DNA of 64,000 nt, from NCBI RefSeq assembly GCF_001083805.1, contig NZ_JXSK01000004.1:62001-126000 (forward strand), in the 5' to 3' direction. The DNA is from Photorhabdus luminescens subsp. luminescens (lineage in GTDB: Bacteria > Pseudomonadota > Gammaproteobacteria > Enterobacterales > Enterobacteriaceae). A program made the translations under genes and the position numbers. The notes below the pieces were generated by a model. The model worked only from the letters and a program-made list of their open reading frames with translations, did not search any database and was not told the origin of the DNA. Shown here in pieces: positions 1 through 64,000 of this stretch. How positions within the stretch are numbered: position 1 is the first letter of the stretch; each line of letters starts with the position of its first letter.

Positions 1-89
1 AGGATGAAAACACCGCAGATATGTTAACCGCCGCCTCCCGTGATCTCGACAAATTCTTATGGTTTATTGAAGCAAGCGTTGAGCAGTAA
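1..89 (+). CDS. dps: Dps, C-terminal end only
   Basis: The last 28 codons of a gene that starts before the window. The readable tail includes TAASRDLDKFLWFIEA and closely matches the C-terminus of E. coli Dps, the ferritin-like dodecamer that binds DNA and oxidises iron with hydrogen peroxide in starved cells. The frame begins at base 3 and ends at TAA 87-89. A hairpin follows about 40 bases later. dps also lies near the dinG/rhlE region in E. coli, which supports the call. The rest of the protein cannot be assessed. Confidence 0.9.
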   Translation, partial: DENTADMLTAASRDLDKFLWFIEASVEQ

Positions 90-127
90 AATATAAAGAG
101 CCGTCATATTAAGAGCTCTAAGACTTA

Positions 128-158
128 CAGGCTCCTGTTAACAACGGGGGCCTGTTTA
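128..158 (+). terminator. Probable terminator after dps
   Basis: Arms CAGGCTCC (128-135) and GGGGCCTG (147-154) pair over eight bases with one G-T pair, around an 11-base loop, and are followed by TTTATATT. It lies 39 bases after the dps stop. Confidence 0.65.
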
Positions 159-307
159 TATTGGCCTTTCATTATCCAATACTCCAATGCGGCAAAACAT
201 CATAAAAAACCCTCTACATGGACAAATTCCACTATATTCTTTAAAAATCAGCACAAATTGTCTATAATCCACACTTATTTTCAGAAATAACTTGAGGAAA
301 TAATAAA

Positions 308-529
308 ATGGATAACGAAGTAAAAGACAGTAATGGCACCGTACTTAATGATGGCGATTCTGTACAGGTCATCAAAGATTTAAAAGTAAAAGGCACATCA
401 GCAACGTTAAAGCGCGGCACTTTGATTAAAAATATCCGTCTTACTCATCGTGAAGATGAAGTCGAATGTAACACAGATAAAATCAGAGGATTAGTATTGA
501 AAACCTGTTTTCTGAAAAAAGTAGGATAA
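308..529 (+). CDS. Stand-alone PhnA/YjdM C-terminal-domain protein
   Basis: A 73-aa cytoplasmic protein. DSNGTVLNDGDSV, IKDLKVKG and the following LKRGT match the beta-rich C-terminal domain of PhnA/YjdM proteins (PhnA domain, PF03831). The full-length family carries an N-terminal zinc ribbon, which is absent here: no cysteine pairs precede the domain. Despite the historical name 'alkylphosphonate uptake', the function is not settled, so no reaction is assigned. The start has a good Shine-Dalgarno (TTGAGGAAA, about 9 bases upstream). The gene stands alone, with a terminator-like hairpin at 564-593. Confidence 0.8.
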   Translation: MDNEVKDSNGTVLNDGDSVQVIKDLKVKGTSATLKRGTLIKNIRLTHREDEVECNTDKIRGLVLKTCFLKKVG

Positions 530-563
530 ATCGCCTTTTTTATTAATTATATTTACCAAATTA

Positions 564-593
564 GCCGCCCCTATAAAGAGGGTGGCATTTTTT
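564..593 (+). terminator. Rho-independent terminator after the PhnA-like gene
   Basis: GCCGCCC (564-570) pairs with GGGTGGC (580-586), one G-T pair, and is followed by ATTTTTTG. It faces the end of dinG and may serve both strands weakly. Confidence 0.75.
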
Positions 594-703
594 GCTAAGA
601 GTGAAAATAAATTCCGATTTTGGGTAGATTTATTCTTGGGTTCTGTCAATTATTACCTTCATAGCCTAGTTATCATAAACCATACAGAATCGCCTTGCTT
701 CCG

Positions 704-2851
704 CTAGATGTGAGTTTCAGTTATCTTTTTTATATTGCCAATTTCCGCCTCTGAAATAACCTCCGGCTGTTCAATAGGAAAAACGGGCAGCGCCTGCAAT
801 AATCTTGGGCCATACCTTTTGCTCAGTAAACGCCTGTCATAAATCACCACATCACCATAACATTCATGACTACGGATAAGTCTTCCTACTTGCTGAATAA
901 GGCTAAAAGAAGCACTTGGTAAACTCTGCACTTCAAACGGATAACGCTTAAGTGATTTCAACCACTCGCTTTCAGTAATAATGACTGGATTATTCACTGG
1001 CGGAAATGAGATTTTTTGAATGTGAACTTGGGACAGATAATCCCCCTTTAAATCCAACCCTTCCGCAAAAGATTGCAATCCGACCAATACGCTACACTGC
1101 CCTTCATTAATACGCTGACAATGAGTTTCCACTAACCGATAACGTGGCTGATCCCCCTGCACCAGTAACATCAGGCGTAAATCTGTCACATAAGAGAGAA
1201 AGATATCCATTGCCCTCTGGCTGCTGAACAAAATCAACATACCTTTATGTTGCTGCCTCAGCAATTGAGCCCTGAAATAACACGCCATCTCTTGCAAATG
1301 AGCGGCTTCATTGTGAAGTGTCGGTTCCAACGACATTTTGGGAATAATCAGTTTGCCCTGTCGCATATGATCAAAAGGCGATGACAATGTAACGAAACGA
1401 TCGCCTGCTTTTTCAGTTAACCCAGTCAACTCCTGAATACGGGAAAAACTATTCAAGGAACGCAGTGTTGCCGATGTCACGACTACATGAGGAATACTAC
1501 GCCAAAGCAGTTGATTAAGCTGTTCGCTGACTCTGATACCGGAACAATGGAAGTAGAGATGCGATTGATTTTTCTCATAACGGCGCTTAAACCATTTTGA
1601 TACCGGCGCCCCAGATGACTGTTCCAGCGCTGCTAAACGCCACAACTTAGCCATATTTTCAAAATATCCCAGTGTGCGACTGGTCTGCAAAATAGACCGA
1701 TGCAATCTGACAATATCCTGTTTAGCCGTTCGCTCAGTCAAATCATTCAGTATCGCTTCTGCCAACCCCCGTAAACCGTCGGTCAGTTTAAATAGCTGCT
1801 GGCAGCAAAGTAGCAAGTTATCCGGTAACTTACCCATCTCGAACAGATACTCATCTACTTCATTCTTTTCAGGTAACAGCGCCTGAGTAATAATAGCGAG
1901 TTCTTTAAAGCACTCCCGTAACTTTTCACTGTGTTCATTCAGGCGACTGGCATTAGCTAAGCGTGGTGGCTTTGCCGGATGGAATTGCACCAGATATTGC
2001 TCAACATGACGAACAAACGTATCTAATTGACCATTAAGTTGAAACAGGGTGATTTCCCCCTCAACTTCCAGAGAATCCCTGGCAACATCCGGTATATGGT
2101 GTCCTTCGTCGAGTACCAATAGCAAATTTTTAGCATCAGGGAGTACCGATTCACTCTCCAATGCCGCCATCACTAACGCATGGTTAGCAATCACCACATC
2201 TACATTTTCGATCTCACGGCGAGCAATAAAAAATGGGCAACGATGATAATACTGACAGTTACGCCCCAGACAATTTGCTTTATCCGTACTCACTTTCCCC
2301 CACAAAGCATCAGACAAAGCCAATTTATGGTGATCACGCACTCCATCCCAGGCAAAAGTTGTGTAGTCACTACGCAACTGACGACACAACTCCTTCTCTT
2401 CGCTATTAGCAAGCTCTGTTTTGTCTTCAACCAAAAACATCAGATCGATCTGCTCGCTATCGGTTGCACAGATAGCTTCAAGATTGCGTGGGCAGACATA
2501 ACGACCACGACCAAAAACACCGGCAAATTTCAGATCGGGAATAATTTTACGCAGCAGTGGCAGGTCTTTACTGTAAATCTGATCTTGTAAAGCGACATTC
2601 GCCGTACTTACGACCAATGGCTTACTTTCCGCCCTACTGATAGCAATGCCAGGTAGCAGGTAAGAAAGGGTTTTACCGATGCCGGTTGGCGCCTCAATAA
2701 CCAAATGGCGCCCTTCTTGATCCGCAAGCGTTTTTGCAACTTCGGCAATCATCTGTCGCTGAGGAGCACGGGAAATAAAACCATTAATATGTTGAGGTAA
2801 TGCTTTATACCACTGACTTATCTGATTTTTTATTGAATTAGAAAGTGCCAT
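704..2851 (-). CDS. dinG: ATP-dependent DNA helicase DinG (Fe-S, 5'-3')
   Basis: A superfamily 2 helicase of the XPD/Rad3 type that unwinds DNA-RNA hybrids, D-loops and other repair or replication-conflict structures. Walker A EAPTGIGKT lies at about residues 53-61 and the DEGH box at 248-251. The four Fe-S cysteines are C120, C194, C199 and C205, the same spacing as the E. coli enzyme. The QQVGRLIR helicase motif VI is near the C-terminus. The start at 2851 gives MALSNSIKNQ, which aligns with the E. coli N-terminus and has AGAG just upstream; an in-frame ATG at 2866 would add five residues but has a poorer ribosome site. Length (715 aa) is normal for the family. In E. coli dinG is in the SOS regulon, but I see no LexA box upstream here. 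Confidence 0.96.
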   Translation of the reverse strand: MALSNSIKNQISQWYKALPQHINGFISRAPQRQMIAEVAKTLADQEGRHLVIEAPTGIGKTLSYLLPGIAISRAESKPLVVSTANVALQDQIYSKDLPLLRKIIPDLKFAGVFGRGRYVCPRNLEAICATDSEQIDLMFLVEDKTELANSEEKELCRQLRSDYTTFAWDGVRDHHKLALSDALWGKVSTDKANCLGRNCQYYHRCPFFIARREIENVDVVIANHALVMAALESESVLPDAKNLLLVLDEGHHIPDVARDSLEVEGEITLFQLNGQLDTFVRHVEQYLVQFHPAKPPRLANASRLNEHSEKLRECFKELAIITQALLPEKNEVDEYLFEMGKLPDNLLLCCQQLFKLTDGLRGLAEAILNDLTERTAKQDIVRLHRSILQTSRTLGYFENMAKLWRLAALEQSSGAPVSKWFKRRYEKNQSHLYFHCSGIRVSEQLNQLLWRSIPHVVVTSATLRSLNSFSRIQELTGLTEKAGDRFVTLSSPFDHMRQGKLIIPKMSLEPTLHNEAAHLQEMACYFRAQLLRQQHKGMLILFSSQRAMDIFLSYVTDLRLMLLVQGDQPRYRLVETHCQRINEGQCSVLVGLQSFAEGLDLKGDYLSQVHIQKISFPPVNNPVIITESEWLKSLKRYPFEVQSLPSASFSLIQQVGRLIRSHECYGDVVIYDRRLLSKRYGPRLLQALPVFPIEQPEVISEAEIGNIKKITETHI

Positions 2852-3034
2852 TGAATTCTCTGCCATACAACCGGGGCGCTATTGTCCCACAGAGCAGAAA
2901 TGAAATCAGCTTCATGTCGAGGCGACAATCAACCAACTCGCTAATTTAATACACATTCATTAAATTGGTGAACACCTTGCCAGCTATTCAGAACGCTATA
3001 TACTTCCTATTTTCTACAACACCTGAGAACAATA

Positions 3035-3196
3035 ATGAAAAAGTTCCCTATCATTTTCATCGCTATCTTTGCATTTGGTTCAATTGGCGGCGTATTCTTG
3101 GCGGGTCTTAATATGTATACCCGCTCGACCACACCGATAGAATCACCAATTAGTCAACAGCAAGAGACCACCACAGCGCCGATACAACAACAATAA
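3035..3196 (+). CDS. Small single-pass membrane protein, unknown
   Basis: A 53-aa ORF starting MKKFPIIFIAIFAFGS. A hydrophobic segment covers about residues 4-25, followed by a polar tail rich in Ser, Thr, Pro and Gln (TTTAPIQQQ at the end). That is the layout of a small inner-membrane protein, or of a short exported protein with an uncleaved signal; there is no lipobox cysteine. A weak GAGAACAATA precedes the ATG. It sits between dinG (opposite strand) and sseA, 63 bases before the sseA start. I do not recognise the family. Coding status rests on the signal-like N-terminus and the short purine-rich leader. Confidence 0.55.
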   Translation: MKKFPIIFIAIFAFGSIGGVFLAGLNMYTRSTTPIESPISQQQETTTAPIQQQ

Positions 3197-3259
3197 CAGG
3201 CCGTGACACTCATTTTATCTTTGTATCCAATTCATCTTCGTGTCAAGTGAGGAACCCCC

Positions 3260-4096
3260 ATGAATAACGCATACTTTGTCACTCCACAATGGCTAAAAGA
3301 TCATCTTGATGATGAGAATCTCGTCATCCTTGATGCAACTGCCCCACCACCACCTCAACAAATTGATTGCCATAAACTTTGGCTGGATACCCACATCCCC
3401 GGCGCCCAATTTTTTGATTTAGACAAAGTTGCCAATCATCAAAGTGGATTGCCTCATATGCTGCCCGATCCACAAACTTTCAGTCAGGCTGTTGGCGCAA
3501 TGGGCATCAGCGAAAATCATTTAGTCGTGATTTATGACCAAGGCAATATGTTCTCTGCCCCTCGCGCATGGTGGACATTTAAAATATTCGGTAGTCATAA
3601 CGTCCGTATCCTTGATGGCGGTTTACAAGGCTGGCAACAAGCAGGATTTTCGACAGAATCCGGTGAAGTACAACGCAATCCTCAGATCTTTAATGCCGAT
3701 TTAGATGCTGACAAAGTGAAATCCCTGGAACACATTCTGGATTCGCTCAATGATCCACAAACCCAAATTGTCGATGCCAGAGCAACAGACCGTTTTCAAG
3801 CTAAAGCCCCTGAACCACGTCCCGGATTAAGAATGGGCCATATTCCCGGTAGTAAAAACGTTCCGTGGAACATGTTAGTAGAAAATGGTCACTTTAAATC
3901 GGCAAGCGAAATTACAAATATTTTCCATAAACAAGATGTCGATTTAAACAAACCAGTTATTGCCAGTTGTGGTTCAGGTATGACCGCTGCTGTTTTGGTA
4001 CTGGGTTTGGATATCATCGGCAAGCAAGATGTTTATTTATATGATGGCTCATGGGCTGAATGGGGAGCAGATGATGCTTTGCCGCTTGAAAAATAA
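3260..4096 (+). CDS. sseA: 3-mercaptopyruvate sulfurtransferase
   Basis: A two-rhodanese-domain enzyme of 278 aa, normal for the family, that moves sulfur from 3-mercaptopyruvate to an acceptor such as thioredoxin or cyanide. The N-terminal domain (about 1-135) lacks the active cysteine, as expected. The C-terminal domain (about 160-275) has the loop CGSGMTAA with catalytic Cys237; CGSG followed by V/M-T is typical of mercaptopyruvate enzymes rather than thiosulfate sulfurtransferases. The linker PEPRPGLRMGHIPG also matches SseA. Start ATG 3260 follows GTGAGGAACCCCC. A hairpin terminator lies just after the stop. In E. coli sseA maps elsewhere, so its position between dinG and the lipase array is a local arrangement. 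Confidence 0.95.
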   Translation: MNNAYFVTPQWLKDHLDDENLVILDATAPPPPQQIDCHKLWLDTHIPGAQFFDLDKVANHQSGLPHMLPDPQTFSQAVGAMGISENHLVVIYDQGNMFSAPRAWWTFKIFGSHNVRILDGGLQGWQQAGFSTESGEVQRNPQIFNADLDADKVKSLEHILDSLNDPQTQIVDARATDRFQAKAPEPRPGLRMGHIPGSKNVPWNMLVENGHFKSASEITNIFHKQDVDLNKPVIASCGSGMTAAVLVLGLDIIGKQDVYLYDGSWAEWGADDALPLEK

Positions 4097-4107
4097 TTAA
4101 ATGCCAT

Positions 4108-4135
4108 AGGGCATATTTATTCTATGCCCTTTAAT
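4108..4135 (+). terminator. Terminator after sseA
   Basis: AGGGCATA (4108-4115) and TATGCCCT (4123-4130) form a perfect eight-base stem with a seven-base loop, followed by TTAATTATT. It ends the sseA transcript before the AT-rich lipase region. Confidence 0.7.
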
Positions 4136-4595
4136 TATTCAATATAAACAAATAGATATATTCACAGAAAATCAAACAGTCTCCCAAAAAAATAACTTCC
4201 ATATTGTTATATTTCACCATCCTATTTATTAATTTCATTTTACACTTATCAGTTAATATTATTTTTTGTCAATCAGAGTTACACAAAATAATGAAACAAA
4301 TATATTTATAAATTTAAATATTATTATTATCAACTTAAAATTCAACTCTGTTTTTTATTTAAAAATAAGATTAAGCTACTATTTCAACAGGAATTAATAT
4401 TGCAAGTCATTCTTGTCAACAAATCGTGGGCATGAAGTAGCAGTGAAGAGATAAACATCAAAATAGATTTAAACTCTTTACGACAAAGCAAGAAAAATAA
4501 AACATCCTAATGCGCTCAGTACCGAAAGAGTTGAATATTAATGTTTTTACCAAAACACAATATCAACATTTATATCATAAAAATGGAGAGTAAAA
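4136..4595 (+). promoter_or_regulatory. AT-rich leader of lipase A
   Basis: No ORF is supported in these 460 bases. Around 4324-4380 it shares a stretch with the leaders of lipases B-D (CAACTTAAAATTCAACTCTG then TTTTTTATTTAAA), but the distance from this block to the ATG is about 130 bases longer than in its neighbours. A strong Shine-Dalgarno (GGAGAGTAAAA) precedes the start. Promoter hexamers cannot be placed with confidence. Confidence 0.45.
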
Positions 4596-5702
4596 ATGAC
4601 TATTTCTCTTAAAGATCAAAGAATAAATCTCGCACTCAGCTTTATCAGTGGTGCAGGAAGTATCATAACCGAAAAACCAGAACCGACTATGGTTGCGGAA
4701 AATATTCAAGCATCATTGGAAAAGAGCAAAGTCACTGCCAATAGATTCTCTATTATTTGGGGACCCGCTGTTTTTCGTGTTGATAATGGAAAAAACACCA
4801 AAGATAATAAGGACGACCACGTTTTATTCATGGTAAAAAATCGCAAAATTCCCCACGATTATCGCATCGTTATCCGTGGATCATGGTCTGATGTCAACTG
4901 GCAGGTTGAAAACTTCGCTATACACGAAACTGTGAATTGGTCACTTTGGGATCAAAACATTCCTGAAGAGTTTAAAGACGCTAAGATCTCTTATGGAACC
5001 CACATAGCATTAAACTATATTGTTAATCAAGTAAAAAGTAACAATATTCCTGGTCATGGAGAATCACTCATTGAAGCAATTAATAAAATTGCTTCGGAAA
5101 AAGGCATACATAATATTACCATCACCGGGCACAGTTTAGGTGGTATTCTCGCCTCTACACTTGGATTATATTTAAAACGCTTATACCTTAATAAGGGTAA
5201 CAATAATATTCGTATTCATGTTTGCTCTTTCGCCAATCCAAATACCGGTAATGACGTTTTTGCCTCTTACATTAAATCTGTTTTTAACCACTCGTCAGCA
5301 ACCAGCTATAAAAGCCATTTCTTAAGGGTTCATAATCAAAAAGATGTCATTTCCCTCATCTGGAACCTGGATGGATTAGAAAAAATTCCAACTATCTATG
5401 AGCCATTAATTAAATTAGATGAGAAACTAATTAACAGATTTAAAAATATTGTTCTGCTTGTAAAAGATAAGAATTACACCAAACTCACGCCAGATTTATC
5501 TTTTACGGCACCTATTTTAAAATTAGATCTCAATAAGCAAGTTGTTTTTCAACATATTAAAGCCTACGCTAATCAATATGGCATGAATTTAGTGGAAGTT
5601 AATGACGGTACTCAACCACCTATTGATGATCTTGTGGTTGTTAACAGTAACCTATCTCAAGATATTGTAGATTATTTTTTACAGATACCTCTGCCTGAAT
5701 GA
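4596..5702 (+). CDS. Lipase A, GHSLGG alpha/beta hydrolase (first of four paralogs)
   Basis: A 368-aa class-3-type lipase (PF01764 fold), similar to the Pdl lipases of Photorhabdus toxin loci. The nucleophile elbow is TGHSLGG with Ser180. The expected acid is the Asp in HNQKDVISL and the expected His is in QHIKAY near the C-terminus, matching positions in the three downstream copies. WGPAVFRVD and VIRGSWSDVNW are family landmarks that probably form the oxyanion side and substrate pocket. There is no signal peptide or membrane segment, so if exported it would need a signal-less route or lysis. The start MTIS is conserved in all four copies and follows GGAGAGTAAAA. The most divergent copy: FANPNTGND replaces the FAAPTAGND of its sisters. 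Substrate unknown; phospholipid or neutral lipid is plausible. Confidence 0.85.
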   Translation: MTISLKDQRINLALSFISGAGSIITEKPEPTMVAENIQASLEKSKVTANRFSIIWGPAVFRVDNGKNTKDNKDDHVLFMVKNRKIPHDYRIVIRGSWSDVNWQVENFAIHETVNWSLWDQNIPEEFKDAKISYGTHIALNYIVNQVKSNNIPGHGESLIEAINKIASEKGIHNITITGHSLGGILASTLGLYLKRLYLNKGNNNIRIHVCSFANPNTGNDVFASYIKSVFNHSSATSYKSHFLRVHNQKDVISLIWNLDGLEKIPTIYEPLIKLDEKLINRFKNIVLLVKDKNYTKLTPDLSFTAPILKLDLNKQVVFQHIKAYANQYGMNLVEVNDGTQPPIDDLVVVNSNLSQDIVDYFLQIPLPE

Positions 5703-5756
5703 TAATATTAATGTCGCATAAATTAATTACACTTTACCTATATTTCATCTAAATTT

Positions 5757-5784
5757 AATGGAGCCTTATTACAAAGGTTCCATT
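5757..5784 (+). terminator. 3' hairpin of lipase A
   Basis: AATGGAGCCTT and AAAGGTTCCATT form an imperfect inverted repeat 55 bases after the stop. Near-identical hairpins follow the other three lipase genes. No long T-run follows, so it may be a processing or stability element rather than a simple terminator. Confidence 0.55.
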
Positions 5785-6196
5785 AAACGATAATTATTAA
5801 AATATAATAAAGAATCACTTTCCCCAATATATCATGTGAATACCAATGATTTACAATCATTTTCAATGAAATTATTCACAGAGATAATCTCAACGCTATT
5901 TATATATTATAATTCTTGAGAAAAAATAATCCAAAAAGATAACAATAATATTTACACATGATTATTAAATATATAATTATGATAGTTTACTTTTAATTTC
6001 AAAATAAATAATTTATATTTTCCAAATGAAAAAAATATCAAAAAAACCATGTAATTATTTGACAGATTTAAAAGTTATTATTAACTTTAAGTTTAAATCT
6101 GTTTTTGTCTAAATGGAAGAGCAAAAGAATCAAATATTGATATTTAAACAGATACCTCGTATTAACACTTATTACATGAAAAAATAGGGAGTAAAA
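5785..6196 (+). promoter_or_regulatory. Leader and probable promoter region of lipase B
   Basis: AT-rich non-coding DNA. The block shared with lipases C and D starts at TTTGACAGATTTAAA (TTGACA at 6059-6064), continues through TTATTATTAACTTTAA and ends in TAAATGGAAGA. TTGACA matches the -35 consensus; TATTAA or TAACTT downstream are possible -10 hexamers, but spacing is not ideal. The ATG lies about 135 bases further on and is preceded by GGGAGTAAAA. Confidence 0.5.
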
Positions 6197-7315
6197 ATGA
6201 CTATTTCTCGTGAAGATCAAAAAATAAATCTCGCGCTCAGCTTCATTATTAACTCTGGAGGTATAAAAACTAGCAAATCAGAACCGGGCATCGTTTCGGA
6301 AAATATCCAAAGATCATTAGAAAGCAGTAAAGCAACAGCAAATAAATTCACTATCATTTGGGGGCCTGCGGTGTTTCGCGTTGATGACGTTAATGCGAAA
6401 AAAAGCATTATAGACAAAAAGGACGATCATGTTCTATTCATTGCGCAAAATCGTCATGACCCAAATGACTACCGTGTGGTTATTCGGGGATCATGGTCCG
6501 ATATTAACTGGCTTAATGAAGATATTATTGTCTGTAACACGCAAGATTGGGCACGATGGGATTCAAGATCACCCAAAAATGCCAAGATAGCCTATGGAAC
6601 TGACATGGCATTAGGCTATATTCTTAATCAATTGAAAAGCAACAATCCTCCCGGTTATGGAGAATCGCTCACTGATGCTATTGATAAAATTGCACAGAAA
6701 GAAGGGATACAAAACATTACTATTACAGGGCACAGTTTAGGAGGAGTACTATCTTCTACCATTGGTTTATATCTAAAGAGACGGTATCTTGATAAAGGAA
6801 ACAACAATATTCGGATTAATGTTTGTGCTTTCGCAGGCCCAACGGCTGGCAACGATACTTTCGCATCCTACTCTGAATCTATTTTCAATGATATATCAGT
6901 TGCCGGTTATAAAAGTAATTTTCTGAGAATTCATAATAGTATAGATGTCGTTCCCTTGGCCTGGTATATAAAAGGTTTGGAGGAAGTTAAAGCTATCTAT
7001 CCAGTGTTAACTGTCACAATTAATGCTCTTATTCTTTCCGTCCTTGATAAGAATTATACGCAAATTTTCCCAGATTTCCCTATTCACTCACAGATTCCAA
7101 TATCACCAATCGCGTCGTTTAATGATTTACTGGTTAATGTTGGCAATCAACATACTCGCGCCTATACCAAAGAGTATGGCATGAGTTTCATCACCATTGA
7201 TAACAATTCAAATATACCGGCTGATTACGATATTGTTGTGGTTAATGACAGCCTATCCGAAAGTATTATTGATCTCCTAAAATTTCTGACCAAAGGTAAA
7301 ATCAGTATTAAATAA
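6197..7315 (+). CDS. Lipase B, GHSLGG alpha/beta hydrolase (paralog 2)
   Basis: A 372-aa paralog of the preceding lipase. TGHSLGG carries Ser180; the probable acid is the Asp in HNSIDVVPLAW and the probable His is in QHTRAY. GIKTSKSEPG and the segment around residues 66-75 (AKKSIIDKKDD) are small insertions that separate it from copy A. The tail ends DIVVVNDSLSESIIDLLKF, nearly the same as copy C, so B and C look like the most recent duplication on the C-terminal side. No signal sequence. Ribosome site GGGAGTAAAA sits directly before ATG. The gene has its own leader and 3' hairpin, so it is probably a separate transcription unit. Confidence 0.85.
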   Translation: MTISREDQKINLALSFIINSGGIKTSKSEPGIVSENIQRSLESSKATANKFTIIWGPAVFRVDDVNAKKSIIDKKDDHVLFIAQNRHDPNDYRVVIRGSWSDINWLNEDIIVCNTQDWARWDSRSPKNAKIAYGTDMALGYILNQLKSNNPPGYGESLTDAIDKIAQKEGIQNITITGHSLGGVLSSTIGLYLKRRYLDKGNNNIRINVCAFAGPTAGNDTFASYSESIFNDISVAGYKSNFLRIHNSIDVVPLAWYIKGLEEVKAIYPVLTVTINALILSVLDKNYTQIFPDFPIHSQIPISPIASFNDLLVNVGNQHTRAYTKEYGMSFITIDNNSNIPADYDIVVVNDSLSESIIDLLKFLTKGKISIK

Positions 7316-7340
7316 CCTTATCTTATTATGAGTAACATAA

Positions 7341-7366
7341 GTGGAGCCTTTATTAAAGGTTCCATT
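7341..7366 (+). terminator. 3' hairpin of lipase B
   Basis: GTGGAGCCTTTA and TAAAGGTTCCATT form the recurring lipase-array hairpin, here followed by CATTGCAATAAA. Same caveat as the other copies: no clear T-run. Confidence 0.55.
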
Positions 7367-7551
7367 CATTGCAATAAACCACTTTCCATAGGCAGTATGA
7401 TATACAAAGTCACTTATATAACCTTTCAAATATGTAATGATATTTTTATGGGATTATTTAGCACATCATTTTTATCACCTGTTTTTAATTCCGTAATAAA
7501 TAATTCACATATTGACAAACAAAATAATATTAAAAAATTCCTTACACACAT

Positions 7552-7693
7552 TTGACAGATTTAAAATTCATTATTAACTTTAAAATTAACTATGTTTTTT
7601 ATTTAAATGGAAGATTAAAAAAATCAAACCTTAATGTTTGAGCCTAAACATCAGTTCAACATTTACCATATGAAAAAATTAGAGGGAGTAAAA
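7552..7693 (+). promoter_or_regulatory. Leader and probable promoter of lipase C
   Basis: TTGACA (7552-7557) opens the same block found upstream of lipase B: GACAGATTTAAA, a TTATTAACTTTAA core and TTTAAATGGAAGATT. It ends at a strong ribosome site, GAGGGAGTAAAA. Distance from TTGACA to ATG is 142 bases, close to the 138 of copy B. Confidence 0.5.
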
Positions 7694-8809
7694 ATGACTA
7701 TATCTCTTGAAGAGCAAAAATTAAATCTCGCGTTAGGCCTTATTATTAATTCTGGAGAAATATCTGACAAACCAGACAAAATAAATACCATCAAATTTGA
7801 TATTAATAAATCACTTAAAAACAGTAAGACAACGGCAGATAAATTCTCTATCATTTGGGGACCGGCAGTGTTCCGTATTGATGAAAAACACCACGATAAA
7901 AAATATGATCACGTTGTAATGATTGTAAAAAATATCGATAATCCAAGTGATTATCGCCTTGTTATTCGGGGAACTTGGTCCACGATTAACGAGTTTGATG
8001 AAGATCTTCTTGTCGCTACAACTGTAGACTGGTCAAATTGGGACACAAATATCCCTAAAGAATTTAAAGACGCTAAGATCTCCTATGGAACAGACTTAGC
8101 ATTAAAGTCTCTGATTAATGGCAAGCCTCTTAATAAGGATAATACATCACTGTCACTAATCGATGAAATTGATAAAATTACTACAGAAGAAGGGAAAGAT
8201 AAGATACTGAATATTACCGTCACAGGGCACAGTTTGGGCGGCTTATTGGCTTCTACTATTGGTTTATATTTGAAGAGACGATATCTTAATAAAGGAAACG
8301 ATAATATTCATATTCAAGTGTGTACCTTTGCAGCTCCAACTGCCGGTAATAAAATTTTCGCATCCTATTCTGAGTCTGTTTTTAGCGGAACATTAATGCA
8401 TAATTATTACAAAAGTAACTTTCTGAGAATTCATAATAACCATGATATCGTTCCCTTGGCATGGGCTATAAAAGATTTAAAGAAAATTAAGGCTATCTAT
8501 CCACATATAGCAATCAAAATACTTGTTGATGCTGTTATTCTTTCTGTTTGGGATAAAAATTACACCCAGATTTTTCCAGACTACTTTTTTACTACAAAAA
8601 TTCCAGACTCCATTCATGGCTTATTTAATAAGATAGGTTATCAACATATCGATGCATATCCCAGAGGATATGGCATGAGTTTTATTCGAATTGATAATAG
8701 CCCAGAGATACCGACTGATTACGATATAGTTGTAGTTAATGATAGCCTCTCTGAAAGTATTATTGCTCTCCTCAAGTTTCTAACTAAGAATACAATCGAT
8801 ATTACATAA
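7694..8809 (+). CDS. Lipase C, GHSLGG alpha/beta hydrolase (paralog 3)
   Basis: A 371-aa paralog. An upstream in-frame ATG at 7634 would add 20 residues, but the start at 7694 has GAGGGAG at ideal spacing and gives the MTISLEEQ shared by all copies, so I use it. TGHSLGG has Ser180, the same number as copies A and B. The probable acid is in HNNHDIVPLAW and the probable His in QHIDAY. It differs by a shortened loop near residue 65 (EKHHDKKYDH) and by GTWSTINEF where the others have GSWS..NW. No signal peptide. An ERIC element lies shortly after its 3' hairpin. Confidence 0.85.
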   Translation: MTISLEEQKLNLALGLIINSGEISDKPDKINTIKFDINKSLKNSKTTADKFSIIWGPAVFRIDEKHHDKKYDHVVMIVKNIDNPSDYRLVIRGTWSTINEFDEDLLVATTVDWSNWDTNIPKEFKDAKISYGTDLALKSLINGKPLNKDNTSLSLIDEIDKITTEEGKDKILNITVTGHSLGGLLASTIGLYLKRRYLNKGNDNIHIQVCTFAAPTAGNKIFASYSESVFSGTLMHNYYKSNFLRIHNNHDIVPLAWAIKDLKKIKAIYPHIAIKILVDAVILSVWDKNYTQIFPDYFFTTKIPDSIHGLFNKIGYQHIDAYPRGYGMSFIRIDNSPEIPTDYDIVVVNDSLSESIIALLKFLTKNTIDIT

Positions 8810-8840
8810 ATTTATCTTATTATGTATATATTTGATTTAA

Positions 8841-8864
8841 ATGGAGCCTTTATAAAGGTTCCAT
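8841..8864 (+). terminator. 3' hairpin of lipase C
   Basis: ATGGAGCCTTTA and TAAAGGTTCCAT pair around a minimal loop, followed by TCATTGCAATAAA. Third copy of the lipase-array hairpin. Confidence 0.55.
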
Positions 8865-8880
8865 TCATTGCAATAAATTA

Positions 8881-9007
8881 TATACCCGTCATCTTTCAAG
8901 TTGCCTCTTTGTTGGCTACACTCACTCACCCCGGTCACATAGTTCTCTATGCTCCCGGGGATTCGCTCCTTTACCGTCGCGACGCATCTTGAAATCCATT
9001 GGGTATA
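8881..9007. repeat. ERIC element, 127 bp
   Basis: Starts TATACCCGTCATCTTTCAAG and ends CTTGAAATCCATTGGGTATA, so the termini are inverted repeats. The central part contains CACCCCGGTCACATAG and GCTCCCGGGGATTCGCTCC, the hallmark palindromic core of enterobacterial repetitive intergenic consensus (ERIC/IRU) elements. It belongs to the same family as the copies at 22977, 55037, 56317 and 61571. It sits in the gap between lipases C and D. Confidence 0.92.
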
Positions 9008-9259
9008 ATTGAATAAAGTAAATAAATTATTTTTCCGACCTATCACTAATTACAGCAATTCACTATCACTCACTTTTTAGATACTAAAATAAACTATTTT
9101 CCGCAAATAACAATATAACTATGCCCTTCATGTTATCATTCCCAATGGCTAATATAATCTTACAAAATCATAACATAATTTTTATCGATTATTTTAAAGT
9201 TCATAATAGATAATTTATTTTGTTAAATAAAATAACTTTAAAAAATTATATACTCTCAT

Positions 9260-9386
9260 TTAACAGATTTAAAGATTATTATTAACTTTTATTCTGTTAT
9301 TTAAGTAAAAACCCAAAGTATTGATCATTGATGTTTAAGCTAATACATCAGATCAGCATTCACTATATTAAAAATTGGAAACAAAA
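9260..9386 (+). promoter_or_regulatory. Leader and probable promoter of lipase D
   Basis: TTAACAGATTTAAAG (from 9260) followed by ATTATTATTAACTTT matches the leader block of copies B and C, with TTAACA in place of TTGACA. The ATG is 127 bases downstream, after TTGGAAACAAAA. The 250 bases between the ERIC element and this block are AT-rich, and I see nothing coding in them. Confidence 0.45.
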
Positions 9387-10496
9387 ATGACAATTTCTCT
9401 TGAAGATCAAAAAATAAATCTTGCGTTAGGCCTGATTATTAACTCGGGGAGTATAATAACAAATCAACCAGAACCCGCTATCGTTTCAGAAAATATTCAA
9501 AAAGCATTAGCAAGTAGTAAAGCAACCGCAAATAGATTCTCTATCGTTTGGGGACCTGCTGTTTTTCGTGTCGGTAGTGCTGATGTTAATAAAAAAAAGA
9601 GCGTTTCAGATAAAAAAGATGATCACGTTTTATTCATGGTGAAAGATCTCAACAATCCAAACGATTATCGAATTGTTATTCGCGGATCATGGTCTGCTGT
9701 TAACTGGTTTGATGAGAATTTCAATGTAGGCACAACTGAAAACTGGTCAATTTGGGATTCAAAAGCCCCCAAAGAGGCTAAAATTTCAAAAGGAACCCAC
9801 ATAACTTTAGACTACGTTGTTAACCAAATAAAGAGCAATAACCCTGCTGGTTATGGAGAATCATTGATTGAGGCAGTTGATAAAATTGCTCTGGAAGAAG
9901 GCGTACATAATATTACTCTTACAGGGCACAGTTTAGGCGGTGTGATGGCCTCTACGCTTGGTCTGTATTTAAAGAGACGTTATATTGATAAAGGAAACAA
10001 TAATATTCGTATTCATGTTTCCTCCTTTGCTGCCCCAACTGCCGGTAACGATGTTTTTGCATCCTATAGTGAATCTGTTTTCAATGGAACATTACTATCT
10101 AGCTATGAAAGTAATTTTCTCCGAATCCATAATCGTAAAGATATCGTTACCCTAGCCTGGAGTGTAAAAGGATTAGAAGAAATTAAGGTTCTCTATCCAA
10201 TATCAACTTTAATTGTTAACGGTTTTATTTCAGTCGTGAAGGATAAGAATTATACTCAACTTAAGCCAGATTTAGCTTTTACTGCGCCTGATTTAAAACC
10301 TTCTCAAGGTTTAATTGAAAAACTCGTATCTCAACACATTGATGCTTATGCTAAAGAGTATGGTATGAGTTTTATTGTAGTTAATGATCGTTCTAATCCA
10401 CCGACTAATTACGATATTGTTGTAATTAACGATGGTCAATCTCGCAATATTAGAAACTTTTTATCATCTCTCACTCAAGATGAAGATAATGCCTGA
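9387..10496 (+). CDS. Lipase D, GHSLGG alpha/beta hydrolase (paralog 4)
   Basis: A 369-aa paralog. I use ATG 9387 (MTISLEDQ) rather than the in-frame TTG at 9375, because the GGAAACAAAA site fits the ATG and the N-terminus then matches its sisters. TGHSLGG carries Ser182, shifted by a two-residue insertion near residue 65 (GSADVNKKKS). The probable acid is in HNRKDIVTLAW and the probable His in SQHIDAY. The tail TPLTQ-like end of other families is not seen; instead it ends in an acidic DEDNA, unlike copies B and C. Overall closest to copy A in the central region (LKPDLAFTAPDLK versus LTPDLSFTAPILK). No signal peptide; own leader and hairpin. Confidence 0.85.
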   Translation: MTISLEDQKINLALGLIINSGSIITNQPEPAIVSENIQKALASSKATANRFSIVWGPAVFRVGSADVNKKKSVSDKKDDHVLFMVKDLNNPNDYRIVIRGSWSAVNWFDENFNVGTTENWSIWDSKAPKEAKISKGTHITLDYVVNQIKSNNPAGYGESLIEAVDKIALEEGVHNITLTGHSLGGVMASTLGLYLKRRYIDKGNNNIRIHVSSFAAPTAGNDVFASYSESVFNGTLLSSYESNFLRIHNRKDIVTLAWSVKGLEEIKVLYPISTLIVNGFISVVKDKNYTQLKPDLAFTAPDLKPSQGLIEKLVSQHIDAYAKEYGMSFIVVNDRSNPPTNYDIVVINDGQSRNIRNFLSSLTQDEDNA

Positions 10497-10533
10497 TAAT
10501 TTCATCGTATTGAGCCCTTTTATAACTTAACCA

Positions 10534-10562
10534 AAATGGAACCTTGATTAAAGGTTCCATTT
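10534..10562 (+). terminator. 3' hairpin of lipase D
   Basis: ATGGAACCTT and AAGGTTCCAT form a perfect ten-base stem around GATTA, followed by TTACTACAATAAA. It is the best-preserved of the four hairpins. Confidence 0.6.
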
Positions 10563-10757
10563 ACTACAATAAAAATTTATTCCAGATAATTAACTACCCA
10601 CCAAGTTATTTCCGACAAGTCATCTTTCTGTCAAAATCATTCATGATGACCATTATCATATTAATTAAAATTTTTTTGACAAAAATATCACGTAATGGTA
10701 ATAAAATTCATTATCATCTGACGTTTCATAAAACAAACATGACAAAAGGAAACCAAA

Positions 10758-11312
10758 GTGGAATCCAAAAAGCTAGAAACCAGAAGATTAATATTACCTC
10801 CTTTAGAAAGTAAGGATTATATACAAATTCAAAAGATCTTTCCTCAGTGGGAAATTGTTCGTTATCTTACAGCAAGCACCCCGTGGCCCTACCCAGATGA
10901 TGGCGCCCTGGAATATATAAATAAGATCGCGCTACCATCAATGGCAGAAGGAAATGCATGGTTTTGGACTATAAGAAAGAAGGATGATCCATCAATAATA
11001 ATAGGAATGATATCGCTATATGATCAAGAAAATAATAATAGAGGCTTTTGGCTAGATCCACAATGGCATGGAAACGGGTTTATGACCGAAGCAGTCCAAG
11101 TAGTCACTGATTTTTGGTTTAATACCTTAAATCGCAAAGTACTCAGAGCGCCCAAATCCAGTGACAATATCCCTTCAAGGAAAATATCAATTAAAAGTGG
11201 TATGCGATTAATAAAGCTAGAGAATAAAGACTTTGTTAGCGGAAGAATGCTCTCGGAAACGTGGGAAATAACCCACGACGAGTGGAATAAAAATAATCCT
11301 CAAAAAGAGTAA
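10758..11312 (+). CDS. GNAT family N-acetyltransferase (RimJ/RimL-like)
   Basis: A 184-aa acetyltransferase. It opens LETRRLILPPLESKDY, typical of the RimJ/RimL branch that acetylates protein N-termini or small amines using acetyl-CoA. GFWLDPQWHGNGFMTEAV is the acetyl-CoA-binding motif A, with the Q/R-x-x-G-x-G/A signature present as H-G-N-G-F, slightly off consensus. RKVLRAPKSSDNIPSRKI corresponds to motif B, where the family usually has N.ASxRV. GTG 10758 is chosen because AAAAGGAAACC lies just upstream. It follows the lipase array and has no partner gene. Substrate cannot be predicted. Confidence 0.85.
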   Translation: MESKKLETRRLILPPLESKDYIQIQKIFPQWEIVRYLTASTPWPYPDDGALEYINKIALPSMAEGNAWFWTIRKKDDPSIIIGMISLYDQENNNRGFWLDPQWHGNGFMTEAVQVVTDFWFNTLNRKVLRAPKSSDNIPSRKISIKSGMRLIKLENKDFVSGRMLSETWEITHDEWNKNNPQKE

Positions 11313-11431
11313 TTGCCTTGCATATTTATGGGCATGCTTTTTTCTGAGCACTGCCCAAGTTTATGTTTATGGCAGAGAAAGAGCAAAATAATAGCCCTAA
11401 TGGGAAGCTCTAAGTTGCTCTTCATCACCCG

Positions 11432-12364
11432 TCACACCAAAGAGATAACATGTGCTATATCAGCAGACGTTTTTAACTTTCTTATCTCCTCAAACAGCAT
11501 TGTCGCCTCTTCATATTCTTTGCGCAAATAACCAAGCCACTGTTTAATCCGAGCAACATGATATTGCCCAGTATCACCTTGCTTTTCCAACCGAATATAT
11601 TTTTGCAATAGTTGAACAATATCCTGCCAGCACATTTTTGGCTCGTTATATTTCACCACTCGGCTCAAATTAGGAACATGAAGCGCCCCTCGCCCAATCA
11701 TGATTGCATCACAACTTGTCACACTCAGGCAATCCTGCGCGCTTTGCCAATCCCAAATCTCACCATTGGCAATAACCGGAATAGAAAGACGTTGACGAAT
11801 TTCACCAATCGCTTGCCAGTTAATACACTCCGCTTTGTAGCCATCCTCTTTGGTTCGCCCATGAACCGTAATTTCCGTCGCGCCTGCCTGTTGTACCGCA
11901 TCGGCAATTTCGAATTGCCGATCACCGCTATCCCAACCCAAGCGAACCTTAACCGTCACAGGCAAATGAGCAGGCACCGCTTCACGTATCGCTTTTGCCC
12001 CCTGATAAATCAGTTCAGGATCTTTCAGCAACGTTGCCCCACCGCCACTACCATTGACCGTTTTTGACGGGCAACCACAATTTAAATCAACACCATAAGA
12101 TCCCAATTCAATTGCTCGTGCCGCGTTTTCTGCTAGCCACTGCGGATATTGACCCAAAATCTGAACCCGTACCAATGTGCCGGATGGTGTTCGGCTTTGG
12201 TGACGTAATTCAGGACAAAGCCGATAAAAAGATTTTACCGGCAATAGGCTATCGACAACCCGTAAAAATTCCGTAATGCACAGATCATACTCATTGATTT
12301 CACTCAACAGTTCCCTGACCAAAGAGTCCAGCACACCTTCCATCGGAGCCAGTAAAACCCGCAT
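11432..12364 (-). CDS. dusC: tRNA-dihydrouridine(16) synthase DusC
   Basis: A 310-aa FMN-dependent enzyme that reduces U16 of tRNA to dihydrouridine with [22 protein letters not shown] at the N-terminus and [19 protein letters not shown] with catalytic Cys98 match the DusC subfamily; HGRTKEDGY and NGEIWDW are FMN/tRNA-binding landmarks. The start gives exactly the E. coli DusC N-terminus. It lies 16 bases downstream of rhlE on the same strand and is probably co-transcribed with it. In E. coli dusC maps elsewhere, so this pairing is a rearrangement. The C-terminus ends shortly after the conserved [12 protein letters not shown] helix, a few residues shorter than E. coli. Confidence 0.95.
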
Positions 12365-12380
12365 TCATTAACCTCTAGCA

Positions 12381-13652
12381 TTAGGCTTTATGGGATACAT
12401 CACGATTGCGGCTACGCTGACGCGAAGGTGCGCCAGAGCGACGATGGCTATTCTTCTGCTGATTATCGCCACGTGCCTGACGGCCATTTTGGATAGGTTC
12501 AGCCTTGATGGTCGGATCTGGCTCATAGCCGGGAATTGCCATACGAGGAATCTCCCGTTTTAGCAAACGCTCAATATCTTTCAACAATTTATGCTCATCA
12601 ACACAGACCAAAGAAAGTGCTTGCCCTGTCGCATCCGCCCGACCAGTACGACCGATACGGTGGACATAATCTTCGGCGACATTAGGCAATTCAAAATTCA
12701 CTACATAAGGCAGTTGATCAATATCCAAACCACGGGCAGCAATATCTGTCGCTACCAGTACTCTGATCCGGCCATCTTTAAAATCAGCCAACGCACGGGT
12801 TCTCGCCCCCTGACTTTTGTTACCATGAATGGCAGAAGCTGTTACACCATCTTTATTTAACTGTTCTGCCAAACGGTTGGCGCCATGTTTAGTTCGAGTA
12901 AACACCAGAACTTGCTGCCAGTTACGGCTACCGATCAAGAAAGAGAGCAGCTCACCTTTACGCTTTTTATCGACAAAGTGAACAAACTGTTCAATCTGTT
13001 CAGAAGCAGAGTTACGACGCGCAACCTCAACACTAATAGGATCATGCAATAATTTATTGGCTAAGTTTTTGATATCGTCAGAAAAAGTGGCCGAAAACAG
13101 CAAATTTTGCCGTTTCGGCGGTAATTTATTCAGCACCCGGCGGATATCATGAATAAACCCCATATCCAGCATACGGTCAGCTTCATCTAATACCAGAATT
13201 TCTACCCGCGATAAATCAACGGCATTTTGATGCTCAAGATCCAGTAAACGACCCGGTGTTGCGACCAAAATATCCACACCACCCCGCAATTTCATCATCT
13301 GAGGGTTAATGCTAACACCGCCAAAAACAACCAGAGAACGCAATCTGAGGTATTTACTGTAATCACGGACATTTTCACCCACTTGAGCCGCCAATTCACG
13401 GGTTGGCGTCAAGATTAATGCTCTGACTGGCCGACGCCCTTTCACCTGAATAGGAGAATCATTTAACCGTTGCAGCATGGGTAAGGTAAAACCTGCGGTT
13501 TTACCCGTGCCTGTTTGAGCACTCGCTAATAAATCTTTACCTGCTAATACGACAGGGATTGCCTGTTGTTGGATTGGCGTTGGCACTGAATAACCTTGTT
13601 CTTCAATGGCACGCAAAATATCAGCACTTAAGCCAAGTGATTCAAAACTCAT
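12381..13652 (-). CDS. rhlE: DEAD-box ATP-dependent RNA helicase RhlE
   Basis: A 423-aa DEAD-box helicase that remodels rRNA and assists ribosome assembly and RNA decay. Q-motif TPIQQQAIP is near residue 25, Walker A AQTGTGKT at 45-52, PTRELA and [12 protein letters not shown] (DEAD box) follow, then SAT, and HRIGRTGRA in the second RecA lobe. The tail after residue about 385 is Arg/Gln/Ser-rich and disordered, as in other RhlE proteins, but shorter than in E. coli (454 aa). The start MSFESLGLS matches the family. First gene of a likely rhlE-dusC unit; cecR lies divergently upstream, as in E. coli. Confidence 0.95.
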
Positions 13653-13948
13653 AAATAAGAAATGCTCCAGACTTCACCATTCCTGAACGCTATTCAGGGG
13701 CAGTTTTATGGGAAGAAAATCAGACGTGGTAAATACCACAAAGGAAAAAACACAAACTGCAATGCTCCATATCTGAATTATTATATCAGATATACTTTCT
13801 GAGGGTGCAACTAAAACTACAGCTATTTACCCGGTAATTTTCATGATCCATAACATTTTTATGCAATTTACATTGATTTACTATAAGTATAGAGTTAACC
13901 AATGATTGATATTTTGTTTAAGTCTTTTGATTATTTGCAACAGGATTC

Positions 13949-14641
13949 ATGTCCATGTCAGTCAACAACACCCAAACCGCCAGAGGCGAACAAGCTAAAC
14001 AACAGTTACTCGAAGCAGCTCTTGAAATTTTCGGTAAATCAGGACTGACCGGTGCAACAACTAGGGAAATCGCATTGCGCGCGCAACAGAACATTGCAGC
14101 CATAGCCTACTATTTCGGCTCTAAAGAAGGGCTTTATCAGGCAGTCGCCCAGTATATTACTGACACAATCAAGAAGGAGTTCACTCATCTTTTTAAAGAA
14201 ATTGATGACTTTTTTTCATCATCAACGACAGGTTCACCGGAAAATATATTGAGATTAATTCACGAAGGATTTCTTGGCGTTAATCGTCTGATGATTGAAA
14301 AAGAGAGTATTAATATCAGCCGGATAATGGCCAGAGAACAACTCGCCCCAACGGATGCCTATACTCTAATCCATGAGCAAGCGCTAGCGCCCCTCCATAA
14401 CAGATTAAATAAACTGATTGCCAGCTATATCGGCGCCGATGAACATCAGCTCTCTACCATGCTGCATGCCCACGCACTAATGGGAGAAATTCTCACTTTC
14501 AGAATGGCAAGGGAAACCTTATTACGTCAAACCGGCTGGAATAATATTGGACCCGAAGAATATAAATTGATTGATCAGATCCTGATCCAGCATATTGATT
14601 TATTACTTAATGGACTGAAAAAACATAATTCGAATAAATAA
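13949..14641 (+). CDS. cecR: TetR-family repressor CecR
   Basis: A 230-aa TetR-type regulator (former ybiH). The N-terminal helix-turn-helix covers about residues 20-62 ([19 protein letters not shown], then [11 protein letters not shown]). The C-terminal ligand domain contains [16 protein letters not shown] and [15 protein letters not shown], which match E. coli CecR. E. coli CecR controls the ybhGFSR exporter and rhlE, and both flank it here in the same arrangement. ATG 13949 is taken; an ATG at 13955 is also possible because MSMS repeats. It is 16 bases before ybhG, so likely the first gene of a five-gene unit. Chloramphenicol- and cefoperazone-related phenotypes are known for E. coli; the inducer here is unknown. 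Confidence 0.93.
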
Positions 14642-14657
14642 AATAACAGGGAATATC

Positions 14658-15650
14658 ATGTACAACAAAAAGTTCACACTGGCAATATTAGTGGTCGCGA
14701 TTATTCTTGGCGCTATTTTAGGAAGTTACTATTATCAAGGTAAAAATGATAAAACTCTAACTCTCTATGGCAATGTAGATATACGTACTGTTAATCTTAG
14801 TTTCCGAGTCGGTGGTAAACTCGCCAACCTGCAAGTTGATGAAGGCGATACCATTACAGCTAATCAAGTGATCGGCCAACTGGATAATGGGCCATTTATT
14901 AATGCTCTGAATAAAGCGAAAGCCACTCGTAATAGCACTAAAGCACGTTTGGCTATGATGGAAGAGGGTTATCGCACCGAAGAAATTGCCCAAGTACGTT
15001 CGGAAGTTGCACAACGTGAAGCTGCCTGGCATTTCGCTGATAGTTTCCTCAAACGCCAGCAAGGCTTGTGGCAAAGCAAAGTTATTTCAGCCAACGAATT
15101 AGATGATGCTAGAACGAATCGTAATCAGGCATTAGCGGCTTTACAAGCAGCAAAAGATAAACTGAACCAGTTCGAAACCGGTTATCGTAAAGAAGAAATT
15201 GCAGAAGCTAAAGGCCAGCTTGCTCAAGCCGAAGCGGCGGTCGCTCAGGCTGAATTGGATTTACAAGATACTCAACTGACTTCTCCCTCACCGGGTACTA
15301 TCCTAACCCGCGCCATTGAACCCGGCACTATGTTGGCAGCCGGCAATACGGTGTTTACGCTTTCTCTGACTGACCCGGTTTGGGTTCGTGCTTATATCAG
15401 TGAAAGCTATCTTGGGCAGGCAACCCCCGGACGTGAAATTTTACTCTATACTGACAGCCGCAAAGATAAACCTTATCACGGCAAAATTGGCTTTGTTTCA
15501 CCCACCGCCGAATTTACGCCAAAAAATGTAGAGACCCTCGATCTACGTACCGATCTCGTCTATCGGTTACGCATTATTGTCACCGACCCAGATGATGCCC
15601 TGCGTCAAGGTATGCCTGTTACCCTGCATTTTTCTGATTCAGACAAATAA
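14658..15650 (+). CDS. ybhG: Membrane-fusion protein YbhG (HlyD family)
   Basis: A 330-aa periplasmic adaptor anchored by one N-terminal membrane segment (about residues 7-25, [19 protein letters not shown]). [18 protein letters not shown] is the first lipoyl half-motif; two long coiled-coil helices follow (about 75-195, with duplicated [14 protein letters not shown] and [14 protein letters not shown]). The second lipoyl and beta-barrel parts include [12 protein letters not shown] and [16 protein letters not shown]. It joins the YbhF ATPase and YbhS/YbhR permeases to an outer-membrane channel, presumably TolC. Start follows ACAGGGAATATC. Ten bases separate it from ybhF. Confidence 0.93.
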
Positions 15651-15659
15651 GGGGCTGTC

Positions 15660-17396
15660 ATGAGCAGCGCTGCATATACGATAAAGTTGGAAAAAGCCGA
15701 GAAAACTTTTCCTAACTTGAGTCATCCTGCGGTATCCAGCTTAACCGCTGAGATCTACGGCGGCTCTGTTACCGGCCTTGTAGGGCCGGATGGAGCGGGA
15801 AAAACGACGCTGATACGCATGTTAGCGGGTTTACTGAAACCCGATAGTGGTTCTATTGAAATAATGGGGCTTGATCCGATAAAAAATGGCGTACAAGTGC
15901 GTTTTGAATTGGGCTATATGCCGCAGAAATTTGGCCTGTATGAAGATTTAACCGTATTAGAAAATCTGAACTTATATGCAGATCTGCGTGGCGTACTGGG
16001 TGATGAACGTAAGAAAACCTATGAGCAATTACTTACGTTTACCGATCTGACCCGTTTTACCGGGCGCCTGGCAGGCAAACTTTCAGGCGGTATGAAACAA
16101 AAACTGGGGCTTGCCTGCACTCTGCTTGGCAAACCCAAAATTCTGCTGCTGGACGAACCTGGCGTTGGTGTTGACCCAATAGCCCGCCGCGAACTCTGGC
16201 GCATGGTTCATGAACTGGCAGATGATGGCATGCTAATTCTCTGGAGTACTTCTTATCTGGATGAAGCTGAGCAGTGTCGTGATGTCCTATTACTTAATCA
16301 AGGAAAGTTGCTCTACAATGGACAGCCGCAAAAATTGACCCAAAAGATGTTCGGACGTTCTTTTCTACTTGATACCAAACAGAATTCCCGTAGAAAAACA
16401 CTGCAACACGCCCTTACCTTGCCACAAGTAACAGATGGCGTGATTCAGGGGAAATATGTCCGCCTTATTCTCAAACCTGACGCTACCCCGCAACAATTAC
16501 TTAATCAGCTTGAGCTACCAGATGCCGAAATCATTAAAGCCGCTCCCCGCTTTGAAGATGCTTTTATCGATTTACTTGGCGGCGGCTCTACCCGTCGTTC
16601 AGAACTGGCAGAGATTATGCCGCGGATTGCAGCTAACCCGACAGAAACCGTGATTGAAGCACAGGATTTAACTAAAAAATTTGGCGATTTTGCGGCCACT
16701 GACCATGTTGATTTTCAGGTGAAGCGCGGAGAAATTTTCGGTCTGCTTGGCCCGAACGGCGCCGGTAAATCCACTACATTCAAAATGATGTGCGGGCTTA
16801 TGGTACCCACTAGCGGTAAGGCACTGGTATTAGGAATGGATCTTAAAACCAGCTCCGGGAAAGCTCGCCAACATTTAGGTTATATGGCGCAGAAATTTTC
16901 TCTGTACGGCAACTTGACGGTTGAACAGAATTTGAAATTCTTTTCCGGCATTTATGGCCTGCAAGGACGTAAACAAAAAGAGAAAATTGACGGCATGATC
17001 GAAGCTTTCAATCTCAAATCTGTTTTACATCAAACCACCGACGAATTGCCTCTAGGATATAAACAGCGCCTTGCCCTCTCCTGTTCATTGATGCATGAAC
17101 CGGATATTCTGTTCCTGGACGAGCCGACTTCTGGTGTCGATCCGCAGATACGACGCGAATTCTGGTTACACATCAATGGGATGGTAGATAAAGGCGTCAC
17201 CGTTATGGTGACCACCCACTTTATGGATGAAGCCGAATATTGTGACCGAATAGGGCTGGTATTCCGCGGTAAATTGATCGCCGCCGGAACACCTGATGAT
17301 TTGAAACAATTGGTTGCTACCGATGAAAATCCTGATCCATCAATGGAACAGGCATTTATTGATCTGGTCATCAATTATGATGAGGAGCCACAATGA
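15660..17396 (+). CDS. ybhF: ABC exporter ATPase YbhF (two fused nucleotide-binding domains)
   Basis: A 578-aa protein with two ABC ATPase domains in tandem. The first has Walker [10 protein letters not shown] (42-50), signature LSGGMKQK and Walker [13 protein letters not shown]. The second has GPNGAGKST, signature-region LPLGYKQR (degenerate, no SGG) and [10 protein letters not shown]. The first Walker A has Asp in place of Asn, as in YbhF homologs. Together with YbhG, YbhS and YbhR it forms a drug or cation efflux pump; E. coli YbhFSR has been linked to tetracycline-class and Na+/H+ export. Its end overlaps the ybhS start by four bases (ATGA). Confidence 0.94.
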
Positions 17397-18553
17397 ATAG
17401 CCCAAAGCAACATGCTCCACAGCAAGCTGTCCGCTTCTCTTGGTGGCGATTGAAAGCACTTTGCATAAAAGAGACAAAACAGATCTTACGCGATCCCACC
17501 AGCGGATTAATTTCTATTGTCATTCCATTGATTCTGCTATTTATCTTTGGCTATGGTATTAATCTCGACTCCAGTACCGTCCGTCTTGGTATTCTGGTAG
17601 AACAACAAAGTAAAGATGCTCGTGAGTTGATACAGGCTTTTGCCGGTTCGCCCTATATTGAACCTAAAATCAGTGATAATCGTCAGCAATTAATTAATAT
17701 GATGCAATCAGGGGAAATACGTGGACTGGTTGTCATTCCTGTTAATTTCGATACGCAACTTGCTCGCTCCGATGGTAAAGCACAAATTCAGGTGATCACT
17801 GACGGCAGTGAACCCAATACCGCCAGCTTTGTACAAAATTATGCCAAAGGAGTATGGCAGATTTGGCTACAACAAAGAGGGCAAGATCAAGGAAACACGG
17901 CTAATCCATTGATTGATATGCAGGTCCGTTATTGGTTCAATCCGGCGACAATTAGCCAGCATTTCATCATTCCCGGCGCAATCACCATTATCATCACCGT
18001 GGTTGGCGCCATTCTGACGTCATTGGTGGTTGCGCGTGAATGGGAACGCGGTACGATGGAAGCCCTGCTTTCTACTCAAGTTACCCGCACCGAATTACTG
18101 CTCTCTAAACTCTTGCCTTATCAAGTGCTCGGTTCATTCTCCATGCTGCTCTGTATGCTGGTGGCAGTATTCGTGTTAGATGTACCATACCGAGGCTCGC
18201 TGTGGATATTGTCCGCCATCACTAGCCTCTATCTGGCTACCGCCCTTGGTATTGGGCTTTTGATCTCTACGGTAACCCGCAACCAATTTAATGCAGCAAT
18301 GATAGCGTTGAATGTCGCCTTTCTACCTGCAATTATGCTTTCCGGCTTCATCTTCGAAATAAACAGCATGCCCGCCTTTATTCAGGTAGTGACTTATTTC
18401 ATCCCGGCTCGTTATTTTGTCAGTAGTTTACATACGCTCTTTCTGGCGGGAAATATCAGCACGGTATTGATGATAAATCTATTATTACTGATCGCCTCCG
18501 CTATTGTGTTTATTGGCCTGACTGCATGGAAAACCCAGCGGCGTCTGGATTAA
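17393..18553 (+). CDS. ybhS: ABC-2 type permease YbhS
   Basis: A 386-aa inner-membrane permease. It has one N-terminal transmembrane helix ([14 protein letters not shown], about 43-56) followed by a periplasmic loop, then a cluster of about five helices in the second half. [22 protein letters not shown] is the coupling region characteristic of ABC-2 exporters. It pairs with YbhR, the next gene 12 bases downstream, and couples to YbhF. Translational coupling with ybhF through the ATGA overlap is likely. Confidence 0.93.
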
Positions 18554-18565
18554 GAAGGAATTAGC

Positions 18566-19672
18566 ATGTTTTATCGTCTTTACACCCTGATTATTAAAGA
18601 ATTGCAGTCTCTACTCAGAGATCCGCAAACACGGGCTATCTTGGTTATGCCGGTTATCTTCCAGATGATCTTATTTCCTCTATCAGCAACCCTTGATGTA
18701 ACTAACGCGACTATTGCTATTTTTGATGAAGACAAAGGTAAAGCTTCTATTGAGCTCACCCAACGGCTGGCAAAATCAAAAGCATTTCCTGACGTGATAT
18801 TACTAAACCATTCACAAGAAATTCAGCCGATAATCGATCACCAGAAAGCCTTATTATTGGTACGTTTCCCACAAGATTTCAGTGCTAAGATCGCCAGCCA
18901 TGACCCAGTTTCCCTACAGGTATTGCTGGACGGACGCAATTCTAACAGCGCTCAAATTGCAGCGGGCTATATCCAAGAAATTGTCCTTAACTATCAACAG
19001 GAACTGATGGGTAACCTGCCGAAAGCCAATAATAGCGAGTTAGTCATCCGCAACTGGTATAACCCCAACTTGGATTACAAATGGTTTGTCGTGCCCTCTT
19101 TGGTGGCGCTAATTACCACGGTTGGAATATTAACCGTCACCGCGCTATCAATTGCACGTGAAAGGGAACAGGGAACGCTGGACCAGCTACTGGTTTCACC
19201 TATGACTACCTGGCAGATTTTCATTGGCAAAGCGGTCCCTGCGGTGATTGTCGCTACCTTTCAGGCAACTTTGGTGTTAGCTATTGGTATCTTCTGCTAT
19301 CAAATCCCCTTTTCGGGTTCACTCACGCTGTTTTACTGCGCCATGCTGATCTACAGTTTATCGCTGGTAGGATTTGGCCTGTTAATCTCTTCCCTTTGCT
19401 ACACCCAACAACAGGCGTTTATTGGCGTATTTGTCTTTATCATGCCCGCCATCTTAATCTCCGGTTATATTTCTCCGGTCGAAAACATGCCCGGATGGTT
19501 ACAAGATATCACCTGGATTAATCCTATCTGGCACTTTAACGACATCACCAAGCAAATTTATCTCAAAGATGCCGATTTCACGGTTATCTGGAGGAGTCTA
19601 TGGCCGCTTTTAGCCATTACTGCCACAACCGGTAATCTTGCTTATTGGTTATTTCGGCGGAAGATCGCTTAA
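18566..19672 (+). CDS. ybhR: ABC-2 type permease YbhR
   Basis: A 368-aa partner permease of YbhS with the same topology: one N-terminal helix, a large periplasmic domain and about five C-terminal helices. [20 protein letters not shown] is the cytoplasmic coupling segment, and [16 protein letters not shown] is the conserved stretch before the last helices. Ribosome site AAGAAGGAATTAGC. It is the last gene of cecR-ybhGFSR; a hairpin with tandem repeats in its loop follows at 19682. Confidence 0.93.
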
Positions 19673-19681
19673 CAAGAATGA

Positions 19682-19742
19682 CCCTGCATTTTAGCTATGC
19701 TTAACCATTTTAGCTACGCTTAACTACTGTGCAGGGCTTTTA
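19682..19742 (+). terminator. Terminator after ybhR with a duplicated loop segment
   Basis: CCCTGCA (19682-19688) pairs with TGCAGGG (19730-19736), followed by CTTTTA. The loop holds two 19-base copies that differ at one base: CATTTTAGCTATGCTTAAC (19687-19705) and CATTTTAGCTACGCTTAAC (19706-19724). Confidence 0.6.
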
Positions 19743-19760
19743 TCAGAAGCAAATTAATGA

Positions 19761-20471
19761 CTAGCGGCGATCGCCAAAAATACGCAATAACATCAAGAAC
19801 ATATTAATGAAGTCCAGATACAGGGTCAGTGCGCCAACAATAGAGAATTTACGCAAATTCTCTTTGTCATTCACATCCAGATTTTCACCCATCTCTTTCA
19901 GCTTCTGAGTGTCATAAGCGGTTAAGCCCGCAAAGATAACGACACCAATGTAGGTTACCGCCCACATCAACGCTTCACTCTTTAACCAGAAGTTAACCAG
20001 AGAAGCCAAAATGATGCCGATCAGCCCCATAAACAAGAAGCTACCAAGGCCACTCAGGCTACGTTTGGTGGTATAGCCGTAAAAACTCAACGCACCAAAC
20101 ATCCCCGCCGTCACGACAAAAGTAGTGGCAATGGAACCACCAGTATATATTTTAAAAATACCGGAAAGCGTTAGCCCAGTCAGCGCTGAGTAGAGCATAA
20201 ACAACCCAGTAGCTAACGAAGCTCCCATGCGGTTAATCATGCCAGAGAGGACGAAAACCAATCCCAATTGAGCAATAACTAATCCATAGAAAACCACCGA
20301 GTTTGAGAAAATATATTCAACAACATTCTGATTTTGTGACACATACCAAGCCACAAATGCGGTTAACAACAGACCACAAGTCATCCAACCATAAACCTGG
20401 GCCATATAAGTTTGTAGGCCGGTTCCAGCTTGCTGGATTATCGAACCATTAGAGCGTGGATATCGATCCAT
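19761..20471 (-). CDS. ybhL: Bax inhibitor-1 family membrane protein YbhL
   Basis: A 236-aa inner-membrane protein of the BI-1/TMBIM family with seven predicted helices. AGLQTYMAQVYGWMT-like opening, LTGLTLSGIF, YTTKRSLSGLG and ALTLYLDFINMFLMLLRI near the C-terminus match YbhL, including the acidic residues thought to form the calcium/proton gate (SEALMWAVTYIG, TAYDTQKLKEMG). Function in bacteria is loosely described as calcium leak or membrane homeostasis. It is convergent with ybhR and sits next to the moa operon, as in E. coli. Confidence 0.93.
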   Translation of the reverse strand: MDRYPRSNGSIIQQAGTGLQTYMAQVYGWMTCGLLLTAFVAWYVSQNQNVVEYIFSNSVVFYGLVIAQLGLVFVLSGMINRMGASLATGLFMLYSALTGLTLSGIFKIYTGGSIATTFVVTAGMFGALSFYGYTTKRSLSGLGSFLFMGLIGIILASLVNFWLKSEALMWAVTYIGVVIFAGLTAYDTQKLKEMGENLDVNDKENLRKFSIVGALTLYLDFINMFLMLLRIFGDRR

Positions 20472-20639
20472 GAAGCTTACCTTTATATAACGATATTAAA
20501 GACCTGGGTTGTTCAGTACCAACAACCCACTCAAGTTTTATACATTATCATAGAATATTAACTATTCAATAATTACTCATATAGAAATCTTTTTACTCAA
20601 TCCTTTTTCGAAGCGTTTCGCAGAATTTAGCTAACACTT

Positions 20640-21095
20640 TCATGACCAACGTTTCGCGGCTTCCTGATCACTCTCACGGGATTCAACCCAACGTTCACCA
20701 TCAGGCAAAAACTCTTTTTTCCAGAAAGGCGCCTGCGTTTTCAAATAATCCATAATAAATTCAGCCGCTTCAAAAGCCATATGACGATGAGCGCCAGTTA
20801 CACCGACAAACACAATCTGATCACCTGGAGAAAGCGTACCAACCCGATGAACAACACTGATTCGCTGCAACGGCCAGCGACTGCGTGCTTCGGTGACAAT
20901 ACGCTGTAACGTTTTTTCCGTCATTCCCGGATAATGTTCCAATCTCAGCGCCCCGACATTATCTCCCAAATTATGATTGCGGACTTTGCCGGTGAAAGTG
21001 ACGATAGCGCCATCTTCATCACATTGAGCAAGCCATTGATATTCATCCTCTACATTGAAATTTTCCGGCCCAACGAAAATACGGGTGTTTTTCAT
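20640..21095 (-). CDS. moaE: Molybdopterin synthase large subunit MoaE
   Basis: A 151-aa catalytic subunit of molybdopterin synthase. It transfers two sulfurs from thiocarboxylated MoaD to cyclic pyranopterin monophosphate. The conserved features HRVGTLSPGD, TGAHRHMAFEA and the active-site Lys in PFWKKEFL are present. Last gene of moaACDE; three bases separate it from moaD. The length matches E. coli (150 aa). Confidence 0.96.
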   Translation of the reverse strand: MKNTRIFVGPENFNVEDEYQWLAQCDEDGAIVTFTGKVRNHNLGDNVGALRLEHYPGMTEKTLQRIVTEARSRWPLQRISVVHRVGTLSPGDQIVFVGVTGAHRHMAFEAAEFIMDYLKTQAPFWKKEFLPDGERWVESRESDQEAAKRWS

Positions 21096-21098
21096 TTA

Positions 21099-21344
21099 TC
21101 ATCCCCCAGTCACTGGCGGGAAAAAGGCCACTTCATCACCATCCTGTAGTGGGTGCCCGCCATGAACAAGAGATTGGTTTACCGCTGACAACAATTTTCC
21201 ATCTTCCAACGCCAAGGCCCAACGTTCTCCCTTTGCTATTAACGCCTTTCTCAAACCATCAACGGTTGTGTAACGATTATCAAGATCCAGTGAATCAGTA
21301 CCTACCAGCTCACGTATCTGAGCAAAAAACAGTACTTTAATCAT
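21099..21344 (-). CDS. moaD: Molybdopterin synthase sulfur carrier MoaD
   Basis: An 81-aa ubiquitin-like sulfur carrier ending in the required Gly-Gly (FFPPVTGG), which becomes a thiocarboxylate and donates sulfur within the MoaD-MoaE complex. [15 protein letters not shown] is the typical N-terminus. Its start overlaps the moaC stop (ATGA, 21341-21344), so it is translationally coupled. Confidence 0.96.
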
Positions 21345-21820
21345 TGCTCCACCTTAAAATGGCCTAATTTTCCACCTATCTTTTCCAGCAAGCGCACTGG
21401 CCCAATGACCATATCTTTCTGTACAGCTTTACACATATCGTAAATTGTCAACGCTGCGACTGATGCTGCTGTCAGTGCCTCCATTTCAACGCCGGTTCTT
21501 CCAGTCAAACGACAACAGGATTCAATTCTCACCCGGTTATATTCTGTCTGTGCTTCCAACTGGATCTCCACTTTAGTTAGCTGTAAGGGATGACAAAGCG
21601 GAATTAATTCCCATGTACGCTTTGCTGCCTGAATACCAGCAATCCTCGCGGTTGCAAACACATCACCTTTGTGATGGCGACCTTCAATAATCATTGCCAA
21701 TGTTTCCGGCTTCATTTCAACAAACGCTTCTGCCCGAGCCTCGCGTGATGTTTCAGCTTTAGCAGAAATATCAACCATATGCGCTTCACCGGTAGAATTA
21801 ATGTGAGTTAATTGAGACAT
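21341..21820 (-). CDS. moaC: Cyclic pyranopterin monophosphate synthase MoaC
   Basis: A 159-aa enzyme that converts the MoaA product 3',8-cH2GTP to cyclic pyranopterin monophosphate. Landmarks include [27 protein letters not shown] and the catalytic Lys in [10 protein letters not shown] choose ATG 21820 (MSQLTHIN), identical in register to E. coli MoaC and preceded by CAGGAGCTGAG; an in-frame start at 21844 would add eight unrelated residues. moaB, which lies between moaA and moaC in E. coli, is missing here. Confidence 0.96.
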
Positions 21821-21858
21821 TCTCAGCTCCTGAAAAAACAACAATATCTAGCGGTAAA

Positions 21859-22839
21859 TTAACCGCCGATAACAGAAAGATTTGGGGTGATTCCGCTATC
21901 ACCTTGATGTAGAAAATGGGTTTCCCGTTTATGGCGCAATCCACCCTGAATACGCAATTTCAGATCATCGAGTTGCTCTTCATTTGCCAGCAAGTCACGC
22001 AGTGGTATCCCCTGTTCACCAAACAGGCATAAATGAAGATTACCTATTGAAGAAACACGTAACCGATTACAACTTCGACAAAAATCTTTCTCATAAGGCA
22101 TAATCAGACCAATTTCTCCCTGATAATCAGGATGGTTAAACACCAGTGCCGGTCCATCACTACGTGAACGTTGAAGTAAGCGCCAACCATCAAGCAACAG
22201 ACGTTCACGGATAGTTTCCCCCGAAATGTGGTATCGACGAAACATTTCGCCACCGTCACCGGTCTCCATTAATTCAATGAATCTTAATTGAATCGGACGA
22301 TCCTTTATCCAGTGCAAGAAAGCCGGCAGGCGGATATCATTAACATTTTTCATCAGCACTACGTTGACTTTCACTTTATTAAAACCCGCCGCAAATGCGG
22401 CATCAATACCGCCCATCACCTGAAAAAATTTGTCCTGTCCGGTAATTGCATGAAACTGGCGGGGATCAAGCGTGTCCATACTGACATTCACCGCAGTTAA
22501 ACCTGCCTCTTTCCACTGAGCGACATCCCGTTCCATTCGATAACCGTTGGTAGTTACCGCCAGAGTTTTAATCAACTTATTCTCACGTATAACGGAAATA
22601 ATATCGGTGAAATCGCGGCGCATGGTCGGTTCGCCACCCGTCAAACGGATTTTCTCTGTACCCAGCTCAGCAAACGCCCGGCCAACAAGACGGATTTCGG
22701 ATAATGTCAAAAAGGAGTGATGCCCACGGGGTTTATAACCATCCGGCAAGCAATAAGTACACCGAAAATTACATACATCGGTAATGGATAGCCGCAAATA
22801 GTAAAATTTACGGGCAAAAGCGTCTATAAGTTGTTCCAC
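21859..22839 (-). CDS. moaA: GTP 3',8-cyclase MoaA (radical SAM)
   Basis: A 326-aa radical SAM enzyme performing the first step of molybdenum cofactor synthesis. The SAM cluster motif CNFRCTYC places Cys at 23, 27 and 30. A second Fe-S site is in [18 protein letters not shown] near residues 254-271, and the protein ends with the essential Gly-Gly tail (SVIGG). The start codon is GTG 22839, preceded by GGAAAGGTG. First gene of moaACDE; its leader contains a molybdenum cofactor riboswitch. Confidence 0.97.
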
Positions 22840-22851
22840 AATAACACCTTT

Positions 22852-22960
22852 CCAAACACGGGAGACGCAGGCATTTCTGCCTCACATCCTGGTGACTCAC
22901 TGGTCACGGCCAAAACATCATATCACTGTGTAGAAAGTGACTTAGATGCAGAGGCTAGGA
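22852..22960 (-). promoter_or_regulatory. Molybdenum cofactor (Moco) riboswitch, moaA leader
   Basis: Read on the minus strand, the leader contains GGCCGTGACCAGTGAGTCAC, then GATGTGAGGCAGAAATGCCT, then GCGTCTCCCG. The GTGAC/GTCAC stem and the GAGGCAGAAATGCCT hairpin followed by GCGTCTCCC are the core of the Moco RNA motif found upstream of E. coli moaA. It lies directly before the moaA ribosome site (AAGG), so it can control translation. The boundaries are approximate. Confidence 0.85.
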
Positions 22961-22976
22961 GTTAAATTTCAACATC

Positions 22977-23103
22977 TATACCCGTTATCTTTCAAGTTGC
23001 CTCTTTGTTGGCTGCACTCGCTCACCCCGGTCACATAGTTCGCTATGCTCCCGGGGATTCTCTCCCTTGCCGTCGCGATGCATCTTGAAATCTATAGGGT
23101 ATA
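22977..23103. repeat. ERIC element, 127 bp
   Basis: Begins TATACCCGTTATCTTTCAAG and ends CTTGAAATCTATAGGGTATA, with the CACCCCGGTCACATAG and CCCGGGGATTC core. It lies only about 17 bases upstream of the riboswitch, where the moaA promoter would be expected. The remaining 250 bases up to ybhK are AT-rich, with no clear feature. Confidence 0.93.
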
Positions 23104-23357
23104 TAATTTAATGTAAAACGATATTCTCTGTATAAATTCTAGCGCTTAATAAAGAAAAATGCGAATACCTACTTTCGTTATATAATTGAATATACAATGA
23201 TTTATCAAATGTTCAGAACAAATCGCAAACAACTTCTTATTGGCGATCAATTAAAATATTGCGCCCAATCGTAACGCTTATCCGATTAATCGTGTTTTAT
23301 AATAAATTACGCTAGAATTATTCGGTAAATATATGTTCAGTCAGCAACAGGAATTCT

Positions 23358-24266
23358 ATGCGAAACCGCACATTAGCCGATTTAGATCGGGTAGTTGCCT
23401 TAGGCGGAGGTCATGGCCTTGGGCGTGTTATGTCCTCTCTTTCATCACTAGGTTCCCGCCTAACAGGCATTGTCACCACGACAGATAATGGCGGCTCAAC
23501 CGGCAGAATTCGGCGCTCTGAAGGCGGTATTGCCTGGGGAGATACCCGCAATTGTTTAAATCAACTTATTACCGAACCCAGTGTGGCATCGGCAATGTTC
23601 GAATACCGTTTCGGCGGCAATGGAGAACTAGCAGGGCATAATCTGGGTAATCTGATGCTTAAGGCGCTAGATCATTTAAGTGTCAGACCTCTTGAGGCGA
23701 TTAATTTAATCCGCAGTTTGCTGAAAGTTAATGCTCATCTTATTCCAATGTCTGAGCAGCCTGTTGACCTGATGGCGATAGATGATCAAGGCAACACCAT
23801 TTATGGCGAAGTTAATGTTGATCAGTTGCACTGTATTCCTCAGGAGTTGATGCTTTATCCTCCTGCGACGGCAACAAAAGAGGCTCTGGATGCTATCACT
23901 CAGGCAGATCTGATTATCATCGGCCCCGGCAGCTTCTTTACCAGTCTGATGCCATTACTTCTGCTTGAAGATCTCACCCAAGCGCTGCGCCGTAGCAACG
24001 CCAATATGATTTATATCGGTAATCTTGGCAAAGAATTAAGCGCCGCTGCCGCTAAACTGACACTAAAAGATAAGCTGGAAATAATGGAAAACAAAATTGG
24101 CAGCCGGATAATTGATGCGGTCATTGTTGGCCCTTGTACAGATATCAGTGACCTTAACGACCGGATTATTACTCAACAAATACTCGAAGCACAGGATATT
24201 CCCTACCGCCATGACCGTGAATTACTGCATCAGGCGTTAGAGAATACCCTGCAAAACCTTGGTTAA
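23358..24266 (+). CDS. ybhK: Gluconeogenesis factor YvcK/YbhK (CofD-like)
   Basis: A 302-aa protein of the YvcK/CofD-like family. The nucleotide-sugar pocket motifs [25 protein letters not shown] and GNLMLKAL are intact, as are [14 protein letters not shown] and VIVGP. In Firmicutes YvcK is needed for growth on gluconeogenic carbon and binds UDP-sugars; in enterobacteria the role is undefined. ATG follows CAACAGGAATTCT. Its TAA abuts the uvrB stop with no gap, so the two genes converge with no room for a terminator between them. Confidence 0.95.
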
Positions 24267-26276
24267 TTAAGAATTGGCAATAAATCGCTCTCGCAATGTT
24301 TGTACCTGATCCCGAACACTCGCCGCCTGTTCGAATTCAAGATCCTGCGCATGCTGGTACATTTTCGCTTCCAGCTCGCGGATTTTGCTTTCCAACTCTT
24401 TAGCAGACAGTTTGCTGAATGTTTCCGTTGTGGCAACCGCTTTACCTCTGCCCTTCCCTTTGCCACCCGTTGGCTGCCCGATTTGCAGAATATCACCAAT
24501 CTTCTTCTTCAGACCTTTTGGAGTAATGCCGTGTTCTTCATTAAATACCTGCTGCTTAGCACGCCGACGTTCCGTTTCACCAATGGCTTTCGCCATTGAG
24601 TCAGTGATCTTATCGCCATAAAGAATTGCTTTACCATGTAAGTTACGGGCAGCACGCCCAATCGTCTGAATTAATGAACGTTCAGACCGCAGGAAACCTT
24701 CTTTATCCGCATCCAGAATAGCTACCAGAGAAACTTCTGGCATATCCAGCCCTTCCCTCAGCAAATTGATGCCCACTAATACATCAAACTCACCTAAACG
24801 AAGATCCCGAATAATTTCCACACGTTCGACAGTATCAATATCCGAGTGCAAATAACGAACCCGTTCGCCATGTTCTTCCAAATACTCGGTTAAATCCTCC
24901 GCCATGCGCTTAGTCAACGTAGTGACCAACACCCGCTCATTTTTCACCGCCCGAATGCGAATTTCAGACAGTAAGTCATCAACCTGTGTTGCGACAGGAC
25001 GCACTTCCACTTCCGGATCAAGCAAACCAGTAGGACGCACCACCTGTTCCACCACGTCGCCACCGGATTTTTCCAATTCATATTTGCCCGGCGTAGCCGA
25101 AATATAAATTGTCTGTGGAGCCAGTGCCTCAAATTCTTCAAACCGAAGTGGACGATTATCCAACGCAGAAGGCATGCGGAAACCATATTCCACCAACGTC
25201 TCTTTGCGAGAGCGATCCCCTCGGTACATTCCACCAATTTGCGGGATGGTAACGTGCGATTCATCCACTACCAACAAACCATCAGCAGGGAGATAATCAA
25301 ACAGTGTCGGCGGCGGCTCCCCTTCAGCACGGCCAGAAAGGTAACGGGAATAGTTTTCAATACCGGAGCAATAACCCAATTCATTCATCATTTCCAAATC
25401 AAATTGAGTACGCTGCGTAATACGCTGCTCTTCCAGCAATTTACCATTTGCCAGCAATACTTTACGCCGCTGCTCAAGCTCAATTTTAATCTCTTCCATT
25501 GCCTGAATAATACGCTCACGCGGAGTAACATAGTGAGTTTTCGGATAAACGGTGTATCGTGGAACATGATATTGAATCTGCCCTGTTAGCGGATCAAACA
25601 GTGATAACCGTTCCACTTCATCATCAAATAACTCAACGCGCAGGGCGTGCTCATCAGATTCAGCCGGAAAGATATCAATCACTTCACCGCGTACCCTAAA
25701 TGTCCCCCGCTGAAATGCCTGATCATTACGGGTATATTGCAATTCAGCCAAACGCCGCAGAATGGAACGTTGATCGATAATCATCCCGTTGGTCAGGTGG
25801 AGCATCATTTTTAGGTAACTATCGGGATCGCCCAAACCATAAATAGCCGAGACAGACGCAACAACAATCACATCTCGCCGCTCCAGCAAAGCTTTAGTAG
25901 CAGACAAACGCATTTGCTCAATGTGCTCGTTTACCGAAGCATCTTTTTCAATAAAAGTATCGGAGCTCGGCACATAGGCTTCAGGCTGGTAATAATCGTA
26001 ATAAGAAACAAAGTACTCGACGGCATTTTCTGGGAAGAAGTCCTTCATTTCACTGTAAAGTTGAGCCGCCAGTGTCTTGTTCGGAGCAAGTACCATCGTT
26101 GGTCGGTTTAAATTAGCTATCACATTAGCGATAGTGAATGTCTTACCCGACCCCGTTACCCCTAGCAAAGTCTGGTGGGCAAGCCCGTCTTCTAAGCCTT
26201 CCTGTAATTGACGGATAGCCTCTGGTTGATCACCACCCGGTTGGAAGTCAGAATGTAATTTGAACACCTTATTCAT
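24267..26276 (-). CDS. uvrB: Excinuclease ABC subunit B
   Basis: A 669-aa helicase-like subunit of nucleotide excision repair that verifies damage after UvrA and loads UvrC. Walker [10 protein letters not shown] is at 39-47, and the beta-hairpin is [12 protein letters not shown] (about 92-103). DESHVTIPQ and the C-terminal helicase motif QTIGRAARN follow. The UvrC-binding UVR domain is at about 628-665 ([19 protein letters not shown]). Length is normal (E. coli 673). A LexA box and a pair of DnaA boxes lie upstream, so SOS induction is expected. Confidence 0.97.
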
Positions 26277-26314
26277 CGGTATCTCACTTTCCTAACATTA
26301 ACTCACCTATAATA

Positions 26315-26330
26315 CTGGATAAAAAACCAG
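26315..26330 (-). promoter_or_regulatory. LexA (SOS) box of uvrB
   Basis: CTGGATAAAAAACCAG fits CTG-N10-CAG; on the coding strand it reads CTGGTTTTTTATCCAG. It lies 39-54 bases upstream of the uvrB ATG, overlapping the expected promoter, and is close to the E. coli uvrB box. Confidence 0.85.
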
Positions 26331-26570
26331 CTTCAAGTTAGTTTTATAAAAATGGGCTCAAGTAGGTCACTTCTCTATCAATTAAACATGCGTTGATATC
26401 AAAATAAATGCCATTTTATCCCCAAAATTATCTTGATTTTTCCATTTTCTATATGATCGGCTGAAAGGTGACAACATGGGGCATCATCACCAACCAGACA
26501 GGGCTTGATTTTAATTATCTTATTGATATTTAATAGAATTAAAACAAAGACGAGAATAACATCAACCTTG

Positions 26571-26649
26571 ACGCAAGCCGCGTATTTTCTTGCGTTGCGT
26601 CACTTTTCTAAGTCTAATGCACAAGGTTATCCACAGGAATAGTGGATAA
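26571..26649. promoter_or_regulatory. Hairpin plus inverted pair of DnaA boxes upstream of uvrB
   Basis: ACGCAAG (26571-26577) pairs with CTTGCGT (26589-26595). Next come TTATCCACA (26627-26635), a perfect DnaA box, and five bases later AGTGGATAA (26641-26649), a nine-base box in reverse with one end mismatch. E. coli uvrB has also been reported to carry a DnaA-binding region upstream, so a conserved replication-linked control is plausible. Confidence 0.6.
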
Positions 26650-27006
26650 CTCTACAAACCCTATTAACTGTACGAGGTTGCAACATCATGCCACAAAATA
26701 GGTATCGTCTACCGATAAAAATTTTTACTATTTTTTTAACCTTTATACTCAGCTACTCATCTCAAAAAAATGAATAAATTTGCTGTAAAAGTAAGAATTT
26801 TCTCACTGAAATTAAACATCAATAAATTATGTTCGTTCAATATTAACAACATTAAAGGTAGATAATTATCGGTATATTCTGTATGCTGGCGGAAAAAAAA
26901 CTGTATTTTCTCCATCAAGCAGCAGAAAACAATATTGATATTAGATTAGAATTTTTATTCAAATAAGAGACGACCAATGAACAGTTTCCTGTATGAAATC
27001 GGTTAC

Positions 27007-27166
27007 TCAAGAGGTAGAGTTGTGTTTTACTAAACGGAAATAGGATTCTACGCTTTCAGCAATAGCAGATTCAATATCATCGACAGCGTTTTTTATTACT
27101 TTTACTATGCCAACAAGCAACACCAATAAACATTTACCAAAAAACAACAACTGGCTTAATTGGCAT
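27007..27166 (-). pseudogene. Possible small membrane-protein gene with a +1 shift
   Basis: On the minus strand ATG 27166 begins MPIKPVVVF and hits a stop after a run of six T. Skipping one T would join it to GKCLLVLLVGIVKVIKN, then a soluble amphipathic tail (DDIESAIAESVESYF) ending at TGA 27007. The joined product would be 52 aa with one membrane helix. No ribosome site is visible before the ATG, so this may be a relic, a sequencing indel or chance. Confidence 0.3.
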
Positions 27167-27778
27167 GAACAAAACCCGATTTTTAATTAGGATATTAAGG
27201 TAGATCCTTGATAAATTAATGAATTTACATCAGTATATCCCCTATTTTACAAAATGCCCCATCACGAATACATAAAAAAAATGATAGATACACAAATATC
27301 AAATCGACACTGCCCTCATAAAACGTCCAATATTCTGCTGGCTATTTTCGATCGAAAAACTACTTTGTATCTATCATTCACAATTTCAATCGATTGCTGT
27401 TCCAAAGCATCTTTATACTGCCATTTCCTGGTGTTTTAACTGTGTTATCATTTTATTAATTTACTAATTTAGTCCTAATGTTTATTTCACTTCCTCTGTT
27501 TTCCGGAGATTCCCTAGTGCTAAAAGAAATAACCCACTTTCAAACTCGACGGATAAAGTAGCTCTTTTCCCCGAGAGATTTATAATAATAATATTTTGTT
27601 TGATGCTATCTGATGACCCAAAAACACATCAACACAACTTAACATTATTATAATAAAATCCATAAAGTCAACACAAAAATAAACATAAAGTTCAGTTTTG
27701 TGTAAACTTTATAATGAATTTACCTTAATTCCATGATTTAACTTTCATTTTTAGAATATAAATGTAAATCCATGAGCA

Positions 27779-27818
27779 TTTTCTGATATGGGATGTGCTA
27801 ATATAAGTAATCAGAAAA
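27779..27818. promoter_or_regulatory. Inverted repeat upstream of the XRE gene
   Basis: TTTTCTGAT (27779-27787) and ATCAGAAAA (27810-27818) are perfect inverted arms 22 bases apart, with ATATAAGTAAT between. It lies about 115 bases before the XRE start. It could be an autoregulatory operator; this is inference. Confidence 0.4.
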
Positions 27819-27931
27819 ATAAAATATTAAAAGTAAAATCAATAAATTATTACAATGAGTGGTTTTTTCACACTGGACAATATCATCAAGTAACATATAG
27901 TAATGCTGTTATCTTTACATAAAGGATTCTC

Positions 27932-28546
27932 ATGAAAACGTCTAACGCACAGCGAAAAACGAATATCATTAAAAATATAGAATATTTGATACGTACCCGT
28001 GGAGAAACCAAGAGTTCTTTTTCCAATCGAACTGGATTAACCCGTACCACCATTTATAAAATCCTGGAAGGACAAGTCAATAACGTTCAACAATCTACTG
28101 TACTTCGGATCTCCGATTTTTTCGGTGTTTCCTGTGAAGAAATAGAATATTATGACCTTGAACAATTAGAACGTCTCAATGAAACACTCTCAACCGAAGG
28201 CAATAAAAATCCTTCGGCTATCCCTATCGTTCCACAATCTGAATTCTTATCCGTTTCTGAGAAAAAAATAGGTCAGCTTGTTACCGAGTATCCACTTACC
28301 TATTTCTTTGGTGATGAATCAAACATGCTGGCGCTTAAAGTTGAATCGGCAATAGAAGATACATTCATTCCAGGCGAGGTGATCCTTATAAAACGTCCCC
28401 CCGCATTAGTCACCAATACGCCATTATTGTATTACGCTAAGGGAATTGGGTTCTTTATCCGGCAAGAGAAAAATGATGACTGTCTCGATAGGAAACCCTA
28501 CAGAAATGCTCATTTCTTAGGCTATATCGTAGGAGAAAGACTATAA
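27932..28546 (+). CDS. XRE-family transcriptional regulator
   Basis: A 204-aa regulator. The N-terminal helix-turn-helix (about 12-66) reads SSFSNRTGLTRTTIYKILEG and then LRISDFFGVSCEEIEYY, the HTH_3/XRE pattern. The C-terminal half (about 110-204) resembles a beta-rich sensor of the S24/LexA-like type (LALKVESAIEDTFIPGEVILI), as in phage-type repressors, but I see no convincing Ser-Lys autoproteolysis pair, so it is probably a non-cleaving regulator. Ribosome site AAAGGATTCTC. Its stop is followed immediately by the next ATG, so the two genes form one unit. The regulated promoter is probably its own. Confidence 0.8.
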   Translation: MKTSNAQRKTNIIKNIEYLIRTRGETKSSFSNRTGLTRTTIYKILEGQVNNVQQSTVLRISDFFGVSCEEIEYYDLEQLERLNETLSTEGNKNPSAIPIVPQSEFLSVSEKKIGQLVTEYPLTYFFGDESNMLALKVESAIEDTFIPGEVILIKRPPALVTNTPLLYYAKGIGFFIRQEKNDDCLDRKPYRNAHFLGYIVGERL

Positions 28547-29440
28547 ATGACAGCAAATCAGAAGTTTAAATTACTGGGATTCACAAGATACGGTAAATTA
28601 TCGGCGAATGTCATGGTACTCGCGACAGGCAAGACCATTACTATGGGGTTAAAAGAGCTAGCTGACAGTGATATTTCAGAAGATCTGAGCAGGCATGAGC
28701 TCAGTACGATATATCGGAAACTATACAGCCACAGTAATATTGTCACAGCTTATGAACTTGGGGATCGTCATGAACGCTCATGGCAAGCCTATTTACTGAT
28801 TAGCATTGCGCTCAGTGTTATCTATATTTTCTCTACCATATGTGGTGTGAAACCCATTCATATCCCGATCTTTGATATCGTCACGCCTCCTGGGGTTTTT
28901 ATTTACCCTATTACCTTCTTATTGGTCGATATTCTTAACGAATTCTATGGATTACGTCTGGCAAGAAGAACAATTATTATCTCTTTTGCAGCGAACTTAT
29001 TATTTGTTCTCGGGCTTTGGGGAACCGCACTGATGCCGGGTGTTCCTGGATGGGAGTTTGGTGCAACTTATAATGGAATAGTGAATAGTATCGTATCTGT
29101 ATTACTGGCATCATCTCTTGCTTATTTTATCTCTGAAAATATAAACTCATATCTCCTTTGCAAAATAAAATCTCTCACCAATTCAAAATATCTTTTCCTA
29201 CGAGTAATCACTAGTACTGTTATCGCCTCAGCATTTGATAGTATAATATTCTGCTCAGTTGCTTTCTATGGTGTTCTCGGTATAGATATTATAAAAGAAA
29301 TGATTATCGCCCAATTTCTCATTAAAGTGGCTTATTCTATCCTGGGTGTAGGCCCTATTTATTTGGTAAGAAAGATATTCAGGAATTATATAAACCGACC
29401 AACAGATGCTCCAGTCAATAAAAAACTCGCTGAAGTATAA
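28547..29440 (+). CDS. Queuosine-precursor transporter family protein with N-terminal extension
   Basis: A 297-aa membrane protein. Residues about 80-285 match the YhhQ/VUT_1 family (PF02592) of 7-deazaguanine precursor transporters: FIYPITFLLVDILNEFYGLR plus LARR, and TVIASAFDSIIFCSVAF correspond to the conserved helices, with about six membrane spans. Residues 1-78 form a soluble, charged extension absent from YhhQ (E. coli YhhQ is 221 aa), opening KFKLLGFTRYGKL and ending ELGDRHERSW. Directly abuts the XRE gene. No queuosine-synthesis genes lie nearby, so the substrate could be preQ0/preQ1, queuine or another purine. A strong hairpin follows. Confidence 0.8.
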   Translation: MTANQKFKLLGFTRYGKLSANVMVLATGKTITMGLKELADSDISEDLSRHELSTIYRKLYSHSNIVTAYELGDRHERSWQAYLLISIALSVIYIFSTICGVKPIHIPIFDIVTPPGVFIYPITFLLVDILNEFYGLRLARRTIIISFAANLLFVLGLWGTALMPGVPGWEFGATYNGIVNSIVSVLLASSLAYFISENINSYLLCKIKSLTNSKYLFLRVITSTVIASAFDSIIFCSVAFYGVLGIDIIKEMIIAQFLIKVAYSILGVGPIYLVRKIFRNYINRPTDAPVNKKLAEV

Positions 29441-29493
29441 ATAGAGATTTAGTTTTGTTAGAACATATAAAACTTATTGAAAAATATCATTTT

Positions 29494-29518
29494 TATGCCG
29501 GAACATCATTCCGGCATA
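29494..29518 (+). terminator. Terminator after the XRE/transporter unit
   Basis: TATGCCGGAA and TTCCGGCATA form a perfect ten-base stem with loop CATCA, followed by TTGTTCT. It lies 54 bases after the transporter stop. Confidence 0.75.
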
Positions 29519-29643
29519 TTGTTCTAAAATAATTCGCCATGTATAATTAACAGTAAAATCAATATATTCATTACCAAAGATATAAATACTGTAATTATCC
29601 ATCACAACACTAAAATAACACTCGGATAGATTAAATTAACAAT

Positions 29644-30324
29644 TCACTTATCCAGTAATTTTAAATCTATATATTCCCCTAAATGATTAAAATATTCTGG
29701 CATTAAATGAGGAATCTTACCCAATAAAGGCGCGGGTAACATACGTTTTAATGTTGCCAAATATTCTTGTTGGCGTTTGCCTGCGGGTTCAACCTCATTG
29801 GCTATCCAGCCTGCAAAATGTAACCCTGAATCTATAATAGCCTTCACGGTAAGTATCGCGTGATTAATACAACCCAGTTTCACCCCCACTGTCAAAATAA
29901 CCGGCAATTGCTCTTTAACCACCCAGTCAGCAAAAGTCGCCGATTGCGATAAAGGGGTATACCAACCACCAGCGCCCTCAACTAAAACCCAGTCCGCTTT
30001 CTTTTCTAATTGACGCAACCCCGTAGACATAACAGCAAAATCAATAGGCTGATTCAAGTCATCACTGGCAATATGGGGGGATGTTGCTTCAATAAATACC
30101 AACGGATTTACTTCTTCATATTGCAAAGGCACAGAACTATTTGCCAGCAATGCCAGCGCATCGGAATTACGAATACCTGCCGACGTTATTTCACTACCGG
30201 AAGCGACGGGTTTATAACCTGCTGTTTTATATCCTGCTTTAGTTGCCGCTTGTAATAAAGCACAACTTACAACTGTTTTACCCACTTCGGTATCTGTACC
30301 CGTCAAAAACCAGCGCTTAGTCAC
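29644..30324 (-). CDS. bioD: Dethiobiotin synthetase BioD
   Basis: A 226-aa ATP-dependent carboxylase that closes the ureido ring of 7,8-diaminopelargonic acid to give dethiobiotin. P-loop GTDTEVGKT (9-17), GYKPVASGS and LVEGAGGWYTPLS are diagnostic. Last gene of bioBFCD; its start overlaps the end of bioC by eight bases. Length is normal (E. coli 225). No terminator is obvious before the convergent transporter gene. Confidence 0.96.
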   Translation of the reverse strand: MTKRWFLTGTDTEVGKTVVSCALLQAATKAGYKTAGYKPVASGSEITSAGIRNSDALALLANSSVPLQYEEVNPLVFIEATSPHIASDDLNQPIDFAVMSTGLRQLEKKADWVLVEGAGGWYTPLSQSATFADWVVKEQLPVILTVGVKLGCINHAILTVKAIIDSGLHFAGWIANEVEPAGKRQQEYLATLKRMLPAPLLGKIPHLMPEYFNHLGEYIDLKLLDK

Positions 30325-31084
30325 GATAAATCACTCCAAAGACAACCTGATAGCTAAGAGGCAAATGTTTATTTTCTCGTGGATAAGCCTGCTCTAAAGC
30401 AGTCAACCGTCCACGCGTCATCAGTCCTTGCTGTCGCCCATAATGAAGGTGAGTCGCGCCAATCCCTTTCAGCGAACCCAATAGCGGCAATATATGAGAA
30501 TATTGCTGGCGATAAACCTGGCTAATAAGGCAATGCCGAAATCCCCGACAAGCATCTTTAATCGTCTGTTGTGGCAGGAAGTGATTAATATGTTGGTAGT
30601 TATCAACCGCACTCCAAGCTTGCTTCAATTCATGTAATGAACCTTTAGCCAAGGTAGAAAACAGAATCAATCCACCAGGACGAGTTACCCGATAAAGTTC
30701 TCTTAAAGCGCCGGATAAATTATCGCACCACTGAACAACCAGATTACTAAAACAGATATCAACACTGCTGTCAGCAAGCCCTAAACGTTCAATATCCCCT
30801 TGCAGATAATAATCAGCCGCCAACTGTTTACGGGCATGAATCAGCATGCCTGATGCCAAATCCAACCCAATAACCTGCTTCCCCTGTTGCCGCCAGCGGT
30901 GACTAAAAAAACCTGTACCGCAACCAGCATCCAAGATTAACTGACCAGGATGTCCATCGGCTTGTTGCATAAGAAATTCACCAGTTTGCTGCTGTAATTT
31001 CGCTACCACATCATAATTGGCAGCCGCTCGCCCAAACGCTCCGGCAATCGCCTGTTTATTGACAAATTCAGCTACGGAACTCAT
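30317..31084 (-). CDS. bioC: Malonyl-ACP O-methyltransferase BioC
   Basis: A 255-aa SAM-dependent methyltransferase that caps malonyl-ACP so fatty acid synthase can build the pimeloyl chain of biotin. Motif [12 protein letters not shown] is at about residues 51-61, followed by [13 protein letters not shown] and [26 protein letters not shown] is motif III. It overlaps bioF by 17 bases and bioD by eight, so translational coupling is likely. Confidence 0.95.
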
Positions 31085-32219
31085 ACAATGCCTCCATCAG
31101 CATATCAATATCCTGCTGCGTATGACTGGCAGTCAGAGTGATGCGAAGTCTGGCACTACCCGGAGGTACTGTTGGTGGACGAATAGCTTTGACCCAAATA
31201 CCTTTTTGTTGCAGATATTGGGATAAAGACATACTTAATTCATTATTACCAACAATCAATGGCTGGATCGCAGTGGTTGAATCTGTCAGATTGAACGGCA
31301 GTTTCTGTGCCTGCCGACGGAAATCATTGATATTCTGTTGTAATCGTTGGCGCAATTCATCACCAGATTGTATCTGCCGAACCGCTTCAGAAATAGCCTG
31401 CGCTTGTGCCGGGGGCATAGAAGTGCTGTAGATAAGATGGCGTGAGTATTGAATCAGATATTCGGCTGTCTGCTCATCGCAAAGCACCGCGGCGCCACTC
31501 AACCCAAATGCTTTGCCAAAAGTCACAATCAAGATCTCCGGTTTAACTTTCTGTTGCCAGCAGCTTCCCCTGCCCTGTTCACCACAGATACCAATACCAT
31601 GAGCATCATCTACCATTAACCAGTTGCCAGAAATTCTGGTTTGCTGATAAATATCTGCTAGCGGCGCGCAATCACCATCCATACTGAACACACCTTCGGT
31701 CACCACTAACGTCTTTCCAATACAAGGCCTTGCCAATAAATCTGTAAGTGATTCAGGTTGGTTATGAAGAAAACGCCATAATTGAGCGGGGGAATGTATG
31801 GCGGCTTCCATTAATGAGGCATGACTCAGACGATCAGCAATAATTCGATCCTGTTTCGTCATTAACGCGGCAATAACTCCCTGATTAGCAGAATATCCAG
31901 AAATAAACAGCAATGCTTTTGGATAATCTAACCAGTCAGCCAATTGTTGTTCCAATAGCTGATGGGCTTTTGTATAACCCGTAATATGACCTGAACCACC
32001 ACTGCCAACACCATATTGTTCCGCTCCCTGCTGCCATGCGGAAATAACTGCGGGATTTGTACTTAACCCAAGGTAATCATTACTGGAAAAATTGAGATAT
32101 CTACCATCATTGGTATACAGGAAACGCCCATCTGATTTCTGATTAACCTGCCGCTGACGCCACAGCGAAGTATCCCGACGCTCAGATAATTGCCGAGAAA
32201 GATAAGATGACCAGCCCAT
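31068..32219 (-). CDS. bioF: 8-amino-7-oxononanoate synthase BioF
   Basis: A 383-aa PLP enzyme that condenses pimeloyl-ACP with L-alanine. The PLP lysine is Lys236 in [11 protein letters not shown], the same residue number as E. coli. [21 protein letters not shown] and [15 protein letters not shown] are further family signatures. Its ATG shares one base with the bioB stop (TAATG). Length is normal. Confidence 0.96.
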
Positions 32220-33256
32220 TATAATGCCGCATTATAAAATTGTTCGTTATCCGCATTAATAATGGCTTCTGCCAAATACTGCTGTTGCTGATTATCACCG
32301 AATGCTGTCTGAGTCTGCTGAGGGTTAATGCCCAACTTGCAAAACAGTTGTAAATCTTTATCTTCCGCCGGGTTAGGCGTAGTGAGCAACTTACAGCCAT
32401 AGAAAATAGAATTGGCTCCGGCCATAAAACACATTGCCTGTGTCTGCTCATTCATCTGTTCACGACCTGCGGATAACCGGACATGAGAAGACGGCATCAT
32501 GATCCTGGCAACCGCAATCGTGCGGATAAAATCGAAAGCGTCTACATCTTCGTTATCAGCCAGTGGCGTACCTTTGACTTTAACCAACATGTTGATGGGC
32601 ACACTCTCCGGCGGTTTTGGCAGATTTGCCAGTTGTACCAATAACGCGGCCCGATCACGGATCGCTTCGCCCAGACCGACAATACCACCAGAGCACACTT
32701 TTATGCCCGCTTCCCGTACCTTATCAAGAGTATCCAATCTGTCCTGATAGGTCCGGGTCGTAATGATGTTGCCATAAAATTCCGGCGAGGTATCAAGGTT
32801 GTGGTTATAGTAATCTAATCCTGCATCCGCCAGCCGCTGCGCTTGTGAACCATTGAGCATGCCCAGCGTCATGCAGGTTTCCATTCCCAGTGCTTTGACT
32901 TCCTTAACCATTTTCTCCAGATAAGGCATATCCCGCTCATGGGGATTTTTCCACGCCGCACCCATACAAAAACGTGTTGAACCGGCATTTTTAGCCTTAC
33001 GAGCAGAATCAATGACTTGTTCCACCTCCATCAACCGCTCTTTTTCAAGACCAGTTTTGTAACGGGAACTTTGCGGGCAATATTTGCAATCTTCCGGACA
33101 AGCCCCGGTTTTGATGGAAAGTAGTGTACTGACCTGTACTTGCTGAGGGTCAAAGTACATACGATGAACCTGTTGCGCTTGAAATAACAATTCGAAAAAA
33201 GGCTTATCAAACAGCTCTTGCGCCTGCTTAATTGTCCATTGCTTACGTTCAATCAC
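32219..33256 (-). CDS. bioB: Biotin synthase BioB (radical SAM)
   Basis: A 345-aa radical SAM enzyme that inserts sulfur into dethiobiotin. The SAM cluster cysteines are C53, C57 and C60 in [21 protein letters not shown], with the substrate-binding Asn and Asp, and SAGREQM, with the Arg ligand to the second cluster, are present. First gene of the leftward bio operon, transcribed from the divergent bio promoter region. Confidence 0.97.
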
Positions 33257-33283
33257 AATAACATCTCCAGTGTGAAAAAAGTC

Positions 33284-33341
33284 TAGCCAGTTTAAATAAT
33301 GCCGTTATACTGTCAACCAATTTTAAATAAATAAGTTTACA
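33284..33341. promoter_or_regulatory. Divergent bio promoter/operator (BirA site)
   Basis: TGTCAACC (33311-33318) and GTTTACA (33335-33341) form the interrupted inverted repeat expected for BirA (core TGTAAACC-spacer-GGTTTACA). A rightward promoter for bioA is suggested by TAGCCA (33284) and TATACT (33306-33311), which touches the operator. Biotinyl-AMP-bound BirA would thus shut both directions, as in E. coli. Confidence 0.75.
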
Positions 33342-33349
33342 TCAGCCTT

Positions 33350-34621
33350 ATGACCTCTTCCGATATTGAATTTGATCTACGCCATATTTGGCATCCCTAC
33401 ACCTCCATGACTAACCCTCTTCCGGTTTACCCTGTCGTTGGAGCTTCTGGGGTGGAACTAGAGTTGGCTGATGGTCGTAAGCTGGTGGATGGTATGTCTT
33501 CCTGGTGGGCTGCCATTCATGGATATAACCATCCGGTACTGAACCAAGCCGCTAAAACTCAGATTGATCAAATGTCCCATGTCATGTTTGGTGGAATTAC
33601 CCATCCGCCCGCAATCGCACTTTGCAGGCAATTAGCGGCAATTTCCCCATCATCACTGGAATGTGTCTTTCTGGCGGATTCAGGTTCTGTCGCGGTGGAA
33701 GTGGCGCTAAAAATGGCATTGCAATACTGGCAAGCAAAAGGTGAGAAACGTCAGCGTATTTTGACATTACGCCACGGTTATCATGGCGACACATTCGGTG
33801 CTATGTCTGTCTGTGATCCCGACAATTCAATGCATAATCTTTACAAAGGCTATCTGCCACCTCATCTGTTTGCCGAATCGCCTCAATGCGAATTTAATTC
33901 TCAGTGGGACGAGCGAGATATCATGCCATTCCGTACTTTGCTGGAGCAGCATTCCCGTGATATTGCCGCGGTGATCCTTGAACCTATCGTACAGGGTGCT
34001 GGAGGAATGCGAATTTATCATCCTGAATATCTGCGTCAGGTGAGAATGCTTTGTGATCAGCATCAGGTTCTATTAATTGCGGATGAAATTGCCACTGGTT
34101 TTGGCCGCACAGGAAAATTGTTTGCTTGTGAACATGCTGAAATTAAGCCAGATATTTTATGTGTAGGAAAAGCGCTGACAGGTGGTTATATGACACTATC
34201 AGCAACGCTGACAACTCGTAAGGTAGCCGAAACGATTAGCAATGGCGAAGCAGGCTGTTTTATGCACGGCCCAACGTTTATGGGCAATCCATTAGCTTGT
34301 GCCGTAGCAGAAGCCAATTTGAAATTGTTATTACAAAGCCCTTGGCAACAACGTGTTAAATCAATTGAAAATCAATTAAATACTGAGTTGATGCCACTAA
34401 AATATCACGCAAAAGTGGCTGATGTTCGGGTATTAGGTGCAATTGGCGTCGTGGAGATGAAACAGCCTGTGAATATGGCGGTGCTACAACACCATTTTGT
34501 TTCTCAAGGTGTTTGGATAAGACCATTTGGCAAGCTGATTTATTTGATGCCGCCTTATATTATTCAACCAGAGCAACTTTCACACCTGACAAAGGCCATC
34601 TCTGGTGCAATTAATTTGTAA
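33350..34621 (+). CDS. bioA: Adenosylmethionine-8-amino-7-oxononanoate aminotransferase BioA
   Basis: A 423-aa PLP aminotransferase that uses SAM as amino donor to make 7,8-diaminopelargonate. The PLP lysine is Lys274 in [25 protein letters not shown] at the N-terminus, [33 protein letters not shown]-type motif (with FLADSGSV here) and [16 protein letters not shown] are diagnostic. Transcribed divergently from bioBFCD. The terminator at 34692 follows. Confidence 0.96.
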
Positions 34622-34691
34622 TTTTTGTTATTGAAGAAATTTTTCTGAATTTATTGCGAGCAATCAGTAAAGCTGCATTTCAACTCGATCA

Positions 34692-34720
34692 AAAAAGGCC
34701 CCCAATCGGGAGCCTTTTTC
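34692..34720 (+). terminator. Terminator after bioA
   Basis: AAAAAGGC-CCC (34692-34703) and GGG-AGCCTTTTT (34708-34719) form a stem with one mismatch around a short loop, followed by CGAAAAA. A typical rho-independent structure that would work in both directions. Confidence 0.8.
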
Positions 34721-34868
34721 GAAAAATTTCTCCACACCCCGACCTTCGTAATGAGTGGGGGCGGGTGCTTACACAAGTAGAGTTACCTCTGGGCAAAGAT
34801 TATCCAACAAATCATCAACTCCTGCTTCACATAGAATGTAAAGCAAGCCTTAAATAAGTATACTTGAG

Positions 34869-35265
34869 CAACATTTGATTGTTAACCATCAGGGAGAAAT
34901 CGTGGCAGCTAAAGTGACCGCAGGCAACATGGATGCTCAAGAACCCGTTCGTGAACTCGCAGTTAAGGATGTATAAATTCTCCTTACAATAATAAAGGTT
35001 ATTTGAGCAGGAACTCAAGGGCAATTTAGCAGACACTGGCATCACCCTTATCACTAAAAAGCGACATAATATGAAAGCAGATACGCTGGCCGAGTGGGAT
35101 AAAATAATATTATTAAGAGATTTATCATAGAAATGAGCAATAAGCAGCCAAAAACGATTTCTCAGATAGAACATTCACGCCACCGGAGTACAAAAGGATT
35201 TCTATTGACAGTTCAGGGGGACTCATTGCTGACAGCCTTAAATTGAAGAAACCGTCCCCAAATAT
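34869..35265 (+). pseudogene. IS982-family transposase remnant (C-terminal part)
   Basis: Decayed coding DNA on the plus strand. It reads LIVNHQGEIVAAKVTAGN then MDAQEPVRELA, shifts frame, continues LFEQELKGNLADTGITLITK and KRHNMKADTLAEWD, meets a stop, then KRFIIEMSNKQPKTISQIEH and SRHRST. This order matches the C-terminal half of IS982-type transposases, including the ISQIEHSRHRS signature. At least two frameshifts and one in-frame stop make it dead. The N-terminal half is not seen. It flanks the Rhs island. Confidence 0.75.
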
Positions 35266-35309
35266 TTTCTATTTTGAAGAGGATAGTATAGTGACGGTTT
35301 AAACAAAAT

Positions 35310-35327
35310 TCAGGTTAATTAACCTGA
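35310..35327. other. Perfect 18-base palindrome
   Basis: TCAGGTTAATTAACCTGA reads the same on both strands. It lies between the transposase remnant and the Rhs island. It could be a regulator site or an old insertion end; no partner copy was noticed in the window. The rest of 35266-35719 shows no convincing gene. Confidence 0.5.
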
Positions 35328-35719
35328 GCTTCACTTAAATCGGATTTTTGGTGAACGCAGCTGGTTAAAAAAATTTGGGATTTATGTCACATTTATTAAG
35401 TTAATCAAATATTAATCACACAAACAGGCGGGACAACATGAATTTTTTGTTATATGTTCTTGATTGGATATTAAACAAATAAAACTACTTATCAGTTCAG
35501 TTATCTTAACAACAATAGAATATCCCCAATGTTGCCTGTTCAATACAGGTTATCAATAAGACTATCAGCAACAGACTGCTAGCACTCTCATAGTTCGATG
35601 TGCTTTACCCGAGGCTTTTTAACCCTTGGATGATTTATTTATCACTACGCGCCGCAATTAACGCTGTCGGACAACTGTGCCGTACGTTGTAAACCCTCAG
35701 AAATGATAAAGGAAGCGTG

Positions 35720-35887
35720 ATGTCATTCCAAAAAAACCAATGCAGGCGATTTAGCGCTGGACAAATCGCTGACCGCCTGAATACTCAAAGTGCTGACGGG
35801 CTAACATGCAACCTGCCCTCAACTCAACTAAAACAAATGCTCGCCATCATGACCTCGTTTCAGCCCCGCACGGGTGATAAACCCTAA
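35720..35887 (+). CDS. 55-aa ORF directly upstream of rhs, unknown
   Basis: An open frame of 55 codons starting MSFQKNQCRRFSAGQIADRL and ending FQPRTGDKP. It has a strong ribosome site (AAAGGAAGCG) and stops 15 bases before the rhs ATG, so it is probably translated in the same transcript. No membrane segment or signal peptide. It is too small to be an Eag chaperone (DUF1795), the usual partner of PAAR-Rhs proteins with N-terminal membrane helices. It might be the trimmed tail of a larger T6SS gene or a genuine small partner. Confidence 0.5.
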   Translation: MSFQKNQCRRFSAGQIADRLNTQSADGLTCNLPSTQLKQMLAIMTSFQPRTGDKP

Positions 35888-35902
35888 TGCCAAGGAGTTG
35901 TG

Positions 35903-38900
35903 ATGAGTCTATTACAGAATGTCTGGGCGGGCGCCGGCGCGGCCCGCCGCACGCCGGCCTCCCCGCCCCGGCAAACGCCCCCCGATACCGAGGCAAACGC
36001 CCCGGCTAAACCCGCCGGCCCGCCGCCCCGGACCGCCAAGACAACCTCAGGTTCAGATAAAGCGCTGGCGTTTCTGGAAAGCGACGCCTTCAACAAAGCC
36101 ACGCTGGGCGCGGCCGGGGCCTATGCGGTCGCCACCGGCGCGGCCGCCCCCTTTGCCGCCGGCCTGGCCACCGGGACCGTCGGCGCGTATGTCGGCAGTT
36201 ATGTCGGCGATAAAATCGGCCATCAGGTCGCGCAGGCGCTGGGCATGCAGACCGTCTCCACCGAAGGCAATGCGCCCGCCCGGCTGGGGGATGCCATTGC
36301 CCATCAGAATAAAAGCGCCGGGTTATGGGGCGCGCTGGGCGGCGTCTTACTCGGGGCCGTGGTGGCGGTGGCCGCTGCCGCCTTTGTGGTCGCCACTGCC
36401 GGCGTCGGGGCCGCCATCCTCGCCGGCGCCGCGGCCGGATTAGCCGGCGGCTTTGTCGGCGCCGCTTACGCCAGTCTCGGGGCCGCTATCGGACAATACG
36501 GACAAAATAAAGGCACCATCATTGAAGGCTCGCCCAATGTCTTTTTTGACGGCAAACCGGTGGCCCGGGCCGGGGACAAAATTGTGTGCAGCGACCACCC
36601 CGGCCCGGTGGTGATTGCCGAAGGCGCCAAAACCGTGTTCGCCAACGGCAAGCCTATTGCCCGGCTGGGCCACCGCACCGCCTGTGACGCCAATATCAAC
36701 AGCGGCGCGGCATCGATTGCCATAACCCAGGAAACGCAGGGGGTCTGTGACATCCTCATCAGCAACGACCGGGCCTTACGCTGGGCCGTGGCGCTGGCCG
36801 GTTTCATTCCCCTGCCCAGAGGGAACAAAAACCGCCCGCATGAAACCCCCGCCCCGTCGGTGAAAAAAACCGGCTGTGACAGTCAGCTTTGCAGCAAAGC
36901 CGGCGAGCCGGTGGATGTGGCGACCGGCGACTTCTTGCAGGTCTGGCCGGTGCTGGCCCTGCCGGGCGTCCTGCCGCTGGCCCTGAACCGCACTTACCGC
37001 TCGACGGCCAATCTCGCCGGGCTGTTCGGCCCCCAGTGGGCCGATGACTGGTCGCAACACCTGCGCCGCGACGGCGAGGAAACCCATTTCACCGACGGCG
37101 AAGGGGTGATTTACACCTTCCATACCCCAAAGGACAACGTCTTCTCGGTCAACCTCCATGCCGGCCATTATCTGCTGTACGGGCAACTGAGCGGCGAGCT
37201 GCGCCTGTTTAACCGCCGCACCCAGCAGATACTGAGTTTTACCGAGGTCCAGGGGGATAAACGCCGCCTGTCCCGGATAGAAGACCGCAACGGCAATCAG
37301 ACCGTCTTTCATTACGACGAACACCACCGCCTGACTCATCTCACGCATGCCGACACGGCGACACTGACGCTGCGCTATACGCAACAACAACTGACCGCCA
37401 TTGACTGGCTGCACGCGGAACAACGCCAGCGGCTGGCGACCTGCCGCTACGATAACCAGGGGTATCTGGCCGAATGTGACGCCTTTCAGTTTCACCACCT
37501 GTGGCATGAATACAATCCGCACGGCCATATGACCCGCTGGCACGACACCGATAAAACCGATGTCACCGTGCACTATGACAACGCGGGCCGGGTGACTGCC
37601 ACCGCCACCCCGCAGGGGTACTGGCAGGACCGCTTTGAATACGATGATGACAATAACGTCACCACCTATTTCGATGCCGAAGGCGGCTGTACCCGCTATC
37701 ACTATAACGCCGACGGGCTGGTCACCCGGAAAGTCGACCCCCTCGGCCATGCATCCCTGACCGAATGGGATTTCAGTTGCAAAGTCGCCGAAACCGACCC
37801 GCTCGGCCGGACCACGGCTTATGAGTACAGCCCCTACGGCGAGCTGACCGGCTTGCTGTCGCCCACCGGGGACGTCACCGCTTACGATTACGATGAATAC
37901 GGCCAGCTTACCCAGGTCACTCAGCCGGATGGCGCCCGCTGGCGACTGCATTACAGCGAGCAGGGGAACCTGAGCAGCGTTATCGACCCTCAGGGCCGGG
38001 TGGAAGAGACCCGGTACGGCCCGCAGGGGGAAATCCTGCGCCAGGTCTTGCCGGACGGCCGCGCCTGGCGCTACGGCTATGAACAGCAGCAGCTCAGTGA
38101 AATTCAGGCCCCGGACGGCGCCCGGACCCGGTTTGACATCGACGGCCTGGGCCGGCTGCGGCGGGTCACCGACGCCCTGTACCAGCAGACGCGCTATCAC
38201 CACAGCCCGTCTCATGCCAGCCCGGCCGGCAGTGTCAGCGAGATTTGCTTACCGGACGGCGTGCGGCAGACGATTGATTACGACAGCGAGCGCCGGGTCT
38301 CGGCGGTCACCGACGGCGAAGGCCGGACCACCCGCTATACCTATGACGCCTTTGACCTGCTCAGCCGCCTCACCCGCCCGGACGGCTCGGCCCTGACCTT
38401 CGGCTACGACAGGCTGACCCGCCTGAAAACCGTGACCAACGCAACCGGCGACACCTACCGTTACACCCGCGACCCGGCCGGCCGGGTTATCCGCGAAACC
38501 GATTTTACCGGCCGGACGATTGACTATCAGTACGACCGCGCCGGGCGCCGCCTCATCGCCCGTTACCCCAATCACCAGCTGCTGCGCTGGTGCTACACCG
38601 ACGACGACCGCCTCACCCGTCAGGAAGTGTGGCAGGAAGCAGCCGACCAGTGCGCGTTACTGTCAGTCACCGCCTACGACCACGACGCGCAGGGACGGCT
38701 GGTCCGCGCCGCCAACCCGGACGCCGTGGTGGCGTTTGAATACGATGAATCCGGCCGCCTGATTACCGAGACGATTAACGGGCGCGCCGTCCGCCATCAG
38801 TGGGACCCGCAAAGCGGCCTGCCCGCCGGACGCCAGGTAGACGCCCTGCCCGCCTTACGCTGGCACTACGGCCTTAACGGCCGGCTGATGCAGTGGCAGC

Positions 38901-40426
38901 TTGACGGCCATGCCCCGCTGAACATGCAGCATGACGGGCTGGGCCGGGAAAGCGCCGCCGGTTTTATTCAGTCACAGGCTTACACCCCGGTCGGGCTGCT
39001 GGCCCATCAGGCCGCCGGGCGCAGTTCAGACTGGTTCAAACAGACGCTGTACGAGGCCGACCCGCATTATCCGCCGCTCGGCAGCGCGGTCACCCGGCGC
39101 TGGCATTACACCCCGGCCTACAACGTGGCCTGCATTGAAGACCCACTCTGGGACGAGACGCGCTACGGCTACAATGCGAACGACCAGGTGGTGACCGCCC
39201 AGTTTGGCGGGCCGCGGGCCTGTGACGAACAGTTTGTGTACGATGCCGGCCAGAACCTCCATTACCACAAACGGGTGCCGGAACGGCTCAGCGAAGACCT
39301 GCGCCAGGCCTACCACACCCAGCAGACCGGCCGGGTCGTTCAGCACGGGGCCTGCACTTATCGCTACGATGAAAACGGGCGGCGGACAGAGAAAACCGAG
39401 CAGCGATGGGGTCACCGGCCGCGGACCTGGCGCTACCGCTGGGACGCGCACGACCGGCTGACCGGGGTTATCAGCCCGGAAGGGACGCGCTGGCGCTATT
39501 GTTATGACGCCTTCGGGCGGCGGATTAGCAAGCGGAAGGAAGCAGACCCGGCCGGACCGCCGGCCAAACCGACCACGATAATCGGCTATGATTACCTGTG
39601 GAGCGGAGAGCAGCTGATTGAAGAGACGCCGGTGTATGCGGACGGCACCGTTGACTATGAACAGAGCATTCACTGGCTCTATGAGCCGGGCGCCCTGACC
39701 CCTTCGGCACGGTATCAAAAAGGTCAGCTATACTATGTGGTGAGCGACCACCAAGGGACGGTGCGGGAAATTCTGACCGAAGCGGGGGAACTGCTCTGGG
39801 CGGGCCGGCTGCTCACCTGGGGCGAGCCGGAGCGCTGGCCGGTGCTGACGGTCAACGACCCACGGAACCTGACGTGTAATTTCCGGTTTTGTGGGCAGTA
39901 CGAGGACTCGGAGAGTGGTTTATACTATAATCGCTTTAGGTATTACGATAACGAGATCGGGCAATACCTCTGTGCCGATCCATTAAATCTTAGTGGCGGA
40001 TTTAACCCATACGGGTATGTGCATGATCCAGTAAACTGGATTGACCCATTGGGGCTGGCGGGGTGTCCAGGGGCAAAAAATAAGAAAACTACCTATGAAG
40101 GTAAAAGCCGTCGTGATGCATTAAGGCAGGCTAAGAGAGATACTGGAATACCCAATATTCAACAGCCTAAAATTGATAGAGTCGATTTGTTAGATGGAAA
40201 TGGAAAGAAAATTATTGGCTCAAATGGGCAAGTTATAAAAGTAAGACAATACCATTACACAAATAAAGATGGTAAGCCTATAGTCATTCAGGAACATAGT
40301 CTAGGACATGAAAAAGCGACTCCGGGGCATGGCGCTGAACCTCATTTTAATGTTAGACCTATCACTAACTTGGGTACTGGCGATGTGCCTGGAACACATG
40401 GACATTATAATTTTCCGAAGGGATAA
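35903..40426 (+). CDS. PAAR-containing Rhs polymorphic toxin with HNH-like nuclease tip
   Basis: A 1507-aa Rhs protein. ATG 35903 follows AAGGAG with five bases between; an in-frame GTG three bases earlier is too close. Order: Pro-rich N-terminus (15-50); two Ala/Gly-rich membrane segments (about 65-105 and 140-195); a PAAR-like domain (about 205-275, with VFFDGKPVARAGDKIVCSDH and VFANGKPIARLGH); the DUF6531 start (AGEPVDVATGDFLQVWPVL); many YD/Rhs repeats; and the tip boundary NWIDPLGL at about 1380. The last 122 residues (SRRDALRQAKRDTGIPNIQQ, then IQEHSLGH and PHFNVRP) resemble the HNH/EndoVII EHHH-type nuclease toxins. It is probably delivered on a T6SS spike. The core is GC-rich, while the tip is AT-rich. 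Confidence 0.88.
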   Translation: MSLLQNVWAGAGAARRTPASPPRQTPPDTEANAPAKPAGPPPRTAKTTSGSDKALAFLESDAFNKATLGAAGAYAVATGAAAPFAAGLATGTVGAYVGSYVGDKIGHQVAQALGMQTVSTEGNAPARLGDAIAHQNKSAGLWGALGGVLLGAVVAVAAAAFVVATAGVGAAILAGAAAGLAGGFVGAAYASLGAAIGQYGQNKGTIIEGSPNVFFDGKPVARAGDKIVCSDHPGPVVIAEGAKTVFANGKPIARLGHRTACDANINSGAASIAITQETQGVCDILISNDRALRWAVALAGFIPLPRGNKNRPHETPAPSVKKTGCDSQLCSKAGEPVDVATGDFLQVWPVLALPGVLPLALNRTYRSTANLAGLFGPQWADDWSQHLRRDGEETHFTDGEGVIYTFHTPKDNVFSVNLHAGHYLLYGQLSGELRLFNRRTQQILSFTEVQGDKRRLSRIEDRNGNQTVFHYDEHHRLTHLTHADTATLTLRYTQQQLTAIDWLHAEQRQRLATCRYDNQGYLAECDAFQFHHLWHEYNPHGHMTRWHDTDKTDVTVHYDNAGRVTATATPQGYWQDRFEYDDDNNVTTYFDAEGGCTRYHYNADGLVTRKVDPLGHASLTEWDFSCKVAETDPLGRTTAYEYSPYGELTGLLSPTGDVTAYDYDEYGQLTQVTQPDGARWRLHYSEQGNLSSVIDPQGRVEETRYGPQGEILRQVLPDGRAWRYGYEQQQLSEIQAPDGARTRFDIDGLGRLRRVTDALYQQTRYHHSPSHASPAGSVSEICLPDGVRQTIDYDSERRVSAVTDGEGRTTRYTYDAFDLLSRLTRPDGSALTFGYDRLTRLKTVTNATGDTYRYTRDPAGRVIRETDFTGRTIDYQYDRAGRRLIARYPNHQLLRWCYTDDDRLTRQEVWQEAADQCALLSVTAYDHDAQGRLVRAANPDAVVAFEYDESGRLITETINGRAVRHQWDPQSGLPAGRQVDALPALRWHYGLNGRLMQWQLDGHAPLNMQHDGLGRESAAGFIQSQAYTPVGLLAHQAAGRSSDWFKQTLYEADPHYPPLGSAVTRRWHYTPAYNVACIEDPLWDETRYGYNANDQVVTAQFGGPRACDEQFVYDAGQNLHYHKRVPERLSEDLRQAYHTQQTGRVVQHGACTYRYDENGRRTEKTEQRWGHRPRTWRYRWDAHDRLTGVISPEGTRWRYCYDAFGRRISKRKEADPAGPPAKPTTIIGYDYLWSGEQLIEETPVYADGTVDYEQSIHWLYEPGALTPSARYQKGQLYYVVSDHQGTVREILTEAGELLWAGRLLTWGEPERWPVLTVNDPRNLTCNFRFCGQYEDSESGLYYNRFRYYDNEIGQYLCADPLNLSGGFNPYGYVHDPVNWIDPLGLAGCPGAKNKKTTYEGKSRRDALRQAKRDTGIPNIQQPKIDRVDLLDGNGKKIIGSNGQVIKVRQYHYTNKDGKPIVIQEHSLGHEKATPGHGAEPHFNVRPITNLGTGDVPGTHGHYNFPKG

Positions 40427-40430
40427 TAAA

Positions 40431-40835
40431 ATGAATATAATTGATGCTATTGACAGTAATTTGTTTTTAAAGGAATTGTTTCCTCTAGGTTTAACGGAAG
40501 ACGTTTTTCTTGGTCAAATTGGTTTTGATGTAGAAGGAAGAATTTCTTTAAATATTCACACGAAACAAAGACCCGAAAAGGAAATTGTTAAGTGGGGAGT
40601 TTGGGGAAAAGATTATGATGTCATTGTCATAAAATTACTTGGGCGTGGTGGCAAGTCAGTTAATATAAAGAATTTGAAGAATATTAACTATAGTCCGCTA
40701 TTTATAGCTCAACATAATGATGGCTATATCATAAAACAAGTATCTGATTCTTGGAGTGTAGAATTTGACTTCGATATAATGATTTTCCAAAGATGCAATG
40801 TCTATATTGATGGTGGTGACGATCCAGCATTATAA
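40431..40835 (+). CDS. Putative immunity protein for the HNH-tip Rhs toxin
   Basis: A 134-aa soluble protein starting MNIIDAIDSNLFL, four bases after the rhs stop, with AAGGGATAATAAA upstream. A longer open frame runs back into rhs from 40308, but the ATG at 40431 is the natural start. Position and size are those of a cognate immunity gene. KWGVWGKDYDVIVIKLLG and DSWSVEFDFDIMIFQRCNVY resemble small Imm50-like immunity proteins, but the match is weak and from memory. A terminator follows. Confidence 0.7.
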   Translation: MNIIDAIDSNLFLKELFPLGLTEDVFLGQIGFDVEGRISLNIHTKQRPEKEIVKWGVWGKDYDVIVIKLLGRGGKSVNIKNLKNINYSPLFIAQHNDGYIIKQVSDSWSVEFDFDIMIFQRCNVYIDGGDDPAL

Positions 40836-40847
40836 GTAACTCTATTT

Positions 40848-40879
40848 AACCGGAAATATCCCCGTGATTTTCCGGTTTT
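40848..40879 (+). terminator. Terminator after the first Rhs immunity gene
   Basis: AACCGGAAA (40848-40856) and TTTCCGGTT (40869-40877) form a perfect nine-base stem with a 12-base loop, followed by TTATC. It separates the main rhs unit from the displaced tip. Confidence 0.75.
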
Positions 40880-40983
40880 ATCAATGATCTAAAGGCGCAT
40901 AACCATTATAAACCAGCACACACTGGAGCTTATAGACCACACCCTTAATCTGATACGCTTCTTCGTCATTAATAACTAAAGCT

Positions 40984-41576
40984 CGTATCAACCTGTGGTC
41001 CTGCGGGCAGTATGCGGATAAAGAAAGCGGTTCTTTTACAACTGGCACAGCTATTACGAGAGTGAAACGGGGCAGTACTTATCGCCTGATCCGTTGAACT
41101 TAGCCGGAGGAGTAAATCCTTACAGTTACGTGCATAATCCGGCGAACTGGATTGACCCATTCGGATTGAATCCATTGAGATTACCAGCACCAACATCTCT
41201 AGATCCTTGGGGGAACGGCGCAAAATTAGAATCTACAGTAGTCCCTAAAGGTGGGGTTACTGTTGAAATGGCTATGTCTCCAGGGCAAATTAAACCTGGA
41301 GGATGGGCAACCTTAGATCATATTCCGAATGTTGATTATGTAAGAAATCAATTGGCCGTAATTCCTGAATTCAAACCTGAAATATCGCATGTGCAGAAGT
41401 TCCATGTTCCAGAAGGAATTCGTATACAAACAGGGCCGGTCGGTCCACAGACTTCTGGAGGGAAAATTTATTCAGGTGGAGGTACCCAGATACAAATCCT
41501 AAATTATGAAGATAGAGCAAAATTAAAACCCATTGATGAACCAAGAAGAATTTATTCTAAAAAATGTGGAGGCTAA
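40984..41576 (+). pseudogene. Displaced (orphan) Rhs tip with a second toxin domain
   Basis: A second Rhs C-terminus without its core. From about 40984 the translation shows GQYADKESG, then one frameshift, then FYNWHSYYESETGQYLSPDP, the end of an Rhs barrel. From there to TAA 41576 the frame is open: LNLAGGVNPYSYVHNPANWI, boundary NWIDPFGL, then a variable domain of about 135 residues (LPAPTSLDPWGNGAKLEST, WATLDHIPNVDYVRN, GPVGPQTSGG, GGGTQIQILNY). No good ribosome site precedes it, so it is probably a silent cassette that becomes active by recombining onto the rhs core. The toxin family is not recognised; the GPVGPQ...GGGTQ end is faintly like NAD-cleaving TNT domains. Confidence 0.7.
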
Positions 41577-41999
41577 ATGAACATCATTAGTGATTTTAAG
41601 GTCATAGATACTCTGGGTGACTATGATAAGGAACGGAATCCTCAAGGATTAAGTGTTTTCGAATTACTTCCTACTGGTATTACATGGGTATATGCAGGAA
41701 AAAGACAAGAAATATACGATGACAATAAACTTATACCTCTTATTTTGAAAGATTCCATTGGAATAGCTTTGATTGTAGCTCCTTTTAATAAATCTAAGAA
41801 TCAAGCATATATTCTAAATCCAGATAACTCACTTAAATGGAATATTAAGGAAATTTTAAATACTAGAGATGTGATTTTTTCAGATGTTTATTATATAAAT
41901 AATGAATTGTATTTTTTTATCCATATTAATGGGATAGATTTCAGATTTTCATTCGATATTGAATCAGGCTCTCTAGGAGAACTAATTCAATCGTATTAA
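41577..41999 (+). CDS. Putative immunity protein for the orphan Rhs tip
   Basis: A 140-aa soluble protein starting MNIISDFKVIDTLGDYD, whose ATG directly follows the orphan tip stop, with GTGGAGG upstream. Beta-rich and acidic (SGSLGELIQSY end), with WVYAGKRQEIY and LNPDNSLKWNIKEIL. No family is recognised; the call rests on position, size and tight coupling. Keeping an intact immunity gene next to a silent tip fits a need to resist sibling toxins. Confidence 0.6.
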   Translation: MNIISDFKVIDTLGDYDKERNPQGLSVFELLPTGITWVYAGKRQEIYDDNKLIPLILKDSIGIALIVAPFNKSKNQAYILNPDNSLKWNIKEILNTRDVIFSDVYYINNELYFFIHINGIDFRFSFDIESGSLGELIQSY

Positions 42000-42034
42000 T
42001 GAACAAACCGGAAGCTTCGCAAGGCTCCGGTGAA

Positions 42035-42068
42035 CTCACCTTGCTTTATTAGATAACAGCAAGGTGAG
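42035..42068. terminator. Hairpin between the Rhs island and pgl
   Basis: CTCACCTTGCT (42035-42045) and AGCAAGGTGAG (42058-42068) form a perfect 11-base stem with a 12-base loop. No T-run follows on the plus strand. A smaller ACCGGA/TCCGGT repeat lies just before. It probably insulates the convergent genes. Confidence 0.6.
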
Positions 42069-42120
42069 ATGACCGAACAGTTACATAATTACCGATTATT
42101 TACATGAACGTCTACCAGAT

Positions 42121-43107
42121 TCACAAGGCCAGCACCGTAACCCACATCGGACCTTTGCCAACTGAATAACGCGCTAATTCAGTCAATTCACCGGTATATT
42201 TATCTACAGAAGAAACTGAAATATGGTCAGACTTTTGACCGGATGCAATTAAGTATTTTCCACTGTGATCAATAGCAAAACCACGCGGCTGAGTTTCAGT
42301 TTTATAGTGCCCTACCAACGTTAAATTAAAGCCATCTGGCGAAATAACAAAATGGCTGATCAAACTTGAAGTCCGTTCACTGGTATAAAGGTGACGGCCA
42401 TCCGGTGTAATATGAATATCCGCAGACCAACGAACACCCGCTAAATCTGCCGGCAATGAATCAATCGTCTGAACAGCCCGGTATTTTTCCCACTTGCGAT
42501 AAACATCCACCGTAGCATCCAGTTCATTAATACAGTAAATCACCTGCTGATTCGGATGGAACGCCATATGGCGAGGACCCGCACCCATTGCCGTAGTGAT
42601 TTCCTCAGCACGTTTTTCTGTCAGATAACCCTCTTCTGTCATCTCAAAAATACGGATGCGATCTTCTTTCAGACAAGGAACCAATAGTTGTTTATTATCC
42701 CAGTCAATATTAGCCGAATGTGGCGCTTGCAAGCCTGCAATAACATGAACAGGCTCTCCCACAATACCTTGATCATCAATTAGGCTGACACTCAGATTGT
42801 TATAACTATAGGAGGCAGAGAACAGAAAACGGCCCTGTTTATCAGTAGAGATATGAGTCGGGCTACCCGGTATTGATGAAATCCCCTGTTGTACCAGTTC
42901 CCCACTAGAGCCAATCTGGTAAGTGACAATACTGAATTGCGGCCGGATGCCAACATAAAGATGTTTACGATCCGGACTAACCACCATTGGTTGTACTTCC
43001 CCCGGTACATCAACTATCTGAATCAGTGATAACTCACCTTCATTATTCAGGTTCCAAACATGAATCTGACAACTGTTTGGACTCGCCGTATAAACCACTT
43101 GTTTCAT
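42121..43107 (-). CDS. pgl: 6-phosphogluconolactonase Pgl (beta-propeller type)
   Basis: A 328-aa cytosolic seven-bladed propeller enzyme that hydrolyses 6-phosphogluconolactone in the pentose phosphate pathway. I choose ATG 43107 ([12 protein letters not shown]) because AAGGAG sits six bases upstream; the GTG at 43113 overlaps that site. [44 protein letters not shown] and [15 protein letters not shown] are blade signatures shared with E. coli Pgl (331 aa). Divergent from ybhA, the same arrangement as E. coli. Confidence 0.96.
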
Positions 43108-43215
43108 CTTCACTCCTTAATTGGTTTTATCGGTTAAACTCACCGCACAATTGGTGTAGCTTTATTCAGTTCCAATGTAATATCCTTATATTATATATAG
43201 TTATGAGGCTAATTT

Positions 43216-44034
43216 ATGTCATATCGCATCATTGCACTGGATCTGGACGGTACACTACTCGATCCTCAAAAAAATATCCTGCCCGAATCACTCATTGTAT
43301 TAAATGAAGCACGTAAAGCTGGTATTAAGGTGCTGATTGCCACTGGCCGTCACCATGTCGCTATCCACCCTTTTTATCAGGCTTTGCAACTCGATACTCC
43401 TGCCATCTGCTGTAATGGTACTTATCTGTATGATTACCATGAAAAGAAAGTATTAGCCTCAGATCCGCTGTCATCTCAGGAAGCCATAAAAGTTCTCACC
43501 CACTTAAAAAACACAGATATTCACCGTCTGATGTATGTGGATGACGCCATGTTATATGAGGAACCATATGACACAGTTCTCCGTACCATGAAATGGTCTG
43601 AAACCCTGCCTGAATCTCAACGCCCAACTATGCGACATGTTACTAGCTTTCAACATGCTATTCATGAAGTACAGTCTATCTGGAAATTTGCCACCAGCTC
43701 TCCTGATTTAGTCAAGCTGCGGGAAGTGACTGCACAAATCGAAAATGATACAGATCTTTCGTGTGAATGGTCATGGTTCGATCAGGTGGATATTACCAAG
43801 AAAGGCAACAGTAAAGGTATGCGTTTGAAACAGTGGGTTGAATCACAGGGAATGAACATGAAAGATGTCATTGCCTTTGGCGATAACTTTAATGACCTGA
43901 GCATGCTGAAAGCCGCCGGACTTGGTGTCGCTATGGGTAATAGTGGGGATGCCATTAAAGAGCAAGCCGATCTGGTGACGCTGGACAATACTCAGCCAGG
44001 TATTGCCGAAGTTATTCGCAAGTACGTTCTTTAA
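43216..44034 (+). CDS. ybhA: HAD-family phosphatase YbhA (pyridoxal phosphate phosphatase)
   Basis: A 272-aa Cof-type HAD hydrolase. The nucleophile and acid/base are Asp9 and Asp11 in ALDLDGTLLDP; GRHHVAIHPFYQAL is the cap-start; NSKGMRLKQWV has the motif III Lys and FGDNFNDLSML the motif IV Asp pair. E. coli YbhA dephosphorylates PLP and sugar phosphates. Between pgl and modC, as in E. coli. A shared hairpin separates it from modC. Confidence 0.93.
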   Translation: MSYRIIALDLDGTLLDPQKNILPESLIVLNEARKAGIKVLIATGRHHVAIHPFYQALQLDTPAICCNGTYLYDYHEKKVLASDPLSSQEAIKVLTHLKNTDIHRLMYVDDAMLYEEPYDTVLRTMKWSETLPESQRPTMRHVTSFQHAIHEVQSIWKFATSSPDLVKLREVTAQIENDTDLSCEWSWFDQVDITKKGNSKGMRLKQWVESQGMNMKDVIAFGDNFNDLSMLKAAGLGVAMGNSGDAIKEQADLVTLDNTQPGIAEVIRKYVL

Positions 44035-44059
44035 TCGCTTGTCTGACAAAACCACCGTT

Positions 44060-44085
44060 CGGGGAACCTTTCGATAGGCTCCCCG
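44060..44085. terminator. Bidirectional terminator between ybhA and modC
   Basis: CGGGGA-CCT (44060-44069, one bulged A) and AGG-TCCCCG (44077-44085 region, one bulged C) form a strong stem, with TTATTACTTTTGG on the plus side. The two convergent genes could both end here. Confidence 0.6.
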
Positions 44086-44104
44086 TTATTACTTTTGGCA
44101 GAAA

Positions 44105-45169
44105 TTACAGTTGCCGATAAAGAGAAACACTTTTTATCTGAGCATAAAGCCACTGCCCAGACCGCAAATTAAGTTCATCTCTTGCCCACGGGGTGATCCT
44201 CGCCCATAAATAGTGGCCACTCAGTGCCAATTTGACATCGATTTGCCCATTATCAGTAAAAAACTCAACCACTTTCACCGCCAGAATATTACGGATACTA
44301 CTGCCGCGCGGAGGTTCCAGTATTAATGAAACATCTGAAGCATCTATTCTGATACGCAAATCGGTTCCCGGTTGAGCATCAATTTTCGGCAACCATAAAG
44401 CCTGATCAGCGAGCGCTACTGCGGTCATTTCATAACGATTATGATGTTCAACCATTGAAACATTCAGAATGCTACTAAGGGTATCTTTTTGTAACCAAAG
44501 ACGTAGTGCGCTACTGGCCCAAACTTCTTCTAATCTTCCTGTTGCTCTGACTTTTCCGTTATCCATGACGAGGACATTTTCTACCAGACGAAGAACCTCA
44601 TCCAGATTATGGCTGACATACAAAATCGGGATGTTGACCTCTTCAGAAAGCTTTTCAAGATAAGGCAATAGTTCTCTTTTACGGGGGAGATCCAACGATG
44701 CCAACGGTTCATCCATCAACAGCAGCTCAGGTGCCGTCAATAAAGCACGACCGATAGCAACCCGCTGTTTTTCACCACCGGACAAGGTAAAAGGAAAACG
44801 AGATAATAAGTGCTCAATCCCTAGCAAGCTAACAATGCTATCAAATTCCGGCTTCATCACCGAAGACATTCCGTATTGAAGATTACCTTTTACTCGATAA
44901 TGAGGAAAAAGCCGGGCATCCTGAAAAACATAGCCTATACGACGCTGCTCTGGTGGTAAGCAGATACCTTTTTCAATATCGACCAGTACATGCTCATTAA
45001 GGACAATCCGCCCCTTCTGTGGGCGTATCAAACCGGCAATAACATTTATCAGTGAAGTTTTCCCGGCGCCTGAAAGGCCAAAAATAGCGGTGATCCCCTC
45101 AGTGGGTAGCTGTGTATCGACCTGTAAATGAAGATCGCCAAGTTGTTGCTCAAAATCCAGCTCTAACAT
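44105..45169 (-). CDS. modC: Molybdate ABC transporter ATPase ModC
   Basis: A 354-aa ATPase. Walker [10 protein letters not shown] is near residue 31, signature [16 protein letters not shown], Walker [13 protein letters not shown] and H-loop YVSHNLDE. The C-terminal Mop-like domain (about 285-354: [20 protein letters not shown]) can bind molybdate or tungstate for regulation. The start ATG 45169 (MLELDFEQ) matches E. coli and has GGGAGCAAC upstream; a longer open frame to 45208 is rejected. It overlaps the modB stop by seven bases. Confidence 0.96.
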
Positions 45170-45861
45170 GTTGCTCCCAAACGTCTTCTTCCCCAACGGG
45201 TTAACCATTCAGAAACCATCAGTGATATCAACGCCAGAATAATGGCAATGATACACAAACGAGCTGCGGCCGTTTCTGCTCCAGGCGTTTCAATCAAAGT
45301 ATACATTGCCAAAGGGATCGTCCGCGTTTCACCTGGAATATTGGATACAAAAGTGATGGTTGCGCCAAATTCACCCAATGAACGGGCAAATGCCAAAACA
45401 GTACCTACAATGACCCCAGGCAAAGAGAGCGGCAATGTGATAGTAAAAAATACCTTAAACGGATTCGCACCCAACGTCCGAGCAGCTTGTTCCAGCCGCT
45501 GATCAACACTTTCCAGCGCCAGACGTATCGCCCTAACCATCAACGGAAAAGCAACAATAGCCGAAGCCAGAGCAGCGCCACGCCAACTGAATGCAAAGCT
45601 GATCCCAAACCAGTCATATAACCATTCACCGATAAATCCCCGACGTCCCATACTGATCAACAGCAAATAACCCACGACCACTGGCGGTAACACCAGCGGC
45701 AGATGGATGATACTGTCGAGTAATGATTTACCGGGAAACCGGAAACGAGCAAGAATCCACGCCATCAAGATCCCAAATGGCAGACTCAGTAATACCGCCA
45801 TACCTGAAACTTTCAGACTCAGGATGATGGCTTGCCATTCGTATTCACTCAACATAACCAA
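45163..45861 (-). CDS. modB: Molybdate ABC transporter permease ModB
   Basis: A 232-aa inner-membrane permease with about five helices. The EAA coupling loop reads [20 protein letters not shown] and then [30 protein letters not shown] is the family signature. The start is uncertain: TTG 45861 has AGGA at good spacing, while ATG 45855 (MLSEYEWQ) aligns better with E. coli ModB but sits further from that site. Middle gene of modABC. Confidence 0.95.
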
Positions 45862-45872
45862 AAAATCTATTC

Positions 45873-46643
45873 CTAAAGTGGGTGAAAACCGTAACGTTTA
45901 AAAATTGCAACGGCTTCGGGGGTTTTCAAATATGCATAAAAATTGATAACGGTGGGATTACTATGGTCTTTGATTATCGCCATTGGGTATTCAATAGGCT
46001 TGTGGCTCTCCTCTGGGAAGATCCCCACCACTTTGACTTTATCACTCGCAATGGCATCTGAACCATAAACGATACCCAACGGAACTTCAGCGCGTTCCAC
46101 CAGCGCCAGACCACTGCGCACATTACTGGTACGCGCCAACAGCGGATTAACCGTCTCCCATGCTCCCAAATATTGCAGAGACTCTTTAGCGTAAATACCC
46201 ACAGGAACATGATCTGGATCGCCAACCGCAAGGCGACCGCCCTCTAACAAGGATTTCCATTTGGTTTGTTTATTAATGTCAACTTTATTGAGTCTATTCA
46301 CCTTCGGCGCAATCAGAACCAATTGATTTCCCAGCATAGTTAACCGAGTTTCATCAATAATCAGTTTCTTCCCGGCCACATAATCCATCCACTGTTGATC
46401 AGCCGAAATAAAAATATCTGCCGGCGCGCCTTGCTCAATCTGGCGAGCCAAAGTGGAAGATGAAGCATAGGAAGCTACCACTTCACCTTTTGTCTTTTGC
46501 TTATACTGTAGCGCAATATCATCAAGTGCATTAGTCAACGAGGCAGCAGCGAATAACGTGACTTTTTCCGTAGCCCACACTTGCCACGTCAAAGCAAAAG
46601 AAACGACAACGCCGACTAGCAGTTTGCCAAAACTCTTTTTCAT
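45873..46643 (-). CDS. modA: Molybdate-binding periplasmic protein ModA
   Basis: A 256-aa solute-binding protein. The signal peptide is about residues 1-24 (FALTWQVWA then TEKVT). The mature part shows AAASLTNALDDIA, ASSSTLARQIEQGAPADIFI and YPMAIIKDHSNP, which form the oxyanion pocket (two serines, Ala, Val, Tyr in E. coli). It binds molybdate or tungstate and passes it to ModB/ModC. A ModE box lies 32-55 bases upstream of its ATG. Confidence 0.96.
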   Translation of the reverse strand: MKKSFGKLLVGVVVSFALTWQVWATEKVTLFAAASLTNALDDIALQYKQKTKGEVVASYASSSTLARQIEQGAPADIFISADQQWMDYVAGKKLIIDETRLTMLGNQLVLIAPKVNRLNKVDINKQTKWKSLLEGGRLAVGDPDHVPVGIYAKESLQYLGAWETVNPLLARTSNVRSGLALVERAEVPLGIVYGSDAIASDKVKVVGIFPEESHKPIEYPMAIIKDHSNPTVINFYAYLKTPEAVAIFKRYGFHPL

Positions 46644-46674
46644 TTGTTTTCCACCTGTTTCTTACCCATTAGTT

Positions 46675-46698
46675 CGTTGTGTATAGCAAGATATAACG
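46675..46698 (-). promoter_or_regulatory. ModE operator of modABC
   Basis: CGTTGTGTA (46675-46683) and ATATAACG (46691-46698) form the imperfect inverted repeat expected for ModE (CGTTATAT-spacer-ATATAACG). It overlaps the region where the modA promoter must be, so molybdate-bound ModE would repress the operon. Confidence 0.75.
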
Positions 46699-46832
46699 TC
46701 AAATGGAAGAGTGTTCCAATATTAATCGGCAAATTGTGAGCAACTTTTACTATCTAATTTAATTCGAATTAAAATACTGTAATAGAAAAACCAAATGAAT
46801 AAAATGGAAATGATTATGATTAATTAAGACAA

Positions 46833-46857
46833 ATTACCCGGTTAATTACCGGGTAAT
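46833..46857 (-). terminator. Terminator after acrZ
   Basis: ATTACCCGG (46833-46841) and CCGGGTAAT (46849-46857) form a perfect nine-base stem with a seven-base loop, followed on the minus strand by TTGTCTTAATT. It separates acrZ from modA. Confidence 0.7.
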
Positions 46858-46891
46858 CAGAATAGCATCTGGTGTAAAAAAAATATTAATT

Positions 46892-47026
46892 TTACTTTTC
46901 AGAACGGCCAATACGGGAAACGATATTAAACAGCTCCCCAAGACCATAAATTAAACCTAAAATTCCGACCATCACCACCGGTACCATAACCAGGGCAAAA
47001 GCCATACTTTTAATCAACTCAAACAT
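46892..47026 (-). CDS. acrZ: AcrB-associated small membrane protein AcrZ
   Basis: A 44-aa single-helix protein ([20 protein letters not shown] then [14 protein letters not shown]) that matches E. coli AcrZ (49 aa), an inner-membrane helix that binds AcrB and modulates drug efflux. I choose ATG 47026 over an upstream in-frame start at 47074 because GTGAGG sits six bases before it and the N-terminus then aligns with E. coli. Position next to modA/modE is also conserved. The polar tail is shorter (GRSEK). Confidence 0.93.
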
Positions 47027-47210
47027 GGCAGCCTCACATAGTGGCTCATTAAATGAGCCAGAAACATAACACATTTTTAACTATAGCGGGCAATACCGCT
47101 ATAATTAGTACTATTCTAGACAAAAGACAAACAACAGTAACCGGCTAAACGTGCGTTTTTCCGAGTTAGCCAATAAAAATTTACGATTACATTTCCTGAA
47201 AAAAACTATT

Positions 47211-48002
47211 ATGCAAGCCGAAATTCTATTGACACTGAAATTACAGCAACGGTTATTCGCAGATCCACGGCGAATATTATTACTTAAACAGATTAAAGTA
47301 ACGGGCTCTATCAGCCAGGGAGCAAAACTGGCGAGGATCAGCTATAAAAGCGCCTGGGATGCTATTAATGAAATGAATCAGTTAGCAGATGAAATAGTGG
47401 TGGACCGTGCTACAGGTGGTAAAGGAGGAGGTGGGGCAAATCTTACCCATTATGGCGAACGTCTGTTGCAACTTTACGATCTACTGACACAAATTCAGCA
47501 AAAAGCTTTTGATGTGCTAAAAGATGACCAACTTCCCCTTGATAGCCTATTAGCTGCTATTTCCCGTTTTTCTCTGCAAACCAGCGCCCGTAACCAATTC
47601 TTTGGCACAATTACTGACCGTGACCATAATCCGGTACAGCAACATGTCCGCATCTTACTGGCAGATGGTCAAACATCTCTGCATGCAGCATTAACAGAAC
47701 AAAGCGCTAACCGTCTCGGCTTGGTAGAAGGTAAAGAGGTATTGGCGCTCATTAAAGCACCCTGGGTGAAACTCACTAAAGAGCCGTTCTCTAGCAGTCA
47801 TTTTGACAATACTCTGACAGGGCAGATCAGTAAACTTGAAACGGGCGAAGAGAGTACAGAAATTATTATTGCCCTTGATGGCGGCGCAATCCTCTGCTCT
47901 ACTCTGCCTAATCAAGAAGCAAACGACCTGAAACTACATCCTGGAGATAAAATCACTGCACTTTTTAATGCTGACCAGGTAATTATTGCAACTCTGTGTT
48001 AA
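47211..48002 (+). CDS. modE: Molybdate-responsive regulator ModE
   Basis: A 263-aa dimeric regulator. The N-terminal winged helix (about 1-110) contains GSISQGAKLARISYKSAWDA and RATGGKGGGGANLT. Two Mop-type domains (about 120-260) bind molybdate (SARNQFFGTI near 127; IKAPWVKLT near 183). I choose ATG 47211 (MQAEILLTLKLQQ), identical in register to E. coli, although its ribosome site is poor (CTGAAAAAAAC); a GTG at 47151 would add 20 unrelated residues. Represses modABC through the 46675 box. Confidence 0.95.
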   Translation: MQAEILLTLKLQQRLFADPRRILLLKQIKVTGSISQGAKLARISYKSAWDAINEMNQLADEIVVDRATGGKGGGGANLTHYGERLLQLYDLLTQIQQKAFDVLKDDQLPLDSLLAAISRFSLQTSARNQFFGTITDRDHNPVQQHVRILLADGQTSLHAALTEQSANRLGLVEGKEVLALIKAPWVKLTKEPFSSSHFDNTLTGQISKLETGEESTEIIIALDGGAILCSTLPNQEANDLKLHPGDKITALFNADQVIIATLC

Positions 48003-48178
48003 GAATTGCTGCTACCATCACCGAACAACTCAAAATATCAAGGAATATCATGGCATTACGCACCTCACACATCCCTTAGTGTCTAATATTAAATGTTAAT
48101 TAAAAGTTAATATTGACATTCCGCGGCATTCCGCTTATTTGTTGGAAGATATTTGCGTTGCTTAAAAAGGAATAAAAG

Positions 48179-49654
48179 ATGTCTGAATTGCAAATAACGC
48201 AAGGCTGTTTCCGTTTAAGTGATACTCGTACCTTGCAGTTATCATCACTAAAAATAGCCTCCGGCGAAAATTGGGCTTTTATTGGCGCTAATGGCAGCGG
48301 AAAATCATCATTATCCCGCGCGCTTTCAAATGAACTAATCCTACTTTCCGGCGAACGAAATTGCTCATTTCACCGGTGCGCCCGCGTCTCTCAAGAACAA
48401 TTACAAAAACTGACGGAAGAAGAATGGCAACGCAATAATACTGATATGCTCAGTGATAACGAAGATGATACCGGCCGCACTGCGGCAGAAATTATCCAGC
48501 TTTATCATAAAGATAATGAACTTTGCCTGGAGCTGGCAAAACAGTTCGGTATTATGGATTTACTCTCCCGTCGTTTTAAATATCTTTCTACCGGTGAAAC
48601 CCACAAGACATTACTTTGCCAGGCACTGATGGCTTCACCTGATTTGCTGATCCTTGATGAACCTTTCAATGGTCTTGATCTATTTGCCCGTGGTCAACTC
48701 GCTGAATTACTGGAAAAATTATCATCAAAAGGAATCGTTCTAGTACTTATCCTTAACCGGTTCAGTGAAATCCCAGATTTTGTTAATCAGATTGGCGTAT
48801 TAGCGGACTGCCAGCTAACGTCTATAGGCATCAAAGAAAAAGTGATGGCAGATTCCTTGGTGGCTCAACTGGCACACAGTGAAAAATTGGACGGTATTCA
48901 TTTACCTGAAACAGATGAATTTCCTGTCGATAATCAGCTACCGCCCGATCAACCGCTGATTATCCTGCGTAACGGTATCGTTCAATATAATGATCAGCCC
49001 ATTTTGCATGGACTAGATTGGCAAGTGAATTCAGGTGAACATTGGCAAATTATTGGCCCAAATGGTGCTGGAAAATCAACGCTTTTGAGCCTGATTACCG
49101 GAGATCATCCTCAAGGCTACAGTAATGAGCTGATCCTTTTTGGTCGCCAACGCGGCAGCGGCGAAACTATTTGGGATATCAAACGTCATATTGGCTATGT
49201 CAGCAACAGTATTCATCTGGAATATCGTGTCAGCATCAGCGTTCGTAATGTGATTCTATCCGGTTTCTTCGATTCAATTGGTCTTTACCAGACAGTATCA
49301 GATCGCCAGCAGCAACTTGCTGATGAATGGCTGGCTTTACTGGGATTATCTGCCCAGATTGCCAACGGCCCGTTTCACAGCCTTTCATGGGGGCAACAGC
49401 GACTTGTTCTAATCGCTCGCGCACTGGTTAAACATCCGGCTTTATTGATCCTTGATGAGCCTCTGCAAGGGCTTGATCCCCTAAACCGCCAATTAGTATT
49501 ACGTTTTATTGATATCATGATTGCTGATGGCGATACTCAGCTACTGTTTGTTTCTCACCATCAGGAAGATGCGCCGCAATGCATCACTCACCGACTGATA
49601 TTTATTCCTGATGATGACATATATCGTTATAAAACAGAAATAATCAATAACTAA
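48179..49654 (+). CDS. modF: ModF, twin-domain ABC ATPase of the molybdenum locus
   Basis: A 491-aa cytosolic protein with two ABC domains: Walker A GANGSGKSS (36-44) with signature LSTGETHK and Walker B ILDEPFNGLD; then GPNGAGKST (293-301) with signature LSWGQQRLV and ILDEPLQGLD. Homologous to E. coli ModF (490 aa) and PhrA-type proteins; exact role unknown, not needed for molybdate uptake. Ribosome site AAAAAGGAATAAAAG. It is downstream of modE, as in E. coli, but the gal genes that follow there are absent here. Confidence 0.95.
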   Translation: MSELQITQGCFRLSDTRTLQLSSLKIASGENWAFIGANGSGKSSLSRALSNELILLSGERNCSFHRCARVSQEQLQKLTEEEWQRNNTDMLSDNEDDTGRTAAEIIQLYHKDNELCLELAKQFGIMDLLSRRFKYLSTGETHKTLLCQALMASPDLLILDEPFNGLDLFARGQLAELLEKLSSKGIVLVLILNRFSEIPDFVNQIGVLADCQLTSIGIKEKVMADSLVAQLAHSEKLDGIHLPETDEFPVDNQLPPDQPLIILRNGIVQYNDQPILHGLDWQVNSGEHWQIIGPNGAGKSTLLSLITGDHPQGYSNELILFGRQRGSGETIWDIKRHIGYVSNSIHLEYRVSISVRNVILSGFFDSIGLYQTVSDRQQQLADEWLALLGLSAQIANGPFHSLSWGQQRLVLIARALVKHPALLILDEPLQGLDPLNRQLVLRFIDIMIADGDTQLLFVSHHQEDAPQCITHRLIFIPDDDIYRYKTEIINN

Positions 49655-49681
49655 AATATTAAAATAAGATTAATACTGAAA

Positions 49682-49748
49682 AAAGCCAGCACTGCAAAGT
49701 ATGTTTATGTCAATCTAGTAGTAATACACATGCAAGCATGCTGGCTTT
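49682..49748 (+). other. Long-loop inverted repeat after modF
   Basis: AAAGCCAGCA (49682-49691) and TGCTGGCTTT (49739-49748) are perfect ten-base arms enclosing 47 bases, which themselves contain CATGCAAGCATG (49730-49741). It lies 28 bases after the modF stop and may act as a terminator or a structured 3' end. The remaining bases to 50114 are AT-rich, without a gene. Confidence 0.5.
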
Positions 49749-50114
49749 ATCCATTCGTAACAATTATAACGTGTCAAGAAAGTCAAGTAACATAAAGATA
49801 CCCCCGTTAATCTTTTCTCCGTAAAATAATTTAATTTTAAAAATAATATATTTAAATATTAGAATATTAATTTCATATAGCCAAAAACAATAAAAACAAT
49901 CCCGTAATCATTTATCTCTAAATTAAATTTAATTCATTCAACCATTCCATTTCACGATTACAATCATTATATAGACATTCATCACATTAATTAAATAGAT
50001 TACTTAGTGAATTGGGCTTTAGATTAAACTATTATTATGAAGTAAAGTGACAAAATTTTTCCATCAGGTTAAAGATGGATTCTCTGCTATTACATACCAA
50101 TTAGGAGAATAACA

Positions 50115-50444
50115 ATGAGTGGTCTAAGCGCCGTCATATCAGTCAAGCTTAAACTTGGTAAAGACAGTTATAACGTTGATTTAAATATTCCATCGGCAAC
50201 CCCGGCTCCTGAAGCACCTTTTCTTTTTAGTGTCGTTTCACCCGAAAAAGATGGACAACCTGCAAATACTTTATTAGAAGTCGCTATCGGTAATTCAGAA
50301 CATATCTATATTGCCGTTGCACCACCAGGTTCATTATTGAAAGAAACAGGTGTTGATAAGGTAGTGGAAAGTCTTAATGTTGTCGTTTCCGAAGGTAAAT
50401 ACAATAAAACAGACAAGAAATTTGATATAGAGAAAAAATCCTAA
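50115..50444 (+). CDS. 109-aa protein of the lectin/giant-protein cassette, unknown
   Basis: A small soluble protein starting MSGLSAVISVKLKLGKDSYN, with VDLNIPSATPAPEAPFLFSV in the middle and a Lys/Asp-rich tail (KYNKTDKKFDIEKKS). Alternating hydrophobic residues suggest an all-beta fold. No signal peptide, membrane segment or recognised domain. Ribosome site TTAGGAGAATAAC is strong. It lies 90 bases upstream of the 1235-aa gene and probably shares its transcript. Confidence 0.7.
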   Translation: MSGLSAVISVKLKLGKDSYNVDLNIPSATPAPEAPFLFSVVSPEKDGQPANTLLEVAIGNSEHIYIAVAPPGSLLKETGVDKVVESLNVVVSEGKYNKTDKKFDIEKKS

Positions 50445-50534
50445 ATTATCCGCTCAATATTAATCATAAGGCTATGCGTTTAGAACCATAAATAACATAG
50501 CCTTAGCAATACATCTCACTATCTGAGGTAAAAT

Positions 50535-53500
50535 ATGGGAACACGATTTGAGATTGAAGCCCATTTAGATTGGTGCAAAATATTTGATGGCGAAATGCGT
50601 AGCCCAATGCAATGCCAGCTTGCTTTATTCAATAGTTATTCTTTAATCTATATCGATATGACTGCAAAACAGGCAGGAGCTGACAATCTCAATATCTTTA
50701 AATTACTTAACCACGCCTTTCATCTTAACTTACCTGAGAAAGAAGCCCCGTTATTAATACAGGATGCAGGTTTTTTTACTTTCTCCAATCATGCCAATCC
50801 ACCAGAAGCAGAGAAACTGTGTAATATTTTTCCACAAATACCTTTACCAAAGTCAGTGACAGAAATGGAAACGCCGGTATCCCATAGTTGTACCTTCTGG
50901 CTAACCTTGCGTTTAAAAGGGAATTATTTATTTAACAACTTAATTGAAGTCGGCGTTAAAAATGGCGATCTACCACAGGCAGACATCTCACTCAGTGGGC
51001 GTTTGGATCGGGGAATATCCGCAGGTGAATCAATTAAACAAAGTCGCTATACTGCCGTTCTTCCTGATTTCAAACTATTTAAGATTTTTGGCTTCAATAA
51101 TTTAATACTTAAATATCAGTTTGATAATTACGCAAAATATGAAATAGCAGGCACTATCACATTAGATTTGTTCCAGAAAACGTATTGTTTTGATGGGGCT
51201 TTAAGCGCAGATGAAAAGCAAGTACAGGCATCTTTAAAAATCTGTCATAAAGGCTCAGAAAGCACTATTGAACAGCCCTTTGACGGAAGAATGACTGGCG
51301 TCACATTTGATGATTTATCTTTTGGCATTGATTACACCTTTGCCGTGCCAGAAAAGAAACAATCTAAAGTTGGATTATATTGGGTAAAGGGAACAATTAA
51401 TTATGCAAAATTACCCGCATTAAGTGGATATCTTTATTTTCTAGATAATACCCCCATATTGGCTTCAGTCGCTATTAATAAAGATTTATCGATACATGAT
51501 ATATTTGAGGCATCATTTGCTAATCCCCTTTTCTCCTGGCCAAGTAATTTTATCGATATCGTTTTTCATCCGGGGAGCAACCTTTATTATCGGCGCGAAA
51601 CAGATGGAGATATTAAACAGGAAAATACGATTATTTCCTCTTTAGCCGAAAAGTCTCTGTTATTAAATCAGGATATTACCCATTATCAGCCAGGATTTCA
51701 CCTCTATGCCCTGTTTGACATTACATTGATTGAAACTTTGACGCTCAAAGGGGATATACAAATTACCAAAGAAGGCGTCAATGCAGAGATCCAGCTACTT
51801 AATCCAATTTCATTATTTGTACTGCAAATTACGGGTTTTGGGCAAGATCCAGGTCCAACCCTGTTTTTCTCTACCGTCAAGGAAAATAAATTCGGCCTTC
51901 GCTGTGGGCTGCTGTTTTTTAAACATGATTTTGGTTTAAATGTAGAAATATCAGGTATAAAAGAGAAAACCGGGGAATTAAAAATCAGTGGCTCATTGTC
52001 CTCAGACAAAATTTCTTCTCCGTTATTACCCAGTTCAGCGAAATTAGGTTTTTCCTATAGCAAAAGCGCAGGATTTAAAATCACTGACTGGCCTGCATTT
52101 AATTTAGATAACAACCAGTTTATTAACTTTATCGAAGAATTAAAAAAATTCTCAAGCAGTAAAGGTTCCAATTGCGGCCAATTAACCCACTTTGTCAATG
52201 AACATTTACTCACATCCCGGTTTTCTATTTCCCCGTCGTTTGATACTAAGACGGATAATTCTAGCCAAAACGACCAACTGTATTTTGTGTTAAACGGTAA
52301 GTACACCATGACAATGGCAGGAACGGATTTCGTTACTCTCTCCTTCCCAAAAACCGTAGAGTTTTTGCTGCCAAACAACCTCTCTTTAGAGGAATTACCT
52401 AATGCTATCGGTGCAGCGCTGAAAAGCGCGGCTGAGTCTTTCATTCAAGGGCTATTGGAAAATCGTGAAGCTATCGCAGCCTTTCTGACGTTGACAGCCG
52501 CCGAGAAAGCCGCCGATTATGCCATGACGTTACTGTGTGAGGGATTGGTTGACGCCGCGCTAACAGAAACAGTCCAGAGCGGTGCAGAAGCCTTAGCCGC
52601 TGCCGGGGGCGTAGCAGCAGGAGCTGCGGGAGCGGCTATCATAAGTAACATTATCAATAAAATTAAAGATGAAATTGACAACAAACCAATACCTCCCGAT
52701 CCTCCCAAGCCTGCCGATCCCAAACCGCCTGAAAATTTGTCAGCAATCTATGAGGATCATAAGGCTAAATTCGCATGGGGCTATACGAAAAATGCTGACG
52801 GTTATCAGGTCAAATTAAAAGCGCCAAATAACGAAACATTATTCAACAAGAAACTGAATCACAACGATAATTCCGTCATTTTACCTATCAGTCCGGAATT
52901 AGCCGCTGGCGTTTATACTTGGTCAGTCGCCGCCACCAGGCAAGACTTTATCAGCTCAGAAAATCAATTACACCAGCATCGTCTGCCAATACCGGAATTG
53001 AACATCAATTTAGAAACAAAACCCATTATTGAAAGAGATATTAATCTTATATTGAAGTGGAATTTGGTAACAGATGCCAGTCACTATAACGTACAAATCG
53101 AGGAAAATGGACAAATCGAAAACCGCTCAATTGCCGCTCCACAGAATTCAGTGACTATTATTTTTGATAAGCTGAAACCTACCGGGAAATATCGTTTTTC
53201 ATTAGCAGCATTGAACAACCCCAATTATATTGCCAGCGAATTCTGTCAGGTTCAGCAATGGTCACGTCTGGATACTCCTCAGCAAATTCAGGCTAATTAC
53301 CAATCTGGCGGCATAGAGATTCAATGGCAATGCTGTCCCGATATTACTCATTATTTACTCAGCTTACTGGCTCCAAACAATTCATGGATACAACAAACCG
53401 TGAATTCCACAACTGGACGAGCCCATATTGCTTTACCACCGATCCCGATTGCAGGAACATATCAACTTTATTTAGCTAGCATGCCGGATACCACCGTAAC

Positions 53501-54242
53501 ATCAATCCCAAGTATCTGGAGTGATGGAGTGGCAATAGAAGTGGTAATAACACCAGAACAAATTGCACAGTCGGCATATCAACAACAGATGAGTGGCAAT
53601 GATTGCGGCAAATTGATAATTAAATCCTTGCCTGATCTCAAGGCGCATATGCTCGCAGCAGCTATGGCGCAAGTAGGCTATATAGCAGTAGAAACTGGGC
53701 AAGGATTAAAATCAGCCTACCCAGCCATCAACGCCAGCGAAATAACCGAAATACTACTGACCATATATGGCAAAGCATTAACCCTAGAACAATTGGCTCA
53801 GAAAGCGTATGACAAACACCTATCCGGCAGTCAATGCGGACAGACATTAATCACTGAATATCCGGCAATCCAAGCCAAAGCATTAGGCAGCGCTATGGCG
53901 ATGGCAGGTTATCCAGCAACAGAAACCGGACAAGGATTAAAATCAGCCTACCCAGCCATCAGCGCCAGCGAAATAACCGAGATACTACTGGCTATATATG
54001 GCAAAGCATTAACCCTAGAACAATTGGCTCAGAAAGCGTATGACGAACACCTATCCGGCAGTCAGTGTGGACAGACATTAATCACTCAATATCCTGCAAC
54101 CCAAGCCAAAACATTAGGTCGCACTATGGCGCTGGCGGGTTATCCAGCAATAGAAACCGGGCAAGGATTAAAATCAGCCTATCCATCCATCAGCGCCAGC
54201 GAAACAACAGCCGTCCTGCTAGAAATTTATGGTAGACGGTAG
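50535..54242 (+). CDS. 1235-aa multidomain protein with FN3-like domains and 77-aa C-terminal repeats
   Basis: A large protein without a signal peptide. Residues 1-about 670 are a long beta-rich region of unknown family (repeated motifs such as LTLKGDIQITKEGVNAEIQ). An Ala/Gly-rich hydrophobic stretch follows (ALAAAGGVAAGAAGAAII, about 684-703), then a proline linker (IPPDPPKPADPKPPE, about 717-732). Three fibronectin-III-like modules span about 731-1004 (KAKFAWGYTKNADGYQVKL, LILKWNLVTDASHYNVQI, IEIQWQCCPDITHYLLSL). Three 77-aa repeats fill 1005-1235, each with AQKAYD...SGSQCG, AMAMAGYPATETGQGLKSAY and SASEITEILLAIYG. The architecture suggests a surface or toxin-like adhesion protein, but the export route and function are unknown. 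Ribosome site TGAGGTAAAAT. Confidence 0.8.
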   Translation: MGTRFEIEAHLDWCKIFDGEMRSPMQCQLALFNSYSLIYIDMTAKQAGADNLNIFKLLNHAFHLNLPEKEAPLLIQDAGFFTFSNHANPPEAEKLCNIFPQIPLPKSVTEMETPVSHSCTFWLTLRLKGNYLFNNLIEVGVKNGDLPQADISLSGRLDRGISAGESIKQSRYTAVLPDFKLFKIFGFNNLILKYQFDNYAKYEIAGTITLDLFQKTYCFDGALSADEKQVQASLKICHKGSESTIEQPFDGRMTGVTFDDLSFGIDYTFAVPEKKQSKVGLYWVKGTINYAKLPALSGYLYFLDNTPILASVAINKDLSIHDIFEASFANPLFSWPSNFIDIVFHPGSNLYYRRETDGDIKQENTIISSLAEKSLLLNQDITHYQPGFHLYALFDITLIETLTLKGDIQITKEGVNAEIQLLNPISLFVLQITGFGQDPGPTLFFSTVKENKFGLRCGLLFFKHDFGLNVEISGIKEKTGELKISGSLSSDKISSPLLPSSAKLGFSYSKSAGFKITDWPAFNLDNNQFINFIEELKKFSSSKGSNCGQLTHFVNEHLLTSRFSISPSFDTKTDNSSQNDQLYFVLNGKYTMTMAGTDFVTLSFPKTVEFLLPNNLSLEELPNAIGAALKSAAESFIQGLLENREAIAAFLTLTAAEKAADYAMTLLCEGLVDAALTETVQSGAEALAAAGGVAAGAAGAAIISNIINKIKDEIDNKPIPPDPPKPADPKPPENLSAIYEDHKAKFAWGYTKNADGYQVKLKAPNNETLFNKKLNHNDNSVILPISPELAAGVYTWSVAATRQDFISSENQLHQHRLPIPELNINLETKPIIERDINLILKWNLVTDASHYNVQIEENGQIENRSIAAPQNSVTIIFDKLKPTGKYRFSLAALNNPNYIASEFCQVQQWSRLDTPQQIQANYQSGGIEIQWQCCPDITHYLLSLLAPNNSWIQQTVNSTTGRAHIALPPIPIAGTYQLYLASMPDTTVTSIPSIWSDGVAIEVVITPEQIAQSAYQQQMSGNDCGKLIIKSLPDLKAHMLAAAMAQVGYIAVETGQGLKSAYPAINASEITEILLTIYGKALTLEQLAQKAYDKHLSGSQCGQTLITEYPAIQAKALGSAMAMAGYPATETGQGLKSAYPAISASEITEILLAIYGKALTLEQLAQKAYDEHLSGSQCGQTLITQYPATQAKTLGRTMALAGYPAIETGQGLKSAYPSISASETTAVLLEIYGRR
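53547..54239 (+). repeat. Three tandem 231-bp coding repeats (3' end of the 1235-aa gene)
   Basis: Units 53547-53777, 53778-54008 and 54009-54239 encode 77 residues each. Units two and three are nearly identical in DNA over long runs (AACCCTAGAACAATTGGCTC and GGACAAGGATTAAAATCAGC recur), while the first half of unit one has diverged. Each unit appears to contain two half-repeats of about 38 residues. Confidence 0.9.
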
Positions 54243-54287
54243 TTGTATCGCGAGTTTATTTAGTCAACAGATATAAGGAGTATTGCT

Positions 54288-54923
54288 ATGACTTTAGTCT
54301 CCAAAGAGATGTTAATGACTCCACTCTACCCCATTGATATCGCTGTTATTTTACGTGAGCTTGACTTTCCTGCTAACGAGATTGCAGTTGCACTGCACAA
54401 GCACTTCCCAACGCTTCCTCCACTAGACGTTGGTCAAATGTTGCTTAATCCTAAAGTGTATCCAGCGATAACTCGCTCAGAATTAGTCACAGCCTTGAGT
54501 GTCGCTGGCTTTCAAGCCCAAGAAGCTGAGTTAGCAGCCAATATTTTGTATCCAATCACTGTGTCTGTACTTGCGGATAAGGCTTGGCAGAATAGCGGTG
54601 TGACAGTCAACACAAATCAGACAACCACAATTACCTATCTCAGCGGCACATGGTCTTTTGACCCAAAGTACAACGATTGCCAGGCAGAAGGAGATAAGGC
54701 TCATATTGCCCAGGAAGACTACACGTTACCAGGCCAGCCAGTAGGCGCACTGGTAGGCCGTGTCGGTGAAACCGTTTTTTTGATCAGTCGTGAAGCCAGT
54801 GTCCCGAGTGGGTCATCTGGTGAATTACAGCTTTGTATCAACGATGACTTAAAAGGGCGTTATGGTGCCGGATTAACAGATAATAAAGGTAAGCTGGAGG
54901 TTAAAATCAGTACACGAGAATAA
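54288..54923 (+). CDS. Protein with helical repeat-like N-terminus and LecA-like lectin domain
   Basis: A 211-aa protein. Residues about 10-92 contain two helical half-repeats (ILRELDFPANEIAVALHKHF; ALSVAGFQAQEAELAANILY) similar in pattern to the C-terminal repeats of the preceding protein. Residues about 93-211 resemble the galactose-binding lectin LecA/PA-IL: SGTWSFDPKYND, GDKAH, GALVGRVG and INDDLKGRYGAG align with the calcium and sugar loop. His139 and Asp186 match the LecA His50 and Asp100; the calcium-binding Asn pair (LecA N107/N108) is not evident. No signal peptide, as in LecA itself. Ribosome site ATAAGGAGTATTGC; 45 bases after the giant gene. Confidence 0.75.
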   Translation: MTLVSKEMLMTPLYPIDIAVILRELDFPANEIAVALHKHFPTLPPLDVGQMLLNPKVYPAITRSELVTALSVAGFQAQEAELAANILYPITVSVLADKAWQNSGVTVNTNQTTTITYLSGTWSFDPKYNDCQAEGDKAHIAQEDYTLPGQPVGALVGRVGETVFLISREASVPSGSSGELQLCINDDLKGRYGAGLTDNKGKLEVKISTRE

Positions 54924-54954
54924 GCGAATTTGTATTAGATCAAGCTCAACCTGA

Positions 54955-54983
54955 CAGCCACCCGTTGTTTATACAAGTGGCTG
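54955..54983 (+). terminator. Hairpin after the lectin gene
   Basis: CAGCCAC (54955-54961) and GTGGCTG (54977-54983) form a perfect seven-base stem with a 15-base loop, followed by ATCTGTTC. It ends the three-gene cassette. Confidence 0.55.
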
Positions 54984-55036
54984 ATCTGTTCAATATCTTA
55001 ATAAAGCTTATTTTTCATACCCTATTGAATCAGATC

Positions 55037-55190
55037 TACACCCTATGGATTTCAAGATGTATCGTGACGACAAAGGAGAGAATCCCCAGGAGCATAGCTA
55101 ACTATGTGGCTGGAGTGACCGGGTGGCTGGAGTGACCGGGGTGAGCGAGTGCAGCCAACAAAGAAACAACTTGAAAGATGACGGGGATAA
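55037..55190. repeat. Degenerate ERIC element with an internal 17-bp duplication
   Basis: CTATGGATTTCAAGATGTAT at the left and CAACTTGAAAGATGACGGGG at the right are ERIC ends; the core GAATCCCCAGGAGCATAG is close to the classic ERIC sequence. TGGCTGGAGTGACCGGG occurs twice in tandem (55107-55123 and 55124-55140). Both TATA ends are eroded (CTACACCC; GGGATAATA), so the copy is old. The interval from 54984 to 55406 otherwise holds no gene. Confidence 0.85.
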
Positions 55191-55406
55191 TAGTACATGT
55201 CAGTCATAAGCCTTACCAATAACACGGCTTTTTGTTGACCAAAAATATAATTGTCACCGATGGGTTTCTTCTCCGACCAGTGAAAAAAGCATCGCAATTT
55301 GGCTATCATACATTATTATTTTTTGCTCACTAAATAACATCCATCATCGATTTTTGGTCTGCTTTTCAGATCGTTTTTTAATTTGTTAAAAATAAAGGGA
55401 AATTAT

Positions 55407-56234
55407 ATGATTTGGGGTTTACTTGCTACATCACTAGCGTTATTAGCTATACACCGCACTACTGCACTTATTGTTCTACTGGCTGCGGTTATTACCGGAT
55501 TCGTCACGCAAACTCTGATCTATCCGGCAATCGCCACTATCGCGATTATTTTTTTGTTAGGTGCGCTACGTATCTATTTTCAGCAAAATAACATCATTAA
55601 AATAACCACTGAACTGCTATTACTCGCCTTTGCAGCGGCATTATTTCTGCATCTGCTTCCCGGTTTTAATAACCTGAAATATCTCGATAAAATTCAGGTA
55701 GGCCCTCATAGCGCCCCATTCTCACTCTATTTCAACTTTGACAAAGCACTCATTCCTTTTCTGTTGCTATGTTGCATGCCTGGCCTATTTACAATAAAAC
55801 CACTAGCCAAAATTCAGCCTTATGCATGGATAATCTTAGCTATTGCTATTCCCGTCCTGTTGAGTATCGCAACAGCTCTTGGAGGACTAGCGGTTGAACT
55901 GCATATGCCACAATGGTTACCGATGTTTATATTGGCGAATATCTTCTTCGTTTCTCTGGCGGAAGAAGCGCTATTCCGAGGTTATATCCAGCAAAGATTG
56001 AGCCAGTGGATTAACCCCTATTTCGCCCTGATCATCACCGCTTTAATGTTTGGCGGCGCACACTTTGTCGGCGGTCCACTATTGATGATTTTTGCCACAC
56101 TTGCGGGATTAATATATGGGCTGGCATGGATGTGGAGTGGCCGTCTGTGGGTCGCTGTTGGGTTCCATTTCGCGCTCAATTTGGTCCATTTGCTGTTCTT
56201 TACTTACCCAATCAAGTTGGTGACCGTATTATAA
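55407..56234 (+). CDS. CPBP-family intramembrane glutamic protease
   Basis: A 275-aa membrane protein with about seven to eight helices. The abi/CAAX-protease (PF02517) motifs are in order: EEALFRGYIQQRLSQW (Glu186-Glu187 catalytic), GGAHFVGGP and FHFALNLVHLLFF (His-x3-Asn). I choose ATG 55407 (MIWGLLATS) because AAAGGGAAATTAT is well spaced; an in-frame TTG at 55383 is rejected. The bacterial family includes bacteriocin self-immunity and maturation proteins, so a link to the neighbouring cassette is possible but unproven. Flanked by ERIC elements on both sides. Confidence 0.85.
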   Translation: MIWGLLATSLALLAIHRTTALIVLLAAVITGFVTQTLIYPAIATIAIIFLLGALRIYFQQNNIIKITTELLLLAFAAALFLHLLPGFNNLKYLDKIQVGPHSAPFSLYFNFDKALIPFLLLCCMPGLFTIKPLAKIQPYAWIILAIAIPVLLSIATALGGLAVELHMPQWLPMFILANIFFVSLAEEALFRGYIQQRLSQWINPYFALIITALMFGGAHFVGGPLLMIFATLAGLIYGLAWMWSGRLWVAVGFHFALNLVHLLFFTYPIKLVTVL

Positions 56235-56316
56235 CGTGCCAAACTTGACCGGTGTCTATTTCAGCCATCTGCAAGAAGTTCAGATCTTCAAGCAAATAAA
56301 GTTTGAAACAAGACTA

Positions 56317-56439
56317 TATACCCAATGGATTTCAAGATGCATCGCGACGGCAAGGGAGCGAATCCCCGGGAGTATAGATAACTATGTGACCGGAGTGAGT
56401 GCAGCCAACAAAGAGGCAACTTGAAAGATAACGGGTATA
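56317..56439. repeat. ERIC element, 123 bp (short internal deletion)
   Basis: TATACCCAATGGATTTCAAG to TTGAAAGATAACGGGTATA, with both TATA ends intact. The core GAATCCCCGGGAGTATAG is present, but GTGACCGGAGTGAGTGCAGC has lost about four bases compared with other copies (GTGACCGGGGTGAGCGAGTG). It lies 75 bases upstream of gpmA. Confidence 0.92.
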
Positions 56440-56514
56440 GATTGCGGTTCTGGCGCATAGAGCAATATAATGCGCTCAATTATCATTAAGTTTGATTTTT
56501 AAGGAGTTTAAGCT

Positions 56515-57267
56515 ATGGCTGTCACTAAACTGGTTCTGGTAAGACATGGCGAAAGCGAGTGGAACAAAGAGAACCGTTTCACTGGCTGGACTGACGTCGC
56601 GTTATCTGAAAAGGGTCGCGCCGAAGCTCAACAAGCAGGGCAACTGTTGAAAGAAGAAGGCTTTGTTTTTGATTTTGCCTACACCTCCGTGCTAAAACGC
56701 GCTATCCATACGCTATGGAACATTCTGGATCAGGTTGATCAACAATGGTTGCCAGTTGAAAAAAGCTGGAAACTGAATGAACGCCATTATGGCGCTCTGC
56801 AAGGTCTGGATAAATCAGAAACCGCCGCTAAATACGGCGATGATCAAGTTAAACTATGGCGTCGTGGTTTTGCTATCACCCCACCAGATTTAACTAAAGA
56901 TGATGAACGTTTCCCAGGCCATGATCCACGTTATGCGAACTTGAAACCAGAAGAGTTACCCGTGACTGAAAGCCTGGCAACAACTATCGAACGCGTGATC
57001 CCTTACTGGGAAGAAGTTATCAAACCGCGTGTTGCTCAAGGTGAGAAAGTAATTATCGCAGCACACGGTAATTCTTTGCGCGCGTTGGTTAAATATCTGG
57101 ACGGTATGAGCGAAGAAGCTATTCTTGAGCTGAATATCCCAACAGCAGTACCTTTGGTTTATGAATTCGACGAAAACATGAAACCAATCAAGCATTACTA
57201 TCTGGGTAACGCTGATGAAATCGCAGCAAAAGCCGCTGCGGTAGCCAACCAAGGTAAGGCAAAGTAA
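56515..57267 (+). CDS. gpmA: 2,3-bisphosphoglycerate-dependent phosphoglycerate mutase
   Basis: A 250-aa glycolytic enzyme that interconverts 3- and 2-phosphoglycerate. [18 protein letters not shown] carries the phosphorylated His11; the second histidine is in [25 protein letters not shown] and [10 protein letters not shown] are further signatures. Length matches E. coli (250 aa). Ribosome site TAAGGAGTTTAAGC. Convergent with aroG over a shared terminator. Confidence 0.97.
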
Positions 57268-57314
57268 TTTCCTTGCTATAAAAAATTGCTGACATCTTAT
57301 TTCCCAGCAAACAT

Positions 57315-57347
57315 AAAAAAACCGGAGTTGTCGATTCCGGTTTTTTT
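57315..57347. terminator. Bidirectional terminator gpmA/aroG
   Basis: AAAAAACCGGA (57316-57326) and TCCGGTTTTTT (57336-57346) form a stem with A/T flanks, giving a U-run in both directions. It serves gpmA (plus) and aroG (minus). Confidence 0.9.
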
Positions 57348-57364
57348 ACATTGGAAAAATGTTA

Positions 57365-58417
57365 TCAGCCACGACGCGCTTTTATTGCCGACGACAATTG
57401 ACGTAACAAAATTTCAGTGTCAGCCCAACCAATGCAAGCATCAGTAATACTTTTGCCATATACCAATGGCAGGCCGCTGTCCGGGTTCTGATTTCCCTCT
57501 TCCAAATGACTTTCTACCATGACACCAATAATTGCTTTCTCCCCAGCGATAAGCTGCCGACTTACATCTGAACACACATCCATCTGCTTTTTAAATTGCT
57601 TAGAACTATTAGCATGACTGAAATCAATCATAATCCTTGACGGCAACCCTGCTTTTTCCAGGTCTTGCTTCACGACAGCAACATGTTCAGAACTATAATT
57701 CGGCTCTTTACCACCACGCAGGATAATATGACAATCGTTGTTTCCGCTGGTATTCACAATCGCGGAATGTCCCCACTTAGTAACAGAAAGGAAACTATGA
57801 GGGGAACCTGCCGCATTAATCGCATCAATGGCGACTTTTATCGTACCATCGGTGCCATTTTTAAAACCAACCGGACAAGAAAGACCAGAAGCCAACTCAC
57901 GATGGACCTGAGATTCCGTTGTACGAGCGCCAATTGCCCCCCAACTCATCAAATCGGCTAAATACTGCGGAGAAATCATATCCAGATATTCTCCCGCCGC
58001 CGGTAGCCCCATGTCATTAATATCCCGCAACAACTGACGAGCTAAACGTAAACCATCATTAATATCAAAACTGTGATTCATATGAGGGTCATTAATTAAC
58101 CCTTTCCAGCCAATGGTTGTACGCGGTTTCTCAAAATAAACTCGCATGACAACCTCCAGATCCTCTTTCAGCTCCTCACGCAATAGATTCAGCCTCCCGG
58201 CATATTCCATTGCTGCTTTAGGATCATGAATAGAACATGGCCCAATCACAACCAGCAGACGATCATCCTCCCCCGTCAGAATTTGATGAATCGTTTTGCG
58301 AGCCTTACGTACTGTAAATGCAGCCTTTTCAGTCGCTGGAAATTTTTCAAGTAGTGCCACAGGAGGTAATAATTCTTTTATCTCTTTAATTCTTATATCA
58401 TCGTTCTGATAATTCAT
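57365..58417 (-). CDS. aroG: DAHP synthase, phenylalanine-sensitive (AroG)
   Basis: A 350-aa 3-deoxy-D-arabino-heptulosonate-7-phosphate synthase, first step of the shikimate pathway. VIGPCSIHDPKAAMEYA, RVYFEKPRTTIGWKGL, GARTTESQVHRELASG and IMIDFSHANSSKQ are class-I signatures with metal and PEP ligands. Length and context (between gpmA and pnuC/nadA) identify the AroG isozyme, feedback-inhibited by phenylalanine. A TGTAAA at 58496 could be half of a TyrR box; the other half is poor. Confidence 0.96.
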   Translation of the reverse strand: MNYQNDDIRIKEIKELLPPVALLEKFPATEKAAFTVRKARKTIHQILTGEDDRLLVVIGPCSIHDPKAAMEYAGRLNLLREELKEDLEVVMRVYFEKPRTTIGWKGLINDPHMNHSFDINDGLRLARQLLRDINDMGLPAAGEYLDMISPQYLADLMSWGAIGARTTESQVHRELASGLSCPVGFKNGTDGTIKVAIDAINAAGSPHSFLSVTKWGHSAIVNTSGNNDCHIILRGGKEPNYSSEHVAVVKQDLEKAGLPSRIMIDFSHANSSKQFKKQMDVCSDVSRQLIAGEKAIIGVMVESHLEEGNQNPDSGLPLVYGKSITDACIGWADTEILLRQLSSAIKARRG

Positions 58418-58633
58418 AGCCCTCTCTCATCTAACATCTTTACATATTTAATTAAAACAATCTTGTGATTTTAATCTAACTGTTAGAAGCCAAACTGTAA
58501 ATATTCTTTGTAGAGAATAAATAAATCAATGCTTAACTCAAGACATAGCAAGATATAGTCAAATGTGGTTAGCTCTATTCTTATGGTTGAAATATCTCTA
58601 GAAATGAGAATTATCAAAGTAAATACCTAAAAA

Positions 58634-58668
58634 TATGCCAGAAATCGACAAAACAATTCTCTGGCATA
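58634..58668 (-). terminator. Terminator after pnuC
   Basis: TATGCCAGA (58634-58642) and TCTGGCATA (58660-58668) form a perfect nine-base stem. On the minus strand it is followed by TTTTTAGG, so it terminates nadA-pnuC. Confidence 0.75.
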
Positions 58669-58677
58669 ATTAGGAAA

Positions 58678-59403
58678 CTATTTCGTATGAGATAATGGCA
58701 AAGAATGATTTTTCTTGGCTGCCTGAATCCACAAACGGGAACCATTAAATGCAATGCCCAAGAGAATCACATACTGCAACGACATTGCCAGAACGCCTTG
58801 ATGGAAATAGATAACAACGCTTATCACATTGATAACCATCCACACCAGCCAATTTTCAACATATTTGCGAGTCATCAGAACCATTGCCACAATAGATAGC
58901 ACCGTCATTGTTGAATCCCAGAATGGAAATGCATCAGGCTCCAACATCGGCATCTGAACATTAAAGCCAAATTTTTGCATAATCGTAACGGCAATCTGAG
59001 TCAGATAACCAAAGACCCGATCAATATTAAAAGTCATAATGACAATCAATAGCACAGAAATCAGACTAATTATTACCGCCTTATTCAAACTTAACCAACG
59101 TATTTTAAGTTCAATCTGCTGCTGATCATTAACCCTGCTCCAAGCATACCAACCATAAATATTTGCCGCAAAGAAGAATAACTGCAACAATAAACTGGCA
59201 TAAAGTTGAATTTGGAAGAAAATCACAGCAAATAATGTGACATTAATTAGTCCAAACAAATAGTTAATTATCTTCTCCTGACTGGCAAACCAAATACATA
59301 ACAAACCGGCGATCGTACCTACTGCTTCAATCCACGATAAATCATATCCTCCCTTTCCCAGAGGTATATTGACTAATATATTGTTAATACTGAAAAAATC
59401 CAT
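58678..59403 (-). CDS. pnuC: Nicotinamide riboside transporter PnuC
   Basis: A 241-aa inner-membrane facilitator with seven helices (3+1+3 pattern) that takes up nicotinamide riboside. WIEAVGTIAGLLCIWFASQE, FFAANIYGWYAWSR and VENWLVWMVINVISVVIYFH match the PnuC family, including the WxxW ligand-binding stretch. It lies 54 bases downstream of nadA on the same strand and probably forms one NadR-controlled operon with it. Confidence 0.95.
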   Translation of the reverse strand: MDFFSINNILVNIPLGKGGYDLSWIEAVGTIAGLLCIWFASQEKIINYLFGLINVTLFAVIFFQIQLYASLLLQLFFFAANIYGWYAWSRVNDQQQIELKIRWLSLNKAVIISLISVLLIVIMTFNIDRVFGYLTQIAVTIMQKFGFNVQMPMLEPDAFPFWDSTMTVLSIVAMVLMTRKYVENWLVWMVINVISVVIYFHQGVLAMSLQYVILLGIAFNGSRLWIQAAKKNHSLPLSHTK

Positions 59404-59457
59404 CTGTTATATCCTATTATTATCTACAATAAAATATTACTCTCATTATTCAATTTT

Positions 59458-60498
59458 CTATTTTAACTGAGTTGCAAAATCAAGCATCCTATTTAAAGGA
59501 ATCAGCGCCTTTTCCCGCAACTCTTTTGCAACCAATATTTCATGCTGAATTCCTCCCCGTTCCAACCCTTGAACGATAGCTTGTAAGCCATTCATCGCCA
59601 TCCAGGGACAATGAGCACAACTACGGCAACTCGCGCCTTCTCCAGCCGTAGGGGCTGCAAATAACTGCTTCTCAGGACATGCTTGCTGCATTTTATAAAA
59701 GATACCTTTATCTGTTGCCACAATCAGTTTCTGATGCGGCAAAGAGTGCGCTGCTTTGATTAATTGACTGGTCGAACCAACAGCATCAGCCAGATCAATA
59801 ACAGCTTGTGGCGATTCAGGATGAACTAATACCGCAGCATCAGGATAGAGACCTTTCATCCTTATTAAAGCCTGAGTTTTAAATTCATCATGGACAATAC
59901 AAGCCCCCTGCCAACAAAGAATATCGGCCCCTGTTTGTTTACGGACATAATTCCCCAAGTGGCGATCGGGCGCCCAAATTATCTTTTTCCCCTGACTATC
60001 CAGATAATCGATCAATTCAACAGCAATACTCGAAGTCACAACCCAATCCGCTCGTGCTTTAACTGCTGCCGATGTATTTGCATAAACCACCACGGTACGG
60101 TCAGGATTGTCATCACAAAACTTGGTAAATTCTTTTTCAGGGCAACCAAGATCCAGCGAACATTCAGCTTCCAACGTTGGCATTAAAACACGCTTTTCAG
60201 GGTTGAGAATTTTGGCGGTTTCTCCCATAAATCGCACACCAGCAACTAATAAAGTAGAGGCTGGATGATTATTGCCAAAACGCGCCATTTCCAATGAATC
60301 TGCAACACACCCGCCGGTCTCTTCAGCTAAAGCCTGGATCTCAGGATCGGTGTAATAATGTGCAACCATAACAGCATCTTGCTGTTTCAGAAGGTGTTTA
60401 ATTTTTTCACGGCAATGTTTTTTTTCATCCTTACTGAGAAGAGCCGGTTTAGGTGGGAATGGGTAAATGGTTGAATTAAAATCAATATACTGGTTCAT
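59458..60498 (-). CDS. nadA: Quinolinate synthase A
   Basis: A 346-aa 4Fe-4S enzyme that condenses iminoaspartate with dihydroxyacetone phosphate in NAD synthesis. [45 protein letters not shown] and [13 protein letters not shown] supply the cluster cysteines and active site. Length matches E. coli (347). A NadR box lies 77-94 bases upstream of the start. Confidence 0.96.
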
Positions 60499-60511
60499 TA
60501 TGCTGACTCTC

Positions 60512-60592
60512 TGTTTAGTATATGGTTTTAAAAAGCAAAATTTTTGGTTTTCAGGCCGAAAAATCGCTCAAATTTGTTTAATATACTAAACA
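60512..60592 (-). promoter_or_regulatory. NadR operator region of nadA
   Basis: TGTTTAATATACTAAACA (60575-60592) is a perfect NadR palindrome (TGTTTA-N6-TAAACA). A second, half-preserved site TGTTTAGTATATGGTTTTA starts at 60512. NadR-NAD would repress nadA-pnuC. The following bases up to 60954 are AT-rich; they should contain the promoters for nadA and for the peptide gene, but no hexamers are convincing. Confidence 0.85.
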
Positions 60593-60954
60593 AAATGGCC
60601 GATTTATAGCAATTTATCGCGAAATATTTTATCGGTGATAGCTACCTTAAAGGTAAGTTCACATTGAGCAGGGTGCTTAATATCATAACAATTTTCTGTG
60701 TATTCATAGCATTATGTAAGAATTGAGCGTTAATCCACTCTACCTCCGCGTTTAATAAAACCCCAAAAAAAACAAATTTGATAAAAAATTAAAAATAAGG
60801 AGTCTGTTCTGTGATGTGGTTTAAAATTTTTGTTAACAAATATGTTTTCTAATTTGACAACAAATGTTAATTTTAATACAAATTATGCGACAGATAATTA
60901 ACATCATGTTATCCTATGACTTACAAATAAACTTATTTAAATTGGAGATAAAAT

Positions 60955-61020
60955 ATGAAAATGAAAAAACAAGTACGTAATAACGTTCCTTATCCTTTAA
61001 AATCGCACAGAGACAAGTAA
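60955..61020 (+). CDS. 21-aa peptide upstream of an ABC exporter (possible peptide precursor)
   Basis: ATG AAA ATG AAA begins a 21-residue open frame, MKMKKQVRNNVPYPLKSHRD plus K, with a strong Shine-Dalgarno (TTGGAGATAAA, seven bases before ATG). It ends three bases before the exporter ATPase gene. The peptide is very basic, has no cysteine and a central NNVPYP. It could be a leader peptide or, more interestingly, a short ribosomal peptide whose modification and export genes follow. Too short to assign by homology. Confidence 0.5.
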   Translation: MKMKKQVRNNVPYPLKSHRDK

Positions 61021-61023
61021 TAT

Positions 61024-61913
61024 ATGATAAAAATTACTGATTTATGCTTTAGTTATAAAAGTAGAGAAATTAAAAAAAATGTTTTTAAAAATATATTTTC
61101 ATTAAATGAAATCGAAGTGGTTTTATTTGAAAATATAAATATTGAAATACTTGACGATAGCAAGATTATAGGATTACTGGGGAAGAATGGCGCCGGAAAA
61201 ACAACTTTAATAAAACTGATTTCCGGTATTTTAACTCCAAACTCTGGGAATATTACTGTTTTTGGTATTAATTCAAATGGAAGACCTCTTAATCTTTTAT
61301 CTAATCTTGGTATCGTTTTTGGCAATAAATCAATGCTTTGGGAGGAGTTATCTCTCTATGAAAATATTGAGCTTTTTTCTAAGATATATAAACGTAATTA
61401 TGATAAGAATAGTATTGAGAATATGATAGAAATGTTGAACCTTAGAAGTATAGCAAAAAAACCTACAAAAACGTGCTCTTTAGGTCAATCTGTGAAATCT
61501 AATTTATTAATACACTTTCTTAATAAACCAAAACTACTGATATTAGATGAACCAACCATCGGATTAGATATATACCCGTCATCTTTCAAGTTGCCTCTTT
61601 GTTGGCTGCACTCACTCACCCCGGTCACATAGTTATCTATGCTCCCGGGGATTCGCTCCCTTGCCGTCGCGATGCATCTTGAAATCCATTGGGTATAGAA
61701 TCACAAATTCTATTGCGTAATATATTAAAAGATTATGCTCAGAATAATGAAAGTAAAATACTCATTACTTCACATAATATGATAGATATTGCGGATGTTT
61801 GCAAAGATATTATCTTCTTGAAAAATGGTGAAATATCAAAAATAAATCTAAATAAAAATAACTCGAAAGAAAAGAATGCGCTATATCTAGAAGGACTTTT
61901 CTGTGATAATTAA
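61024..61913 (+). pseudogene. ABC exporter ATPase (COG4586/NatA-like), split by an ERIC element
   Basis: Originally about 255 aa. The N-terminal part (61024-61570) holds Walker A GKNGAGKTT, the Q-loop FGNKSMLWEELSLYENIELF, the signature-region TCSLGQSVKSN and Walker B LLILDEPTIGLD, typical of ATPases that work with DUF990/ABC-2 family permeases. After GLDI the 127-bp ERIC at 61571-61697 adds 125 net bases, shifting the frame and giving 22 foreign residues (YPSSFKLPLCWLHS...) before a stop at 61632. The original frame resumes after the element with ESQILLRNILKDY and the H-loop ILITSHNMIDIA, to 61913. Without the element the two halves join in frame. Two non-functional fragments are expected. 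Confidence 0.88.
61571..61697. repeat. ERIC element inserted within a gene, with TA duplication
   Basis: TATACCCGTCATCTTTCAAG to CTTGAAATCCATTGGGTATA, complete and close to the 8881 copy. The interrupted codons read GGA TTA GAT ATA GAA TCA once the element is removed, so the insertion duplicated a TA dinucleotide. A recent-looking, intact copy. Confidence 0.93.
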
Positions 61914-62655
61914 ATTTTCTTTTATTGAAACCATTAGAGCGAAGAATATAATATTTGGTTACTTATTTATAATTGTAACATTATATGGGGTTGAACTATC
62001 TTTTTGGGATACTATGACAAAATCAAATGGTTTTGTTAACTATACGCATGATGAAATAATAATTTATATATTATGGTCTGTTATTATATTTCAATTGACA
62101 AGTATTACCGGATTTCCAGAAAATTTATCGTTCCATATTGAAGATGGTAGTATAGATAGACTCATTATAATGCCAAAATCAATACTATCATATTATTCAG
62201 AGTATGCTTTGGGACAAATATTAGCTAGATTATTCATAATGTCACCGTTAATTTTATTTATAATTATATACCAAAAGGACATTCCTAATTTTATATATCT
62301 ATTTATTTCGTTATGTATAGGATTGTTTATCAACTTGTACTTAACCATGATATTGTCATGTATGGCATTCAAATTTAGAGGCTCATACTCTTTTATCATT
62401 ATTAAAGATACTTTGTCATGGGTCCTTTCAGGAGCGTTAATACCATTAGACGTATTTGGTGATTCTTTAAAATCAATATTTAATTATATTCCATTTCAAT
62501 ATATTACCTATATTCCAGTTAAAATTGCAACAAATTCAATATCTATTTATTTTATATTTAATGGATTTTTAGTCATGGTGTGTTTAATGATAATTTTTAA
62601 TTTTATTTGGAATTATATGTTAAAATACAATCAAGGATATAATGGTAATGCTTAA
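61903..62655 (+). CDS. ABC-2 family permease 1 of the peptide-exporter locus
   Basis: A 250-aa membrane protein with about six helices. It starts at GTG 61903 (MIIKFSFIETIRAKN), with GAAGGA seven bases upstream, and overlaps the end of the ATPase gene by 11 bases. GFPENLSFHIEDGSIDRLII resembles the coupling segment (a Pro-rich, Ile-x-x-Gly-x-Ile/Leu pattern) of PF06182 permeases (DUF990/COG4587 type), which pair with COG4586-like ATPases. Very AT-rich codon use, unlike the housekeeping neighbours. Substrate unknown. Confidence 0.75.
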   Translation: MIIKFSFIETIRAKNIIFGYLFIIVTLYGVELSFWDTMTKSNGFVNYTHDEIIIYILWSVIIFQLTSITGFPENLSFHIEDGSIDRLIIMPKSILSYYSEYALGQILARLFIMSPLILFIIIYQKDIPNFIYLFISLCIGLFINLYLTMILSCMAFKFRGSYSFIIIKDTLSWVLSGALIPLDVFGDSLKSIFNYIPFQYITYIPVKIATNSISIYFIFNGFLVMVCLMIIFNFIWNYMLKYNQGYNGNA

Positions 62656-63418
62656 AGTTATACTTATTGGTTTAAAAAGTGGATTGTCAGAAGCAAAAAA
62701 AAGCCCATTAAATTTTTGGTTATCCGCTTTTGTTAATTTCAGCTACTATATAGCACAAGCTTTTTTTTGGTATGCTATTCTAAATTCACAATCTTCAGGT
62801 TCTATTTTATCTGATGATTTTGTTATTATATTTTTTACTACGGTATGCTTAGTCGATAATTTCTACCTTTTTTTATTTGGAAAAGGCAGCTTATTGCTGG
62901 TTAAAAAAGTCAAGTCATTAAAGTTAGAACCTCATTTAGCGTTACCTATAAATACGCAATTTTTATATATCGCTACAAATATTGCATTTGAGCATTTTTT
63001 GTTGTCATTCCTATCTTTAGTATTATTTTTTACTGTACATATTTACCTTGGTACTCATATTTTTTTAGTTTTTTTACATTTCATAATGGCATTAGAAGGG
63101 GTCTTAATACTTACTTCAATTACATGGATCATAAGGACAACAATATTTTGGACAGCTTCATTAATTAGTATTAAGAACTCAAATCCTTGTTTTAAAGTAT
63201 TGGTCAGACCTGAACAATCTTTTCATGGTGTAGTTCGTTTTATTTTAATGTTCATACTTCCATGTCTATTTATAACTGGTGTTCCAGCTTCAGTAGCAAG
63301 TGGAATAATGAGTATGAAATGGTTTTTTATTCAAACGCTGATCACATTGGTTTTAATTTTTATAGCAAAATTGGTTTTTGATATTGGTGTTAAAAGGTAT
63401 TCAAAATATATAACGTGA
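62642..63418 (+). CDS. ABC-2 family permease 2 of the peptide-exporter locus
   Basis: A 258-aa membrane protein with about six helices, overlapping permease 1 by 14 bases. AAGGATATA precedes ATG 62642 (a second ATG lies two codons on). LFGKGSLLLVKKVKSLKLEP is the probable cytoplasmic coupling region, and RPEQSFHGVVRFILMFILPC before the last helices is typical of the COG3694-type partner. It completes the pair; with the ATPase broken the exporter should be inactive unless another ATPase substitutes. Confidence 0.75.
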   Translation: MVMLKVILIGLKSGLSEAKKSPLNFWLSAFVNFSYYIAQAFFWYAILNSQSSGSILSDDFVIIFFTTVCLVDNFYLFLFGKGSLLLVKKVKSLKLEPHLALPINTQFLYIATNIAFEHFLLSFLSLVLFFTVHIYLGTHIFLVFLHFIMALEGVLILTSITWIIRTTIFWTASLISIKNSNPCFKVLVRPEQSFHGVVRFILMFILPCLFITGVPASVASGIMSMKWFFIQTLITLVLIFIAKLVFDIGVKRYSKYIT

Positions 63419-63422
63419 TGAA

Positions 63423-63746
63423 ATGAAATTGGAAATTATTTCAGGAAGCCATAGATCGCATTCTAATTCAGGTAAAATTGGTGATTTATTAAATTCACTT
63501 GAAATAACTAAAAAAACATTTAAACATACTGAACATTTCCATCTGGGAAATGTAGATATTCCTCTCAGCAATATCATGTGCTTCGTGCCAATCTCATCTG
63601 TGACGGACGTTTCATCCCTTATATTGAGCCAGATTATACCGTCGCATAAACAACAAGATTCACAGATACAGCAGGCGTTTTTAAACACTCTGAATAAAGC
63701 CGGAATAACCGGCTTTATTCTTACTGCAAACGGCTATAACCACTAG
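63423..63746 (+). pseudogene. NAD(P)H:FMN reductase-like gene truncated at a prophage junction
   Basis: The frame starts MKLEIISGSHRSHSNSGKIG, the SGSxRxxS flavin-phosphate loop of NADPH-dependent FMN reductases, and continues to NVDIPLS. From about base 63582 the DNA looks foreign: in another frame it reads ANLICDGRFIPYIEPDYTVA then stop, like the C-terminus of a phage gene, and a hairpin and tail-fibre gene follow. The rest of the reductase (about 120 residues) is missing, so this 107-aa frame is a chimera. It directly follows permease 2 and was probably a partner of the exporter. Confidence 0.65.
63693..63719. terminator. Terminator at the prophage edge
   Basis: AATAAAGCCGG (63693-63703) and CCGGCTTTATT (63709-63719) form a perfect 11-base stem with loop AATAA, followed by CTTACTG. 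It works for the convergent plus-strand remnant and the minus-strand tail-fibre gene. Confidence 0.85.
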
Positions 63747-63748
63747 AA

Positions 63749-64000
63749 TTATGCTGCCCTTACGATGTAGTTAAATGCTACGTTGCGAGGCCTATTTTCG
63801 TTAGCGGTCGGGACTTGCCTTGATGCATCAATGTCAAAATAGGTAAGATCAGTACTACTGCCGCCATTTGCTGAACGTGTATCTGCCGTAGCATATCGCG
63901 ACGATGCCATGACCCCACTCACAATAGGCGTCTGGGGAGCACCGCCCATCTGAGCATGTATAGCTTGAGTTGATCCTGTAATATTTCTGATTGCATCTCC
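63749..64000 (-). CDS. Phage tail-fibre protein, C-terminal end (runs off window)
   Basis: A minus-strand frame open from the window edge to TAA at 63749, 83 residues. GDAIRNITGST at the edge, then DASRQVPTANENRPRNVAFN and YIVRAA at the end, are the classic C-terminus of Lambda/Mu/P2-like tail-fibre or tail-collar proteins, which determine host-surface binding. An internal ATG at 63949 exists, but the frame clearly continues upstream. It marks the start of a prophage or phage-tail-like island to the right. Confidence 0.85.
   Translation of the reverse strand, partial: GDAIRNITGSTQAIHAQMGGAPQTPIVSGVMASSRYATADTRSANGGSSTDLTYFDIDASRQVPTANENRPRNVAFNYIVRAA

Follow-up and report, generated by a model that had tools for sequence, protein, structure and literature searches.

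LecA/PA-IL and PllA (Pfam family PF07828), EclA of Enterobacter cloacae (PMC11875179) and the seven-bladed propeller lectins (PLL) of Photorhabdus (PMC12203525) were taken as the described systems for comparison. The window analyzed here is a 64,000-nucleotide stretch of Photorhabdus luminescens subsp. luminescens, and it carries a cassette of a small gene, a giant gene and a LecA-like lectin gene. The cassette lectin differs from LecA/PA-IL and PllA in being fused to a helical domain, in being encoded beside the giant, and in having four extra calcium-loop residues in the alignments. The PF07828 model reached none of the 7 cassette members (the window protein and 6 others aligned with it, E up to 5), and PA-IL/LecA membership by curated profile was rejected for all of them. 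A true PA-IL protein (PF07828) is encoded elsewhere in the window's genome, in addition to the cassette lectin. In EclA, as far as the available part of the source describes it (PMC11875179), the LecA domain is N-terminal and its partner binds fucose, whereas the cassette protein has its LecA-like domain at the C-terminus, paired with a helical domain. Likeness to the PLL lectins, judged from the part of that source available (PMC12203525), is confined to a fourth gene in Pseudomonas sp. MWU15-20650, which matches PLL3 but in which the propeller is preceded by the cassette helical domain. No description of such a cassette was found in the literature searched, among the matches listed.

Genes and domains of the cassette

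All three genes lie on the + strand and begin with ATG (open reading frame calls): the small gene for a 109-aa protein (50115..50444), the giant gene for a 1235-aa protein (50535..54242), and the LecA-like lectin gene for a 211-aa protein (54288..54923). The gaps are 90 nt between small gene and giant gene and 45 nt between giant gene and lectin gene, and a purine-rich stretch lies 5' of each start (TTAGGAGAATAACAATG, CTGAGGTAAAATATG and AAGGAGTATTGCTATG, in gene order), as expected from the original prediction of co-directional, closely spaced genes with ribosome sites. Promoter-like sites numbered 17, with 17.1 expected, and none stood out. Compared with the P. namnaonensis copies, the small gene has a dN/dS of 0.32, the giant gene 0.25 and the lectin gene 0.56; the three are therefore real genes, and maintained. 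They evolve faster than the flanking modF and CAAX protease genes (0.08 each in the same comparison), the lectin gene fastest.

Judged by hydropathy rather than by a trained predictor, none of the three window proteins has a Sec signal peptide (19-residue window, cut 1.4, N-terminal maxima 0.43, 0.41 and 1.22); no lipobox was found by eye, and no membrane or wall anchor was seen. On these grounds a secreted surface adhesin is not supported, and the suggestion of a surface system was not upheld; that of a toxin system likewise found no domain match in its support. Export of the cassette proteins may occur by lysis or some other route.

Searches of Pfam, NCBIfam and PHROGs with E up to 1 assigned the 109-aa protein to no family. 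Five other loci carry a homologue (41-89% identity) immediately 5' of their giant gene, and one is also present in P. akhurstii. A small-gene profile matched 2/198 family genomes, the window's and that of Enterobacillus tribolii, both with a giant and both represented among the sequences from which the profile was built.

The giant has homologues in seven other loci, one shortened and one cut by a contig end. In a low-confidence model (mean pLDDT 52.7), DSSP gave a beta-rich region at residues 1-611 (50535..52367, + strand), followed by helices predicted with low confidence from the weak model at residues 618-715 (52386..52679, + strand). The beta region originally put at 670 residues is thus beta-rich in this model, but since the strands stop at about residue 611 its extent is nearer 610. 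An Ala/Gly-rich hydrophobic stretch at residues 684-707 (52584-52655, + strand) is the sole segment of the three window proteins above the hydropathy cut. For the head, described as unknown from the outset, the profile search of the beta region gave no Pfam family; neither NCBIfam nor PHROGs held a family for it, its best PDB sequence match had E 1.3, and its model was poor, with weak top matches in structure comparison. DUF6603 (PF20248) was tried for the head and rejected, since in six genomes searched with E up to 10 the model matched nothing at a cassette. Outside the head, sub-cut-off matches were weak (DUF5631, 0.055; three NCBIfam models, 0.052-0.14; phrog_30814, function unknown, 0.012), as they were in giant homologues (RepB_primase_C, E 0.0055 in the E. 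tribolii repeats, below cut-off). In the search for toxic, pore-forming or enzymatic domains fn3 alone passed the cut-off, other matches being weak; a domain outside the known families could still be toxic.

FN3-like modules span residues 734-1003 (52734..53543, + strand). The one that passes Pfam fn3, at residues 839-895 (53049-53219, + strand), barely exceeds the cut-off (27.3 vs 25 bits), and fn3 fell below cut-off in the E. tribolii giant and is not listed by Pfam in that of P. defluvii. The number of modules is therefore a reading by eye from the alignment, and the predicted FN3-like modules stand on Pfam for one and on that reading for the rest.

The tandem helical repeats predicted for the giant were recovered by the repeat profile as three 77-residue repeats, matched at 1010-1232 (residues 1010-1078, 53562..53768; 1087-1155, 53793..53999; 1164-1232, 54024..54230; all + strand). 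The giant of P. namnaonensis has 4 repeats, that of MWU15-20650 has 3 and that of P. defluvii has 2; those of E. tribolii and genome G237 gave four matches each, two of them partial. In the lectin protein, the predicted structure has helices at residues 15-87 (54330..54548, + strand; also by hhalign and repeat profile) and a beta domain from residue 90 on. A model built from 20 giant-repeat stretches scored 14.7-28.6 bits on 8/9 helical-domain proteins (seven LecA-like, one PLL-type and one helical-only from genome G161) and 9.3 bits on the ninth, the G237 lectin, which barely exceeds the best of 1000 shuffled starts (8.4 bits; eight of the nine proteins shuffled). Because these scores lie above the shuffles, the likeness exceeds composition, and by sequence the giant's repeats and the lectin's helical domain are related, though distantly (hhalign probability for the latter moderate, 70%). 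A helical region in the small partner resembling that of the giant, and a relation between the two, had both been anticipated and were found.

The lectin query was matched by its helical end only (residues up to 61-117) in 8/198 family genomes. Two such enterobacterial proteins were read (L021:6458-6883, 141 aa; L022:5771-6193, 140 aa); these relatives of the lectin N-terminus are encoded near a large gene that by eye is a pyruvate:flavodoxin oxidoreductase. Part of the lectin protein was also matched by 1206/72,556 plasmid records, mostly over 46-49 residues of the helical part among the matches listed. One plasmid helical fragment (L035:3022-3225) is flanked by IS26 copies, and an Acinetobacter plasmid record (L034:808-1218) matches lectin residues 59-192 at 31% identity.

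The LecA-like beta domain occupies residues 88-211 (54549..54920, + strand) by hhalign (probability moderate, 74%) and predicted structure, and its predicted fold is the LecA beta-sandwich, which confirms the lectin fold proposed earlier. The motif NDDLKGRYGAGLTDN (residues 185-199, 54840..54884, + strand) aligns with the part of LecA-type lectins that holds the calcium ligands and is present in 22/23 loci. In the sequence alignment D187 (or D186), D198 and N199 fall in this region as putative ligands, but the loop between them (188-194) is weakly modelled, with pLDDT <50. The ligand residues used for this comparison were those given for EclA, whose LecA-type domain keeps calcium and yet had no specific ligand found, according to the part of the source available (PMC11875179); an aligned calcium site is therefore not proof of sugar binding.

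Distribution of the cassette and its modules

Searches with the giant gave relatives in 3/12 Photorhabdus genomes, in 4/295 family genomes and at six loci in a wider contig scan, whose short patterns can miss relatives. The window's own genome is counted in both genome searches and loci overlap between searches, so the total is eight loci. At 6/8 the three genes occur in order (the window, P. namnaonensis, E. tribolii, G237, P. defluvii and MWU15-20650, the last with one further gene inside the cassette). The P. akhurstii contig carries the small gene and breaks off at about residue 744 of the giant. The P. khanii locus (L019:6080-8416) is a decaying cassette, with the giant shortened to 778 aa, no small gene and the lectin gene still open. 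Scattered cassette genes were thus not observed, six loci being in order, one contig-cut and one decayed; the original view of a single unit held for the genes but not for the helical and LecA-like modules, which occur apart elsewhere.

A lectin profile matched 3/369 class genomes, the window's included, and 16/139 genomes of the P. defluvii genus, P. defluvii included. In the 15/138 other genomes of that genus the LecA-like domain lies within frames 732-814 aa long. Five of these were read, and the three checked with Pfam were all GMC oxidoreductases, with the domain C-terminal (loci L066-L079 and L080-L083). In four of these regions that were read, a gene of 446-458 aa lies upstream on the same strand, and a 176-aa gene between the two is clear in 2/4. 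The domain also occurs in a 696-aa protein (L039) and at the C-terminus of a 661-aa frame (L040:5338-8552) near a RebB (R-body) gene. The domain is therefore a module that moves between protein C-termini, and finding it is not enough to tell the role of a protein.

In Photorhabdus the cassette is flanked by modF and a CAAX protease gene, in E. tribolii by genes of 836 and 784 aa (by eye mrcB and fhuA), and in Pseudomonas by different genes again. The CAAX gene is present in 11 Photorhabdus genomes. Upstream of it lies the cassette in 3 of them and, in its place, the end of modF at a distance of up to 1500 nt in 7; in the other (L050) neither was found within that distance. About 10 kb from the cassette, the window encodes a 1508-aa PAAR-RHS protein with a C-terminal HNH nuclease toxin domain (35900-40835), and a gene overlapping it has an Imm50 match below cut-off.

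Between genera the cassette proteins are about 30-46% identical. Identity to the window is 34% for the Pseudomonas giants vs 30% for that of E. tribolii, and 42-44% vs 36% for the lectins; the small proteins hardly differ (Pseudomonas 43-45%, E. tribolii 41%, G237 44%). The slightly nearer Pseudomonas copies, together with the patchy presence, fit a putative horizontal transfer of the cassette between genera.

In MWU15-20650 an open frame of about 440 aa (L030:13775-15094) lies between the giant and the LecA-like gene. Its N-terminus is the cassette helical domain, and residues 146-432 match PLL3 (6t96, E 3.4e-10), which places the protein with PLL by sequence; Pfam gave weak matches alone on the propeller part. 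No helical-PLL gene was seen in the window, and the PLL-like genes of its genome lie on another contig and match the propeller part only. "Two-part", as the system was first described, is thus too few where this second lectin is present.

Proposed working and alternatives

Gene order, conservation, the predicted fold class of the lectin domain, the relation of the helical parts and the second arm gene are established. The evidence is best accounted for by a modular lectin assembly whose giant and arm or arms would be held together through their related helical modules. That the cassette is a horizontally spreading unit for modular glycan-binding assembly is given a probability of roughly 0.4. 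The giant would act as a scaffold whose large beta-rich head leads, by way of a helical, hydrophobic neck and a proline-rich linker, to FN3-like spacers and finally to 2-4 helical repeats at the C-terminus. The small lectin, a helical domain related to those repeats followed by a calcium-type LecA-fold domain, would pack its helical part against them, so that one giant may display one or more lectin arms. Through these arms the complex would attach to a glycan, galactose-like or other, that belongs to a host cell, a neighbouring cell or a matrix. The PLL-type propeller arm gene of MWU15-20650, placed between giant and LecA-like gene, points to an exchangeable arm. A usual accessory, perhaps a chaperone, cap or regulator of assembly, is the role proposed for the 109-aa protein. 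The poor model of the head, the moderate hhalign probabilities and the lack of a secretion signal count against the assembly. Against docking, kinship between two helical domains does not by itself mean that they bind each other, and neither the helical nor the LecA-like domain is special to the cassette, given the helical-only proteins and the LecA-like GMC oxidoreductases.

Those same helical-only proteins bear on an unlikely alternative, that three separately acting exoproteins are merely co-expressed, the helical homology stemming from family duplication and each domain having its own partner or serving as a stabilizing or dimerizing element. The helical end alone was matched in the 8/198 family genomes, one of these (G025) gave no match when searched for the giant, and the relation of lectin N-terminus to repeat is distant; yet the constant order and close spacing of the three genes in different genera, and two unlike lectins with a common helical part beside the MWU15-20650 giant, argue against it. 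An improbable reading is a binary, lectin-guided toxin acting on insects, nematodes or protists. The lectin would bind the target cell, and the giant's head or hydrophobic neck (684-707) would then harm the membrane or bring an activity into the cell. Pathogenicity to insects is known for Photorhabdus (as stated in the part of PMC12203525 available), E. tribolii has an insect link from its name only, the head has no known fold, and the Ala/Gly-rich hydrophobic stretch of the window giant is Ala-rich by eye in the aligned columns of other giants. Set against this, no toxin, pore-former or enzyme family exceeded the cut-off, no activity is known, and the cassette is in only 3/12 Photorhabdus genomes searched; a toxin role is conceivable, though no domain match points to it.

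The least probable reading is a biofilm or matrix scaffold, in which the FN3-bearing giant and the lectin cross-link extracellular polysaccharide with the LecA-like domain as anchor. FN3 modules are common in matrix and biofilm scaffold-type proteins, and the fusion of the LecA-like domain to large frames in the P. defluvii genus (15/138 genomes; GMC oxidoreductases in 3/3 checked) would suggest a polysaccharide-anchoring module, but the window proteins have no signal peptide by hydropathy and no polysaccharide genes were recognized by eye among the neighbours.

For the modular lectin assembly, a wider claim is put forward tentatively and with some doubt: an undescribed scaffold-and-arm lectin family, in which docking repeats of the giant would take lectins of unrelated folds (LecA- or PLL-type) through a shared helical adaptor, much as enzymes are plugged by dockerins into a cohesin scaffold, and in which the unit would move between genera. 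The giant's head is a large conserved region without a family in the libraries searched, and the lectins point to a LecA-like domain family without a name in the Pfam and NCBIfam copies searched. The helical repeats offer a candidate docking module open to direct test. If true, the proposed family would reveal how displays of different lectins can be put together in bacteria from interchangeable arms.
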